This document shows positions 1-54,437 of a stretch of DNA of 54,437 bases, piece by piece. The notes beneath the pieces are model-generated. The model ran no database searches and was not told where the DNA came from. It saw only the letters and a program-made list of their open reading frames with translations. Origin of the DNA: Bacteroidetes bacterium OLB12 (GTDB lineage: Bacteria > Bacteroidota > Bacteroidia > Cytophagales > Cyclobacteriaceae); contig LNFR01000033.1 in assembly GCA_001567185.1 (NCBI GenBank), positions 1 to 54,437 of the forward strand, in the 5' to 3' direction. The position numbers and the translations under genes are program-made. Position 1 is the first letter of the stretch. Each line of letters begins with the position of its first letter.

Positions 1-287
1 GCCAACTCAACCGGATAATCAAAATCTACTTTACGAAATGCCTCTTTGGTTTTTGCCTGCCTGATGGTAGTGCCCAAACAACAAAATACATCATCTGCTT
101 TTAGATTGGTGAATTTTGTCCACTCATCCACGTTCAGTAAAACATTCTCCAGTTTTGGGTGGGCCGTGGATATTGGCTTACGGCTAAGTGCTATTACTTT
201 TTCATACGCAGTATCTGTAAGCAGCAACTGTAACAATTGGTTGCCAATTAACCCTGTTGCCCCCGCCAGTACCGCAGTACGTGCCAT
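1..287 (-). CDS. NAD(P)-binding Rossmann protein, partial
   Basis: The gene runs off the left edge, so only the first 95 residues are visible. They open with a Rossmann nucleotide-binding glycine motif (GATGLIG, residues 9-15) after a short beta strand. A DDVFCCLGTT stretch follows (residues 65-74), where atypical short-chain dehydrogenases of the HTATIP2/NAD(P)H-binding type have a similar core strand. The ATG at 287 overlaps the stop of the upstream gene (TAATG), so the two are probably translationally coupled. The substrate cannot be told from this fragment. Confidence 0.8.
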   Translation of the reverse strand, partial: MARTAVLAGATGLIGNQLLQLLLTDTAYEKVIALSRKPISTAHPKLENVLLNVDEWTKFTNLKADDVFCCLGTTIRQAKTKEAFRKVDFDYPVEL

Positions 288-808
288 TAAAAAGTCTGTT
301 GAATTTCTTTCCTCAACTCTGAAAGCGCCAGCCCGATCAAGTCAACCTGTTTGGACATAACCGCTTCAAAAATCTTTTTCGATAACTCAATGCTGGTGGC
401 TTCTGCCGGCAAAGCGGATGCGGCATCATTGATTGTAAGCACCAAATCTTCCTTGGCATTGCGTACCTGGTTCCATACTTCTTCACTCATATAAACCTGT
501 TGCGATACGTTATGATTGTACTCGTTGCGGATCTCATCCAACAATACCCGTTGAAACTCACGCGCGGTAAAACCGGGGTTGTTTAAGCGGATTAATAAGT
601 TTTGTGGTGCAATACGCTCCAGGAACAACGTCATGCGTTCATACGCCTGCAACCGGGCCGGCAAAATGGTTTCAATACTGCGGGTGCGTATTTCTAATTT
701 TTTTAATTCAATTTCCTTGATGATGAATGACCGCACGGTTAAGTAAACGGCATACAGCACCAGTGCCGCAGGCACCAGGATTTTTACAAATTCAATAACA
801 GCTTCCAT
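287..808 (-). CDS. Conserved Bacteroidota membrane-anchored protein (DUF7935-like)
   Basis: 173 residues. One N-terminal transmembrane helix (about residues 5-27, FVKILVPAALVLYAVYLTV) is followed by a charged, mainly helical cytoplasmic region containing ERMTLFLERIAPQNLLIRL, a stretch I associate with a small Bacteroidota-only family of unknown function; the name DUF7935 is from memory. The stop overlaps the start of the next gene by one base. It is divergent from the A-type carrier gene, with 74 bp between the starts. No enzymatic motif is visible. Confidence 0.75.
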   Translation of the reverse strand: MEAVIEFVKILVPAALVLYAVYLTVRSFIIKEIELKKLEIRTRSIETILPARLQAYERMTLFLERIAPQNLLIRLNNPGFTAREFQRVLLDEIRNEYNHNVSQQVYMSEEVWNQVRNAKEDLVLTINDAASALPAEATSIELSKKIFEAVMSKQVDLIGLALSELRKEIQQTF

Positions 809-847
809 GGGAATTAAATGAGATTCAAAGGTGTTTAATTTTTTAGA

Positions 848-855
848 TAATTTTG
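848..855 (+). promoter_or_regulatory. Bacteroidota -7 element (TAATTTTG)
   Basis: TAATTTTG fits the Bacteroidota sigma-ABfr -7 consensus TAnnTTTG and lies 27 bp before the ATG at 883, a typical distance. No clear TTTG -33 box is visible at the right spacing, so this is a consensus match only. Confidence 0.45.
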
Positions 856-882
856 ACCATTGCCAGCTAATATTAATGCCTG

Positions 883-1200
883 ATGTTTGAAAAAATTGAG
901 CCGGTAGGATTAACCCCCCGGGCAGCCGAAGAAGTACGCAGGATTATGCAAACCAAAAACATACCCGCTGCGTATGGTTTGCGCGTGGGCATACGCGGAG
1001 GCGGCTGCGGAGGGGTGGCGCTTATGATTGGCTTTGATAAAGAAAAACCAACCGATCTAACCTATTGTATAGAAGGCATTACAATTCACATCGATAAAAA
1101 GCACACCATGTACCTGATTGGTAAGGAGGTTGATTTTTATGAAGGAGCCGATGCAAAAGGATTTCTGTTTGCCGATCAGAAAGACAAACTATCCACCTGA
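883..1200 (+). CDS. HesB/IscA-family A-type iron-sulfur carrier, lacking the C-terminal Cys pair
   Basis: 105 residues with the A-type carrier fold: LTPRAAEEVRRIM, then LRVGIRGGGCGG with the first conserved cysteine at residue 42, then the IDKKHTMYLIGKEVDFY strand region. Canonical IscA/ErpA/SufA proteins end with a CGC motif that completes cluster binding. Here that position reads GFLFADQKDKLST, with no cysteine. The only other cysteine is C62. Similar short forms occur in Bacteroidota as I recall, so this is probably a subfamily and not a truncation. Cluster binding may need a dimer using C42, or another role is possible. No suf genes are adjacent. Confidence 0.85.
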   Translation: MFEKIEPVGLTPRAAEEVRRIMQTKNIPAAYGLRVGIRGGGCGGVALMIGFDKEKPTDLTYCIEGITIHIDKKHTMYLIGKEVDFYEGADAKGFLFADQKDKLST

Positions 1201-2188
1201 TTAGATAAGCTGTTTGTAATGCCTGGCTGTTAATTGTTTAACACGATAAATCAGGCTCATACCCGGGCAATACCCCAAACAAAACCAGTTTTTTAAAAAT
1301 AACGGCCTTTTCAAAAATGCCTGCCATGCACTTTGTAGCGCTTTGTCCGTTACCTTCCAATACAAATGATAAAATGCTGCTTCTCGAGAAAGACGCGAAG
1401 TATCAGCCGCATAAACAACCTCCCACCCTTTCACAAATTTTTTCGAGTTCTGTTGTATCCGATTTCTGAAGGCTATCCAAACCGGAAGTCCTTCGTTGCT
1501 TCGACAGGTGGATGATTGTTCGGTCTATCATAGCAAATCGAAACGAGAATTCTCTTCGGGAAACAGAGGTTCTTAAAATGCGATAATAGTAAAGCGGTTC
1601 TTTGAGATTGACCGATGGAAATTGATCGATTACCCGTGCAGCGAGATCGGTATCGGCCATGTTTTTTCTGAAATAGAGGCGGTAAAATTCGTCTAACTCC
1701 CGTACCATGCGGGTACGAAAAATTGTAGTGGGCCCGTGAAACTGCGGCATGACCAGGTTCGCTTCACGAATGTGCGCATAATCGTCTGACAGACTTACCA
1801 ATCGGATTAGCCGGCCATTTTCATCCATTGCCCAATACGAAGTTCCACACATGGCAACTTCCGGTTTTTGATTGAGCAAGGTCATTTGTTTTTGCAAACG
1901 CGATGGATGCGACACATCATCGGCATCGGTTATACTTACATAATCTGTTTCAACCAATTGCACCATTTCATTCATACTTACTACCCTGCCCCGGTTTTCA
2001 TTAAAATAAAATCGTTTGATGCGGTTGTCCTGAAACAAATTCATTTTGGCTCGGGTGGCATCGGTTGAACCATCATCTACCAGCCATAATTCAAAATCGG
2101 TAAAGGTTTGATGCAACAAACTTCCAATGGCCTCTTCTATAAACGGGGCCGCATTGAAAGCCGGCATAATAAGGGTAAGCTGTGGCAT
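1201..2188 (-). CDS. Family 2 glycosyltransferase, frameshifted
   Basis: The N-terminal part (1403-2188) is a GT-A catalytic domain: LTLIMPAFNAAPFIEEAI, WLVDDGSTD (nucleotide-binding Asp) and ITDADD (metal-binding DxD type). It terminates early in an unrelated tail. The typical C-terminal region of such transferases (SREAAFYHLYWKV, then FLKNWFCLGY) continues in another frame at 1201-1434. Removing one A from the six-base run at 1438-1443 joins both parts into about 328 residues. The indel sits in a homopolymer, so a sequencing error is likely. Probably transfers a sugar to a cell-surface glycan; donor and acceptor are unknown. It lies 43 bp after folB on the same strand. Confidence 0.82.
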
Positions 2189-2231
2189 GATAGGTACTTA
2201 CCGGTGTGCAGGTTTTACTGGTCCAGGAAAT

Positions 2232-2594
2232 TCAATCCCGATCTTTACTTACCGTTACCGTTGCTTTTTTACAAACTCCGCCAATGGGTGGGTTAAACTT
2301 GGAAATCTGAACTTCCACACGTTGCGCTTCAAAAAATGCTTCCAGCGTTCGGCTTGCAATGGCATAGCCCACGGTTTCCAATAGTTTGGAAGGTTTGGCC
2401 ATTTCGTCCTTAACAATTGCGTAAAGGTTTTCGTAGTTGATGGTTCCGCTCAGGTCATCCTGAAAAGCCGAATCTAAAAATTCGGTTTCTACCACTACAT
2501 CTACTTCAAACTTATTTCCGGAAGATCGCTCGTGCGGATATACCCCATGGTAGGCATGAAACTCCAATCCTTCCAGCGCTACTTTGCCTGTCAT
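2232..2594 (-). CDS. folB: Dihydroneopterin aldolase
   Basis: 120 residues, the usual length of FolB, which cleaves 7,8-dihydroneopterin to 6-hydroxymethyl-dihydropterin and glycolaldehyde in folate synthesis. Family signatures are YHGVYPHE (residues 15-22, with the substrate-binding Glu22), LLETVG with Glu73, and the catalytic lysine in ISKFNPP (Lys99). Its ATG overlaps the stop of the DivIVA-domain gene by 4 bp (ATGA, 2591-2594), so it is co-translated with it. No other folate genes are in view. Confidence 0.93.
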   Translation of the reverse strand: MTGKVALEGLEFHAYHGVYPHERSSGNKFEVDVVVETEFLDSAFQDDLSGTINYENLYAIVKDEMAKPSKLLETVGYAIASRTLEAFFEAQRVEVQISKFNPPIGGVCKKATVTVSKDRD

Positions 2595-3304
2595 TGAATA
2601 TCGTCAAAGAAAGAGCGTTGAATTTGTTGTACTGTTGTTGTTTCAACCGGTGTTGTTTTTACAACTTCGGTTACAACCGGCTGTTGCAGCGATTTCTTGA
2701 TTTCGTTTTCAAGTTCGGCATTTGGAAACAATGCCTTTTTACTTTCGCGTTTGGCCAGGGCCAGGTGCTGATCCGGATCAAAATCGCGGGCCGAAGATTT
2801 AGCACGTTCAACACGATCGATTGTTTCGCCTGCAAGTCGTTTCAGATCGGCAAGCAAATTATCCCGATGCAGCTCTAATGTTTTGTAATGCTGCCCCAGT
2901 GTTTTCAAACGCTCTTCCATTTCATCCAGCATCTGGCGCGAAAGCATTTCGGCTTCCTCAATGGTATTTTTTGCTTTGGTTTTTGCTTCGTTTAAGATAG
3001 AATCGGCTTTAAGCTGATTTTCTTTTAAAATCAATTCGGCTGTTTTGTTAGCCTGGCCGATTACACTGGCACCCGTATCTTCCGCGGTTTTAAGGGTTTT
3101 GAAAAGTGAACTCTCCACTTCGCGCAACTTGGAAACTTCGCGTTCGGTGGCTTCCAGTTTAATGCGGTGTTCTTTCATTTCATCCAATACACGTTCCCAT
3201 TCCTGCGAAAGCGTAAGCAAAAACGCATTTACTTCATCTTTGTCGTAGCCGCGAAGTACTTTTTCAAATGCTTTCTGACGGATTTCCAGCGGTGTGATTT
3301 TCAT
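2591..3304 (-). CDS. DivIVA-domain protein
   Basis: 237 residues. The first about 40 residues match the DivIVA/GpsB lipid-binding start (ITPLEIRQKAFEKVLRGYDKDEVNAFL). A long coiled coil rich in E, K and L (residues 35-170) and a Pro/Thr/Val-rich tail (about 205-225) follow. In Gram-positive bacteria DivIVA marks curved membrane at poles and septum; Bacteroidota carry homologues of unclear function. It heads an operon with folB by a 4-bp overlap. A scaffold role at the inner membrane is inferred from the domain alone. Confidence 0.87.
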   Translation of the reverse strand: MKITPLEIRQKAFEKVLRGYDKDEVNAFLLTLSQEWERVLDEMKEHRIKLEATEREVSKLREVESSLFKTLKTAEDTGASVIGQANKTAELILKENQLKADSILNEAKTKAKNTIEEAEMLSRQMLDEMEERLKTLGQHYKTLELHRDNLLADLKRLAGETIDRVERAKSSARDFDPDQHLALAKRESKKALFPNAELENEIKKSLQQPVVTEVVKTTPVETTTVQQIQRSFFDDIQ

Positions 3305-3446
3305 ACGGGTGTGGTTTAATTACAAGTTAAAAAAATGGTGTTAGTTTAAAAAAATGGCTGCCTGTATCTAATCTCCTGACAGCTATAACGTTAATCCACA
3401 GTCAAATGTATAAATTTTTATCAGAAATACCCTAATCAAGCCCAAT

Positions 3447-4364
3447 TCACGCCAGAAAGCGAAGGTCCCACACTGAAATGCTTCGGTCATCACTTGCGCT
3501 AACGAGTTGGTTCTGGTATGCCGTCCACAATAATTTATTAACGGAGGTACCATGGCCGGCATGACGCGCCTTATCAATAACCTTCAATAATTTCAGTTCA
3601 TCCGTCTTCCAGATTTTTATCGCCTTATCCATGCTGGCAGTGGCAAAGTATTCCCCGGAAGGGCTGAATGCAATATGATTGATGGCAAACAAATGGGCTA
3701 CCACCTCACCTGCCTGCGTATAGTTTGCGGGAACATCCCAGGCTTTGAGGCGGGCATCGCGCGAGCCACTGATCAAAAAATTGTTATCGGGTGTATAGCG
3801 TAGCGCGAAAACAGAGTTGGCATGTGCTTTAAATTCATGCTTCAACTTGTAATCCCGCAAGGAAAAAATCCGGATGTAGTGATCGCTATAGCCAACGGCC
3901 AGCTCTCCGCTTTTCGGGTTGATTGCAAACACACGCGCGTTTTTTACAGATCGTGCTACCCAGGTTTTAATTTGAAGGTTAATCCGATCAATCACGGTAA
4001 TCATTCCTTCGCCAGATGCAACGAGTAGATCATCCTCTATGGTGGTGATGTCGAAAATAGCGGCTGCAGTTACCTGCAATGATGCTACTTCTTTTTTCTG
4101 TTGCCAATCCAGAATATGAATACCATCGTAATTATGGCCGGCAATAAGCAGGTTGGATTTCTTATCGTGATGAATGGCGTAAACCGAATTGGGAAGCCGG
4201 GCGATAAGTTCGCCTTCGTTGGGTTGTGTTAAATCCCACTTTACAATCATTCCATCGCCCCCAGCAGAAAAGAAGGTCGATTCGTTTATGGCAGGTTCTA
4301 AGGTATAGACACAATCGCGATGACCGGTAAATGCATGCAGTTTATTAACCTGAACAGCCGACAT
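3447..4364 (-). CDS. WD40-repeat protein
   Basis: 305 residues filled with WD40 blades. Clear units include FTGHRDCVYTLEP...GGDGMIVKWDL, LISGSRDARLKAWDV, FATASMDKAIKIWKT and the closing LVSASDDRSISVWDL. The length suits one seven-bladed propeller. There is no signal peptide, so it is probably cytoplasmic and acts as an interaction platform. It is transcribed divergently from the phosphopantetheinyl transferase, with only 52 bp between the starts. No partner can be deduced. Confidence 0.88.
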   Translation of the reverse strand: MSAVQVNKLHAFTGHRDCVYTLEPAINESTFFSAGGDGMIVKWDLTQPNEGELIARLPNSVYAIHHDKKSNLLIAGHNYDGIHILDWQQKKEVASLQVTAAAIFDITTIEDDLLVASGEGMITVIDRINLQIKTWVARSVKNARVFAINPKSGELAVGYSDHYIRIFSLRDYKLKHEFKAHANSVFALRYTPDNNFLISGSRDARLKAWDVPANYTQAGEVVAHLFAINHIAFSPSGEYFATASMDKAIKIWKTDELKLLKVIDKARHAGHGTSVNKLLWTAYQNQLVSASDDRSISVWDLRFLA

Positions 4365-4416
4365 GAAGAGGAATTCAATTTTTTAACAAAATTGTACGAT
4401 TAACCGTGAGAAACCA

Positions 4417-5040
4417 ATGCCCCTGGTGAAATTACAGAAAGACAATGCACAAAGTGGTTGGGCACTCTGGTTTATTACCGAATCGGAAGAAACGCTGCAG
4501 GCCATAGGCGGAGTTACTATGGACGATTCGATTTCCAGTTACACCAAACGAGTGGAATGGTTGGCCGGTAGGGCGCTGGTGAAAGAATTGGTGGAGCAAT
4601 GTGGATTGGATTTTTATGGGATCAAAAAAAATGAGTTTGGCAAACCTGCGTTAATCAACCACCCGCACCACATCTCACTCTCACACTCCTACCCTTATGT
4701 GGCAGCACAAATTGATTTACACCTTGAAGTAGGCATAGACCTGGAGCAACCCAAGTCCAAACTATTGAATATTGCACCCCGAATTTTATCATCGGCCGAG
4801 CTGGCTGATGCCGGGGAGGATATCCTGAAACACTGTGTATATTGGTGTGCAAAAGAGGCGCTTTATAAATCGTACGGAAAACGTGGCCTTCATTTTGCAG
4901 ATCATCTGCTGGTAAAACCATTTGAGTTGGCTCGTATGGGCGATTTGCAGGGAAGTATTGAAATTAACGGGTTCTCCAGGCAATTACCCCTGCAGTATCG
5001 CATACAGCCCGATTATGTTTTGGTTTGTACAAAAATTTAA
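4417..5040 (+). CDS. 4'-phosphopantetheinyl transferase (Sfp/AcpT superfamily)
   Basis: 207 residues. The superfamily motifs are present: VGIDLE (residues 105-110, Mg-binding Asp108 and Glu110) and WCAKEALYKS (143-152, with Lys146 and Glu147). KPALINHPHHISLSHS matches the coenzyme A-binding strand region. The enzyme moves the phosphopantetheine arm of CoA to a serine of acyl or peptidyl carrier proteins. Its length fits Sfp-type or mid-sized AcpT-type enzymes and not the 120-residue AcpS. No carrier-protein gene is nearby, so the partner is unknown. The downstream redoxin gene starts 6 bp after its stop. Confidence 0.92.
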   Translation: MPLVKLQKDNAQSGWALWFITESEETLQAIGGVTMDDSISSYTKRVEWLAGRALVKELVEQCGLDFYGIKKNEFGKPALINHPHHISLSHSYPYVAAQIDLHLEVGIDLEQPKSKLLNIAPRILSSAELADAGEDILKHCVYWCAKEALYKSYGKRGLHFADHLLVKPFELARMGDLQGSIEINGFSRQLPLQYRIQPDYVLVCTKI

Positions 5041-5045
5041 TTGTT

Positions 5046-5603
5046 ATGAAAACTGTACTGGCTTTAAGTTTATTTCTGTTAGCGAATGTGTTAACCGCCC
5101 AGGAAATAAAAGACTTTTCTCTTATCAATACGAAAGATGGTAAAACGGTATCCTTATTGGGATTAAGGGCCCCGGTTATGGTGGTAGTGTTTACCAGCCA
5201 CGAATGTCCGTTCGACAACTATTACAAAGAAAGATTGAAAGAACTGGTGACACAATATACGGGTAAGGTTCAGTTTGTACTCATCAATTCTAACCAGGAA
5301 CCTCAGGAAAATATCGACCAGATGGCGATTCATTATAAAGATGTAAATGTGCCCTACCTGGCCGATAAAGACCAGGTTGCCATGGAAGCATTGGGTGCCC
5401 GCAAAAGCACAGAAGTGTTTTTGATTTCAACCAGCAGCGGCAAAATGAACGTGGTGTATAGTGGCGCCATTGACGATAATCCACAGGTTGCAAAAGATGT
5501 AAAGCAAACCTTTTTAAAAGATGCTATCGAGAAGGTATTAGCTGGTCAAAAAATCGATGTAAACACACAACGCGCATCGGGCTGCACAATCAGAAGGAAA
5601 TAA
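5046..5603 (+). CDS. Exported thioredoxin-like (redoxin) protein
   Basis: I choose the ATG at 5046, which gives a clean signal peptide (MKTVLALSLFLLANVLTAQ); the TTG at 5025 would overlap the upstream gene and spoil it. The 185-residue product has a thioredoxin/AhpC-like fold with the active-site region FTSHECPFDNYY. There is one cysteine (Cys54) and no CxxC. A second cysteine is near the end (GCTIRRK, Cys180), as in a family of periplasmic redoxins ending in GCxIKW. Cys54-Cys180 may form the redox pair; a peroxiredoxin-like role is inferred. Confidence 0.82.
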   Translation: MKTVLALSLFLLANVLTAQEIKDFSLINTKDGKTVSLLGLRAPVMVVVFTSHECPFDNYYKERLKELVTQYTGKVQFVLINSNQEPQENIDQMAIHYKDVNVPYLADKDQVAMEALGARKSTEVFLISTSSGKMNVVYSGAIDDNPQVAKDVKQTFLKDAIEKVLAGQKIDVNTQRASGCTIRRK

Positions 5604-5604
5604 C

Positions 5605-6744
5605 TTATTTCTTAAACACAAACTGTTCGAAATTCTCCCTGTTCACTACGGTAAACTTAGCATCGGGGTAAGCCTCGCGCCACGCCTTGGGCGCTTTAAC
5701 CTTATTATTGGTGAGTTTAAACTCATATCCAAATAATTTTCCTGTGCGTTCTTCAACCCAATCTATTTCTTGCCTGTCGTGCGTACGCCAGAAATAGTTG
5801 TTGGCATGTATGCGTTGATAGTGTTGAACTTTTAATCGTTCGGATGCCAGGTAATTTTCCCACAACAAACCAGTATCATCGCGCTGAGTAAACGCTGCAA
5901 AGTTTGCCACAATCGCATTCCGGATTCCGTTATCATGAAAATACCAGCGCTTAGTCTTTACTATTTCCTTACGAAGATTACGGCTATACCCTTCTAATTT
6001 GAAAAGAATAAAAACTTTGGTGAGTAAATCCAGATAGCGTTCAACTGTGTTTTTACTCATCTGCAGATTACGGCCCAGCTCTTCCAACGAAACTTCGTGC
6101 CCTACCTGCCATGCAACTAATTTTAAGAGGTTAAAAATTTTGTCTGCGTTTCTAAGATTTTCAAGCGCAAGAATATCCTTATACAAGTAAGCACTTGTGA
6201 GCTCACGTAAATAATCCTGTTTTTGTTTGGTTGTGCGTAAATTTGAGACTTCGGGGTAGCATCCAAATATCAGCTTTTCGTCCAGCAATCTTTGGCGTGT
6301 GAGGGCATCTTCAAACTGAGCATATTCTAATTGAGCCAATGGAAATAATCTGAATTCAGTTTTTCTGCCCGTTAGAGGTTCGCCCAATTTATTATTAAGG
6401 TCAAACATAGAAGAGCCGGTTGCTAAAATCCTAAGTCCCTTTAATTCATCAACCATCAACTTCAGAATTAAACCGGCCTCCGGTAGTTTTTGGGCTTCAT
6501 CGATTATCAGGTATTTGTACCCTGCTACAAGTTGCTTATAATTCGTAACTGACCGCTGGCCAAGCTGTTGTTGAACCAGCATATCTTCCCCGTTTAATAG
6601 CAGACACTTGGATTTTCCTACAGATTCAACCAATTGATTTACCAGGTAAGTTTTACCCGTGCGCCTGGCGCCCAACAACACCACTGCCTTACCGGGAACC
6701 AAGGCTTTTTGAATCAGTTTTGATAAAATTCGCTGATAATCCAT
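5605..6744 (-). CDS. AAA-family ATPase with DUF4143 domain
   Basis: 379 residues. N-terminal P-loop ATPase (AAA_14) with Walker A GARRTGKT (residues 25-32), Walker B YLIIDEAQ and the sensor-like ILATGSS. The C-terminal DUF4143 domain includes the TERKLFGYEFKL-type nuclease-like strand near residue 335. These proteins are widespread, often patchily distributed, and of unknown function; many are thought to be accessory or mobile. It is convergent with the redoxin gene, separated by one base. Two tandem palindromes lie immediately upstream of its ATG (6761-6820) and probably regulate it. Confidence 0.9.
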   Translation of the reverse strand: MDYQRILSKLIQKALVPGKAVVLLGARRTGKTYLVNQLVESVGKSKCLLLNGEDMLVQQQLGQRSVTNYKQLVAGYKYLIIDEAQKLPEAGLILKLMVDELKGLRILATGSSMFDLNNKLGEPLTGRKTEFRLFPLAQLEYAQFEDALTRQRLLDEKLIFGCYPEVSNLRTTKQKQDYLRELTSAYLYKDILALENLRNADKIFNLLKLVAWQVGHEVSLEELGRNLQMSKNTVERYLDLLTKVFILFKLEGYSRNLRKEIVKTKRWYFHDNGIRNAIVANFAAFTQRDDTGLLWENYLASERLKVQHYQRIHANNYFWRTHDRQEIDWVEERTGKLFGYEFKLTNNKVKAPKAWREAYPDAKFTVVNRENFEQFVFKK

Positions 6745-6760
6745 ATCCGCAAAGGTATCA

Positions 6761-6820
6761 AAATTCCGTCAGTAAACTGACGGAATTTACATAATTTCCG
6801 TCACTAAACTGACGGAATTT
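6761..6820. promoter_or_regulatory. Tandem palindromes upstream of the DUF4143 ATPase
   Basis: The first unit (6761-6788) is a perfect palindrome with 13-bp arms AAATTCCGTCAGT and ACTGACGGAATTT around AA. The second (6793-6820) repeats the right arm exactly and has a slightly diverged left arm. The copies are 32 bp apart, about three helix turns, and start 17 bp before the ATG at 6744. They look like operator sites for a dimeric regulator, or binding sites of the ATPase itself. This is inferred from position and symmetry only. Confidence 0.6.
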
Positions 6821-6850
6821 ATAGTTTCCCCTATGAAAGACTTATATAAA

Positions 6851-7606
6851 TCACAAACGCTTTACCACCGTGGCGCTGGCTTGGGCCGTAGGTAAAACAA
6901 CCAAATCGGCCACTACCACATGAGCCGGACGCGTAACAGCAAAGAGAATCAGGTCTGCAATATCTTCTCCCCGCAAAGGGGTTAATCCTTTATATACCTG
7001 GTTTGCTCTTTCGTTATCGCCTTTAAAGCGAACAAGCGAGAATTCTGTTTCTACCATACCCGGATGAATTCCGGTAACTTTAATACCGTGTGCGTTTAAG
7101 TCGATGCGCATACCTTTGGTGAGCGCATCTACCGCAAACTTACTGGCACAATACACATTGCCATTGGCATATACTTCCTTGCCTGCAATAGAGCCGATAT
7201 TAATAATGTGCCCCCGGTTGTTGGCCACCATTACCGGAAGTACTGCTTTGGTAACGTATAACAATCCCTTCACATTAATATCCAGCATGGCATCCCAGTC
7301 CTCCACGCTTCCCTGCTGAATAGGATCCAGACCATGTGCATTGCCGGCATTGTTAATCAACACCTCAATATTTTTCCAATCATCCGGCAAGGAGGCAATT
7401 TGTGAAGTAGTTTGTTGCTGATCGCGCACATCAAACGAGAGCGTATGAATCCGCGTAAGCGAAGCCAGTTCGGCTGCCAGTTTTTGCAGGCGGTCTTTTC
7501 TGCGTCCGCACAGAATCAAATCAAAATTAGTTGAAGCCAGCAACCGGGCTGTAGCTTCGCCAATACCGGAAGTAGCCCCGGTTATCAATGCTATTCGCTT
7601 AGCCAT
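6851..7606 (-). CDS. SDR-family NADP-dependent oxidoreductase (YdfG-like)
   Basis: 251 residues, a classical short-chain dehydrogenase. Cofactor motif TGATSGIG (9-16), NNAG (85-88), catalytic Ser139 in NIGSIAG, Tyr152 and Lys156 in YCASKFA. CGRRKDRLQ after the second strand, with Arg residues, suggests NADP preference. The pattern resembles YdfG/serine and 3-hydroxy acid dehydrogenases, which oxidise L-allo-threonine or related 3-hydroxy acids; the true substrate is open. It is a single-gene unit between the ATPase and porT. Confidence 0.9.
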   Translation of the reverse strand: MAKRIALITGATSGIGEATARLLASTNFDLILCGRRKDRLQKLAAELASLTRIHTLSFDVRDQQQTTSQIASLPDDWKNIEVLINNAGNAHGLDPIQQGSVEDWDAMLDINVKGLLYVTKAVLPVMVANNRGHIINIGSIAGKEVYANGNVYCASKFAVDALTKGMRIDLNAHGIKVTGIHPGMVETEFSLVRFKGDNERANQVYKGLTPLRGEDIADLILFAVTRPAHVVVADLVVLPTAQASATVVKRL

Positions 7607-7641
7607 AACTTTATAGATAGGATTGCAAAGGTTGAAAATAC

Positions 7642-8378
7642 CTATTGAAAGATAAAATAAACTGAAATGGTATTGGTGTTCAACCGTTGTATCGGGTCGC
7701 TGTAAACGCTGGAGCGATTGCCCATCATATTTACGATACCGCGGGCAAACCGAATTTCTTGTGAGAACTTAAACAGGGGAAAATAAAAATCAAAGCCAAG
7801 ACCTGTTTCCAGTTGCAGGTTGTTCTTGCGAATATCCAGCAAAGCCGATGAGGCTGAATGTCGTTCTTACCCGACAGCTCAAAGCCGGGTGTTATACCTC
7901 CAACCATGTACATGCGTACATTACCCCTTCGCATGGATTTGTACTTTAATAAAAGCGGAAGTTCTACGTGGGTGGTTTCTACAAACTGCTGCTGGCTGGT
8001 TTCGTCAGTATAATTGTATTGCAACCGGTGTGTATAAAAACCAGCTTTAGGCATAATGCGCAAATCCACAAACTCATTTACGCGGTAGTTTACCAAAAAC
8101 CCCAATGAAAACCCGGGCGAAAACTGAGCCATGACAGAATGTACGGTATCAAACTGTTGCGTAATGAATTTAGGAGCATACTTTACCTGGTAGGCTGATG
8201 TGTGCAGCCCAATCATAAATCCATAACTGATTAACCGCTCGTCATAGTTGGGATTATTCTGCCGTGCCCATTTAAAAACCTGTGCCTGTGTTAACAAAGG
8301 CAAGGCCATCAGGGCAACTACCAACACTACTTGGTAGCCGAATACAGCGAACTTATTCCGAATGTAAGTGACTTGCAT
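7642..8378 (-). CDS. porT: Type IX secretion outer-membrane protein PorT, frameshifted
   Basis: The first part (7731-8378) has a signal peptide ending LLTQAQ, then NPNYDERLISYGFMIG and ELPLLLKYKSMRRGNVRMYMVGGI, all typical of PorT. The last about 65 residues (LQLETGLGFDFYFPLFKFSQEIRFARG...) are in another frame at 7642-7842. An indel between about 7840 and 7875 joins them into about 245 residues, the usual PorT length. PorT is an outer-membrane beta barrel of the T9SS. The ATG at 8378 overlaps ubiE by 52 bp. A GTG at 8327 would overlap its stop by one base, but its signal peptide lacks a positive start; I prefer the ATG. ubiE-porT adjacency is common in Bacteroidota. Confidence 0.8.
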
Positions 8379-9049
8379 GCCGTTTGTTTAAATCCTAATC
8401 GATCAAGTATGGTTACGAACTCCGGCCCATCGGGAAAAGCTTGCACGGACTCGGGCAAATAGGTGTATGCGGCCTTATCCCGTGAAATCAGTTGCCCGAT
8501 TTTAGGCAAAATGAATTTAAAATAAAAGTTATACAGTTGCTTGAATGGAAACATTCTTGGTTTAGAAAACTCCAACACTATCATTCTGCCTCCCGGCCTT
8601 AGCACCCGTTTCATTTCAGTGAGGCCGCGTTCCAGGTTTTCGAAATTACGCACACCAAAAGCAACGATAACGGCATCAAATTTATTCTCTTCGAAGGGCA
8701 GATTTTCTGAATCGGCCAACCGTAAGTCGATAATTTGATCGTACCCGTGGGTTTTCATCTTCTGGCGTCCAACTTCCAGCATTCCTTCCGATATATCGAC
8801 CCCAATAACCTGTGTAGGCGAAAGCTTTAAGGTTTCGATAGCAAAATCGCCTGTGCCGGTAGCTACATCCAGAATAATTTTTGGATTTCCCTCGGCCAGC
8901 ATTTTAATGGCTTTTCTGCGCCATCGTATGTCAATGCCCAGGCTTAAAAAATGATTTAGAAAATCATATTTGCCACTGATGGAATCAAACATGCGGGCAA
9001 CCTGTTGCTTTTTGCTGGCATTATCTTCTTTATAGGGTACTACAGTCAA
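8327..9049 (-). CDS. ubiE: Menaquinone biosynthesis methyltransferase UbiE/MenG
   Basis: 240 residues. Class I SAM methyltransferase with the motif I DVATGTGDFA (61-70) and the UbiE signatures YDFLNHFLSLGIDIRWRR near the start and VLRPGGRMIVLEFSKP in the middle. It methylates demethylmenaquinone to menaquinone, the usual respiratory quinone in Bacteroidota. porT begins inside its 3' end, so the two are co-transcribed. Confidence 0.95.
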   Translation of the reverse strand: MTVVPYKEDNASKKQQVARMFDSISGKYDFLNHFLSLGIDIRWRRKAIKMLAEGNPKIILDVATGTGDFAIETLKLSPTQVIGVDISEGMLEVGRQKMKTHGYDQIIDLRLADSENLPFEENKFDAVIVAFGVRNFENLERGLTEMKRVLRPGGRMIVLEFSKPRMFPFKQLYNFYFKFILPKIGQLISRDKAAYTYLPESVQAFPDGPEFVTILDRLGFKQTACKSLTFGISSLYSATK

Positions 9050-9103
9050 GATTGGAAAGAATTAAAGGATCAAAAATACTGGATTGGTTACCCAATTAAA
9101 ACT

Positions 9104-10224
9104 TCACCTTTGCTTTTTAATGGTTAATCCAAACAAAGGCCGTATCCATCGCCACCGCCTGATGGCAAATTCATAGAGGAACCAGGAACCGCCAAAGGTG
9201 CCCAACACCATTAGTAAAAACTTAGGCCAAAAACCCCAGGTAAGATCCATCAGGTAGTAACCAATAGCAAGGGTGATGGTTTGATGTAGAATGTAAAAAG
9301 GATATACAGCCTCATTGGCATAGGCAAGAATAACACTCGGTTTATTTAAATAAACAGATGCGTAACCCATCAGGCACAATATCCACGACCAAAGATTAAA
9401 TACTTTAATGAATGCTTCTGTAAAATGAACCAGCGTAGTATCCTCCAACAATAACCAGATGCACAATAGCAAACAAAACCCGATTAACCCACTATACAAA
9501 TAGTTCCTGCGCTGTTGCTGTACGGTTTTCCAAAAATCATCCCCAACTGCCAGCAACAAAAATCCGTAAAAGAACAATGTACCGAAGTTGATGAGGTTAA
9601 ACCAATCGCCAACCAATGCGTGGGTGGAAGGAAAGAATGGTTCGAGCAATGATTCCCAAAAATAAAGGGGAACAATAAGCCAATATAATCCGAAGGGCTT
9701 AGTAGCAATTTTTTTACCCAGTTAAGCAAGGCAGCCTGCGGATGCTTGCGCAGATAAAGAAATACCGGCAAAAGCAGGAGTGAGAATATCAGCAGGTAAG
9801 GCAAAAACCAGAGATGATGCCAACTTAGATTTCCTTCCGGATAAACTCCGCTAAATGCATGAACGGGCCAATAATCCAGAAAACCACCTGTTACTTGTGC
9901 TTTGGCTAAACGCTCAAAATAAACTTGTGGTGGCACAATCAAGATCATTCCTGCCAGCAATGGAATAAGTAATCGCGTGGTACGCTCACCCACAAACTGT
10001 AGCCCGCTTCTTTTTGATAAGGCAAACCAGGTACTCATTCCTGAGATTACAAATAGTAGTGGCAACCGCCATTGATTGAGAAAAAGCATGGGCCACCGAA
10101 TGTCCGGATAGATCGTGTTGTTTTTGATATGGAAATCCCACGGAACAAAGAACATCCCAACATGGTAGAAAATAAGTAAACTGAATGCGATAACCCGCAA
10201 CCAATCGAGGCTATATCTGCGCAT
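9104..10224 (-). CDS. Acyltransferase family 3 membrane protein, frameshifted
   Basis: The N-terminal part (9484-10224) starts MRRYSLDWLRVIAFSLLIFYHVGMFF, whose RxxxLDxLR..A...I..YH pattern defines acyltransferase-3 proteins; the catalytic-type His lies in FYHVG. It continues in another frame (9104-9649) with several transmembrane segments and the typical YPFYILHQTITLAIGYYL. Adding one base to the seven-base T run at 9709-9715 restores about 373 residues with roughly ten membrane helices. The family O-acylates sugars or other acceptors at the inner membrane. The acceptor is not deducible. A sequencing error in the homopolymer is likely. Confidence 0.85.
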
Positions 10225-10277
10225 ATCGTTATAATTTACGTGGCAGGGGCAAGCAGTAACCCAAAAATTGTACTGAG

Positions 10278-12262
10278 CTACTTCGCTATTACTTTAAACT
10301 CAACCCTTCGGTTAATCTCACGGCCGCCAGACTCATCGTCATTCGATACAATCGGGCGTTCTTCGCCATAACCAACCGATTTGATTCTGCGACCACTAAT
10401 CCCGTTGTTGGTGAGGTAGGCTCTTACAGCATCGGCCCGCTGTTGTGAAAGTTTTTTGTTAAAGGTATCGCTACCCACGTCATCGGTATGGCCGCCAATT
10501 TCAACCTGCATGGTCTGGTTTTGTTTCATCATGGTAACCATCATATTCAATTCTTCGAATGAAGCCTCTTGCAGCGTGGCCTTACCAAAATCAAAGAATA
10601 CGTGGCGTAGTGCTGATATTTCGCCAATCGCAACCTTGCGCAGTAACACCCTGCGATTAACAGTTTGTGGTTCTTCAGTAGCACGACCCAACATTACTTT
10701 AATGTTTTCAAAAATGTAACCGTCCAACTCAATGGAAACGGTATATTCTTTGGGTGTGGTGGACATTACTCCAAACTCAAACATACCGGTACCCAAACTG
10801 GCCGAACCAATAGCCGTGTTATCCACACCGCGCATACGCGCTTTGGCTTCAATGGGTTGTTTAGTTTCGGCATCAACTACCTCCAGGATAAACTTAATGG
10901 GTTGTACACCTTTCTTCTCTGGTACTTTGGCTACTTCCGGAGCTTTTTTCTTTTATCTGAGATCAGGTAAATATCGGAGTACCCAATACCATCGTTACGT
11001 ACCGAAGAATAGTAAAACCGGTTAGGTGTAGCTGTGCCCACAATATAAATATCATCATCGGGCGTATTAATCGGGAAGCCGAGGTTTTCAGGCTCTGTCC
11101 ACTCGCGTTTTTCCAGGTTGATCAGGGTAGCCTTAAAAATATCAAAACCGCCCATGCCCTTTCTTCCTTTGGTACTGAAGTAAAGTGTTTTGCCATCGTA
11201 ATCAATAAAGGGGCCGTCATCATCAAACTCGGTGTTAATGCCCGGTCCGAGGTTACGCACAATCGTCCACTGGCCTTTTTTGTCTTTGATACACGAATAA
11301 ATATCGATACCCCCTAACCCACCGGGGCGCTCGCTGGCAAAAAAGAGCATGGTTTCGTCTTTGTTGATGGTAATGGACGACTCTCTGAATGACGAATTAA
11401 TAGCACCCGGCAATGGAACGGGTTTGGTCCACGTGCCATCGGGTTGGCGTGTGCTGGTAAAAATATCGCCCTCGCCTACGCCATCGCGATAAATAAACAG
11501 CGTATTACCGTTTGGTGAGATGGCCAGGTTTGATTCGTTGTGTTTTGTATTTACAATATTGCCGAGGTTGGTAGCAGGTTGCCAGCTTCCACCCTCTCTT
11601 TTACTTATAAAAATATCTTCAAAAGGCCGGTTATCATCACTTACATTTTCGTTCAGGTTTCCTTCACGCCTGCGCGATGTAAAAATCATTTCAGTTTCAT
11701 CGGCATTTACTACTGGCGCGTAGTCATCAAATTCTGAGTTGATCTGGGGACCAATGTTCGTAATAGCTACGGGCTTGGCGGCAGCCACAAATTCTTTTCC
11801 GTTGGCACACTCATCGAGCCTGCGAGCCACTTCTTTGGGGTCTACCCGATCTTTGCCTTTGTAGGCGGCATTCCTATCCACCTTAAGTTTATACCTGGTG
11901 TAAAATTCAATTGCTTTATCGAAGTTAAGCCCATATTGATAGCTCAGGCCTATCTGGTAGTCGAGATCGAACCGGAAGTTTGGATTTTGCCGATATACCC
12001 GAAGCAGGTATTTAACCCCCTCTTCTTTTTGGATTGTACGAATATGCATGATACCCGCCTCGGTATTGATTTTCAGATTGGTGGTATCAAAGTTTGCCGC
12101 AATTACCATCAGCTCGCGCGCATCATCTACAGCACGGGTGCTGGTCATTATCTCGCTGGCCATTTCGTAATATTGGCGGGCCTGTTCCTTATCCTGTTGC
12201 TGTGCCTGAACGGCAAAGCCCGCTGTTAAAATCAAAAAAAATATTCCCCTTCTCAGGCGCAT
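10278..12262 (-). CDS. PorE-like TPR/beta-propeller/OmpA protein, frameshifted
   Basis: Signal peptide to about residue 20 (ILTAGFAVQAQ), TPR-like helices (about 25-160), several PD40/WD-like propeller strands (FTSRRREG, FFASERPGGLGGIDIY, YFSTKGRKGMGGFDIF), a carboxypeptidase-regulatory-like beta domain (EVVDAETKQP), then an OmpA-like peptidoglycan-binding domain (FFDFGKATL, GHTDDVGSDTFNKKLSQQRADAVRAYL). The frame breaks in the T run at 10944-10949. One extra base gives about 661 residues, close to PorE of Porphyromonas, with the same domain order. PorE anchors the T9SS to peptidoglycan, but other Bacteroidota proteins share this architecture, so I leave the symbol empty. Confidence 0.82.
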
Positions 12263-12382
12263 GAACTTGGGTGTTTGATTGCCGCCACTAAATTAAAACC
12301 TAACTTTTCGCAAGTTACTTAAAACCTTTTGCAACAAAAGTTACAAATCGCGTTAATAAGGTACCTATAAATTACATTTTAG

Positions 12383-12389
12383 TACTTTG
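12383..12389 (+). promoter_or_regulatory. Possible -7 element before engB (TACTTTG)
   Basis: TACTTTGC differs from the TAnnTTTG consensus by one spacer base and lies 20 bp before the engB ATG. It stands in the 146-bp divergent region shared with the PorE-like gene. Weak evidence. Confidence 0.3.
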
Positions 12390-12408
12390 CCAAACAATAG
12401 TTAGTAAC

Positions 12409-13008
12409 ATGGAAATTCTTCAGGCCGAGTTTGTAATTAGTAATAGTGATGCAAGCAAATGCCCACAAACCGATAAACCTGAATTTGCTTTTATTGGCCG
12501 GTCTAACGTGGGCAAGTCGTCCCTCATCAACATGCTTACAAATCGCAAAGATTTAGCCAAAACCTCCTCCACCCCGGGAAAAACCCAAACCATTAATCAT
12601 TTTCTGCTTAATAGGGCCTGGTACCTGGTTGACCTGCCCGGTTATGGATATGCACAGACCAGCAAAACAAACAGGCAAAACTGGAGTGCCATGATTGATG
12701 ACTATTTTAAACACCGCGATAACCTGTATTGTACTTTTATTCTGATTGACTCGCGGCTTGAACCGCAAGACAGCGATGTAAGTTTTATTAACCACCTGGG
12801 CCAACTGGGAATTCCCATCGCGCTTGTTTTTACCAAGGTAGATAAACTGAAACAGAGCGAATTAGCCAAAACCCGGAATCAACTGGAAAAAGTCCTGCTA
12901 AAAACCTGGGAAGAGCTACCGCCTATCTTTGTAACATCGGCCGAGAAAAAAACCGGACGCAAACCCATGCTCGATTTTATTGAAACAGCTCTTCAAGCTA
13001 AAAGATAA
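12409..13008 (+). CDS. engB: Ribosome biogenesis GTP-binding protein EngB/YsxC
   Basis: 199 residues of a single TRAFAC-class GTPase domain: G1 GRSNVGKSS (30-38), switch region SSTPGKTQ, G3 DLPG (75-78), G4 TKVD (142-145) and G5 TSAE near 176. This is the full length of YihA/YsxC/EngB, which assists assembly of the large ribosomal subunit and is usually essential. It is followed 34 bp later by the DUF5606 gene, which has its own promoter-like element. Confidence 0.95.
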   Translation: MEILQAEFVISNSDASKCPQTDKPEFAFIGRSNVGKSSLINMLTNRKDLAKTSSTPGKTQTINHFLLNRAWYLVDLPGYGYAQTSKTNRQNWSAMIDDYFKHRDNLYCTFILIDSRLEPQDSDVSFINHLGQLGIPIALVFTKVDKLKQSELAKTRNQLEKVLLKTWEELPPIFVTSAEKKTGRKPMLDFIETALQAKR

Positions 13009-13015
13009 AATCGAT

Positions 13016-13023
13016 TACTTTTG
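13016..13023 (+). promoter_or_regulatory. Bacteroidota -7 element (TACTTTTG)
   Basis: TACTTTTG fits TAnnTTTG exactly. It begins 7 bp after the engB stop and lies 19 bp before the ATG of the DUF5606 gene, suggesting a separate transcript. Confidence 0.5.
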
Positions 13024-13042
13024 CGGCCATTAAATTTTACAC

Positions 13043-13456
13043 ATGGAACTAAACGAAATTGCATCAATAAGCGGCAAAGGTGGTTTGTTTAAAGTTTTAA
13101 AGCCGGGTAAATCGGGTGTTCTGCTCGAATCGCTCGATGCAACCAAAACCCGCCTGGTAGCAAACGCTACACACCGGTTATCGTTGCTGAGCGAGATTTC
13201 AATTTACACCACCACCAAAGAGGGCACGGTTCCGCTGGAGGATGTATTAAAAAAAATTCACCAGGAGTATAAAAACGATTTGGGGATAAATGCTGATTCT
13301 GATGGCAGCGAATTACGGGCCTTTCTGAAATCGGTACTACCTGAATTTGATGAGAACAGAGTGTACGTATCGGACATTAAAAAACTGGTGAAGTGGTATG
13401 GCATTCTGGTAGAACAAGCACCTGAAGTTTTTACCCAACAGAAGAAGGAAGACTAA
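13043..13456 (+). CDS. DUF5606 family protein
   Basis: 137 residues. The start (LNEIASISGKGGLFKVLKPGKSGVLLESLD) and the central SEISIYTTTKEGTVPLEDVL match a small Bacteroidota-specific family, DUF5606. It has no signal peptide or membrane segment, so it is probably cytoplasmic. The N-terminal half looks like a small beta domain, the rest helical. Function unknown; it often lies near housekeeping genes such as engB. Confidence 0.85.
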   Translation: MELNEIASISGKGGLFKVLKPGKSGVLLESLDATKTRLVANATHRLSLLSEISIYTTTKEGTVPLEDVLKKIHQEYKNDLGINADSDGSELRAFLKSVLPEFDENRVYVSDIKKLVKWYGILVEQAPEVFTQQKKED

Positions 13457-13497
13457 AGATCCAGTACAAGGCGCTGAAACCGTAAAGCATGAAGCGT

Positions 13498-14499
13498 TTA
13501 ATGGATTAAACTCACCGCCTTATTCACCATATTTTTTGAGCCTACATAAAACGGTGTGCGCTGGTGCAGGTCTTGGGGGCTTATTTCCAGAATTCGCTGG
13601 TAACCATCCGATGCGCTTCCTCCGGCCTGCTCCGCTAAAAAGGCAAGTGCATTACACTCATACATCAGGCGCAACTTTCCGTTTTTGTCTTTACCGGTGG
13701 CCGGGTAAATGTAAATACCACCCTTCAATAAGTTTCGATGAAAATCCGCCACCAGCGAGCCAATATAACGGGCCGTGTATTGTTGATCTTTACAATATTG
13801 AATGTAATCTATCACCGGTTTTGAGAATGAATTGGCCAACCCTTCATTAATGGAATAAATTTTTCCATCGGTTGGTATTTTCATGTTGGGGTGTGAGAGC
13901 ACATATTCACCCAACGTACTTTCATACGTAAATCCATTTACGCCATGCCCGGTAGTATATACCAGCATAGTGGATGAGCCATATAAAATATAACCGGCTG
14001 CCACCTGCTGGGCACCACATTGTAAAATATCTTCCTTCTGAATCGGTTTTCCGATTGGGCTCTTTCTTCGATAAATTGAAAAGATGGTGCCGATCGAAAC
14101 GTTCACATCGATATTTGATGAGCCGTCCAGCGGATCGATGGCAATTACATAACCTCCCTCGTTATTCAAATCCACATACGATTCGGTTTCTTCCGAAATT
14201 AATGCGCACGCTTCCCCACCTTTCGTAAGTGCCCGCGTAAACCGGATGTTTGCCAACACATCCAACTTTTGCTGCTGTTCGCCACCCGAATTTTGAGATC
14301 CCATTGGCCCCATAATATCAATCAAACCCGCTTTGTTTACTTCGCGGTTTACCACTTTAGAAGCCAGCGCGATATCGCGAAGCAATTGCGACAGTTCGCC
14401 ACTAGCATATTGAAACTGATCCTGATTGTTTTTAATGAAGCGGTCAAGAGCCGTTCCAATCGGTAAGGCAATTCGCGATGATTCCATAAAACTTGTCAT
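13498..14499 (-). CDS. fbp: Class I fructose-1,6-bisphosphatase
   Basis: 333 residues, the usual length. It hydrolyses fructose 1,6-bisphosphate to fructose 6-phosphate in gluconeogenesis. The metal and phosphate site [10 protein letters not shown] (122-131) is intact, Glu103/Glu104 in ISEETES supply further metal ligands, and [22 protein letters not shown] matches the substrate-binding strand. It is convergent with the DUF5606 gene and divergent from the aspartate kinase. Confidence 0.95.
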
Positions 14500-14598
14500 T
14501 AGTAAGGTTGTTTGGCCCCGTTTAGTAACTTCGGCCCCGCATTGCTAAACTTGGCGAAATATAGTCTTGCAATCGTTTGAAATCAATTATTTTAAACC

Positions 14599-15840
14599 AT
14601 GAAAGTTTTTAAGTTTGGTGGCGCTTCTATAAAAAGTGCAGCTGCCATTAAAAATGTGGCAACCATTGTACAGCAATTTGAAGCTAACAGACTTCTGATC
14701 GTGGTTTCAGCAATGGGCAAAACAACCAATGCCCTCGAACGTTTTGTTTGGCAGGCCTACAACCACCAAAACTACACCTCCACATTACAGGAAATAGTGG
14801 ATTACCACACGCTGATCATAGAACAGCTTGGTATCAACAGTCCGGCTTTCATTACCCGTATTTTAAATCAGTTTGAAAACCTGAAAACAACGGCATCGCA
14901 ACCCGGTGCGTATGATTTTGTTTACGACCAGGTGGTTTCGCAAGGCGAAATACTTTCTTCTCTGATCGTAAATGAATTTTTTATTCAGCAAGGAATACCA
15001 TCCGTTTGGGTGGATGCCCGCCAGTATCTTCAAACCGACAACACCTGGCGCGAAGCCAAAGTGAACTGGGAACAATCGCAGGCAAAAATTGAAGGGCTGA
15101 AGAAACCGCTGCAAGGCAAGGTGATTATAACGCAGGGTTTTATTGGCGGATCGGAAACAAAAACAACCACGCTGGGGCGTGATGGTTCCGATTACAGTGC
15201 CGCCATTTTTGCAACATGCCTTGCGGCCGAATCAGTTACTATCTGGAAAGATGTACCCGGTGTGATGAGTGCCGACCCGAAGCGTTTACCAAATGCAGTA
15301 GTGTTTGACGAATTACCCTACCAGGAAGCTGCTGAAATGACTTATTACGGTGCTTCGGTAATTCATCCTAAAACCATTAAGCCGTTGGCCAATGCCAACA
15401 TTCCCTTACTGGTAAAAAACTTTGACGACCCCACCCTGCCGGGCACACGCATTCATCGATGCAAAATTTACAAACTGCCTCCGTTAATCGTTTTTAAAGA
15501 CAATCAATGTTTAATTTCCTGTAAGGTAACCGACTACTCGTTTGTAAACGAACAACAAATGGGGCATATTCTGACCACACTTTCGCAACACGATGTACAC
15601 ATTAACGTAATGCAGAATTCGGCCATCACGTTTTCGTTTTGTGTGGATTACCGCGAGCCCAAAACCCTGCACCTTATCGAAGCGCTAAGCAAAAACTTTG
15701 AGGTGTATTATAACACCGGCTTAACATTAATTACCATAAAGAATTACGATAACTCTACGTTTAACGCCTATCGCAACCAGCCGGGTGTGTTGCTGGAACA
15801 ATCCTCGCGATCTACGTTACAGGTATTGGTTCGGCTTTAA
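14599..15840 (+). CDS. lysC: Aspartate kinase (monofunctional)
   Basis: 413 residues. The amino-acid kinase domain starts VFKFGGAS (3-10) and contains TTLGRDGSDYSAAIFA and VTIWKDVPGVMSADPK, signatures of aspartokinase, which phosphorylates aspartate at the head of lysine, threonine and methionine synthesis. The last about 120 residues are ACT-like (MGHILTTLSQHDVHINVMQNS), likely a feedback sensor. No homoserine dehydrogenase domain is present. Its 3' end overlaps the convergent phosphatase gene by 24 bp. Confidence 0.93.
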   Translation: MKVFKFGGASIKSAAAIKNVATIVQQFEANRLLIVVSAMGKTTNALERFVWQAYNHQNYTSTLQEIVDYHTLIIEQLGINSPAFITRILNQFENLKTTASQPGAYDFVYDQVVSQGEILSSLIVNEFFIQQGIPSVWVDARQYLQTDNTWREAKVNWEQSQAKIEGLKKPLQGKVIITQGFIGGSETKTTTLGRDGSDYSAAIFATCLAAESVTIWKDVPGVMSADPKRLPNAVVFDELPYQEAAEMTYYGASVIHPKTIKPLANANIPLLVKNFDDPTLPGTRIHRCKIYKLPPLIVFKDNQCLISCKVTDYSFVNEQQMGHILTTLSQHDVHINVMQNSAITFSFCVDYREPKTLHLIEALSKNFEVYYNTGLTLITIKNYDNSTFNAYRNQPGVLLEQSSRSTLQVLVRL

Positions 15841-16296
15841 CCTGATCTCCGTTTTAATAAATTCATCCAGCGTGCGGTCAAGCATTTCGAACACAAATTG
15901 AAAATCGTGCAAGGTTCCATAGTAGGGATCGGGTACATCGCCCGGGCCCTGTGGATCAAACTCGCGTATTAATTTTATTTTGTGATTATGTTTATCCGCC
16001 TCGGTTAACCGTAAAATGCCTTTCAGGTTTTGTTGATCCATCGCAAATAAAAAATCAAACTCATCTAAGTCGGCAGTTGCAAGCTGGCGCGCCTGGTGCC
16101 AGATTTCTACTCCGTTTTTCTCTGCTGTTTTTATAGTACGCGGATCGGGCTGATCGCCAATATGGTAGTTTCCGGTTCCACAAGAATCAGCCGAAATGTG
16201 GTGGCTCAGGTTCAGTTCCCTGATTTTATGGTTAAAAATCGCCTCAGCCAGGGGCGACCGGCAAATATTACCCAGGCAAACAAAAAGTACTTTCAT
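15817..16296 (-). CDS. Low-molecular-weight protein-tyrosine phosphatase
   Basis: 159 residues. The P-loop CLGNICRS (Cys7 to Arg13) at the N-terminus and the general-acid Asp in DPYYG (Asp123) identify the LMW-PTP family. Such enzymes dephosphorylate tyrosine kinases of the polysaccharide-export type or small molecules; arsenate reductases share the fold but usually have extra cysteines. No kinase or capsule gene is adjacent. It overlaps the end of the aspartate kinase gene on the other strand. Confidence 0.93.
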   Translation of the reverse strand: MKVLFVCLGNICRSPLAEAIFNHKIRELNLSHHISADSCGTGNYHIGDQPDPRTIKTAEKNGVEIWHQARQLATADLDEFDFLFAMDQQNLKGILRLTEADKHNHKIKLIREFDPQGPGDVPDPYYGTLHDFQFVFEMLDRTLDEFIKTEIRLKPNQYL

Positions 16297-16437
16297 CGTT
16301 ATTTTTTAATAATCAGGAGGTTCAGGACCAGATTCACCTCAATTTCTCAAAATTAAGCAACACACGGGGTTACGACCTATTTGGTGGCTGTATATAAAAA
16401 CGCATAGCACATTTTTTTATCCGCCTTTTGGTTAGAT

Positions 16438-16471
16438 AAGACCGCCTCAAACGTGAGGCGGTCTTTCTTTT
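16438..16471 (+). terminator. Strong intrinsic terminator without an annotated upstream gene
   Basis: A 12-bp stem (16438-16449 with 16454-16465, arm AAGACCGCCTCA) around an AACG loop is followed by a T-rich tract. The T tract is on the plus-strand side only. The nearest plus-strand gene upstream is the aspartate kinase, which ends 600 bp earlier across the antisense of the phosphatase gene. Confidence 0.75.
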
Positions 16472-16491
16472 TTTATCGCGGCCATAAAGTT

Positions 16492-16499
16492 TAGTTTTG
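16492..16499 (+). promoter_or_regulatory. Bacteroidota -7 element (TAGTTTTG)
   Basis: TAGTTTTG fits TAnnTTTG, 33 bp before the enoyl-CoA hydratase ATG and just after the terminator at 16438. It probably starts that gene's own transcript. Confidence 0.5.
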
Positions 16500-16532
16500 C
16501 TTATTGCTTGAATTAAACCGACTCTGAAAATT

Positions 16533-17306
16533 ATGGAACTCATTAAAGTAACGGAACAAAAAGAACCACACGTTGCCCTGATTGAATTAAACCGCCCCAA
16601 AGAACTGAATGCCCTTAACCCCCAGCTAATGCAGGAAGTGCGGGATGCCCTTATTGCACTGGACAAAAATGAGGCGGTTCGCGTAATTATTATTACAGGC
16701 AATGAGCAAGCCTTTGCAGCCGGGGCAGATATTAAACAGATGGCAGATAAATCGGCCATTGACATGTTGTTACTTGATCAGTTTACCACGTGGGACCAAA
16801 TCCGTAAAACCAAAAAACCAATTATTGCTGCAGTATCCGGTTTTGCATTAGGAGGTGGTTGCGAATTTGTAATGACCTGCGATATGGTGATTGCATCCGA
16901 AACCGCAAAGTTTGGTCAGCCCGAAATAAAAATAGGAACTATACCCGGTGCCGGTGGTACACAACGCTTAACCAAAGCAGTAGGTAAAGCCAAGGCTATG
17001 GAGTTGATACTAACCGGAAGATTTTTGTCAGCCGAAGAAGCACACTTTTATGGATTGGTAAATAAAGTGGTTCCTAAAGAAATGTATTTGCACGAAGCGT
17101 TTGCGCTTGCAAAAGAAATTGCGCAGCTATCACCTGTGGCCGTGCAATTAGCCAAAGAGGCGATTAACCGCTCGTTCGAAACGCACCTGGATGAAGGATT
17201 GACCCTGGAACGAAAAAACTTTTACCTCACGTTTGCATCAGCCGATCAGAAAGAGGGCATGAAAGCTTTTATTGAAAAACGAAAGGCCGAGTTTAAGGGG
17301 CAATAA
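16533..17306 (+). CDS. Enoyl-CoA hydratase/crotonase
   Basis: 257 residues, single crotonase domain. The oxyanion-hole segments are FAAGADIKQM and GFALGGGCEF. Both catalytic glutamates are present: Glu111 (GGGCEF) and Glu131 (FGQPEI), followed by GTIPGAGGTQRL. Having both acids argues for true hydratase activity on short-chain trans-2-enoyl-CoA, as in fatty-acid or branched-chain amino-acid breakdown. No other beta-oxidation gene lies nearby. It ends 21 bp before the inverted-repeat element at 17328. Confidence 0.94.
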   Translation: MELIKVTEQKEPHVALIELNRPKELNALNPQLMQEVRDALIALDKNEAVRVIIITGNEQAFAAGADIKQMADKSAIDMLLLDQFTTWDQIRKTKKPIIAAVSGFALGGGCEFVMTCDMVIASETAKFGQPEIKIGTIPGAGGTQRLTKAVGKAKAMELILTGRFLSAEEAHFYGLVNKVVPKEMYLHEAFALAKEIAQLSPVAVQLAKEAINRSFETHLDEGLTLERKNFYLTFASADQKEGMKAFIEKRKAEFKGQ

Positions 17307-17327
17307 ATTGAGGTAGTAAATAAAAAC

Positions 17328-17454
17328 GAGGTTGTCTCAAAAGTTGTACTGTCCTCCCGGATTTATTCTGCGATCTTGTTTCTGTGGTACTGAAAGGAAT
17401 TCCGGCACCAGCCGGAATGGCGTACTCTCTTATTTTACCTTTTGAGACAACCTC
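17328..17454. repeat. 127-bp element with 16-bp terminal inverted repeats (MITE-like or bidirectional terminator)
   Basis: The left arm GAGGTTGTCTCAAAAG (17328-17343) is the exact reverse complement of 17439-17454. The inside carries a second hairpin with 8-bp arms ATTCCGGC/GCCGGAAT around ACCA (17399-17418). It fills the gap between two convergent genes, and T-rich tracts leave both ends, so transcripts from either side could stop here. The long interior is unusual for a simple terminator and fits a small non-autonomous repeat that became a terminator. Confidence 0.65.
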
Positions 17455-17472
17455 TTCTTTTTTAGCTTTCGC

Positions 17473-18480
17473 TTATCGAACGTTTATACCAAAGCCCACC
17501 GTTAAGGTGTTATACTTCTGCAGTGTATAGTCTCCGTGCAGTGTAATTACCGATAGCTTCAATCGCATTCCAACCGTAGTGCGGAATCCGTTGGCATCTG
17601 CCTTAATGGTTAAAGGATCAGTTACATCGGTATAGCCATCTTCATCCATGTCGTAATCGCCCAGCATAGCAATCTTTGTATTGGCTAAATTGTAGCCCAC
17701 CCCGCCATAGAATGTAAGCACAGAAATCTTTTTTGAAATTAAACCCTGAACAGTAATAGCGGAAGACTCAAAGACTGCGCGTTGATTTGCTCCTGATTGT
17801 ACATCCAGGTTAGTTGTAAGTTTCATTTTAGTGTAACCTACAAAGCCCGATAAATCGAACGGCAGGTTTTTAATACCAGGTAAGTATTGCTTCACATCGT
17901 GCATTACGCCTACTCCAAACAATCCAAACTCCGCATCATCGCCTAGTTGCAGGGTGGGCACGAACCGAACCTTAAGATCAAAACCCTTTGGCAAACCAAT
18001 ACCAAGATTAGCGATGGGCACAGGCATTGCCTGAATCCCAATTTCCTTTTTCAAATCAACTCCACCCGGACCATCAAACTGACTACCAGAACTATAGTTA
18101 TAATAAGTAGGCTTTGTATCAGGACCAAAAACTGTGGGAACACTTCCAATACCCGAATTATCAATGGGTACACCACCCACGCTCAGAAGTTCCAGATCGT
18201 TAAGCTGACTATTATCTACCTTATAAAACAAATCAGAATCTGGAATGTACACCGCAGAGGCTGATATGGTTAAATCAACTCCAAAAGATTTATGCGGCTT
18301 GGCCGTATTATACCAGCCCTGGTTAAGTCCGTAACCAAATGCTTTCAAAGCTGGTTGTGTATAACCTTCAACCAGTCGGTTGGCATCTTCCAGGTTTCCC
18401 TTAATCAGGTCGTTCATATCCTGCGCCCAGGCGCCCCATGAAACGGATAATACAACAAAAAGAATACTGACTTTTCTCAT
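17473..18480 (-). CDS. DUF6588 family outer-membrane protein
   Basis: I start at the ATG at 18480, which gives a proper signal peptide (MRKVSILFVVLSVSWGAWAQ); an upstream in-frame start at 18546 would add 22 residues with no role. The mature part (about 315 residues) begins DMNDLIKGNLEDANRLVEGYTQPALKAFGYGLNQGWYNTAKPH, typical of DUF6588 proteins. It continues as alternating beta strands ending in an aromatic-rich VGFGINVR, suggesting a barrel in the outer membrane. Function unknown. A DMDEDGYTDVTDPL loop resembles a calcium-binding DxDxDG motif. Confidence 0.83.
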   Translation of the reverse strand: MRKVSILFVVLSVSWGAWAQDMNDLIKGNLEDANRLVEGYTQPALKAFGYGLNQGWYNTAKPHKSFGVDLTISASAVYIPDSDLFYKVDNSQLNDLELLSVGGVPIDNSGIGSVPTVFGPDTKPTYYNYSSGSQFDGPGGVDLKKEIGIQAMPVPIANLGIGLPKGFDLKVRFVPTLQLGDDAEFGLFGVGVMHDVKQYLPGIKNLPFDLSGFVGYTKMKLTTNLDVQSGANQRAVFESSAITVQGLISKKISVLTFYGGVGYNLANTKIAMLGDYDMDEDGYTDVTDPLTIKADANGFRTTVGMRLKLSVITLHGDYTLQKYNTLTVGFGINVR

Positions 18481-18578
18481 AGAATTAGTTTTTAATCGGT
18501 TATGCAAGTTATTTAATTTATTGTAACCAGGCAGCAGCTTATTCAAACATTTAGGGTTAAAGAGTAATTTAGCGGCTC

Positions 18579-19817
18579 ATGCGTCTTTTCTATTCTTTAT
18601 CGATTCAGATCCTACGCCTTGGTTATTACCTGGCTACCAGCTTTCATCCAAAAGCACGGCTGTTTGTAAACGGTCGAAAAAATATTTTTACACGTTTACA
18701 GTCAGATTTTTCAAATTTAACAAGCAAATGTATCTGGATGCATTGTGCTTCGCTGGGCGAGTTTGAGCAAGGCAGGCCCGTGTTGGAGGCAATCCGTAAA
18801 GAATTTCCGGATCATAAAATTCTGCTTACCTTTTTTTCTCCTTCCGGATACGAAGTTCGCAAGCATTATGCCGGTGCCGATTTCATTTATTACTTGCCGT
18901 GGGATACTTCGCGCAATGCCAACCGGTTTGTAGAAATAACCAGGCCGATACTTGCAATTTTTGTAAAGTATGAGTTCTGGTACTATTACACTTCAACCCT
19001 CAGGCAAAACAATATCCCGCTGCTTTCTATATCCAGTATTTTCAGAGCGCACCAAAGTTTTTTTAAATGGTATGGCGGTTTCTTCCGAACGACACTTAGA
19101 AACTTCAATCATTTCTTTGTTCAAAATGAGCAATCCATCAGGTTGTTACAACGTATTGGCATTACATCGGTAACCGTTGCAGGCGATACACGCTTCGACC
19201 GGGTACATGAAATTACACGCCAGGGTAAGGTTATAGATATTGTAGAAAAATTTAAAGGGACAGAACGCGTATTTGTAGTGGGCAGCCTTTGGCCCGAAGA
19301 CCTTGAAGTACTTGCCCCTTTTATTAACGAACACAAGCAATCGCTTAAGTTCATTATTGCGCCTCACGAAATTTCAGAATCTATTTTACAGCAAATTGAA
19401 GAAAGCATAGAAGCCCCGTGCATCCGGTTTTCGAATGCCCATAATATGGAAGCGGTTGTTTTAATAATTGACAACATCGGTATGCTTTCGGCACTTTATC
19501 GTTATGGTGAGTTTGCTTACGTGGGTGGTGCCTTCGGTAAAGGCTTGCACAACATTCTGGAAGCAGCCTGTTATGGAGTGCCCGTATTTTTCGGTAATAA
19601 AAATTACGAAAAATTTAAAGAGGCTACCGAACTGATTATGCGTGGGGGTGCATTTGCAGTATCGGGGTTTTCTGAGCTGGAAGCTAATTATGAATTGATG
19701 GTAAACCGGCCGGAAAACTTTCTGTTAGCCTGCGAGGTAACAAAAGCATACATAAAAGAAAACCTGGGCGCTACTGAAAAAATTGTTGCCTATTGTCGTA
19801 AACTTCTTACTGCATGA
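18579..19817 (+). CDS. waaA: 3-deoxy-D-manno-octulosonic acid transferase (KdtA/WaaA)
   Basis: 412 residues. It transfers Kdo from CMP-Kdo to lipid A precursor at the inner membrane. N-terminal membrane anchor (about 1-25), the catalytic-base motif HCASLGEFEQG (Glu61), PWDTSRNANRF, and the C-terminal nucleotide-binding region YVGGAFGKGLHNILEAACYGVPVFFG, typical of the GT30 family. Its stop overlaps the rsgA start (ATGA, 19814-19817), so the two are co-translated. Confidence 0.94.
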   Translation: MRLFYSLSIQILRLGYYLATSFHPKARLFVNGRKNIFTRLQSDFSNLTSKCIWMHCASLGEFEQGRPVLEAIRKEFPDHKILLTFFSPSGYEVRKHYAGADFIYYLPWDTSRNANRFVEITRPILAIFVKYEFWYYYTSTLRQNNIPLLSISSIFRAHQSFFKWYGGFFRTTLRNFNHFFVQNEQSIRLLQRIGITSVTVAGDTRFDRVHEITRQGKVIDIVEKFKGTERVFVVGSLWPEDLEVLAPFINEHKQSLKFIIAPHEISESILQQIEESIEAPCIRFSNAHNMEAVVLIIDNIGMLSALYRYGEFAYVGGAFGKGLHNILEAACYGVPVFFGNKNYEKFKEATELIMRGGAFAVSGFSELEANYELMVNRPENFLLACEVTKAYIKENLGATEKIVAYCRKLLTA

Positions 19818-20732
19818 CAGGACGCGTATTAAAATCTACCGGCTCGTGGTATGAGGTTGCAGGTGAAGATGGCGTGCGCTATGCTTGTCGCGTGGCGGGG
19901 TAAACTGCGCCTGGAAGGATTTAAAGAAAGCAACCCGATTGCTGTGGGCGATCGGGTGCAATTTGAAAGAGTGGGTAAAGAAGGGATTATTACGGAAATA
20001 TTACCTCGCGAAAATCACATGCTGCGGCAATCGGTAAAAAGAACCGGGCATGCCAGTGTGCTGGCGGCCAACATCGATCAGGTTTTGATTTTAGCCACAC
20101 TCAAAGAACCGCGCACCTCGTTGGGGTTTATTGATCGCGTATTGGTAACGGCCGAATCATTCCGCATTCCTCAGCTGATTGTCTTCAATAAAAAAGATTT
20201 GCTTACTGCAGATGAGTTGGCAGAACTCGATGGGTTAACTCACTTATACCAACAGATAGGCGCCAACGTGTTATTAATTTCTGCCGAGCAGGATGCTGAA
20301 ATAGAAAATGTGCAACTACACCTCCAAGGAAAAGTAACGCTGGTAGCCGGCCATTCTGGTGTAGGAAAATCTACTTTATTAAACCGGCTGTTGCCTCAAC
20401 TTCAGTTAGCAACCGGTGCTATTTCCAATTACTCCAAAAAAGGAACGCACACTACTACCTTTGCCGAAATGTTTCAGGTAAATGAAACCACTTTTATAAT
20501 CGACACACCGGGCATTAAAGAATGGGGGTTGATCGATATGGAGCAGCAGGAAATTTCAGATTATTTTCCGGAGATGCGCGACTTGCGTTTGAACTGCAAA
20601 TTCGGTTCGCGGTGCCTGCACCTGAATGAACCAACGTGTGCGATACTTGATGCCGTAGAATCCGGAACAATTGCTGTCAGCCGCTACAACAGTTATGTAA
20701 GCATGGTAACCGGAGAAGATACGCGCAAATAA
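19814..20732 (+). CDS. rsgA: Small ribosomal subunit biogenesis GTPase RsgA, frameshifted near the start
   Basis: A circularly permuted GTPase: OB-fold N-terminus, then G4 NKKDLL, G5 ISAEQ, G1 GHSGVGKSTLLNRL, G3 DTPGIKEWG, and a C-terminal zinc site of the CX5-CXH-CX form (NCKFGSRCLHLNEPTC). The ATG at 19814 begins MTGRVLKSTGSWYEV, the normal RsgA start, but the frame stops after about 30 residues. Removing one G around 19891-19900 continues into GKLRLEGFKESNPIAVGDRV, giving about 305 residues. The later ATG at 19851 in the downstream frame would lose the OB-fold start. Probably a sequencing indel. Confidence 0.87.
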
Positions 20733-20758
20733 TTTTACAGAAAGTTTTCAAAAAAGAG

Positions 20759-21610
20759 TTAAGCGGAACGATTCCGCATCCACAACTTAAAAAAACCACG
20801 TGCAATTTTAAAGTTGAGCAGCCGCAGGTTTAAGATTATTTCATACCGAAGCCTTGTGTTTAAAGCCTTCCGTTCAGCTTCTGTTTTATTTAACTTATAA
20901 ATTTTTTCACAAACACGCAGGGTGGATGCCGAATGTGCTGACCGAAGCCGGAACTGAACATCAGACAACGAACCATCTACTTTTCTCTTCTTTACCAGCA
21001 CCCATGGTGTATATGTATAATGGTATTTGCGGGAAGATCGAATCCAAAAATCAAAATCTTCGTAATCCAATGTTTCATCGTGTCCACCCAATTCCTCAAA
21101 CATGGCACGCGAAAACATCATCGTGGGCGAGCAAATAAAAAATCGTTTAATAACCTCTTGGTACACATCACCGGAAGGGATTGTCTGATGCGGAAATCTA
21201 TCTGAGTGCAGATTGATTTTTGTTCCCGATTCATTTACATGTTCGGCATCCGAAAAAGTTACGCCTGCCTGCGGGTTTGATTCAAGCGCCTGAACCCCCA
21301 CGGCCACACGCTCCGGCAATAACCAATCATCGGCCGAAAGATCAATCAGGTATTTCCCTTTTGCTACCGCAGCTGCTTTGTTAAACGTTTTGCAATACCC
21401 GATGTTCGTTCCATTCAACAGCAATACCGTATCGGGTTGGTTGGCAATCCACTTTTCAATTACTTCCTTGCTTCCATCCGTACTTCCATCGTCAATCACA
21501 ATCAACTCAATAGGTTGGTAGGTTTGCGCTGCTACCGAATCAAGCGCTTCGGTTACAAACCGGGCCTGGTTATAGCAAACACAAATCACCGTTACCAGTG
21601 GGTTACTCAT
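20759..21610 (-). CDS. Family 2 glycosyltransferase
   Basis: 283 residues. GT-A fold with TVICVCYNQARFVTEALDSV at the start, nucleotide-binding Asp40/Asp41 in VIDDGSTDGS, and the metal-binding LSADDW (Asp94/Asp95). FDFWIRSSRKYHYTYTP fits the acceptor-side domain. No signal peptide or membrane helix is seen. Its start overlaps the end of the FemAB-like gene by 8 bp, so it works in the same operon, likely in surface glycan assembly. Donor unknown. Confidence 0.88.
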   Translation of the reverse strand: MSNPLVTVICVCYNQARFVTEALDSVAAQTYQPIELIVIDDGSTDGSKEVIEKWIANQPDTVLLLNGTNIGYCKTFNKAAAVAKGKYLIDLSADDWLLPERVAVGVQALESNPQAGVTFSDAEHVNESGTKINLHSDRFPHQTIPSGDVYQEVIKRFFICSPTMMFSRAMFEELGGHDETLDYEDFDFWIRSSRKYHYTYTPWVLVKKRKVDGSLSDVQFRLRSAHSASTLRVCEKIYKLNKTEAERKALNTRLRYEIILNLRLLNFKIARGFFKLWMRNRSA

Positions 21611-22532
21611 ACGATTTTCTAAATGTAAATTTAGGCCCCGTAACCGCCCCTATGCTTTCTTTAAAATGCAGCAACGGTTTGTTAATCTTATTCTGCAGCA
21701 TGGAAGTGCCCAGATCAATTAACTTCACTTTTTCGCTGGCTGCCCTGGCATAAATACATTCCAGCAAATGCACCACCGGACTAAGCTTGTTATACTTTGC
21801 CGCATGCGCATAATAAAAGGTGTACCAGATTTTATCGCTTACGCGAATGACAATGACTGCGGCTGCTACCCCGGTGGCATTGGCAAGTTTAAAGAACACA
21901 AACCGATCAGGAAATTTTGAAATTGTTTGTCGCATTTCTTTCCACGAAAGTGAGAGCGACTGCTTGCGCTCTGTACGGCAAGCCTGTATAAAATCATACA
22001 TTGTTTTATACTCGCCAGGCGCACAGCAACTAAATGAAAATAATTTCTCAGACTTGCGTGCCTTTTGCCTTTCGGAGGGCTTCATTCGCATACGCAGCGT
22101 ACTTGCGCCAACTGGTATAACGCTGCTCACTTCTTCGGTTACGGCAAAATGCAATTTATGAGCCAGCACCTGCTGCACCTGTTTTGCCTGAAAGGGCTGA
22201 TACGATGCCGGCCAGTGTTTAATTTCCAGTTGCTTCACTCCATTTTGTCTAAGCCCCGCTTCTACAAACTGAAAAAAATTAAGAAGTGCCGCATGGCTGA
22301 TGCGCGAATACATCTCGATAGAACCAAATGGAGCGCGGGCTGGGCTTATGGCTGCATGGCCCTTTACGTGAATACTAATTCGTGCTTTCACCTCGCTCCG
22401 CTTTTTTCCGGCCAACTCAAAAACAACCCAACCGCTTTTTGCCTGCAGGCGCAGGTGCGTGGGTGAATTGTACATATATAATGCCGCGGGCAAAAAATTT
22501 GTTTCCGCGTGGCGACTGAATTTTAAAGCCAT
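21603..22532 (-). CDS. FemAB/GNAT-like acyltransferase
   Basis: I start at the ATG at 22532, which overlaps the preceding stop (TGATG); a start at 22559 adds only nine residues and deepens the overlap. About 309 residues with two GNAT-like halves. The second contains RTERKQSLSLSWKEM, FKLANATGVAAAVIVIRVSDKIWYTFYYAH and ending LIDLGTSM...LLHFKESIGAVTGPKFTFRK, the pattern of the FemAB-like/PEP-CTERM-associated N-acyltransferase group. Such proteins transfer aminoacyl or acyl groups to glycans or wall precursors. The neighbouring glycosyltransferase supports an envelope role. The exact reaction is unknown. Confidence 0.72.
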   Translation of the reverse strand: MALKFSRHAETNFLPAALYMYNSPTHLRLQAKSGWVVFELAGKKRSEVKARISIHVKGHAAISPARAPFGSIEMYSRISHAALLNFFQFVEAGLRQNGVKQLEIKHWPASYQPFQAKQVQQVLAHKLHFAVTEEVSSVIPVGASTLRMRMKPSERQKARKSEKLFSFSCCAPGEYKTMYDFIQACRTERKQSLSLSWKEMRQTISKFPDRFVFFKLANATGVAAAVIVIRVSDKIWYTFYYAHAAKYNKLSPVVHLLECIYARAASEKVKLIDLGTSMLQNKINKPLLHFKESIGAVTGPKFTFRKSYE

Positions 22533-23041
22533 CAGGTTTTCGTTTTCACGCTTGCCCAATTCTTAAACTGCCAATACACCAACCCGGTAGTTAAATGATT
22601 ACCCTGCACATCGTGTATTTTTATTTCGCATGGCACCACCACTGAGTCGTTCGTTTGCAATGGTTTTGCAATCTTTTCTTCGATCCATTCTTTAGATATA
22701 ATAAACTCTGCGGTTGCTGTCATCTTACCCTGGTAGTGGTAGTTCATCTCCAACCGTTGCATGATCATGCGGTACTTCTTCATGCCCAACGCACTCAGCA
22801 ACAAAAACCCGGTGGTAAACTCCGACAGCGTGGCCAGCCCACATGCGTGTAACCCGCGAATGTGATTAAAGTTTCTGCGTTTGTATGGAAGACTGGTTTT
22901 TAACCGATACTCCTCCAACTCAATAACCTTAAACCCGTGGGGTTTATTAAAAGGAACCATTCGATCTAAGGCAATATTCAGCAACCAGCGGTAAAAAACT
23001 GAGTAGCGGGCTTTGATCAGAATTTTGTCGGCTTGTATCAT
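22532..23041 (-). CDS. DUF4442 hotdog-fold thioesterase-like protein
   Basis: 169 residues. The segment RRNFNHIRGLHACGLATLSEFTTGFLLLSAL corresponds to the helix-containing core of DUF4442 proteins, a PaaI/YiiD-like hotdog family. Asn and His in this segment (NHIRGLHA) resemble the conserved residues of that family. Members are probably acyl-CoA thioesterases or acyl-binding proteins. It is the first gene of a three-gene unit with the FemAB-like protein and a glycosyltransferase, joined by 1-bp and 8-bp overlaps. Confidence 0.8.
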   Translation of the reverse strand: MIQADKILIKARYSVFYRWLLNIALDRMVPFNKPHGFKVIELEEYRLKTSLPYKRRNFNHIRGLHACGLATLSEFTTGFLLLSALGMKKYRMIMQRLEMNYHYQGKMTATAEFIISKEWIEEKIAKPLQTNDSVVVPCEIKIHDVQGNHLTTGLVYWQFKNWASVKTKT

Positions 23042-23124
23042 TTGTTTTTAATTTCGATTTACGATTTTTTACAGATATACAGACTAACGCATTATTACTA
23101 TCTTACCGCTTTTAAACACTGCCC

Positions 23125-24570
23125 ATGTCCGAATTAAAGAAACCCTCCTTCCTTCAGGCCCTTATTCCTATTCTTATACTGATTGCCCTACTTACTATAA
23201 ATGTAGTGGTACTGGGCAACGATGCCATATCGGGTGCCAATCAAATTGCCCTCTTGTTGGCTTCGGGAGTTGCCGGAATTATTGCCTTTCGGTGTGGCCA
23301 TTCGTGGGAACACATAGAAGTCAGTATTGTAAAAAGTATCAGTTCGGCCATGGGTGCCATGTTGATTTTATTAACCATCGGTTCGCTGGCTGGCACCTGG
23401 TTGCTAAGCGGTATTGTACCCGCCATGATTTATTACGGCCTTAAGATTTTGAACCCTACCCTGTTTTTGTTTGCTGCCTGCGTAGTGTGTTGTATAGTTT
23501 CACTGGCTACAGGCAGTTCGTGGAGTACGGTGGCAACGGTGGGTATTGCCCTGTTGGGGATTGGTAAGGCAATGAATATTCACGAGGGTGTAATTGCCGG
23601 AGCTATAATTTCGGGTTCCTACTTTGGTGATAAGATGTCGCCTTTATCAGACACAACTAACCTGGCGCCTGCCATGGCGGGTACTGATTTGTTTACACAC
23701 ATCCGGTACATGATGTACACAACCGTTCCCACATTAGCAATTACGTTAATCATATTTTTCGTCTGGGGTTTTACGCTCAACACCACAGGCTCGGCCACCG
23801 ATAGCTCTTCGGTACTCCAGGCCATTGAATCTCGTTTTAATCTGAGTCCGTTTTTATTCGTTGTACCAATTTTGGTTATCGTAATGATTGTAAAAAAAGT
23901 ACCAGCCTTACCTGCACTTTTAGTGGGTGCACTACTGGGTGGTATTGCCGCTATTATTCTTCAACCTGATTTAATCGTGGAGGTCTCAAAAGTGGAAGGC
24001 AACTTTGTGAAGGCTTCCTTTGTTGCGGTTATGAATGCCATGACTACCACCATCAACATTCAAACACCTGATCCTATGATTAGTGAACTGCTCACCGCCA
24101 AAGGTATGAGCGGTATGTTAAACACCATCTGGCTGATTTTATGCGCCATGATTTTTGGGGGAGCGATGGAATCTGCTGGCTTGTTAAAAATTATTGCTGA
24201 AAAAATTATTCAATACGCGCATTCAACCGGATCGTTGGTAGCCTCCACTACCGCTACGTGCATCTTCTTTAACTTCACAGCTTCCGATCAATATATGGCT
24301 ATTGCCGTACCCGGCCGCATGTATGCCGATACGTTTCGCAAGCGCGGATTAAAACCCGAAGTACTTAGCCGAACCCTGGAAGACTCCGGAACAGTAACGT
24401 CTGTCTTGATTCCGTGGAATACCTGTGGCGCCACGCAGGCCAATGTGCTGGGTGTGGCTACTATAGCATATGCACCCTATTGCTTCTTTTGTATTATCAG
24501 CCCACTGATGACAGTACTGCAGGCTTACCTCAATTATAAAATACGCAGGTTGGATGCCACAGAAAAGTAA
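23125..24570 (+). CDS. nhaC: Na+/H+ antiporter NhaC family
   Basis: 481 residues with about 11-12 transmembrane segments. Signatures include SLATGSSWSTVATVGIALLGIG, the ISGSYFGDKMSPLSDTTNLAPAMAGTDLFTHI motif (strongly conserved in NhaC) and DSGTVTSVLIPWNTCGATQANVLG near the end. It exchanges sodium for protons across the inner membrane, for pH and salt control. The downstream nuclease gene starts 17 bp before its stop. Confidence 0.93.
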   Translation: MSELKKPSFLQALIPILILIALLTINVVVLGNDAISGANQIALLLASGVAGIIAFRCGHSWEHIEVSIVKSISSAMGAMLILLTIGSLAGTWLLSGIVPAMIYYGLKILNPTLFLFAACVVCCIVSLATGSSWSTVATVGIALLGIGKAMNIHEGVIAGAIISGSYFGDKMSPLSDTTNLAPAMAGTDLFTHIRYMMYTTVPTLAITLIIFFVWGFTLNTTGSATDSSSVLQAIESRFNLSPFLFVVPILVIVMIVKKVPALPALLVGALLGGIAAIILQPDLIVEVSKVEGNFVKASFVAVMNAMTTTINIQTPDPMISELLTAKGMSGMLNTIWLILCAMIFGGAMESAGLLKIIAEKIIQYAHSTGSLVASTTATCIFFNFTASDQYMAIAVPGRMYADTFRKRGLKPEVLSRTLEDSGTVTSVLIPWNTCGATQANVLGVATIAYAPYCFFCIISPLMTVLQAYLNYKIRRLDATEK

Positions 24571-25147
24571 TTTACCCCTTACCATTTCGCACGAAGAAAT
24601 AAACGAACTGCCCCTGGGAGCGTTTGAGGGTAAAGTATTGGTTATATCCGAAGAAAAACTTTTGCCGCGTGTATTCGATGAAGTACGCGAACACAAAATA
24701 GTGGGCTTCGATACCGAAACCAAACCGGTGTTTGTGCGCGGCCAGCAGAACAAAGTTTCACTCATTCAAATTGCCCTGCCCGATAAAGTATTCCTGGTGC
24801 GGGTAAAATTTACAGGTATGCAGGCACCGCTCGTTAAGTTTTTGGAAAGTGACGAAATTCAAAAGGCAGGGGTAGCTTTGCGCGATGATATAAAGGCCTT
24901 GCAACGCTTAACGCATTACGAGCCAAATGGCTTCATTGAGTTGGCTGATATGAGCAAGCAAGCCGGGTTGCAGGTGGAAAGTGTAAAAAAACTTACCGCC
25001 TTGTTGTTGGGATTCCGGATTTCGAAAAGTGCGCAAACCAGCAATTGGGAAGCTGAGGAACTTAATGAAAAGCAAATAAGCTATGCTGCCACCGATGCAT
25101 GGGTTTGTTTAAAAATTTATCACAAGCTACGGGCGTTGCTGAAATAG
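24554..25147 (+). CDS. RNase D-like 3'-5' exonuclease
   Basis: 197 residues, a lone DEDD exonuclease domain. Exo I GFDTETKP (Asp53, Glu55), Exo II AGVALRDDIKALQRL with the second Asp, and Exo III SYAATDAWVCLKIYHKL with a Tyr four residues before the Asp (DEDDy type). It lacks the HRDC domain of full-length RNase D, as common for Bacteroidota homologues. It probably trims RNA or DNA 3' ends. It overlaps the end of nhaC by 17 bp, so it is in the same transcript. Confidence 0.92.
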   Translation: MPQKSNLPLTISHEEINELPLGAFEGKVLVISEEKLLPRVFDEVREHKIVGFDTETKPVFVRGQQNKVSLIQIALPDKVFLVRVKFTGMQAPLVKFLESDEIQKAGVALRDDIKALQRLTHYEPNGFIELADMSKQAGLQVESVKKLTALLLGFRISKSAQTSNWEAEELNEKQISYAATDAWVCLKIYHKLRALLK

Positions 25148-25193
25148 TCATTGCGATGCCGATACGGAACGGGCAACCGTAGTTAATCATTCT

Positions 25194-25817
25194 TCAGGCC
25201 ATTTCTTCAAAATGTATTTCAGAGCCCAATGCTTTCAGCAATTCTAACCGTTTAATCAAATCCTCTTTCTTTCGAATTGAAATCGTTATTTCCATAACCC
25301 CTTTATCCGTAAAGTATTGCTTCTGAATTTTTAGGTCAAATTCTTTTACCAGGTTCATCACCAAAGGAGTGGCGGCATAATCATACTGAATAGTAAAGGA
25401 GCTGGTAACGTCACAACTGATGATTTTTGCATTGGCCAGGGCCGCAGCACTTGCTGCTTTGTAAGCTTGCACCAAACCCCCTACTCCCAGTTTTGTTCCG
25501 CCAAAGTAGCGCACCACCACAAGCAACACATTGGTAAGGTTATGCGCCTTAATCTGTCCAAGAATCGGGTCACCGGCTGAGTGATTGGGCTCGCCATCGT
25601 CATTGGCACGGTATTTAGATTTTTCCGGCCCCAGCATCCAGGCATAACAATGGTGGGTAGCATCAAAATACTTTTTTCGTAGCATGGTTAGATGCGTTTT
25701 TATGTCCGATTCGGAACCAACCGGAAAGGCAAAGGCTAAAAATCGGCTTCCCTGCTCTTTAAACAAAGCCTCGGTTGGAGCCTCAATGGTTTGGAAAGAA
25801 AATACAGTTACCTGCAA
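25194..25817 (-). CDS. YigZ/IMPACT family protein
   Basis: 207 residues. The UPF0029 N-terminal domain is clear: HHCYAWMLG..KYRANDDGEPNHSAGDPILGQI and VVVRYFGGTKLGVGGLVQAYKAAS. A small ferredoxin-like C-terminal domain follows (SFTIQYDYAATPLVMNLVKEF). Eukaryotic IMPACT regulates the Gcn2 kinase; the bacterial role is uncertain, perhaps linked to translation stress. It stands as a single gene. Confidence 0.92.
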   Translation of the reverse strand: MQVTVFSFQTIEAPTEALFKEQGSRFLAFAFPVGSESDIKTHLTMLRKKYFDATHHCYAWMLGPEKSKYRANDDGEPNHSAGDPILGQIKAHNLTNVLLVVVRYFGGTKLGVGGLVQAYKAASAAALANAKIISCDVTSSFTIQYDYAATPLVMNLVKEFDLKIQKQYFTDKGVMEITISIRKKEDLIKRLELLKALGSEIHFEEMA

Positions 25818-25932
25818 CGTACTGGTAGTTTTTTGCGTCCTAAAGAAAGAAAATCAAAGATTGAATAAAAAATCATTCTTCAGGCAACCTGTTGTAACAG
25901 GACTTGTCCTTAACCCGTAAATCAAACTAATT

Positions 25933-26747
25933 ATGAAACGCATAGCTACAACGCTCATTTTTGTTTTTGCTTTTGTGCTGGCTTGGGCACAAAATAAAGA
26001 AACCCGCACGGTTGACAATTTTTCAAAAGTTAACTTTCGCATTCCGGGTAAATTATACCTGCGCCAGGGAAGCGAACAGAAAGTTGTTTTGGAGGGGCAT
26101 AAAGATGTGCTCGAAAAAATTAAAACCGAAGTATCGGGTGGCCGGCTGAGCATTGGTCGCGAAAATAACAACTGGCGTATGTGGGACTGGGATGATGATG
26201 ATCGTATAATTGCTTACGTAACGGTAACTACGCTGGAGGGATTAAGTGTAAGTGGATCGGGTAATCTGATAGGCGAAGGTGTGTTGAAGGCTGGTGATCT
26301 GGATTTAGCTGTAAGCGGATCGGGATCAATGGAAATTGAAGTGAATGCCACCGGCTATATGGAGGCGAACGTAAGTGGCTCGGGCGATATTCGGGTGAAG
26401 GGAACCTGCCGTGTGTTGGAAAGCAAAGTAAGCGGATCTGGCAAGGTAGAATTGGCAGGCACCATTTCTGACAGAGCGAGGTAGATGTGTCAGGTTCGGG
26501 AAAAATTATTGCCAGCGGAACCGCAAAGAGGATCCGAACTACTATTAGTGGCTCGGGTGAAGTGCGGGCTGCCGACCTGGAAGTTGAAGAATGTGAGGTG
26601 CGGATTTCCGGTTCGGGCGATGTGGAAGTTAATGTGAAGCAGGCGTTGGACGCCACCATTTCAGGAAGTGGCAGTGTTTCGTATCGGGGCAACCCAAACC
26701 AGGTTAACAGCCATTCATCGGGAAGCGGGAAGGTGAGGAAGATGTGA
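25933..26747 (+). CDS. Head-GIN domain protein (DUF2807), frameshifted
   Basis: Signal peptide MKRIATTLIFVFAFVLAWAQ, then TRTVDNFSKVNFRIPGKLYLRQG, the typical start of exported head-GIN proteins. The rest is a right-handed beta-helix marked by regularly spaced SGSG turns. The first frame ends at 26484 and the next (26487-26747) continues the same SGSG pattern. One base missing near 26463-26483 accounts for it, and about 271 residues result. Probably a periplasmic or surface adhesin-like structural protein; function unknown. It ends before the terminator at 26773. Confidence 0.85.
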
Positions 26748-26772
26748 TAGTTGGTTTGGCCCGTTTGAATTA

Positions 26773-26804
26773 GAATACCCTCTTAAAGAGGGTATTCGTA
26801 TTTT
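26773..26804 (+). terminator. Intrinsic terminator after the head-GIN gene
   Basis: A 10-bp stem GAATACCCTC/GAGGGTATTC (26773-26782 with 26788-26797) around TTAAA is followed by GTATTTTT. It lies 26 bp after the stop at 26747. Confidence 0.75.
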
Positions 26805-26860
26805 TAAGGCAATATAGTTTTAGGAACTTGCAGGCATCCGCATGTTGACTCAATAAAAAA

Positions 26861-27253
26861 ATGAAACAGGAAATTAAAGTATATAACAACAGCCAAACAC
26901 CGGCCGACAAAGAAATTTGTGACTTGCTGGCCAGAACAATTGACAACGAACTGACCAAAGCAGAATGCAAAATTTGGCACTCTCATCCCGTATGGTTTAT
27001 TGACGGAAATCCGATAGTTGGTTTTAGTAAGCAGAAAAAAGGAATACGATTAATGTTTTGGAGTGGTGCGGACTTTGGAGAAGAAAACTTAAACGTGTTG
27101 GGCGAAAAGTTTAAGGATGCTTCTATTTTCTATAACAACACTTCAGAAATCAATATCAAAGACCTAAAGCAATGGCTTGAAAAAGCAGAAAAAATACAAT
27201 GGGACTATAAAAATCTCGTGAAACGTAAAGGTAAACTGGAAAAGTTAAAATAG
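26861..27253 (+). CDS. DUF1801 domain protein
   Basis: 130 residues without signal or membrane segment. IWHSHPVWFIDGNPIVGFSKQKKGIRLMFWSG and the terminal KAEKIQWDYKNLVKRKGKL match DUF1801, a fold related to frataxin/YdhG. These small proteins often accompany transporters or stress genes; no activity is established. The next gene, DoxX-like, begins 60 bp downstream on the same strand. Confidence 0.8.
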   Translation: MKQEIKVYNNSQTPADKEICDLLARTIDNELTKAECKIWHSHPVWFIDGNPIVGFSKQKKGIRLMFWSGADFGEENLNVLGEKFKDASIFYNNTSEINIKDLKQWLEKAEKIQWDYKNLVKRKGKLEKLK

Positions 27254-27313
27254 TTCGCAGGTATCATTGGAATGTAGGCATATATAAATTTTGATTCAAA
27301 ATCAATTGATCAA

Positions 27314-27751
27314 ATGAACAACATTATTAAACTATTTCTTCGGGCCGCAATCTCATTGAGTTTTTTATCAGCGGTAGCAGACAGGTTTGGACTATGGGGG
27401 CCTGAATATTCGGTATGGGGCAACTGGACTAACTTCGTGGACTATACAAGATTAATCAATCCCTGGCTCCCCCACATCGCTATTGAAACAGTTGGAGCAT
27501 TAGCAACCGGAGCAGAGATTCTATTTGCCTTTTGTTTACTGATTGGCTATAAAACAGAATTGTTTGCAAAACTCAGTGGACTTTTACTCTTGGTATTCGG
27601 ACTATCCATGACCTTTTCAACCGGAATAAAAGGTGCGCTTGACTATTCCGTATTTAGTGCCTCGGCCGGTGCTTTTGCCTTGAGTTTGATGAGAAATAAA
27701 TATTTTGAGATTGACACGGTTCTGAATACAACAAAACAATCATCAACCTAG
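27314..27751 (+). CDS. DoxX-like membrane protein
   Basis: 145 residues with four transmembrane helices. FLRAAISLSFLSAVADRFGLWG at the start and ETVGALATGAEILFAFCLLIGYKTELFAKLSGLLLLVFGLSM in the middle are typical of DoxX/DoxD proteins. Some members are subunits of thiosulfate or quinone-linked oxidoreductases; the role here is unknown. Its last 4 bp overlap the convergent lysoplasmalogenase gene. Confidence 0.82.
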   Translation: MNNIIKLFLRAAISLSFLSAVADRFGLWGPEYSVWGNWTNFVDYTRLINPWLPHIAIETVGALATGAEILFAFCLLIGYKTELFAKLSGLLLLVFGLSMTFSTGIKGALDYSVFSASAGAFALSLMRNKYFEIDTVLNTTKQSST

Positions 27752-28408
27752 TTTTTATCGTGCCGCACCACGCCTTCCACAATCAGATATTGCGCAAGCA
27801 GATAGGTGAGCATAACTGCTAACCCGGCTAAAGGAAGCGGTTGCATAAATTTGTTAATAGCCAGCAACGAATCGGAAATCATAAAACTGAGTGCTCCCAC
27901 AAATACCAGCACAAAACTTTTTTGAGTTGGTGTAGCCATAACGGAATAAAGCCTGCATCGCCATTACAGTAATCACCAAAGCATATACCAATACCGGAAT
28001 CTGCAAGCCGCCCAAATGCGGAAAGAGAATGGTAACCAAACCGGTGCCTGCCAAAATGATCGGCAATGAAAATCGGATCTGTTGTGGACCAGTTAATCCT
28101 GTACCCGCACTACGGAAGTTTCGGTAACAAATAATGTAGAGCACTTGGCCTGTTAAAAAAGCTACGAGTCCGGCAATAAAAAATAATTCATCACGCTGCA
28201 GCATCAGCAATACATCGCCCAGCCAGCAGAAAAAGAGTGCCGTTAAAAAAAGATAACTTCTTTGTGAAGTTGCAACCAGGTAATAAACGGCCAATGCCGG
28301 AACCAACAAAGGTTTGGTAATAAAATTCAACAACGCCAGGTTAAAGGTGGCGGCTATTAAATTTGTAGCAGCCAGGGTTCCAAAAACCAACAGCGAAGTT
28401 TTTCTCAT
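27748..28408 (-). CDS. Lysoplasmalogenase-like YhhN membrane protein, frameshifted
   Basis: The first frame (27854-28408) has the YhhN features LLNFITKPLLVPALAVYY, LFFCWLGDVLLML and FFIAGLVAFLTGQVLYIICY. The last part, containing FVLVFVGALSFMISDSLLAINKF with the conserved FxxSD motif, is in the other frame (27748-27939). An indel near 27936-27960 joins them into about 219 residues and eight helices. The family includes lysoplasmalogenases that hydrolyse vinyl-ether lysophospholipids. Start and MFS-gene stop overlap by 4 bp (28405-28408). Confidence 0.82.
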
Positions 28409-29562
28409 CTTGTTTTCATTCTTCGTCTTGCAAGTAGATAGAAAAAGGCAAATGCCGCAAGTATCGCGCTAACAGAAAATACAGGAAAGAACAATTCTGT
28501 ATTGTTCGCGTAAAGCCAACCAGAAATCAACGCTCCCAAACCAATCCCCAACTCCATAAAAATATACAGCGAGGCAATACCCCTACCTTTAAAGCGATGA
28601 TCACTTAAATCCGTAGCCCAGGCCAGTAAGGTAGGTGATGTTGAACCTTGTGCAAATCCATAGAGCACTACACCAATCATCAATTGTAATTTGGTAGTAG
28701 CCAGGCCAATTACCAACATGGCTAAAACAATAATCCATGTGCTAACCATTAATACCGGTTGGCGACCGTACCGATCGGAAGCCTTTCCTGCTACTAACCT
28801 TACTGCCAGCGATGCCACCGTAAGGTAAGTAAACAACAAGCCTTTGTTGCGCACACCTACATGTTGTCCGAAATCGGGGATTAACGTAAACACTGCTCCG
28901 TAAGCAAATGCAGACAGAACCATTACCACACAAGGCGCTAACACGCGTGGTTCGAAAAAGTCCGATTGTTTTACTTTCAGATGAGCAAGCGAAAATTGTT
29001 GTTTGGTTGGAAGCGTTTCGCGAGTGCGGATTAAAATCAGAATTGACAAGAGCGCTATCGCAGACGATGCATAGAACATTGCGTTTAGTCCAAACTGGTT
29101 GCTGAGCATACCACCCAATGCCGGCCCACCCGACATGCCAATGGCACCGGCTGTGCCAAGCAACCCCATTGCTTCGCCTCGCTTTTGCGCGGGAACTATA
29201 TCTGCAAGGTAGGCAGTGTTACCGGTAGGTGTAAAGCCTGTTGAGAATCCGTGAAAGAAACGTAAAACAAAAAAAGGCATCAACGTGGTGATGAACGGAT
29301 AAAGTAAACTGCAAATCAAACAGACTGCCGCACCAAAAATCATAACCGGTACGCGACCAATACTATCGGCTAACTTTCCGCTAAACGGTCGCGAAACCAT
29401 AGCGGTAATGGTGAAGAGGGAAATGATTAATCCTTTGTATTCAGCCCCACCAAGTTTTGTAAGGTACTCGGGCAATTCCGGAATGATCATATTAAAGCTG
29501 GCAAAGAAAAGCAGCGCGCTAAGGCAAAGAAGCCAGAAAGATGAGGTGTAGGTTTTGGTCAA
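28405..29562 (-). CDS. MFS transporter
   Basis: 385 residues with about 12 transmembrane helices and the MFS loop motif GKLADSIGRVPVM after helix 2, repeated as GKASDRYGRQPVLM in the second half. The pattern fits the drug/sugar efflux-type (YfcJ/YhhS-like) group. The frame begins at a TTG (29562), with no ATG before helix 1 ends. The four-helix element abuts this start, so the original start may have been altered by its arrival. Substrate unknown. Confidence 0.85.
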   Translation of the reverse strand: MTKTYTSSFWLLCLSALLFFASFNMIIPELPEYLTKLGGAEYKGLIISLFTITAMVSRPFSGKLADSIGRVPVMIFGAAVCLICSLLYPFITTLMPFFVLRFFHGFSTGFTPTGNTAYLADIVPAQKRGEAMGLLGTAGAIGMSGGPALGGMLSNQFGLNAMFYASSAIALLSILILIRTRETLPTKQQFSLAHLKVKQSDFFEPRVLAPCVVMVLSAFAYGAVFTLIPDFGQHVGVRNKGLLFTYLTVASLAVRLVAGKASDRYGRQPVLMVSTWIIVLAMLVIGLATTKLQLMIGVVLYGFAQGSTSPTLLAWATDLSDHRFKGRGIASLYIFMELGIGLGALISGWLYANNTELFFPVFSVSAILAAFAFFYLLARRRMKTR

Positions 29563-29588
29563 ATCGGTGGTCGGTGATCAGTAAGAGA

Positions 29589-30066
29589 TTCGGTAATCAG
29601 TTTGGTTTATTTTTAGAATTAGGTTTACAGAATGAAGAAGATTTGGTAATCATGGAGTTGAGCATTTTTCCAATAGAACTACATTGACTTAACAGCGTGT
29701 CTGCTACTTCTTTGGACAGATATCCACAATCAAGCGAAGTTTCAATCCAATGTTGGGTTTCCTGTTGTTCGCCATCCGCATCGGTCAGTTTGCTTACAAA
29801 ATGTTTTTCGTAGCGTCTTTTTGCCCAGGCTTCGGCCACTTGTGCACCAACAGAACGAGATGATCTTCTTACCTGATCTGTGAGCGAATACATTTCTTCT
29901 TTCGGAAACTTCTTTGTGAGAGCAAAAATATCCTTTGATAACTGTCTGGCCGTTTTGTAAACAGCAAGGTCTTTATAACTCTCCACATAATCCATAACTA
30001 TAAATTCTACTGATTACCGAACACCGATTACCGTTTTACTGATACCGAACACCAATTACTGATTTA
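29589..30066. repeat. Inverted and degenerate GATTACCGA repeats framing the four-helix gene
   Basis: TTCGGTAATCAGT at 29589-29601 is the exact reverse complement of 30009-30021. Diverged further copies lie outside: TCGGTGATCAGT at 29571-29582 on the left, and a run of GATTACCG/GATACCGAA/AATTACTGATT units from 30022 to 30066 on the right, ending at the prfB stop. The left inverted repeat supplies the stop codon of the enclosed gene. This suggests an inserted unit of about 0.45-0.5 kb. Confidence 0.6.
29597..29995 (-). CDS. Four-helix bundle protein (S23/bAvd-like)
   Basis: 132 residues. YKDLAVYKTARQLSKDIFALTKKFPKEEMYSLTDQVRRSSRSVGAQVAEAWAKRRYEKHFVSKL is the classical start of the four-helix bundle family that includes proteins encoded in 23S rRNA insertions and the accessory variability determinant of diversity-generating retroelements. 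No reverse transcriptase or variable repeat is present, so this is a standalone copy. Its TGA stop lies in an inverted repeat whose mate sits just upstream of the start. Function unknown. Confidence 0.88.
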   Translation of the reverse strand: MDYVESYKDLAVYKTARQLSKDIFALTKKFPKEEMYSLTDQVRRSSRSVGAQVAEAWAKRRYEKHFVSKLTDADGEQQETQHWIETSLDCGYLSKEVADTLLSQCSSIGKMLNSMITKSSSFCKPNSKNKPN

Positions 30067-31165
30067 CTATTTACCCGAAGATGTCTCCTGATCCTCCAGC
30101 AAATAGGCTTTAATAAAATCGTCCAGATCGCCATCCAATACATTTTGCGCATCGTGGCGTTCCACACCGGTACGCGCATCTTTTACAAGTTTATACGGAT
30201 GCAACACGTAGTTACGGATCTGCGAACCAAAATCAATTTTCATTTTACCAGCCTCCACCTTATCGCGCGCAGCATTGCGCTTTTCCATTTCTACCTGGTA
30301 CAGTTTTGATTTTAGCATTTGCATGGCCCGCTCGCGGTTGGCATGTTGCGAACGTTCCACCTGGCATACGATTACAATGCCCGAAGGCTTGTGCGTTAAC
30401 TGAACTTTCGTTTCTACTTTGTTTACGTTCTGGCCACCGGCACCGCCCGAGCGCGAGGTTTGAATTTCCACATCGGCCGGGTTTACTTCAATTTCGATGG
30501 AGTCATCTACTTTTGGATATACAAACACCGAAGCAAACGAAGTATGCCTGCGCTGGTTACTATCGAAGGGTGAAATACGCACCAACCGATGCACTCCAAT
30601 TTCTGATTTTAGTTTTCCATAGGCAAAAGGCCCTTCAAGCTCCAGCGTAGCTGACTTAGCACCGGCTACTTCGCCCGCCTGGTAATCGATTTGCGAAACT
30701 TTGTACCCATTCTTTTCACCCCACATAATATACATGCGGTTAAGCATATCGGCCCAATCGTTACTTTCAGTTCCGCCCGCACCCGGGTTAATTTCCATTA
30801 CCGCGCTTAGCTGATCTTCTTCTTTGCTAAGCATTTTTTTGAACTCCAGCTCTTCAATGGCTTTAGCAGTCTTCTGGTATTCGGCATCCAGTTCTTCTTC
30901 GCTGGCATCTCCAGCTTCGTGAAATTCATTCAGCACATCCAGGTCCTCCAATTGTTTGCTTACATCGGCAAACGCATCGGTCCAAACTTTTTTGGTGCGT
31001 ATGTTTTTGAGAATAACTTCAGCCTCTTTGGGTTTATTCCAGAAATCGGCCTGGTGGGTAATGCGTTCTTCGTCCTGTATTTCTACGATTTTACGATCGT
31101 AGTCAAAGATACCGCCTGAGGGCGGCAACACGGACTTTCAAATCCTTTAATTGTTCGGTAGTCAT
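30067..31165 (-). CDS. prfB: Peptide chain release factor 2, programmed +1 frameshift
   Basis: Translation starts at ATG 31165 and reads 20 codons to CTT, then meets in-frame TGA (31105-31103). The slip site CTT TGA C (31108-31102), preceded by an AGGCGG Shine-Dalgarno-like stretch, moves ribosomes +1 so reading resumes at GAC (31104). The full product is about 365 residues, as in E. coli RF2. It shows the SPF tripeptide that reads UGA and UAA ([18 protein letters not shown]) and the GGQ hydrolysis motif ([14 protein letters not shown]). RF2 abundance controls its own frameshifting. It ends directly at the repeat array. Confidence 0.96.
31102..31118 (-). promoter_or_regulatory. prfB: prfB programmed frameshift site
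   Basis: On the minus strand the sequence reads AGGCGGTATCTTTGAC: an SD-like AGGCGG three bases before CTT, the slippery CTT, and the stop TGA followed by C. This matches the classic RF2 autoregulatory site apart from one base in the SD-like part. Confidence 0.93.
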
Positions 31166-31220
31166 TGATCTTAAAAATTATGGCGCGAAGGTAACACCAA
31201 TCCACTAAAAATAATAGCTG

Positions 31221-31724
31221 TTATTCAAAGCGGTAATACCTTGACTCCGGTGTAATCATTCGTATCGATAACCCGCGCACTTTCATATACGGACTTCTGA
31301 TAAAAGTTAACGCAGCGCCCGCTGCTATTAAACTTCCTGCGGTAATAGCCACCCCTTCATCGATACCCCGCTGGCCTTCTACAAAGAATAAGGTATTAAC
31401 CATATCAATGGTGAAGTAACCCACTCCGCCAATCATTAACACCGTACCTACTTTCTGGCGGAAGTCGGCCTTGCGTTTTCCTTTCGCATAAATTTTATAG
31501 ATGTCGGAAAACTGGATGGTATCGCCACGTAAAATCACCGATACCTCGGTATAACGAATCGCCATACCTGCTTTCATTTTTCCATTGCGCAGTTTGCATT
31601 TGATTTGATCGCCTTGCTCAAAGCGCGCTACCACTTCGCCCCGCTTCAGCAATACCAATTGTTGCTGGCTAAACGTTGGATAAGCAAAAACAAAAAACAG
31701 AAAACAGAAACTAACCAGGCGCAT
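31221..31724 (-). CDS. Exported protein of unknown function
   Basis: 167 residues. Signal peptide MRLVSFCFLFFVFAYPTFSQ. The next part (VLLKRGEVVARFEQGDQIKCKLRNGKMKAGMAIRYTEVSVILRGDTIQFSDIYKIYA) looks like a small beta domain often found at the start of Bacteroidota exported proteins. Two hydrophobic stretches follow (VGTVLMIGGVGYFTIDMVNTLFF and VAITAGSLIAAGAALTFI), which could be membrane helices. Not recognised as a named family. It lies alone between prfB and the ilvE terminator. Confidence 0.72.
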   Translation of the reverse strand: MRLVSFCFLFFVFAYPTFSQQQLVLLKRGEVVARFEQGDQIKCKLRNGKMKAGMAIRYTEVSVILRGDTIQFSDIYKIYAKGKRKADFRQKVGTVLMIGGVGYFTIDMVNTLFFVEGQRGIDEGVAITAGSLIAAGAALTFIRSPYMKVRGLSIRMITPESRYYRFE

Positions 31725-31739
31725 GCTGGCAAGAACGGA

Positions 31740-31796
31740 AAAAAAGATGAGGCTGTCTAAATCCGCGCTGACAAAACGACCTTTTAGACAGCCTCA
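31740..31796 (-). terminator. Intrinsic terminator after ilvE
   Basis: Arms TGAGGCTGTCTAAA (31748-31761) and its exact reverse complement (31783-31796) form a 14-bp stem with a 21-nt loop. On the minus strand a T-rich tract follows (TCTTTTTTTCC). It lies 7 bp after the ilvE stop. The arm resembles that of the 17328 element (GAGGTTGTCTC). Confidence 0.72.
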
Positions 31797-31802
31797 AGTA
31801 AT

Positions 31803-32867
31803 CTAAATTTTTGAGATCCAATTAAACGGTGGTTGAATGTTACCCCGTTTAATATTTTCCAACTCGTTTAATACCCGGTTCGAAAAGGTGCGACTTTCGA
31901 TGGGGGGTAACTGGAATTTTTCATCTTCGTAGCCAATCAGTTCAATGTGCGCAATGGTTGCTGCCGTGCCGGCTCCAAATGCTTCCTGCACACGACCCTG
32001 TTTAAGAGCGGCCACCAATTCAATGATTGAAATTTTTCGTTCCTCCACCTGCATGCCCCAATGGCGGGCCAGGTCAATTACACTTTGGCGTGTAATACCA
32101 GCCAGAATCGAATCGCTTAGTGCAGGTGTAATAAGTGTATTGTTGATTACGAACATCAGGTTCATGGTGCCGCTTTCTTCTACATACTCATGTGTTTTGC
32201 CGTCCGTCCAGATTAGTTGATGATACCCTTCGTCTTGCGCCAGTTTGGCCGGGTAAATGGCTCCACCATAATTACCACCCGCTTTCGCGAAACCGGTACC
32301 GCCTTCAACGGCACGGGTATAGTGGGTTTCTATTTTTACTTTCACAGGGGTGGAATAGTAGGGCCCCGTTGGCGAAAGTAAAATCATGAATGTAAAATCC
32401 AGTGAAGGCCGGATGCCGATAAACTCATCGGCCGAAAACATAAACGGCCGGATGTAAAGTGAGCTTCCCTCCTGCGTTGGAATCCAATTGCGATCTAAAT
32501 CGATCAGGGTTGAAAGCGCATCCATAAAAAGATCTTCGGGCACAACGGGCATGCACATACGTTCAGCCGAGATGTTCATGCGCTTCCAGTTATCAGCTGC
32601 ACGAAACACCAACGCCTTGCCATCGGCTGCACGATACGCTTTCATGCCTTCGAAAATGGATTGACCATAATGCAGCGCGGGTGTAGCGGGGCTTATTTGA
32701 ATTTTTCCATACGGAACAATTCGGGAATTTTTCCACTGGCCATCGCGATAATCGGCCATAAACATGTGATCTGTAAAAACTTTCCCGAAAGGGAGATTAT
32801 TGAGATTGGTTTTACTCAACCTCGACTGCTCAATCCGGGTAATGGAAATGCTTTCTGTCTCAACCAT
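31803..32867 (-). CDS. ilvE: Branched-chain amino-acid aminotransferase
   Basis: 354 residues, class IV PLP enzyme of the larger BCAT type. The PLP lysine is Lys195 in FAKAGGNYGG. HYGQSIFEGMKAYRA (66-80) and the phosphate-binding EYVEESGTMNLMFVI complete the signature. It transaminates leucine, isoleucine and valine with 2-oxoglutarate. It stands alone with its own terminator. Confidence 0.94.
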   Translation of the reverse strand: MVETESISITRIEQSRLSKTNLNNLPFGKVFTDHMFMADYRDGQWKNSRIVPYGKIQISPATPALHYGQSIFEGMKAYRAADGKALVFRAADNWKRMNISAERMCMPVVPEDLFMDALSTLIDLDRNWIPTQEGSSLYIRPFMFSADEFIGIRPSLDFTFMILLSPTGPYYSTPVKVKIETHYTRAVEGGTGFAKAGGNYGGAIYPAKLAQDEGYHQLIWTDGKTHEYVEESGTMNLMFVINNTLITPALSDSILAGITRQSVIDLARHWGMQVEERKISIIELVAALKQGRVQEAFGAGTAATIAHIELIGYEDEKFQLPPIESRTFSNRVLNELENIKRGNIQPPFNWISKI

Positions 32868-32956
32868 GATTCCTTACTTTTTGTGAAAACTTTAAACAGG
32901 GTCAAAGATACCACACATTAACACCTATTACTAACAGATGTTAGGCAAATATGACA

Positions 32957-33505
32957 TTACATGCGGGCCTTCCAGGGAGTTTCGGGAGCGTTTAACTCGT
33001 GGGCCATTGACCGGCAAAGCATAAAAAGATAATCGGAAAGCCGGTTTAAATATTTGATTACAAGTTCGTTGATAGAATCTGTTTGGTTGAGTGCAATGAC
33101 TAACCGCTCGGCCCTGCGGCACACCGTACGGGTAACATGCCCGAATGATACAGCAGGATGCCCGCCCGGCAGCACAAAAAATTTCATAGGGGGTAATGCC
33201 GCATCCATGCTATCAATTTCTTTCTCCAAAAACTGAATGTCTGTTTCGGCCAGTGCGGGAATTTTAACTTTTGTATTGCCCGGTTCGGTGGCCAGGATAG
33301 ATCCAATCGTAAACAAGCGATCCTGAATTTCAATAAGAACCGCATTGCGGTTTTGATTAACGGGCTGATCGCGCAATACGCCCATCCACGAATTCAGTTC
33401 GTCAATGGTACCATAGGTATCAATTCGTAAATCAGATTTTAGTACACGTTTACCTCCGAAAAGCGAAGTAGAACCCTGGTCGCCCGTTTTGGTGTAAATT
33501 TTCAT
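32957..33505 (-). CDS. Cob(I)yrinic acid a,c-diamide adenosyltransferase (PduO/MMAB type)
   Basis: 182 residues. The ATP-binding N-terminus KIYTKTGDQGSTSLFGG and the cobalamin-side motif TRTVCRRAERLVI identify a PduO-type ATR, which makes adenosylcobalamin from cob(I)alamin and ATP. IDELNSWMG (34-42) is also conserved. No B12-dependent enzyme or cobalamin riboswitch is seen nearby. A stretch of TTCAAAATTC-like repeats lies just upstream (33508-33542). Confidence 0.93.
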   Translation of the reverse strand: MKIYTKTGDQGSTSLFGGKRVLKSDLRIDTYGTIDELNSWMGVLRDQPVNQNRNAVLIEIQDRLFTIGSILATEPGNTKVKIPALAETDIQFLEKEIDSMDAALPPMKFFVLPGGHPAVSFGHVTRTVCRRAERLVIALNQTDSINELVIKYLNRLSDYLFMLCRSMAHELNAPETPWKARM

Positions 33506-33564
33506 GCGGTTAAATTCAAGATTTAAAATTCAAGATTCAACCAAACAATAAAAACAAAATGAGA

Positions 33565-34281
33565 TTATGCTGTAACAGCCTGGCTGCGTGTAACACTTTC
33601 ATTTTTGCGATCCCATTCAATCAACCCGTCTTTCAGGCGAATGATGCGATGGGCATAATGGGCAATATCATCCTCGTGCGTAACCATAATGATGGTGTTG
33701 CCTTTATCATGCAACTCCTGAAACAGGTTCATGATATCGTACGAGGTTTTTGAATCGAGGTTACCGGTAGGCTCATCTGCCAGAATGATGGATGGATTAT
33801 TTACCAATGCCCGGGCAATTGCTACCCGCTGGCGCTGTCCACCTGAAAGTTCATTGGGTTTGTGATGATGACGGTTGGCCAGATCTACACTTTCCAATGC
33901 AGCCATTGCCATTTCTTCGCGTTCGCTTTTGCTATAGCCGGCATAAATCAACGGAAGCGCAACATTTTCTAACGCAGAAGCGCGCGGCAACAGGTTAAAT
34001 GTTTGAAACACGAAACCAATTTCTTTATTACGAACCACGGCCAGTTCGTTTTCAGTCATATCGCTTACTAATTGGTTGTTGAGCCAGTACTCGCCCGAGG
34101 TTGGGGTATCCAGACAGCCTACAATATTCATGAGGGTAGATTTGCCCGACCCCGATGGCCCCATAAATGCTACATACTCGCCTTTATCAATCGAGATGGA
34201 AATATCCTGCAACGCTTTAACAATATTATCACCCATTTTATACATACGGGCAATGTGGTTGGTCTTAATGATATTGGGCAT
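33565..34281 (-). CDS. ABC transporter ATP-binding protein (MacB/LolD type)
   Basis: 238 residues. Walker [10 protein letters not shown] (41-49), Q-loop in [22 protein letters not shown], signature [15 protein letters not shown], Walker [16 protein letters not shown]-loop [20 protein letters not shown]. The [33 protein letters not shown] order is typical of the MacB/LolD/FtsE group, which powers mechanotransmission-type permeases for peptides, lipoproteins or drugs. No permease gene is adjacent; it must be encoded elsewhere. Confidence 0.93.
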
Positions 34282-34458
34282 GGCTAAAAGTTAAAGCAGA
34301 ATGATAATTTAGTTCGATAGAATGGTTAAGCAATCTTAGTCTTTTACTGGATATTTCCGTTTTGGTTTCAAAAAATACTCAAAAAGGCATATTTCTTTTA
34401 GTGAACGGTCTTTTATCGCGAATCAGACGGGCTAAAGGGCTGTAAGTTACACCAATCG

Positions 34459-35301
34459 TTAATTTTTGATGAAATCGAGGCAAGCCGCAATTACAGCCTC
34501 GTCTTTCAGGATACGATTATGGCCCAGGCCCGAGGTTTTCAGAAACTTAACCGGATATTTTTCAGCTAGTTTCTCGGCCTGAATAATTGGCACATCCCGA
34601 TCGTCCTCATCGTGAACCAGCATCAGATCTAAATCATTTATGTGTTCTATAAAATACATAGCGGTAAACTCATCAAAATCACGGTCATACTTTTTACGAA
34701 TCAATTCTTTGAATTTCAAACCCGTTTTCCACGATCCGTTTACAGCCCGCAGGTACGATTTGATAATCTCCTCGGTCATGGTGGGAGAAGCAATATTGAT
34801 GAGTTTTTTTACAGGCAAGCCTTTCATTATGGCATAAAGTAATGCACCCCCTCCAAACGAGTGGGCAATAACCGCAGTTGGCTCGCCCCAGCGCGAAATC
34901 ACCATTTTTAAAGCCACTTCGAACTCCATAATGCTGGTTCTTTTACCCGATGATCGGCCATGAGCCGGACCATCAAAACCTACCACCCGATAGCCTGCTG
35001 AGATTAGTTCCGGAATAAACTTTCGGAATTGAGTTGCCCTACCTGCCCATCCATGCATTACCAAAACGTAGGGTTTGTTTTGGTCGCCCCAGCAATACGT
35101 TTGAATTTCGAGGCTATTTCCCACTATTTTCTCAAGTACAGACTCATGCTCACACTCCCGTTCCTTTTCAGGGGCCTTATACCGAAGTGGGGAAAAAAAT
35201 ATTTTATCGAAATATTTTACGGCCAGCGGGCCTGAGATCGCCTCAAGTTTTGGAAAAAACCACCTCACAAACCGAAGTGCAATTGGAATCTGCTTACTCA
35301 A
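34459..35301 (-). CDS. Alpha/beta hydrolase
   Basis: 280 residues. Oxyanion-side HGWAGRATQF (83-92), nucleophile elbow AHSFGGG with Ser148, acid VHDEDDRDVP and catalytic His in GLGHNRILKD near the end form a complete triad. The N-terminal about 40 residues are basic and hydrophobic (FVRWFFPKLEAISGPLAVKYF) and may touch the membrane. The substrate is unknown; it could be an esterase or lipase. Confidence 0.88.
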   Translation of the reverse strand: MSKQIPIALRFVRWFFPKLEAISGPLAVKYFDKIFFSPLRYKAPEKERECEHESVLEKIVGNSLEIQTYCWGDQNKPYVLVMHGWAGRATQFRKFIPELISAGYRVVGFDGPAHGRSSGKRTSIMEFEVALKMVISRWGEPTAVIAHSFGGGALLYAIMKGLPVKKLINIASPTMTEEIIKSYLRAVNGSWKTGLKFKELIRKKYDRDFDEFTAMYFIEHINDLDLMLVHDEDDRDVPIIQAEKLAEKYPVKFLKTSGLGHNRILKDEAVIAACLDFIKN

Positions 35302-35399
35302 TGTTCAAAAAATTTTATTTCCCTATAAAAAAGTACATGTTACCGGACCCATCCAAGTTGGATAAAAGTTTATAATTTTGAAGAATTCAATTGTTTTTT

Positions 35400-38300
35400 A
35401 TGAACAAATCTTTACGGTCTTACCTAACCCTCATTCTGTTACTGCTTGCCTGCCAGGTATCCTTTGGCCAACGCTTTTGGGTGGCCGCTGGGGCATCCAA
35501 CTGGAATAACACCGCCAACTGGTCAACCACATCTGGTGGCCCGGGTGGGGCATCCGTTCCCGGACCTTCAGATGCTGTAACATTTAATGCCAGCGGGCTT
35601 GGGGATTGTACATTAGATGTGGCACCAAATGTAGCCGGAATTACCGTTAACGGATATACCGGAACAATTGATATTAATGGGTTTAATCTGACCACCACCG
35701 GAACCAACAGTTTTGTAAGCGGAACAATAAACAATGGCGGTGCTGCAGCTGCAGTTACACTTAACACCACCGGCACAACCACCTTTAGCGGTACCACTTT
35801 TGGAGCCGCCATCAATGGAAGCACAGGAAGGATATTTTTCAATGGCTCAACCTTTAATGGTAATGTTTCAATTTCTAAGACAGACAATAATAGCGACAAC
35901 AGTAGTGGTAACAATGTATTCAATGGAACCACAACAATTACCAATCTGGGAGCGGCTACGTACTATTAGGAAACAGTAACCGCGATCAATTCAACGGCCC
36001 TGCTACGTTTAATAACAACGGCAGCTACCGATTTTACTTTGCGTACAATCATGGCGGCCAAACCACAACCTTTACAGATTTAACATTAAATACAAATAAA
36101 TCAGGTGGTACTGACGCATGGTCGTTTTTTGCAAATGAGGGTAACAATACAAGTTTCTCAGTTTCCGGAACACTCACCATCAATTGTAATGGCACATTAC
36201 AAAGCAATCACCGGTTCTTGCAAGGCACGGGTACTTCGGCAACCTATGGCGCTGTTTCCATTAATCTTACCAATAGCAACACAGCAACAACCCTTCAAAT
36301 GGGGGTTAATGGTACCTCCACCTACAATGGAAACATAACCCTGAGCAATACAGGCGGTGGTTTACTAAATTTTAATATCAATGCATCAGCCAGTTCAACC
36401 CTGGTGGCAGGCAGAACGATCTCAGCCGGTTCTTTTCCGGCAGGTCAGCTTGTACTGCAAAGGTTTGGAGCTATTGATAACCAAACCATTTTATTAACAG
36501 GTACTGCACGTCTGGATGTGGGCCCGGGCACCAGTTTCGCGGGCAATGTGGATTTCCGGGCACCCCAAATGTACCTTAACGGTATTACCGTTGGGGGCAC
36601 CAGCATCCTCGAAAAAACCGGGGGAGTAGAAAATAACTCAACCGGTGGAAATACATTTACCGGTTTAGCAACCGTAATTAATAGCGGTACTGAATCATTT
36701 AATTTTGCCAATACCAATCCGGATATTTTTAATGGCGGACTTACCATCAACAATACAGGAACTTCACGCGTTCAGATTGGAATCAACTCAGCCGGAAATC
36801 AAATTAATGGGGATCTGATTATTAACCATGGTGGCAGTGCCTCTGGTGGAATTAACACCATCATTGCGCGCAATGCAGGCAGCAGCGCCACCATCAATGG
36901 AAATGTTACCCTTACGTGTACAAATACCAATGCAGCCTCCGGAATTATTATTGCCCTGAATGGGGATGTAACCATTAATGGCAACATCTCGGTAACCTCT
37001 ACCAGCGGGTCGGGAATATATTTTGGTTATACTACCGGTACAGTAAACCTCGGTGCCGGGTTCTCGATAACACAAGGAACATTTGACACCGGAACACTCC
37101 AGTTTAGAAATTTTACGCAGGCAGGAAGCACTACACAAAATCTTACCCTTACTGGCACTGCAACTTTGATTTCGGGCCCAGGTTCTGCCTTTGGTGGAAA
37201 CGTGAACTTTACTTCACCACGGCTACAGTTGAACGGAACCACGTATAGCGGAACAGTAACGTTACAAAAAACGGGTGCCGGAAATGATAATAGTTCGGGT
37301 GGCAACATTTTTACCGGAGTTACAGATATTACCAATTCAGGATCTGGCTATTTACTTTTAGGCAATGGCACAAGCGATCAGTTTTTAAGCAGCACTACCT
37401 TTAACAATACCGGCAGTTACCGAATTTATTTTGCCTATAATCACGGAGGGCAAACCACAACATTTGGTTCAGACCTCACCCTTAACTCAAATAAATCAGG
37501 TGGTACTGATGACACCTCATACTTAATAGGCCAAGCAGGTACCAACACAGCCCTTTCTGTTGCCGGTACCTTAACCATCAACTGCGCAGGCTCCATCGAA
37601 AGTGATCATATATTCCTGAATGGCACCGGATCTTCGGCTGTTTTTTCGGGGCCTGTTAATATTAATCTAACCAACACAAGTACCGGCACATCCATCCGCA
37701 TGGGCGAGAATGGCACTTCAACATACAACGGCAACATCACAGTTACCAATTCCGGTGGAGCGGCCGGCATTACCTTCAATGCAGGTGCCACTGCCAGTTC
37801 AACCCTTAACGGAGTTATAACTGCCGGAACTTTTTCTTCTGGTTCGTTGAACCTGTATCGCTTCACGCAGGTTGGCGCTTTAGCCGAGAACCTAACCTTG
37901 ACGGGAACGTCTCTCTTGCGTGTGGGCCCTTCTTCTTCTTTTGATGGACTGGTTACATTTGTTTCTCCCCGGTTATTTCTGAATGGCGCTACTTACAATA
38001 ACACGACAATTCTCGAAAAAAGCGGCCCTTCGAATGACGATGGGGCAGGTGGCAACATCTTTAACGGAACAACAACGCTAACCGCCAGCAGCAGTGGTTA
38101 TTTATTAACAGCTAACACAAGCCCAGATATTTTCAATGGCCCCTTAACCGTAACCAACAGTGGCAGCAATTATATCTTTCTGGCACACAATGTAGCGGGT
38201 AATCAATTCAACAACGATATCTTCCTGAATAACACAGGCAGTGCATTAGGAATTCTATTCTCGAATAACGCTACCGGATCTTCTACATTCACCAATGGAT

Positions 38301-41300
38301 TTCTTCAGGTTGGCGGCAGTGGTTTTTCAACTGGAGATCTGCGACTCCGTAGGTTCAGCCAGGTGGGTGCCTTCAACCAAACCCTTGCCCTCGCAGGGTC
38401 AGCAAGACTTTGGATAGGCCCCGACTCTTCCTTTGATGGGGATGTAACTTTCACTTCGCCACAGCTTTTGCTTAATGGGGCAACCTACAATGGGATAACC
38501 ACCCTGGAGAAAAGTGGAGCCAGCCCCAGTGGGCCCAATGATGGAACTGGCGGCAATGTTTTTAATCAACTAACCACCCTTGTAAACTCAGGCAGCGCCT
38601 ATTTGCTAACGGGTGCATCCAACCCGGATATCTTTAACAACGATTTGATTATTACTAACTCCGGTTCTTCCACCATCCGGTTGGCCGATAACTCGGCCGG
38701 AAATCAATTCAACGGTAATATTGAATTAAACTCAACCTTCGGGGGTGGTATCTATTTTGGAAATAACGCCTTCGGCACTTCTACGTTAGCAGCCGGAAAA
38801 ACAATTGGCGTTGGTACCTCCGGAGTCATCAGCGGAGATATCCGGTTAATCCGGTTTAGCCAGGACGGACCTACCCCTCAAGCCCTTGATCTTACTGGCA
38901 TAGCCATACTTACACTCGGCCCTGCTTCAGAATTTGATGGCGATGTGGTATTCCGGGCTCCGCAACTGTTATTGAACGGAACGGTATTCAATGGCGATGC
39001 CGAACTTGAGAAAAAAGGAGCAACAAACAATGGGAGCGCAGGAGGAAATACCTTTAATGGCATTACTACTATTATTAATTCCGGAGCAGGGTATTTATTA
39101 ACAGGAAACACCTCAGCAGATATTTTTAATGATGCGCTTACAGTAACCAATACAGGTTCCAGTGTAATTTTTCTTGCACACAACTCTGCAGGCAATCAGT
39201 TTAATGGAAACATCACATTCAATTCTACTTTAGGAAGTGGCGGAATCTATTTTTCGAATGCAGCAGGAGGCACATCCACTTTAAATAACAGTGCTTCACT
39301 GAATGTGGGTGGGCTTGGTTTCAGCAGCGGCCTACTCTCGTTAATTAGGTTTACACAAAGTAACCCACCCGCACCTTTGTTAAGTTTGGTACTAACAGGT
39401 ACCGCCTTGATGCGCATCGGTCCAAGTTCAACGTTTAATGGCGATGTTGATTTCCGGGCACCCCAGTTTCAATTAAATGGTGCCACCTACAACGGTACTA
39501 CCTACCTGGAAAAAACCGGTGCCACCAACAACGACAGCAGTGGCGACAATATCTTTAATGGATCCACCACCATTGCCAATTCGGGAGCTGGTTATTTCAG
39601 ATTTGCAGTTACTGCACTTGATACGTTCAATGGCGATTTAACATTAACCAATACCGGGTCATCTACCATTCGCATGGCCGATAACGTGCCGGGAACGGTT
39701 TTCAATGGCAATATTACTGTTAATTCAACTTTTGGTGGTGGTATCTATTTTAGTGAAAGTGGTGGTGGAACAGCTACCCTTGCAGCAGGAAAAACTATCT
39801 CTGTTGGTGGCTCTGGCTTTAGCCTGGGCGATCTTCGCATAAGAAGGTTCACTCAAACCGGTGCTACTCCTCAAACCCTGTTGTTAACCGGTACGGCCTC
39901 TTTGTATTTAGGGCCATCCATTTCATTCGATGGTGATGTTGACTTCCGGTCTCCGCAACTCTTTATTAACGGAGGTGTGTTTAATGGCACAAGCTTCCTG
40001 GAAAAGACTGGTGCAACCAGCAATTTAGGTAACGGAAATACCACTTTTAACGGAACCACCACTATTCAAAATAGTGGTACCGGATTTCTAAGAACCAATG
40101 GTGGCAATACGTTTAACGGTGTAACTTCTTTAATCAACAGCGGATCGAATGACTTGCTGTTAGAACTTGTCTCTGCCAGCGTTTATAACAATTCGGTAAC
40201 CATGACAAATACGGGTACCTCCAATATTCGCCCTGCTTACATTGGCAGCAATACGTTCAATGGAAATATTGAAGTGAACAGCACTAGTGGTACTGGTATT
40301 TATTTTTCTGAAAATGCGGCTGGCTCAGCAACCCTGGCAAGTGGTCGTACCATTACCGTGGGTGGCACGGGTTTTACAGCGGGTGAATTACGATTGCAAC
40401 GATTTACGCAGTTTGGTACAACCGCGCAAAACCTTGTACTAACAGGGTCATCCACTTTCAGAACCGGTCCTTCTTCCACGTGGAATGGAAACTTGACTGT
40501 TTCATCGCCTTCAGTATTTCTGGACGGTGCAACATTTAATGGCAGCAACTCCTTTACTAAAACCGGTGCATCAACCGATGGAAGTATTGGGGGTAATATA
40601 TTTGTTGGCGCATCAACTTTTACCAATGCAGGAACCGGCATTTTCCGTTTAGGCAATACTTCCGTTGATGAATTTATTGGCAGCACAACCTTCATCCAGA
40701 CGAGTGGAACCATTCAGCCTGCTTATAATTCGGCCAGCAATTTTTACAATGATGTAAATGTGGATGGTGCTGCATCAATAACCTTTGGTGCCAATAATGG
40801 AACTATCGTATTGGCCGGAGGTGCTGCTCAAAATATTAACAAACTGGGAACAGCCTCACCTGTTTTCAGAAGATTGACAATGAATAAATCAGGTGGATCA
40901 GCAACCTTGAATACCGATGCAAGCATTACTATAAATGGAACATTTACGGATGGCGTACTCTTTACATCGGCAACCAATTACCTCAACTTTGCAGACAATG
41001 CCACGGTAACCGGTGGATCGAACAGCAGCCACATCGATGGGCCGGTACGTAAAACCGGAAACGATGCCTTTAGTTTTCCTACGGGTGATGGTGGTTTCTA
41101 CCGGCCCATCAGCATCACGGCACCAACCAATACTACGCACTACTTTACAGCCGAGTACTTTAAAGCTTCGCAAGCATTTGGAGGTCCATCCACTTATCCT
41201 ACCGGAATCATTACAGTAAGTTCATGTGAATACTGGATGTTGGATCGAAGTCCTGGCGGATCGAATGTAAGTGTAACCTTAAGTTGGAATACTCCTGATT

Positions 41301-41980
41301 GTACCGGGCCATACATTACAAACATTGCTACCTTACGGGTTGTACGCTGGGATGGTACGGCCTGGGTTAACCACGGCAATGGGGGCACAACTGGAAATGC
41401 TACTGCAGGAACCATTATTTCTGCCGGAGCAATAACAAGCTTCAGCCCTATTACACTTGGGTCTTCTGATTTAGCAAACCCCCTTCCGGTAGAACTAATC
41501 CACTTTGCAGCCACAGCTGAAAACGAAAGCGTAAAACTGAATTGGACTACCGCTTCTGAATTGAATAATGATTTCTTTACCGTGCAACATTCAACCAATG
41601 GTGTTGAGTTTACCAGCCTGGGTATTATCAACGGACAGGGTACTACACATAATTCAACTTCTTATGAATTTATAGACGAAACTCCACACGCTGGAATTAA
41701 TTATTACCGCCTCAAACAAACCGATTTTGATGGTACTTCGGATTTTTCCAATGTGGTGGCTGTTAATATGAATCTGGAGTGGATGCTATATCCCAACCCG
41801 GTAACGTATGGTACTGATGTAACCATCAACAAAAAAGATGACTACGCAGTATATAACAACCTGGGTGTTATGGTGATGAAACTATCGGATACCACTAAAA
41901 TAAATATTGCTACTCTTGCTCCCGGTGTTTATACAGTTCGTGGTTCTAATGGATCTGTCAGAAGGCTTGTGGTGAAGTAG
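35400..41980 (+). CDS. Giant repetitive T9SS-exported surface protein, frameshifted
   Basis: The ATG at 35400 gives a signal peptide (MNKSLRSYLTLILLLLACQ...SFGQ). The first frame stops at 35969; adding one base near 35947-35960 continues unbroken to 41980, for about 2,190 residues. The body is rich in Asn, Thr, Gly and Ser and built of about eight repeats of 165-250 residues, predicted as beta-helix or beta-strand repeats. After about residue 1,860 comes a non-repeated part, then a fibronectin-like linker (LPVELIHFAATAENESVKLNWTTASE) and a T9SS type A sorting domain (WMLYPNPV ... LAPGVYTVRGSNGSVRRLVVK). It is probably a cell-surface or secreted adhesin/gliding-related protein. Confidence 0.9.
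36470..40560 (+). repeat. Eight long tandem repeats in the giant protein gene
   Basis: Each unit carries a LxLTGTAxLxxGPxSxF mark, then (D/N)GxVxFxxPxLxLNGxTYNG and LEKTGA, then IxNSGxGYLL, and NQFNGNI. The GPxS marks lie near 36521, 37174, 37921, 38417, 38919, 39419, 39911 and 40466. Spacing is close to 500 bp for four intervals and 555-750 bp where a unit has an extra block. A ninth degenerate copy lies in the N-terminal part (about 35760-35960). Confidence 0.85.
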
Positions 41981-42734
41981 CTATATCAAACCGATAACCC
42001 CGTGTGCTGTACGAAAACGTATTTACATCGTACGTTCTTTCATAGTACTGCACACGGTTTTCTTTATCAATCAATAACACAGTTGAGCAACGGGTTCCAT
42101 AACCCTTCATCTTGATAAACATCGATGAAAGGGCGCGCTCGCGTTCCAGCCCCACCCCTGTTTCCGGCAAAACCTGATCTACCGCGCGTTGTTCATCATA
42201 AAGCATCCCGAAAAGGTCTTCCGGCAAAAAATCATACTCAAGCGTCTTACTAAATTTTTCCTTGCCTCGTTTCACTTTTGGCCAGTCAGTATCCAGCAAA
42301 TGATTACTCAAGCCATATATGCCCGGGTTCAGTTTTTGAATTCCCTGTTTGTAATTCGATAAATACCACCAGTCATCCAATTCACCAACTAAAAGATTAA
42401 ATCCATTGAAATCTTTTGCCAGCGGCTCGATCCCGCGCAGGTATTCATTCGGAGTTTTAGTATCCAACAAAAAATCTGAAACGAGTTTTCCACGCGAAGG
42501 CGCCTGGGGGTTGATATTTGCCGGATCGCGGTAATTCGTAACCAACCCGATTTTGCCATTCGTATTCATGGCCATCCAGGTACCCGCTGCTTCCAAATCG
42601 CGACCGCCAATAATTTCAGAATGATCGTTCCAAAACGCGGCAGGTGCAGTTTTGCGCTCATAGAACTCATCGCGGTTAGAGGCAACAATAACCTTATACT
42701 GCGCGTGGTTATTTAATGCGAGAAAGACAAGCAC
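41958..42734 (-). CDS. NRDE (TANGO2-like) family protein
   Basis: 258 residues. The name-giving ASNRDEFYERKTAPAAFW, GGRDLEAAGTWMAMNTNGKIGLVTNYRDP and GLSNHLLDTDWPKVKRGK motifs are all present. Family members usually begin Met-Cys-Leu; this frame begins at a GTG with MLVFLALN. A GTG two bases further upstream (42736) reads Met-Cys-Leu in another frame, so one base may be missing just after it. Eukaryotic TANGO2 is linked to lipid/heme handling; the bacterial role is unknown. Its 3' end overlaps the giant gene by 23 bp. Confidence 0.87.
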   Translation of the reverse strand: MLVFLALNNHAQYKVIVASNRDEFYERKTAPAAFWNDHSEIIGGRDLEAAGTWMAMNTNGKIGLVTNYRDPANINPQAPSRGKLVSDFLLDTKTPNEYLRGIEPLAKDFNGFNLLVGELDDWWYLSNYKQGIQKLNPGIYGLSNHLLDTDWPKVKRGKEKFSKTLEYDFLPEDLFGMLYDEQRAVDQVLPETGVGLERERALSSMFIKMKGYGTRCSTVLLIDKENRVQYYERTYDVNTFSYSTRGYRFDIATSPQAF

Positions 42735-42809
42735 ACCGGGTTTTAAATTTTGGGCGATAGTTAGCTTAAACTGTTATATAAAACAACAGTCTGTGTAATG
42801 AAATTGTTT

Positions 42810-43409
42810 CTACTCAAATAACTCAAGTTGAGAGGATAGCAATTGAAAAGATTTTCGGTGGTAGGGTGTAATACCCAGCGCACGAATTCCGTCCCGGTGC
42901 TCATCGGTAGGGTAACCTACGTTGGTATGCCATCCATAGCCGGGGTATTGATCAGCCAATTTACCCATCAGCTCATCGCGATAATTTTTTGCTAATACCG
43001 ATGCTGCCGCTATGGATAGATAAGCCCCATCTCCTTTTATAATGCACTCGAACGGAAGGTCGTTATACGGTTTAAACCGATTGCCATCAATCAACAAGAA
43101 TTGTGGCCTTACTTTTAATTGATCGAGCGCAAGATGCATGGCCTTAAACGAAGCGTTCAAAATATTAATAGAATCAATTTCTTCATTACTTACCTCGGCA
43201 ATGGCCCACGCCAATGCATCCCGCATAATATCAATTTGAAGTGTTTTCCGATCCTCTTTGCCGAGTTGCTTGGAATCGTTGAGCAGCTCGTGCTGATAAT
43301 TTTTTGGCAGGATTACGGCCGCAGCTACTACAGGCCCCGCCAGGCACCCACGGCCTACTTCATCGCAACCAGCCTCAATCAAATCAGGAGTAAAAGCAGA
43401 AATCAGCAT
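42810..43409 (-). CDS. rnhB: Ribonuclease HII
   Basis: I choose the ATG at 43409 (MLISAFTPDLIEAGCDEVGRG). Starting at 43439 would add ten residues that are a translation of the upstream TTCAAAATTC repeat. The 199-residue enzyme has active-site Asp16 and Glu17 (GCDEVGRG), the third Asp in LLIDGNRF, and DGAYLSIAAASVLAKNYRDEL. It removes ribonucleotides and RNA primers from RNA-DNA hybrids. Confidence 0.94.
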   Translation of the reverse strand: MLISAFTPDLIEAGCDEVGRGCLAGPVVAAAVILPKNYQHELLNDSKQLGKEDRKTLQIDIMRDALAWAIAEVSNEEIDSINILNASFKAMHLALDQLKVRPQFLLIDGNRFKPYNDLPFECIIKGDGAYLSIAAASVLAKNYRDELMGKLADQYPGYGWHTNVGYPTDEHRDGIRALGITPYHRKSFQLLSSQLELFE

Positions 43410-43504
43410 TAGATTCAAAATTCGAAATTCACAGTTCAAAATTCAAAAGTAATCAATCGCTATTAATGAAATAATTTTTGAATCTTGAACTCTCAAAATT
43501 TTGA
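43410..43504. repeat. AT-rich TTCAAAATTC repeat region between rnhB and the Nudix gene
   Basis: The left side has ATTCAAAATTCGAAATTC and TTCAAAATTCAAAAG; the right side has partly complementary TTTTTGAATCTTGAA and CAAAATTTTGAA. Related runs lie at 33508-33542 and at 48272-48294. Together they form imperfect inverted repeats between divergent genes. Confidence 0.5.
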
Positions 43505-43516
43505 ATGGGAAGAGAG

Positions 43517-44059
43517 ATGAATCCTTGGAAAACGCTGTCAGCAACCGAAAAATATGATAACCGGTGGATAAACGTAACCGAGTACCAGGTGATAAATCCG
43601 GGTGGCGGAAGCGGCATCTATGGCAAGGTTCACTTTAAAAACAAAGCCATTGGTATTGTGCCCATTGATGAAGATGGAAATACGTGGCTGGTTGGCCAAT
43701 GGCGCTACACCCTTAACGAATGGAGTTGGGAAATACCCGAAGGTGGTGGGTTACTTCAGGTCGATCCGCTTATTTCTGCCAAACGCGAGTTGCAAGAAGA
43801 AACGGGCCTGGTTGCTGCAAAATGGACCTTGATTCAACGCACCCACTTATCAAATTCTGTAAGCGATGAAGAAGGTTTTATTTTTCTTGCCCAACACCTT
43901 ACACAGCAAACCAGTACCCTGGAGGATACCGAGGCTGATTTAAAAACATGGAAACTTCCATTTAAAGAAGCCTACCAGTTGGTGCTGGATGGAAAAATTA
44001 CCGACAGCATGAGTGTTATTGGCATTTTAAAAGTATCGCAGTTACTAAAACTAATCTAA
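43517..44059 (+). CDS. Nudix hydrolase (ADP-ribose pyrophosphatase-like)
   Basis: The ATG at 43517 (MNPWKTLSATEKYDNRWINV) is preferred; one at 43505 adds four residues. About 180 residues. The Nudix box reads GGGLLQVDPLISAKRELQEETGL: the metal-binding REx2EE core is intact, but the structural Glu seven residues before it is Val. WRYTLNEWSWEIPEGGG is typical of ADP-sugar diphosphatases, so it may hydrolyse ADP-ribose or a similar nucleotide sugar. The next gene starts 11 bp after its stop. Confidence 0.9.
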   Translation: MNPWKTLSATEKYDNRWINVTEYQVINPGGGSGIYGKVHFKNKAIGIVPIDEDGNTWLVGQWRYTLNEWSWEIPEGGGLLQVDPLISAKRELQEETGLVAAKWTLIQRTHLSNSVSDEEGFIFLAQHLTQQTSTLEDTEADLKTWKLPFKEAYQLVLDGKITDSMSVIGILKVSQLLKLI

Positions 44060-44070
44060 ACTTATCTGAT

Positions 44071-45426
44071 ATGACTACCCGCAGAAATTTTATTAAAACA
44101 TCGGCTGCAGCCGGATTAGGTTTTTCAATACTTCCGTCAACCGCATTGCTATCCAAAGACAAAGCCGCAAAAGTAAAATTAGGCTTTATTGGCGTGGGCT
44201 TACGCGGGCAAAACCATCTGGATCTTGCATTGAGGCGCGCGGATATAGATGTGGTTGCTATTTGTGATGTGCAGCAGCGCATGATTGATATGAGCCTTGC
44301 GCTGGTTACCAAATCAGGTAAACCCAAACCACAGGTAATTATGGATGGACCTTACGGTTACAAAAAGCTTTTGGAGAACAAAGATATCGATGCTGTAATT
44401 ATTGCTACCCCATGGGAATGGCATACAGTTATGTGCTTAGATGCCATGAATGCCAAAAAATATGTAGGCTGTGAAGTAATTACCGGAATGACGATAGAAG
44501 AATGCTGGCAACTGGTACACACCAGCGAGCGAACCGGCATGCCTTTAATGATGCTGGAGAATGTATGCTACAGGCGCGATGTCATGGCTGTATTAAATAT
44601 GGTACGCCAAAATGTGTTTGGAGAAATTGTACACCTGCAGGGCGGTTATCAGCACGACTTACGCGAAGTAAAATTTAACGATGGTAAAAATCCATACGGA
44701 GGAGGTGCCGAGTTTGGTGAAAAAGGATTTTCTGAAGCGCAATGGCGAACCCAACACGCCGTTTACCGCAATGGCGATTTGTACCCCACCCATGGGATTG
44801 GACCCGTGGCGATGATGGTTGATATTAACCGGGGTAATCGCTTTACACAATTGGTTTCGTACGCAACCAAAGCAAAAGGTTTGCACGAACATATTGTAAA
44901 AATGGGTGGAGCCAACCATCCCAATGCAAAAGTTAATTTCAAACTGGGCGATGTAGTAACTACCATGATCAGTACCGCAAACCAGGAAACCATATTACTT
45001 CAACACGATACTAACCTGCCCCGGCCGTACTCGTTGGGCTTCCGCGTGCAAGGCACAAAAGGTATTTGGATGGATGTAAATAAATCTATTTACATAGAAG
45101 GACAAAGTGCCAAACCGCACCAATGGGAAGATGCAAAAGCGTGGTTGGACAAGTACGATCATCCGCTTTGGAAAAAATATGGTAACGATGCCAGCGGTGC
45201 AGGGCACGGTGGTATGGATTGGTTTGTGTTGCATGCCTTTATTGAATCTGTAAAACGCAAGACCAACACCCCACAAGATGTGTACGATGCTGTTACATGG
45301 AGTGCGATTACTCCACTTTCAGAATCGTCCATTCAGTTGGGTGGTGAAAGCGTGGAGTTCCCTGACTTTACCCAAGGTAAATGGATGCAACGAAAAAATG
45401 AGTTTGCCTTAACGGATGATTATTGA
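44071..45426 (+). CDS. Gfo/Idh/MocA oxidoreductase, GH109-like, Tat-exported
   Basis: 451 residues. Twin-arginine leader TTRRNFIKTSAAAGLGFSIL. Rossmann motif GFIGVGLRGQNHLDLA, then IDAVIIATPWEWH and CEVITGM. The catalytic-side YLHGIGPVA-like NGDLYPTHGIGPVAMMVDINRGNRF and ENVCYRRDVMAVLNMVR match the GH109 N-acetylgalactosaminidase group, which uses tightly bound NAD to cleave glycosides. The true substrate may differ, as related Bacteroidota proteins act on other glycosides. Downstream ThuA and isomerase genes suggest one sugar pathway. Confidence 0.87.
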   Translation: MTTRRNFIKTSAAAGLGFSILPSTALLSKDKAAKVKLGFIGVGLRGQNHLDLALRRADIDVVAICDVQQRMIDMSLALVTKSGKPKPQVIMDGPYGYKKLLENKDIDAVIIATPWEWHTVMCLDAMNAKKYVGCEVITGMTIEECWQLVHTSERTGMPLMMLENVCYRRDVMAVLNMVRQNVFGEIVHLQGGYQHDLREVKFNDGKNPYGGGAEFGEKGFSEAQWRTQHAVYRNGDLYPTHGIGPVAMMVDINRGNRFTQLVSYATKAKGLHEHIVKMGGANHPNAKVNFKLGDVVTTMISTANQETILLQHDTNLPRPYSLGFRVQGTKGIWMDVNKSIYIEGQSAKPHQWEDAKAWLDKYDHPLWKKYGNDASGAGHGGMDWFVLHAFIESVKRKTNTPQDVYDAVTWSAITPLSESSIQLGGESVEFPDFTQGKWMQRKNEFALTDDY

Positions 45427-45533
45427 GGATTATCTTGTCCATGCAATTTTGAGTTAGAACTGGCGGGCATTTGATTTAGGTTAGCCTGTACGCTTACTGA
45501 AACTTATTTCATTGATCGAATGCCCTTGGTTGA

Positions 45534-45596
45534 CTATTCAATTAATTCGATTTTATTGCCCGATGCTTCAGAAAAAGAGATGAGCTTAAACTTAGG
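45534..45596 (-). pseudogene. Remnant of a VOC (glyoxalase-type) protein C-terminus
   Basis: About 20 codons on the minus strand read FKLISFSEASGNKIELIE followed by a stop. This is very like the usual end of VOC-family proteins (SFxDPDGNxIELIE). Nothing upstream in any frame continues the domain, and the ThuA gene begins immediately beyond. It looks like a gene tail left after a deletion. Short, so tentative. Confidence 0.4.
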
Positions 45597-45598
45597 CT

Positions 45599-46765
45599 AT
45601 GCAAAATAGTATGCGCTACCTCAACTCCTTTCTTTTAATAGCGCTCTTGGTTGGCTGCAAACCCAATCCGCGATTTAGTGTGTTAGCATTTTATTCGGGT
45701 AAACACGATGCGGCCCATATCAGTTTTGTACAAGAAGCCAATGCCTGGTTTTATCAACAAGCAAGCATTTATAATTTTGATTATGACACCACCCGCAACT
45801 GGAATAAGCTTACTGAAAGCTCGCTACACAACTACGATGTGATTCTCTTTTTGGATGCGCGGCCCGATGACTCATTGCAGCGAATGGCATTTCAAAAATA
45901 TATAGAAACCGGAGGCCGATGGATGGGATTTCACTTTGCGGGGTTTGCATTAACCCCATCCGCTTATCCGCAAAACTGGGATTGGTACCATAACCAATTT
46001 CTTGGCGCTGGTGAGTATGCAGGTAATACGTGGCGTCCAACCGCTGCTATGTTGAAAAAAGAAACTGATCATCCCACTACAAAAAATCTGCCCGCAACTT
46101 TTTCTTCTGCACCAAATGAATGGTATCGGTGGCAAAATGATTTGCGACTCAACAACCACATTCAAATTCTTGTGTCTATCGATTCAACCAGTTTTCCATT
46201 AGGCACAGGTCCCAAAGCCCATGAAATCTGGCATAGTGGATATTATCCGGTTGTGTGGACTAACAAGAATTACCACATGGTTTATCTTAACATGGGCCAT
46301 AATGATATGGACTACGAAGGAGGAACCAATCAAACGTTATCCAGCTCCTTTTCCAGTCAGGATCAAAATACGCTTATCCTTAATTCACTCTTTTGGCTGG
46401 TCGATAAAAATCAGCAAACGATTGAACCGCTTTCAATGGCGGATAATCTTACACGCAAACAACCCTGTCCAGTTTCAGCCGTATTTTTGTATTGTAGAAA
46501 ATTAGTTATGAATATTGTTCAAATCCTTGGATTGGCTGCGGGTTCCTGTACGACCATTGCTTTTTTGCCACAAGTAATTAAAACCTGGAAAAGCGGCTCG
46601 GCCAAAGACCTTTCGCTGGGTATGTTTTCATTCTTTTGTTTTGGTGTGTTATTGTGGTTGATCTATGGAATCATCATTCAGGATGTACCGGTTATAGTAG
46701 CCAATATGCTCACCCTCATACTCGCTTCATCGTTGTTGTATTTCAAGCTGCGATTTAAGGCGTAG
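45599..46765 (+). CDS. ThuA-like lipoprotein joined in frame to a SemiSWEET transporter
   Basis: Residues 1-22 are a lipoprotein signal (FLLIALLVGC, Cys about 22). Residues 24-280 are a ThuA/trehalose-utilisation type domain (VLAFYSGKHDAAHISFVQEA, YDVILFLDA, GGRWMGFHFAG, GHNDMDYEG, LNSLFWLVD). Residues 281-303 look like translated intergenic DNA. From Met304 (46508) an 85-residue SemiSWEET/PQ-loop sugar transporter with three helices follows (IVQILGLAAGSCTTIAFLPQVIKTWKSGSAKDLS). I think the fusion is produced by a lost stop or indel after about 46420, and that there are two genes. Confidence 0.75.
   Translation: MQNSMRYLNSFLLIALLVGCKPNPRFSVLAFYSGKHDAAHISFVQEANAWFYQQASIYNFDYDTTRNWNKLTESSLHNYDVILFLDARPDDSLQRMAFQKYIETGGRWMGFHFAGFALTPSAYPQNWDWYHNQFLGAGEYAGNTWRPTAAMLKKETDHPTTKNLPATFSSAPNEWYRWQNDLRLNNHIQILVSIDSTSFPLGTGPKAHEIWHSGYYPVVWTNKNYHMVYLNMGHNDMDYEGGTNQTLSSSFSSQDQNTLILNSLFWLVDKNQQTIEPLSMADNLTRKQPCPVSAVFLYCRKLVMNIVQILGLAAGSCTTIAFLPQVIKTWKSGSAKDLSLGMFSFFCFGVLLWLIYGIIIQDVPVIVANMLTLILASSLLYFKLRFKA
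46482..46489 (+). promoter_or_regulatory. Bacteroidota -7 element inside the apparent fusion (TATTTTTG)
   Basis: TATTTTTG fits TAnnTTTG and lies 18 bp before the ATG at 46508 that starts the SemiSWEET part. This is the place expected for a separate promoter and argues that the two halves are different genes. Confidence 0.4.
46508..46765 (+). CDS. SemiSWEET (PQ-loop) sugar transporter
   Basis: 85 residues if translated from the ATG at 46508. Three transmembrane helices, with the family hallmark FLPQVIKTWKSGSAKDLS (PQ motif in helix 1) and LGMFSFFCFGVLLWLIYGI. SemiSWEETs are half-transporters that form homodimers to carry sugars across the inner membrane. The frame is open through the upstream ThuA gene, but a promoter-like element precedes this ATG. 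Confidence 0.8.
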   Translation: MNIVQILGLAAGSCTTIAFLPQVIKTWKSGSAKDLSLGMFSFFCFGVLLWLIYGIIIQDVPVIVANMLTLILASSLLYFKLRFKA

Positions 46766-46837
46766 GTGTTTATCTCCACCAGAAAAAATTAGTTAGTGGT
46801 GTTAAAGTAGCCACTGAGCGAAGTTTATGGTTTTGTT

Positions 46838-47779
46838 TTAGACCAACTGTCCCCAACACCGTTCTAATAATTTTTGTGTTGCACGGATACCGTCCGGTTC
46901 GGCCATATCAAAACCTTCAAACTCAATACCTACGTATCCATCAAAACCTGCGTCTTTCACCTGCCTGAGCATTCGCAGGTAGTCTATCCGGGTTTCATTT
47001 CCATCTGTATCAAATGCATACGATTTTGCACTTACCCCTTTTGCAAAAGGTAATAAGTCGGCCACACCCTGGTAGCGGTCATACACCTCATCGCACGCTA
47101 TTTGGGTAGTTCCCCACTTAGCACTTAAACACCAGTTACCAAAATCCGGAAGCGTACCACAGTTTGTTTTGCCAGATTGTTTGATAACCTCTGCCACCCA
47201 CTTACCATCGCTGCTGAATAAACCATGGTTTTCAATCAACACATTCAAATTTAACGGAGCGGCATACTCACCCAGGCGTTGCATGGAATCAATCATTGCC
47301 TTTTGAACTTCTTCGCTGCTGCCATCACCAAACGCATTTACTCTAACTGAGTGGCAACCCAGCAAGTTGGCTGCGTTTAGCCACTTATAATGATTTTCGA
47401 TAGCCGAGGTTCGGGCGATTGCATCCGGGTTTCCTAAATCACCTTCCTCATCAATCATTATCAACAAACTCTTCACTCCTTCGTTATCAGCCTTTTGCTT
47501 CATGTCGTTCCAGAATTTTTCGTCTGTTGCTTTATCGCGATAAAAACCATTTACATATTCAACTGCGTTGATATTATACTGCCGGGCTATTGCTGCAAAA
47601 TCTTCTGCCTTTAACTCGCCTTTTTCAAAAGCCCGGTGCAGCGACCATTGAGCCAGCGATATTTTAAGACCTGAACTAAGTGTTTCTTTCTTTTCGGAAC
47701 TGCACGATAAAAGATTAAGCGCTGGAACATACAGCGCACCGGCTGCCAGTGTTTTTACAAAATGTCTTCTGGATTGCAT
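46838..47779 (-). CDS. TIM-barrel sugar isomerase/epimerase (hydroxypyruvate isomerase-like), exported
   Basis: 313 residues. Leader MQSRRHFVKTLAAGALYVPALNLLSC combines an RR motif with a lipoprotein-like Cys. The body is an AP-endonuclease-2-type TIM barrel: KISLAQWSLHRAFEKGELKAEDFAAIARQYNINAVEYVN, NLNVLIENHGLFSSDG with metal-binding Glu and His, LPDFGNW, and GFDGYVGIEFEG at the end. Such exported isomerases act on oxidised or keto sugars. A second, related one lies at 48473. Confidence 0.86.
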   Translation of the reverse strand: MQSRRHFVKTLAAGALYVPALNLLSCSSEKKETLSSGLKISLAQWSLHRAFEKGELKAEDFAAIARQYNINAVEYVNGFYRDKATDEKFWNDMKQKADNEGVKSLLIMIDEEGDLGNPDAIARTSAIENHYKWLNAANLLGCHSVRVNAFGDGSSEEVQKAMIDSMQRLGEYAAPLNLNVLIENHGLFSSDGKWVAEVIKQSGKTNCGTLPDFGNWCLSAKWGTTQIACDEVYDRYQGVADLLPFAKGVSAKSYAFDTDGNETRIDYLRMLRQVKDAGFDGYVGIEFEGFDMAEPDGIRATQKLLERCWGQLV

Positions 47780-48127
47780 AATTGATAGTTAACCCTACCA
47801 ATGTAAAGATTTTATGTATAACTGGTTACTATTATCCATTCAAAAAACCGGGGTTTACTGTTTTAACAAAACCTTTTGGCACATTGTGAATTTTTTTAGG
47901 AATAAAACGGTATAGCGAGGAGCGCAGAAAAATCTGTTTACCAATCTTTACAACCCAAAGAAAAGATTACTGGCGGGCGTCAAACAGGGGGGCTGTAACC
48001 TTGAAAAACCTGAAAAACAGGTGGGGCTTTTTTAACAGAAAAACAAATCAACAAAAACAGCGGCCTTCACCCAATTTTATCGTAAACAATGAAACCCGAA
48101 CCTTTGGTAAAAACACCAAAACCTTTT
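47780..48127. other. Non-coding stretch before the tRNA-Leu promoter
   Basis: About 350 bp, AT-rich, without a convincing reading frame. It includes a small hairpin ACCTG/CAGGT (around 48007-48023) followed by GGGGCTTTTTT, possibly a weak plus-strand terminator, and a TTTGGT/ACCAAA pair at 48103-48120. I see no known RNA. Confidence 0.4.
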
Positions 48128-48135
48128 TACTTTTG
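48103..48135 (+). promoter_or_regulatory. Promoter of the tRNA-Leu pair
   Basis: A TTTG -33 box (48103-48106) and TACTTTTG -7 box (48128-48135) have 21 bp between them and lie about 50 bp before the first tRNA. Both elements match the Bacteroidota consensus; this is the most complete promoter in the window. Confidence 0.65.
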
Positions 48136-48186
48136 CCGTCCCTCGTTTAGCCGGTTGTCCATTTTTAACTGGTTAAATAATTAAAG

Positions 48187-48268
48187 GCCCAGGTGGTGAA
48201 ATTGGTAGACACGCTACTTTGAGGGGGTAGTGCCGCAAGGTGTGCTGGTTCGAGTCCAGTCCTGGGCA
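48187..48268 (+). tRNA. tRNA-Leu (GAG)
   Basis: Acceptor GCCCAGG/CCTGGGC pairs fully. The anticodon arm is CTACT/GGTAG with loop TTGAGGG, giving anticodon GAG. A long variable arm (GTGCCGCAAGGTG) marks a class II tRNA, and the TGGTTCGAGTCCA arm is canonical. CCA is not encoded. Reads CUC and CUU. Confidence 0.95.
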
Positions 48269-48271
48269 CAA

Positions 48272-48294
48272 GGTTCAAAATTCTAAATTTTGAA
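48272..48294. repeat. Palindrome in the tRNA spacer
   Basis: Arms TTCAAAATT and AATTTTGAA around CTA lie in the 34-bp spacer between the two tRNA genes. This is the same word family as the repeats at 33508 and 43410. It may help processing of the dicistronic tRNA, or be unrelated. Confidence 0.45.
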
Positions 48295-48302
48295 TCAGGC
48301 TA

Positions 48303-48384
48303 GCCGAAGTGGTGGAATTGGTAGACACGCACGTTTCAGGGGCGTGTGTCGCAAGATGTGCGGGTTCGAGTCCCGCCTTCGGTA
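48303..48384 (+). tRNA. tRNA-Leu (CAG)
   Basis: Acceptor GCCGAAG/CTTCGGT (one G-U pair). Anticodon arm CACGT/GCGTG with loop TTCAGGG, anticodon CAG. Long variable arm (TGTCGCAAGATG) and GGGTTCGAGTCCC arm are canonical for class II. CCA is not encoded. Reads CUG. It is the second gene of the pair. Confidence 0.95.
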
Positions 48385-48394
48385 CTTAGTTGGA

Positions 48395-48427
48395 AAAACC
48401 TGGCCCTCCGGTCAGGTTTTCTTTTTT
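48395..48427 (+). terminator. Intrinsic terminator after the tRNA pair
   Basis: Stem AAAACCTG/CAGGTTTT (48395-48402 with 48413-48420), extendable by two pairs inside, followed by CTTTTTTC. It closes the two-tRNA transcript. Confidence 0.8.
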
Positions 48428-48472
48428 CATTCAAACTCAGTTCTTCATCAACACCTATTCATTCACAAAAAT

Positions 48473-49449
48473 TTATATTCCCTGCGCCTTCAGGTAATTA
48501 TAGCTTTTCCTAACGCTTTCAATTTTATCCATGGCTGTGTGGTCCTGATCGAGGAATGCGTATTGCACCCCGGCCGCTTTAGCTGCTTCCAGTACTTTCT
48601 TATAGTCAATAATGCCATCTCCTATTTCCAGGAAAGCGCCCTTATCAACATCAAAAACCGTATAGTCTGTTGGTGTTCCGGCTTTCAGATCTTTTAAGTG
48701 AATGAAAAGTAACTGACTTCCGATTTTATTAATCCATTGCACGGGGTCGTTACCAGCAATAGTAGCCCAAAACGCATCCAGCTCTATTTTAACAAGCTGC
48801 GGATCGAAAATTTTAAGCATCTCGTCAAATGGAATTAAGCCATCGGTTGGTTTAAACTCGAACGAGTGGTTGTGATAGTACAATTGAACCCCCGCCTGCT
48901 TGCTGATCTCTCCATGTTTGTTGGCCAAATCAGCAAATCGCCTGATGTCATCCAGCGACTGCCTCTCTTCCGGCATCATAATAGCGATACCAAGATTTCT
49001 GACACCGGCAGCTACACAGTCTTCTACAATATTTTGAAAATTTATAATCCGATGGCGGAGCCATGCCGATGCTTTTCACCGTATCCCACTTGCCACTGAT
49101 ATAACCCGGCAAAAAGTGGGTGGACAGGGGAGTCATGCCCAGGTCTTTTAATTATAGGCACATACGTTTTTAGTGTAGCCGGATCGAATAGCTCTATGTT
49201 CTTGATTCCTATTTCTGCTATAGCTTTAAACACCCCTTGTGGATCTTTTTCCAACAACTCGCGCACACCAAACACCTGCATTCCCAATCGATCAGAATAC
49301 ACTATAGAGGGTGCTGCTTCTACCGCAGTTTGGGTTTCAGTAAGCGCCTCCTTTTTACTGCTACATGCCGTATAACCTAAAACCGGTAAAGCAAGGGTAG
49401 TTATGGTTGACAGCCTGATGAACTCCTTTCTGGAAATTTGCTTTTTCAT
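48473..49449 (-). CDS. TIM-barrel sugar isomerase/epimerase, two frameshifts
   Basis: Leader with lipoprotein Cys (ITTLALPVLGYTACSS). First frame (49042-49449): GMQVFGVRELLEKDPQGVFKAIAEIGIKNIELFD. Middle: LSTHFLPGYISGKWDTVKSIGMAPPSDYKF. Last (48473-48979): ISKQAGVQLYYHNHSFEFKPTDG with conserved HNH, VKIELDAFWATIAGNDPVQWINKIG, LLFIHLKDLK and EIGDGIIDYKKVLEAAKAAGVQYAFLDQD. Single-base surpluses in the four-base runs at 49037-49040 and 49146-49149 explain both shifts, giving about 324 residues. Related to the gene at 46838 but clearly distinct. Confidence 0.83.
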
Positions 49450-49624
49450 AACATCAAATTGGTTAATATATGGAAGGTAGATATTCCGGCTATATACTCA
49501 AAGTCTCTTTTTATAAGCGCTATACTTCTTCCCTGAACTCCTATTTTAAAAAGAAAGACGACCTTTATATTTACACTTCAATTTTTAACTGGGTGTATTG
49601 TTTGAAACTGTAAAAACATCAATC

Positions 49625-50038
49625 ATGAAGTTTACATTTATCCTGTTTCTGGTAACACTGTTTCTTTCATTCGATCAAACCTTCGATTTACCGGCAAGCA
49701 TAGAGCGGGGTAAAAGTATTTACGAAGCCCAGTGTATAACATGCCACATGGCCGAAGGCGAAGGGTTGCCGGGCGTGTTTCCTCCATTAGCCAGGGCCGA
49801 CTACCTGACTGATAAAAACCGGCTGGTAAAAGTGGTACTGCAGGGCGTGCGGGGTGAAATGAAAGTAAATGGAACAGATTATAATGGCGAGATGACAGGC
49901 TTTATGCTTTCCGATCAGGAAACAGCCGATGTACTTAATTATATATGTAACACCTGGGGCAATAAAGCCGAAGCTATTAAGCCAGCCGACATCCAGCCCG
50001 CTTTAAAAACTGTCACTAAAAATTACCAACCGTACTGA
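49625..50038 (+). CDS. Exported c-type cytochrome
   Basis: The ATG at 49625 gives signal peptide MKFTFILFLVTLFLS; an earlier start at 49598 adds only nine residues. About 137 residues with one heme site, CITCH (Cys37, Cys40, His41), and a distal Met in GEMTGF or GFMLS. The MAEGEGLPGVFPPLARADYL loop matches monoheme cytochromes c found with sugar or alcohol dehydrogenases. It may accept electrons from a neighbouring dehydrogenase of the sugar cluster, but none is in view. Confidence 0.88.
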   Translation: MKFTFILFLVTLFLSFDQTFDLPASIERGKSIYEAQCITCHMAEGEGLPGVFPPLARADYLTDKNRLVKVVLQGVRGEMKVNGTDYNGEMTGFMLSDQETADVLNYICNTWGNKAEAIKPADIQPALKTVTKNYQPY

Positions 50039-50076
50039 TTATTAGATCTTTACAATTTTCACTAATAATCTATATT

Positions 50077-50093
50077 TTTAGCTTAAAGCTAAA
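50077..50093. promoter_or_regulatory. Palindrome upstream of dinB
   Basis: TTTAGCTT and AAGCTAAA form perfect 8-bp arms around one A, 22 bp before the GTG of dinB. It could be an operator for a LexA-like repressor; the sequence is not a known LexA box, so this is inference from position. Confidence 0.45.
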
Positions 50094-50114
50094 TTTTTTA
50101 GGTATTATTGCTCT

Positions 50115-51326
50115 GTGGAGAAGAGCATAATACACCTGGATCTGGATGCTTTTTTTGTTGCCGTAGAACGCAGAAAAGAGCCAAAATTAAAGGGATTACC
50201 CTTGATTGTGGGTGGTAGCAACCGCAGAGGCGTGGTAGCAGCTTGCAGTTACGAAGCCCGCACGTTTGGGGTACACTCGGCCATGCCCATGTACCTGGCC
50301 CTGCAACTTTGCCCCGATGCCAAAGTGATTTCGGGCGATATGGAAGCATACAGCCAGTACTCGCATTTGGTTACGGAAATTATTGCCGACAAAGCTCCGG
50401 CATTCGAAAAATCATCTATCGATGAATTTTATATTGATGCCACCGGCATGGATCGTTATGTAGGCACGTATAAGTGGGCCATCGAACTTCAAAACAAAAT
50501 TATTCGCGAAAGCGACCTGCCCATTTCAATGGCGCTTTCGGTAAACAAATTAGTATCGAAAGTTGCTACGGGCGAATACAAGCCACAGGCACAGGTACAA
50601 ATTCCATTACACCAGGTAAACCAGTTTCTCGATCCGCTGGCCATCGATAAAATTCCGATGATCGGAAAACAGACTGCTTCCTTTTTATACGATATGGGTG
50701 TGCGCACGGTAGCTACCTTACGGGAAATGCCCTTGCCATTTTTAGTAAGTGCGTTTGGTAAAAACGGAATGAGTTTGTGGAACAAAGCCCGCGGCCTGGA
50801 CGACTCGCCCGTGGTTTCGTATAGTGAACAAAAATCGATTTCAACCGAATCAACATTCGATCAGGACACGATTGATGTAAAGCGATTAAAATCTATTTTA
50901 ATTGCGATGGTTGAAAAAATAGCGTTTCAACTGCGCGAACAGAAAAAACTTACTTCGTGCATTACGGTAAAAATCCGGTATTCCAATTTCGATACCGAAA
51001 CCAAACAAATACACATTCCCTACACCTCGTCCGATCATGTGATTTTACGCGTGGTGCAAGAGTTGTTTGATAAACTCTACAACCGTAGAATGCTGATCCG
51101 GTTAGTAGGAGTGCGGTTGAGCAACCTCGTGCAGGGCAATCACCAGATTAGTTTGTTTGACGAAACCGAAGAAGATGTAAACCTGTACGAGGCGATGGAT
51201 GTGATCAAACACAAACATGGGGTAGATAAACTGGTGCGTGCCACTACGCTGGGCGTAAGTAAACGCGTGCGTATGGAGATGAACGTGTTTAACGGGAAGA
51301 TCAGAAAGGATTTGATGAAGATGTGA
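50115..51326 (+). CDS. dinB: DNA polymerase IV (Y-family)
   Basis: 403 residues from a GTG start. Catalytic site: IIHLDLDAFFVAVE (Asp9, Asp11) and SSIDEFYID (Asp and Glu). Steric-gate region AACSYEARTFGVHSAMP, helix-hairpin KIPMIGKQTASFLYDMG and the little-finger domain follow. A beta-clamp binding motif QISLF lies near the end. It bypasses damaged DNA with low fidelity. It is followed by a RAYT insertion and a dnaE polymerase, like the SOS translesion sets (dinB/imuB-dnaE2) of other bacteria. Confidence 0.94.
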   Translation: MEKSIIHLDLDAFFVAVERRKEPKLKGLPLIVGGSNRRGVVAACSYEARTFGVHSAMPMYLALQLCPDAKVISGDMEAYSQYSHLVTEIIADKAPAFEKSSIDEFYIDATGMDRYVGTYKWAIELQNKIIRESDLPISMALSVNKLVSKVATGEYKPQAQVQIPLHQVNQFLDPLAIDKIPMIGKQTASFLYDMGVRTVATLREMPLPFLVSAFGKNGMSLWNKARGLDDSPVVSYSEQKSISTESTFDQDTIDVKRLKSILIAMVEKIAFQLREQKKLTSCITVKIRYSNFDTETKQIHIPYTSSDHVILRVVQELFDKLYNRRMLIRLVGVRLSNLVQGNHQISLFDETEEDVNLYEAMDVIKHKHGVDKLVRATTLGVSKRVRMEMNVFNGKIRKDLMKM

Positions 51327-51331
51327 GATGG

Positions 51332-51415
51332 GGTCTGTGAGGACACAGACCTCGAAGAGGGAATAGAATAAAAAAAATTAATGTACTCAAACATCGGTCT
51401 GTGTCCTCACAGACC
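51332..51415. repeat. Inverted pair of REP palindromes upstream of the RAYT
   Basis: GGTCTGTGAGGACACAGACC at 51332-51351 and its reverse complement at 51396-51415 lie 44 bp apart in opposite orientation. Each alone is an 8-bp stem with a four-base loop (AGGA or TCCT). This arrangement is that of a REPIN. Confidence 0.82.
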
Positions 51416-51452
51416 GAAACCCACAACCCGAAAACACAAATCAATAACCACA

Positions 51453-52014
51453 ATGACTCAATCTGAATTAAAATATGGCTCTCGAAAATCAGAAATGATT
51501 TTAAACGAAGTCTATTTCTGGACAGACACTATCAAAAACTGGAACAAATTATTAGAGCACGATTCAAACAAGCACATTATAATTGAATTGCTGGAAAAAT
51601 CTTATCAACCGCGAAAAGATCAGGTTGTATGCATTTGTCATTATGCCTAACCATATTCATGCTATCTGGGAGATGGTAAATATGAATGGAAAAGAAATGC
51701 CGTATGCCAGTTTTAATAAATTCACCAGTCATCAGTTTTTGGAACGCGTACGACTAACTCCACAGATTATCCCCTTTAAAGATTCTCATAATCGCGAGCG
51801 CAAACACCGTTTTTGGCAACGCGATCCTTTAGCAATTCAAATGAATTCAAAGTCGATTGTTGAACAGAAGATCGAATACATTCATCTTAACCCGCTGCAA
51901 GAACATTGGAATCTTGTTTCCAAACCGGAAGATTACAAGTGGTCATCAGCTCGTTTTTACGAAACAGGAGTTGATGAGTTTGGAATTATCACGGACTATC
52001 GGGAACGGTTTTGA
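51453..52014 (+). CDS. REP-associated tyrosine transposase (RAYT), frameshifted
   Basis: Start MTQSELKYGSRKSEMI at 51453. The first frame carries the N-terminal part to about 51595. The next (51583-52014) has the Y1 HUH motif PNHIHAIW, and the typical ending VEQKIEYIHLNPLQEHWNLVSKPEDYKWSSARFYETG with Tyr nucleophile candidates. One extra A in the run at 51595-51599 explains the shift and gives about 186 residues. RAYTs are IS200-like enzymes that move or maintain REP palindromes and do not usually move themselves. Six REP copies flank it. Confidence 0.85.
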
Positions 52015-52042
52015 GTAAACGAAGAGATAAGGTAAGAGAAGA

Positions 52043-52221
52043 GGTCTGTGAGGACACAGACCTCGGAGAGAGAAACAGAAGTTGATGAGTTTGGAATACA
52101 TGAAGAGATAGGGTAAGAAAGCCAAGAGATCTGTGAGGGTGCAGACCTCTTATAAGGATAATCAGATGGGATGGTCTGTGGGGACACAGACCAGCAAGAG
52201 GGGTCTGTGAGGACACAGACC
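52043..52221. repeat. Four REP palindromes downstream of the RAYT
   Basis: Copies at 52043-52062 (perfect, arms extend to 10 bp), 52128-52147 (diverged), 52173-52192 (one loop change) and 52202-52221 (perfect), all in the same orientation as the first upstream copy. They fill the gap between the RAYT stop and dnaE. A duplicated piece of the RAYT 3' end (52072-52098) precedes the second one. Confidence 0.82.
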
Positions 52222-52268
52222 TCGGTGAAAGACCAAAAATCAAAGAATCAAAGAGAATCAAAAAATCA

Positions 52269-54437
52269 ATGTACCTTAATTGCCACACCGGTTTCAGTTT
52301 TAAATATGGCACATTGCCCATTAAAACTCTTTTTAACGAAGCCAAACGCTGCGGCATTCATAAACTTGCACTAACCGAAATAAACAACACCGCTTCGTAT
52401 CTGGAATTGCTGCGCATCTGTTACGAAAATCAACCCCAACACAACGGCCTCACCAAATATGGCAAGGAAGCGTACCCGCTGGCATTAGCCGTGGGTATTG
52501 AGTTTCGTGACAAGGATCAGCAACTGCTCTATATCATCCTTGCCAAAAACAATCCTGGTTTCGAATTGCTCAATCGCTTTCTCTCTTATCACAATCGCGA
52601 AGACAAACCTTTTCCGCAGCGTGCCCCGGTTATGGAGAACACGTTTGTGATTTATCCATATCAGCAAATTGAACCCGAAACATTACACAATCATGAATTC
52701 ATAGGTGTAGGTAGTCATCAGTTGGTAGCCTATGCAGCTGATCCATTACGCGAAGCATTTGCTCATAAATTTGTTGCGCTGCATCCCGTTACATTTTTAC
52801 CACCCGAGAAAATTAAAGACAAAAAAGCAGGTCGAGATAAATTTATCTACCGCGACCACAACACGCATCGACTGCTGCGGTGTATTGCGCACAACACCTT
52901 GTTAAGTAAACTACCCGAACACCTGCAGGCACGTAAAGATGAGTACATGTTGCCCGAACCTGAATTACGAAACCGGTTTGCGCAGTTTCCCGATTTATTG
53001 GAACGATCGCGTTTTCTTTTGGACCAGTGCACAATTGAATGTAAACCAGGTGAAGACAAAAACAAAAAATACCTGCGCAACAACGCAGCAGAAGATATGG
53101 AATACCTGCGCGCTGAAACAGAAAAAGGGTATGCTATGCGTTATGGCACAGATCGCACTATTTGGAGTAAACACATTGAAAAAGAACTGCGCATTATTTC
53201 GCAGAAAGGTTTTATCTCCTATTACCTTATCACCTACGATTTAATTTTATTTGCCCGCACCAACGGCTATGATTTTGTGGGGCGTGGTAGCGGTGCCAAC
53301 AGTACCGTAGCGTATTGCCTGGGTATTACCAATGTTGATCCGATTGAACTTGATTTATACTTCGAACGGTTTTTAAATGAAGAACGCGTAACACCACCCG
53401 ATTTTGATATTGATTTTTCGTGGGATAACCGCGATGCCATTTATCAATACCTGTTCAATAAGCATGGTTACGATCATGTTTGCCTGCTGGGCACACACGT
53501 TACTTATAAAGCCAAGTCCATTTTGCGCGAGTTGGGAAAAGTTTTTGGTTTGCCCAAAGAAGAAATTGATATGCTGGTAGAAAGCCGGAGAGAATCTTTA
53601 CCACGCGATCACATCGCCAATAAGATCATGGCTTTTGCAGAATACATCGAACAAAAAGAATTACCCGCCAACATTTCCATTCATGCCGGTGGTGTGCTTA
53701 TTACCGACAAACCTATTTATGCTTACACGGCTACTGAATATCCACCCAAGAGTTTACCAGTATCGCAATTTGAAATGCATGCAGCCGAAGATTTTGGTAT
53801 TTATAAGTTTGATATTTTGAGCCAACGGGGCTTAGGGCACATTAAAGAAACTGTTAAACACGTAAAACGAAACCAGGGCATTGATGTAGATGTATATCAG
53901 TTTCGGAAATTTAAAACCGATGAAAAAATAAAAGACCTGATGCGCCACAGCAAAGCAATGGGTTGTTTTTATGTAGAATCGCCCGCCATGCGCATGTTGC
54001 TGGGCAAATTGCGCTGCGATGATTACCTCACGCTGGTGGCAGCCAGCTCAATCATTCGGCCGGGAGTTGCCAGCTCGGGTATGATGAAAGCCTACATTGA
54101 GCGGTACCACATGCATCGCAATAATATTAAGTACGAATCCATCCACCCGAAGATGGACGAAATTATGCACGACACCTATGGTGTAATGGTGTACCAGGAA
54201 GATGTAATTAAAGTAGCGCACCATTTTGGTGGCCTCACCTTAACGGAAGCCGATGTATTGCGCAGAGGCATGAGCGGCAAGTATCGTTCGCGCGAAGAGT
54301 TTCAACGCGTGCGCGATAAATTTTTTGAAAACTGCGAAAAGATCGGGTATGAAAAAAAAGTAATCGATCGGGTATGGTTTGAGATTGAAAGCTTTGCCGG
54401 ATACTCGTTTGCCAAAGGACACTCGGCCAGTTATGCA
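52269..54437 (+). CDS. dnaE: DNA polymerase III alpha subunit-like (DnaE2-type), partial
   Basis: 723 residues visible, open at the right edge. C-family polymerase: N-terminal PHP domain (MYLNCHTGFSFKYGTLPIKTLF), palm with PDFDIDF (catalytic Asp pair, about residues 376-382) and KFDILSQRGL (third Asp, about 512), thumb and fingers to SFAGYSFAKGHSASY. The PHP start reads NCH where active domains have HxH, so its metal site is probably dead. With dinB before it, this is likely the error-prone second DnaE and not the main replicase. The REP array lies directly before the ATG. Confidence 0.9.
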   Translation, partial: MYLNCHTGFSFKYGTLPIKTLFNEAKRCGIHKLALTEINNTASYLELLRICYENQPQHNGLTKYGKEAYPLALAVGIEFRDKDQQLLYIILAKNNPGFELLNRFLSYHNREDKPFPQRAPVMENTFVIYPYQQIEPETLHNHEFIGVGSHQLVAYAADPLREAFAHKFVALHPVTFLPPEKIKDKKAGRDKFIYRDHNTHRLLRCIAHNTLLSKLPEHLQARKDEYMLPEPELRNRFAQFPDLLERSRFLLDQCTIECKPGEDKNKKYLRNNAAEDMEYLRAETEKGYAMRYGTDRTIWSKHIEKELRIISQKGFISYYLITYDLILFARTNGYDFVGRGSGANSTVAYCLGITNVDPIELDLYFERFLNEERVTPPDFDIDFSWDNRDAIYQYLFNKHGYDHVCLLGTHVTYKAKSILRELGKVFGLPKEEIDMLVESRRESLPRDHIANKIMAFAEYIEQKELPANISIHAGGVLITDKPIYAYTATEYPPKSLPVSQFEMHAAEDFGIYKFDILSQRGLGHIKETVKHVKRNQGIDVDVYQFRKFKTDEKIKDLMRHSKAMGCFYVESPAMRMLLGKLRCDDYLTLVAASSIIRPGVASSGMMKAYIERYHMHRNNIKYESIHPKMDEIMHDTYGVMVYQEDVIKVAHHFGGLTLTEADVLRRGMSGKYRSREEFQRVRDKFFENCEKIGYEKKVIDRVWFEIESFAGYSFAKGHSASYA

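Follow-up and report, generated by a model that had tools for sequence, protein, structure and literature searches.

A split RAYT gene bounded by inverted palindromic repeats between dinB and dnaE in a Bacteroidota genome, probably a low-copy REPtron

The window, by which we mean the whole stretch of DNA analysed, comprises 54,437 nucleotides of contig LNFR01000033.1 from Bacteroidetes bacterium OLB12 (assembly GCA_001567185.1). A first-pass annotation had placed a RAYT gene between dinB and dnaE, and profile searches agree, as the two neighbours match NF002677 and PF07733 and the sequence between them matches NF047646. The features of the locus are as follows.

50115..51326, plus strand: dinB (DNA polymerase IV), the 5' neighbour (NF002677, E 3.7e-89; Pfam IMS/IMS_C)
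51332..51351, minus strand (strand of the TCCT loop): REP copy 1, exact match, 8 paired bases only, foot TC
51396..51415, plus strand: REP copy 2, exact match, 10-bp stem, foot CA, closest copy 5' of the RAYT and with its TCCT loop on the gene strand
51453..51650, plus strand: N-terminal piece of the RAYT, first frame (tblastn to residues 4-43 of the intact L052, 85% identity)
51583..52014, plus strand: C-terminal piece of the RAYT, second frame, with NHIH, WQRD, YIHLNP and SSA motifs (NF047646, E 1e-15; L052 residues 43-185, 94%)
52043..52062, minus strand: REP copy 3, exact match, closest 3' of the RAYT and opposed to copy 2, 10-bp stem, CC foot
52128..52147, minus strand: REP copy 4, diverged, 3 mismatches
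52173..52192, minus strand: REP copy 5, exact match, loop TCCC, foot TG
52202..52221, minus strand: REP copy 6, exact match, CC foot, 8 paired bases
52269..54437, plus strand: dnaE-family polymerase, the 3' neighbour, truncated by the window end (PF07733, E 2.4e-64; PHP and finger domains)

The 20-nt palindrome has the pattern GGTCTGTG-N4-CACAGACC and is matched exactly at 51332, 51396, 52043, 52173 and 52202. Together with a copy carrying three mismatches these make six copies around the RAYT, where 0.02 are expected (100 shuffles). The earlier description of six matching palindromes is thus right in number, but the copy at 52128-52147, given its mismatches, does not have both arms in common with the others. 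Their arrangement was described correctly: the upstream pair is inverted, with an AGGA loop followed by a TCCT loop, and the four downstream copies share a single orientation. The inner copies, 51396 and 52043, bound the RAYT as inverted REPs. No Rfam family reaches its gathering score in the window; three Rfam miRNA-precursor matches at the inverted pair lie far under their gathering scores and were set aside as hairpin look-alikes. The first-pass annotation proposed that the hairpins could affect dnaE expression; terminator-like matches number two against 1.0 expected, all on the minus strand and antisense to the genes. Directly after the first downstream palindrome, positions 52072-52097 repeat 26 nt of the 3' part of the RAYT (51961-51986) at 96% identity.

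The first-pass annotation missed that the RAYT is split: one frame covers 51453-51650 and another 51583-52014, and the break lies near 51583. The window copy is therefore either broken or mis-assembled. An intact relative, 94% identical, occupies the same dinB-dnaE locus in genome G268 (locus L052). The match of the window RAYT to NCBIfam NF047646 (REP_Tyr_transpos) has an E value of 1e-15 and scores 57.9 bits, the model cut-off being 80. A Pfam search with the window RAYT pieces returned no Y1 domain, the Pfam Y1 match in L052 is sub-threshold (E 0.01) and a phmmer search against 4er8 gave E 0.41. These signals are too weak, so that the Y1 identity had to come from profile and fold searches. 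The profile search reaches E. coli TnpAREP (4er8) with E 6.6e-4. The AlphaFold2 model of a relative, L081 (38 proteins, mean pLDDT 93.7), has that same entry, E. coli RAYT with a REP hairpin, as its best PDB match (E 1.3e-8), followed by the ISDra2 and IS608 transposases. Similarity of the ORF to Y1 transposases, on which the first-pass call depended, is upheld by the profile match and by the fold of this relative.

In a 28-row alignment the relatives are 43-94% identical to L052 and near full length, except for the window row. They have in common MPNH[ILV]H (HIY in one row), an invariant W, mostly within W-Q-R-D, Y-[ILV]-H-x-N and S-S. The HuH, W, Y and SS motifs recur in a wider 97-row set, where NHIH, NHLH or NHVH accounts for 92 of the 95 motifs found, the commonest Y motifs are YIHNNP (26) and YIHLNP (24), SS is present in 91 rows, and the median length among rows of at least 165 aa is 183.5 aa. 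The residue after the conserved W is Q in 116 of 155 proteins in the aligned column. RAYT-like proteins occur at E<=1e-8 in 181 of the 295 genomes sampled from the family, and the best 80 of at least 508 relatives in a named scan are all titled as Bacteroidota taxa. The OLB12 genome contains one strong RAYT match and two weak matches to other Y1 proteins. Its contig C39 (L020 1390-1950 and 2052-2205) encodes another Y1 protein, which is unrelated to the RAYT and whose YxxNQxxHH signature resembles that of subclass 1.2; it is followed by three CRACCCCTNCGGGGTYG hairpins, and the surrounding genes resemble, by eye, type I restriction-modification genes.

Within 350 nt of the gene, hairpins with a stem of at least 8 are present on the upstream side in 63 of 76 RAYTs and on the downstream side in 58 of 79, compared with 24 of 898 control windows; the count includes a few of other sequence, for example at L100, L113, L126 and L136. 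Near RAYTs the hairpin density far exceeds that at distances above 1.5 kb. In a larger set of 182 distinct RAYTs from 205 loci, which contains those of the first count, 155 bear hairpins and 27, some at contig ends, have none passing the filter. The pairing of RAYT and hairpin is widespread in Bacteroidota. The hairpins are oriented with respect to the gene. On the gene strand the closest upstream hairpin has a pyrimidine loop in 113 of 137 cases (24 otherwise) and the closest downstream hairpin a purine loop in 118 of 134 (16 otherwise), a total of 40 exceptions in 271. Among 161 four-base loops, a set selected for GTG, GTC, GAG or GCG right before the loop, 157 begin with T and 127 have C in second place.

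The stem extends beyond its 8-bp core. In 72 dispersed copies (29 from G033, 23 from G108, 17 from G268 and three from the OLB12 genome) the first and second outer pairs are Watson-Crick in 66 and 62, with 30.0 and 20.6 expected, and the third in seven, with 8.0 expected. The 434 hairpins at the sides of RAYTs form outer pairs 1, 2 and 3 in 378, 306 and 34 cases (194.4, 111.2 and 60.9 expected). As two outer pairs form with several pair types and the third stays at chance, the stem is 10 bp long, with covarying outer pairs. The two bases just 5' of the stem are CC in 150 of 202 hairpins, compared with 10 of 202 in the mirror control and 14 two bases further out; in the larger set, which overlaps the 202, the CC foot is found in 324 of 434. 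The most frequent foot triplet is GCC (93 of 202), the canonical GT[AG]G tetranucleotide is absent from the 5' foot, where CC stands instead, and no strong motif was seen 3' of the stem. These counts of foot, stem and loop give the commonest form as 5'-(G)CC-NN-GGTNNGTG-TCNN-CACNNACC-N'N'-3', it being understood that the data on which loop polarity, foot and stem were discovered overlap those on which they were counted. In the inner pair, the feet are directed away from the RAYT. In the window two of six copies have the CC foot and in the OLB12 genome six of 14, and in G268 the two foot positions are C in six and seven of 17 copies. The Bacteroidota repeat is thus a defined, asymmetric element with a 5' CC foot, a 10-bp stem and a TCNN loop and with no GTAG head. 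Half palindromes, consisting of one arm and the loop, occur beside whole ones at L015 3117-3240, at L016 ~3040 and 4880 and downstream of the RAYT in G210 (L055), as though the tip of the hairpin were where repeats break or are copied.

The stems follow the RAYT lineage. Hairpins are present on both sides in 110 of 147 RAYTs, and in 85 of these 110 the 8-mer stem is identical, the mean of 1000 shuffles being 12.0 and the maximum 22. On the RAYT tree the stem type changes 60 times, compared with 104.0 when shuffled (minimum 99, 100 shuffles). Smaller sets agree (same stem in 45 of 54; 26 tree changes vs 45.9). The second foot base changes 22 times vs 31.9 when shuffled, and one clade, with three rows from Pedobacter and two from MAGs, has a TA foot. 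Stems are lineage-specific and match the RAYT; GGTCTGTG and GGTTCGTG are among the stem lineages. The residue after the conserved W corresponds in motif place to W94-Q95 of E. coli TnpAREP (PMC6006769). K or R at this place goes with A as the second foot base in nine of 20 RAYTs, compared with nine of 135 otherwise (Fisher p 4e-5, a value that ignores kinship). A recognition code between this residue and the foot is not supported: nine independent pairs were available, about two ran in the same direction, and the median p was 0.5-0.6 after kinship correction. Mutual information would link stem position -4 with L052 residues R118, R115, E114 and Y181, but this statistic likewise ignores kinship and is given no weight here.

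Copies of the palindrome also lie elsewhere in the OLB12 genome. With up to two mismatches allowed there are 14 matches vs none for the control, five on the window contig (C33), two on C97, five on C110, one on C83 and one on C56; the single match on C56 is probably due to chance. The palindrome is therefore present at three further sites (C97, C110 and C83), exact at two of them, and the possibility that it occurs in the window alone is refuted. The first-pass expectation of many dispersed pairs failed for the OLB12 genome, in which the total is about 13 copies at four sites; each of five relatives counted has 17 to 29 copies. More than 100 copies are usual for REPs, a general REPtron feature (PMC2817692), and this number is reached neither in the OLB12 genome nor in the five relatives. 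The exact pattern occurs in 51 of 295 genomes of the family sample, with none for the control. Among the genomes whose RAYT matches score best (at least 179 bits), 13 of 17 have it, vs 38 of the 278 others. The four of the 17 that lack the pattern are G066, G028 and G253, in which the stem ends in C, and G087, with a 3-nt loop. Palindromes without a close RAYT number 26 in G108, 23 in G098 and 18 in G070; loss of the RAYT would explain such repeat-rich genomes.

The predicted intergenic enrichment was borne out, and the dispersed repeats are extragenic. Copies lie inside an ORF in one of 29 cases in G033, one of 17 in G268, three of 23 in G108 (a count made on 23 of the 26 copies) and none of three for exact copies outside the window in the OLB12 genome, whereas ORFs cover 81-85% of the stretches that hold dispersed copies. 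The copies occur as single palindromes, direct repeats or pairs; of 21 neighbouring pairs within 200 nt, 16 are direct and five inverted. Comparison of close relatives reveals filled and empty sites. One spacer, adjoining what we take to be a methionine-biosynthesis-like gene and then an OsmC-like gene, contains repeats in the OLB12 genome (G000), G312, G268 and G274 and none in G318 or G307 (in G307 the sequence beyond differs). In the OLB12 genome, repeat copies on C110 enclose a block of two genes that is absent in G312, where the spacer reads like a join at the repeat, which fits a deletion (or insertion) through the repeats. No ortholog of the gene neighbouring the block was found in G268 or G318, and those in G274 and G307 were weak. 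The block, at ~164500-166400 (L016 3000-4920), encodes a secreted-looking protein of 150 aa and a protein of 328 aa with, by eye, a LuxR-like end; on the other side of the block, too, there is sequence similar to the 3' end of the next gene.

The residence of the RAYT between dinB and dnaE extends to relatives. Among 58 congeners dinB was found in 36, and 30 loci were read over ~1.5 kb. In 11 of these 30, dinB is followed by RAYT sequence, with dnaE within ~1.5 kb in six of the 11 and beyond the stretch read in the other five; in G322 dnaE lies ~3 kb further on, as taken from the same gene in L082 (L082 and L179 are one gene). Of the 11 congeneric RAYTs at the site, five have a frame of at least 172 aa and six are broken, partial or relics. 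Whole hairpins without a RAYT stand at the site in G312 and G318, and only part-palindrome-like sequence in G274 and G307. The two genes also flank a RAYT in L056/L083 (G033), L055 (G210) and L081, so that by group code (g1, g33, g65) no fewer than three genera have the arrangement. In G258, dinB is followed by a hairpin and part of a RAYT where the contig ends. In a second set of dinB loci, read for ~1.5 kb or to the contig end, no RAYT was found in 19 of 22; in all 14 RAYT-bearing loci of this set and the 30 congeneric loci the RAYT is codirectional with dinB, and the dinB-dnaE spacer is variable among relatives. In L162 (G268) a short AAGATGT-like unit, repeated in tandem, lies between the dinB stop and the first palindrome. 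A small gene, presumably 2'-5' RNA ligase-like, also follows dinB in L168, L175, L176 and G210. In E. coli K-12 (NC_000913 247637-251953, L393) rayT lies upstream of dinB, its end separated from that gene by 2.8 kb and two pseudogenes, a proximity that is possibly a coincidence.

In the tree, the site RAYTs long enough to be placed fall in one 15-row clade with support 91/83, the short or broken copies L167, L177, L178 and L182 having been left off. The clade also holds L053, L057 and L059, with neither dinB nor dnaE in the 1.5 kb read. A single clade of dinB-site RAYTs was rejected when imposed as a constraint (p-AU 0.0004), but this result carries no weight, as its row set lacked the site RAYTs L054, L055, L056, L081 and L082. 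Distances between RAYTs correlate with those between dinB genes (Mantel r 0.65, p 0.005, nine genomes), leaning on one close pair. No target-site duplication was seen by eye between the filled site of G210 and the empty site of G287. The site is most simply read as one of long residence and frequent decay; alternatively, the RAYT may have been inserted repeatedly at one place.

Taken together, the locus is very probably a REPtron of the Bacteroidota TnpAREP/RAYT subclass 2.6, that is, a HuH-Y1 nuclease gene bounded by inverted cognate repeats. The filled and empty repeat sites and the one block difference between close relatives support this interpretation; the low copy number, the repeats without a close RAYT and the weak foot in the count from its own genus speak against it. 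Three alternatives were weighed. We consider it unlikely that the RAYT and the two inner inverted palindromes form an autonomous IS, IS200/IS605-like or a TIRtron, with the palindromes as its ends and the solo copies as remnants. The inner palindromes do have the prevailing polarity on both sides, like element ends, and RAYT presence differs among congeners. However, the OLB12 genome holds one RAYT of the lineage, its two other Y1 matches being weak, the site RAYTs placed in the tree make up one mainly dinB-resident clade, and dispersed copies take the form of lone palindromes, direct repeats or pairs.

A slightly less probable alternative is exaptation, in which the RAYT would be a working part of a dinB-dnaE unit that processes single-stranded hairpins at stalled forks, with the repeats as substrates or regulators. 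Its presence between the two genes in several genera, the shared direction of reading in all 14 loci, the single clade of placeable site RAYTs and the correlated RAYT and dinB distances, with the weight of one close pair, are what this would lead one to expect. Against it, no RAYT follows dinB in 19 of 30 and 19 of 22 loci (~1.5 kb or to the contig end), and the gene looks dispensable, as it is broken or partial in six of 11 congeneric loci. Least probable, and very improbable in our view, is that the palindromes are hairpins of the host, either terminators or elements of mRNA stability, spread or kept independently with the RAYT among them by chance, for although many persist in genomes without a close RAYT and lie in intergenic positions, often between codirectional or convergent genes, their stems follow the RAYT lineage and are mostly identical on both gene sides, they are far denser next to RAYTs than more than 1.5 kb off, and the Rfam and antisense terminator results in the window point the same way.

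The REPtron interpretation suggests a mechanism by analogy with E. coli. E. coli TnpAREP cuts the single-stranded REP, not its complement, at a CT near the hairpin, and requires the 5' GTAG for cleavage; in Marinomonas an altered GTAG shifts the cut as base complementarity predicts, whereas the same change failed for the E. coli and Stenotrophomonas enzymes (PMC8266576). The substrate of the Bacteroidota RAYT would be single-stranded DNA, from the lagging-strand template or repair gaps. The enzyme would bind the repeat strand bearing the 5' CC foot and the TCNN loop, and its catalytic tyrosine would cut beside the hairpin. Rejoining of the hairpin elsewhere would seed repeats. By the GTAG guide rule the CC foot would select a GG cleavage dinucleotide, and a cut at GG is thus predicted from complementarity. 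For the Bacteroidota repeat, cleavage and mobility are inferred from this parallel. The RAYT probably once spread these repeats through the genome. With its RAYT frameshifted and its feet degenerate, the system in the OLB12 genome is probably dying, and the window most likely holds a low-copy, dying REPtron. Leftover repeats may act mainly as inert hairpins or scars, and as recombination points at which blocks, the RAYT included, could be lost.

A broader proposal, which we put forward tentatively and regard as rather doubtful, is that of a separate Bacteroidota REP system, in which the guide in the foot is CC (GCC) rather than GT[AG]G, GG cleavage is predicted and enzyme identity resides in the central stem pairs, and in which one RAYT clade settled in the dinB-dnaE locus of the family, was inherited with it and may work there. 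REP recognition has so far, in the sources available, been worked out for the GTAG-headed repeats of Proteobacteria. A phylum-wide RAYT series, with another conserved foot, a similar loop and varied stem pairs, would allow a direct test of the guide rule and of a protein-hairpin code. The repeat definition offers a simple route to annotating an unnamed repeat of Bacteroidota genomes, and at the dinB-dnaE locus the domestication or decay of a transposase is traceable between close relatives.

Comparison with known systems places the locus among REPtrons. Inverted REPs, coevolution, extragenic dispersal, orthologues at a kept position and the same fold (4er8) are shared with the gammaproteobacterial REPtrons described for E. 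coli rayT and Stenotrophomonas (PMC2817692, PMC8266576). The differences, so far as those accounts extend, are the CC instead of the GT[AG]G head, a perfect 10-bp stem without the E. coli bulge, and copies in tens, not hundreds. With IS200/IS605 the Bacteroidota system has in common the HuH-Y1 fold and single-strand hairpin ends with a 5' guide sequence, but the motif there is Y[IV]ENQ rather than YIHxNP, and no multicopy mobile unit was seen in the OLB12 genome, with its one strong RAYT match. The TIRYT/TIRtron arrangement also has a Y1 transposase between inverted repeats; however, these are described as long terminal inverted repeats, some with GGGGWSAS (PMC3733652), whereas the repeats here are short palindromes with a foot. 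RayT genes of Chryseobacterium are reported near a resistance gene, with no mention of palindromes or REP there in the available text (PMC11194056). The open-licence literature yielded no description of a RAYT in the dinB-dnaE spacer and no later account of the repeat anatomy of subclass 2.6, although the supplementary table of PMC6006769 may hold sequences.

The closest relationship is to subclass 2.6 itself, which equals Bertels 2017 RAYT group 5, 'mostly present in Bacteroidetes', and is characterized by ~179 aa, NH[LIV]H, WQ, YIH[QN]NP, SS and, in the text available, no GT[AG]G; its repeats were reported as 'atypical secondary structures', the hairpins being found by eye (PMC6006769, Quentin et al. 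2018). The RAYT described here appears to fit this subclass, to which it was assigned by motifs, length, taxa and hairpin description. It shares the occurrence in Bacteroidota, the length of ~180 aa, NH[LIV]H, mostly W-Q, YIHxNP and SS; its gene is likewise bordered by atypical hairpins, further copies of which lie at other places in the genome, and GT[AG]G is lacking; the YIHLNP of the window departs from the exact YIH[QN]NP. The suggestion of a distinct Bacteroidota lineage with its own palindrome therefore holds for the repeat, which is of its own type, but the lineage was already known as subclass 2.6 (PMC6006769). As available, that paper gives no consensus; the present analysis defines the repeat by its CC foot, 10-bp stem, TCNN loop and polarity. 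Judged by the literature available, the repeat anatomy and the dinB-dnaE residence appear to be new, the kind of RAYT being already known.
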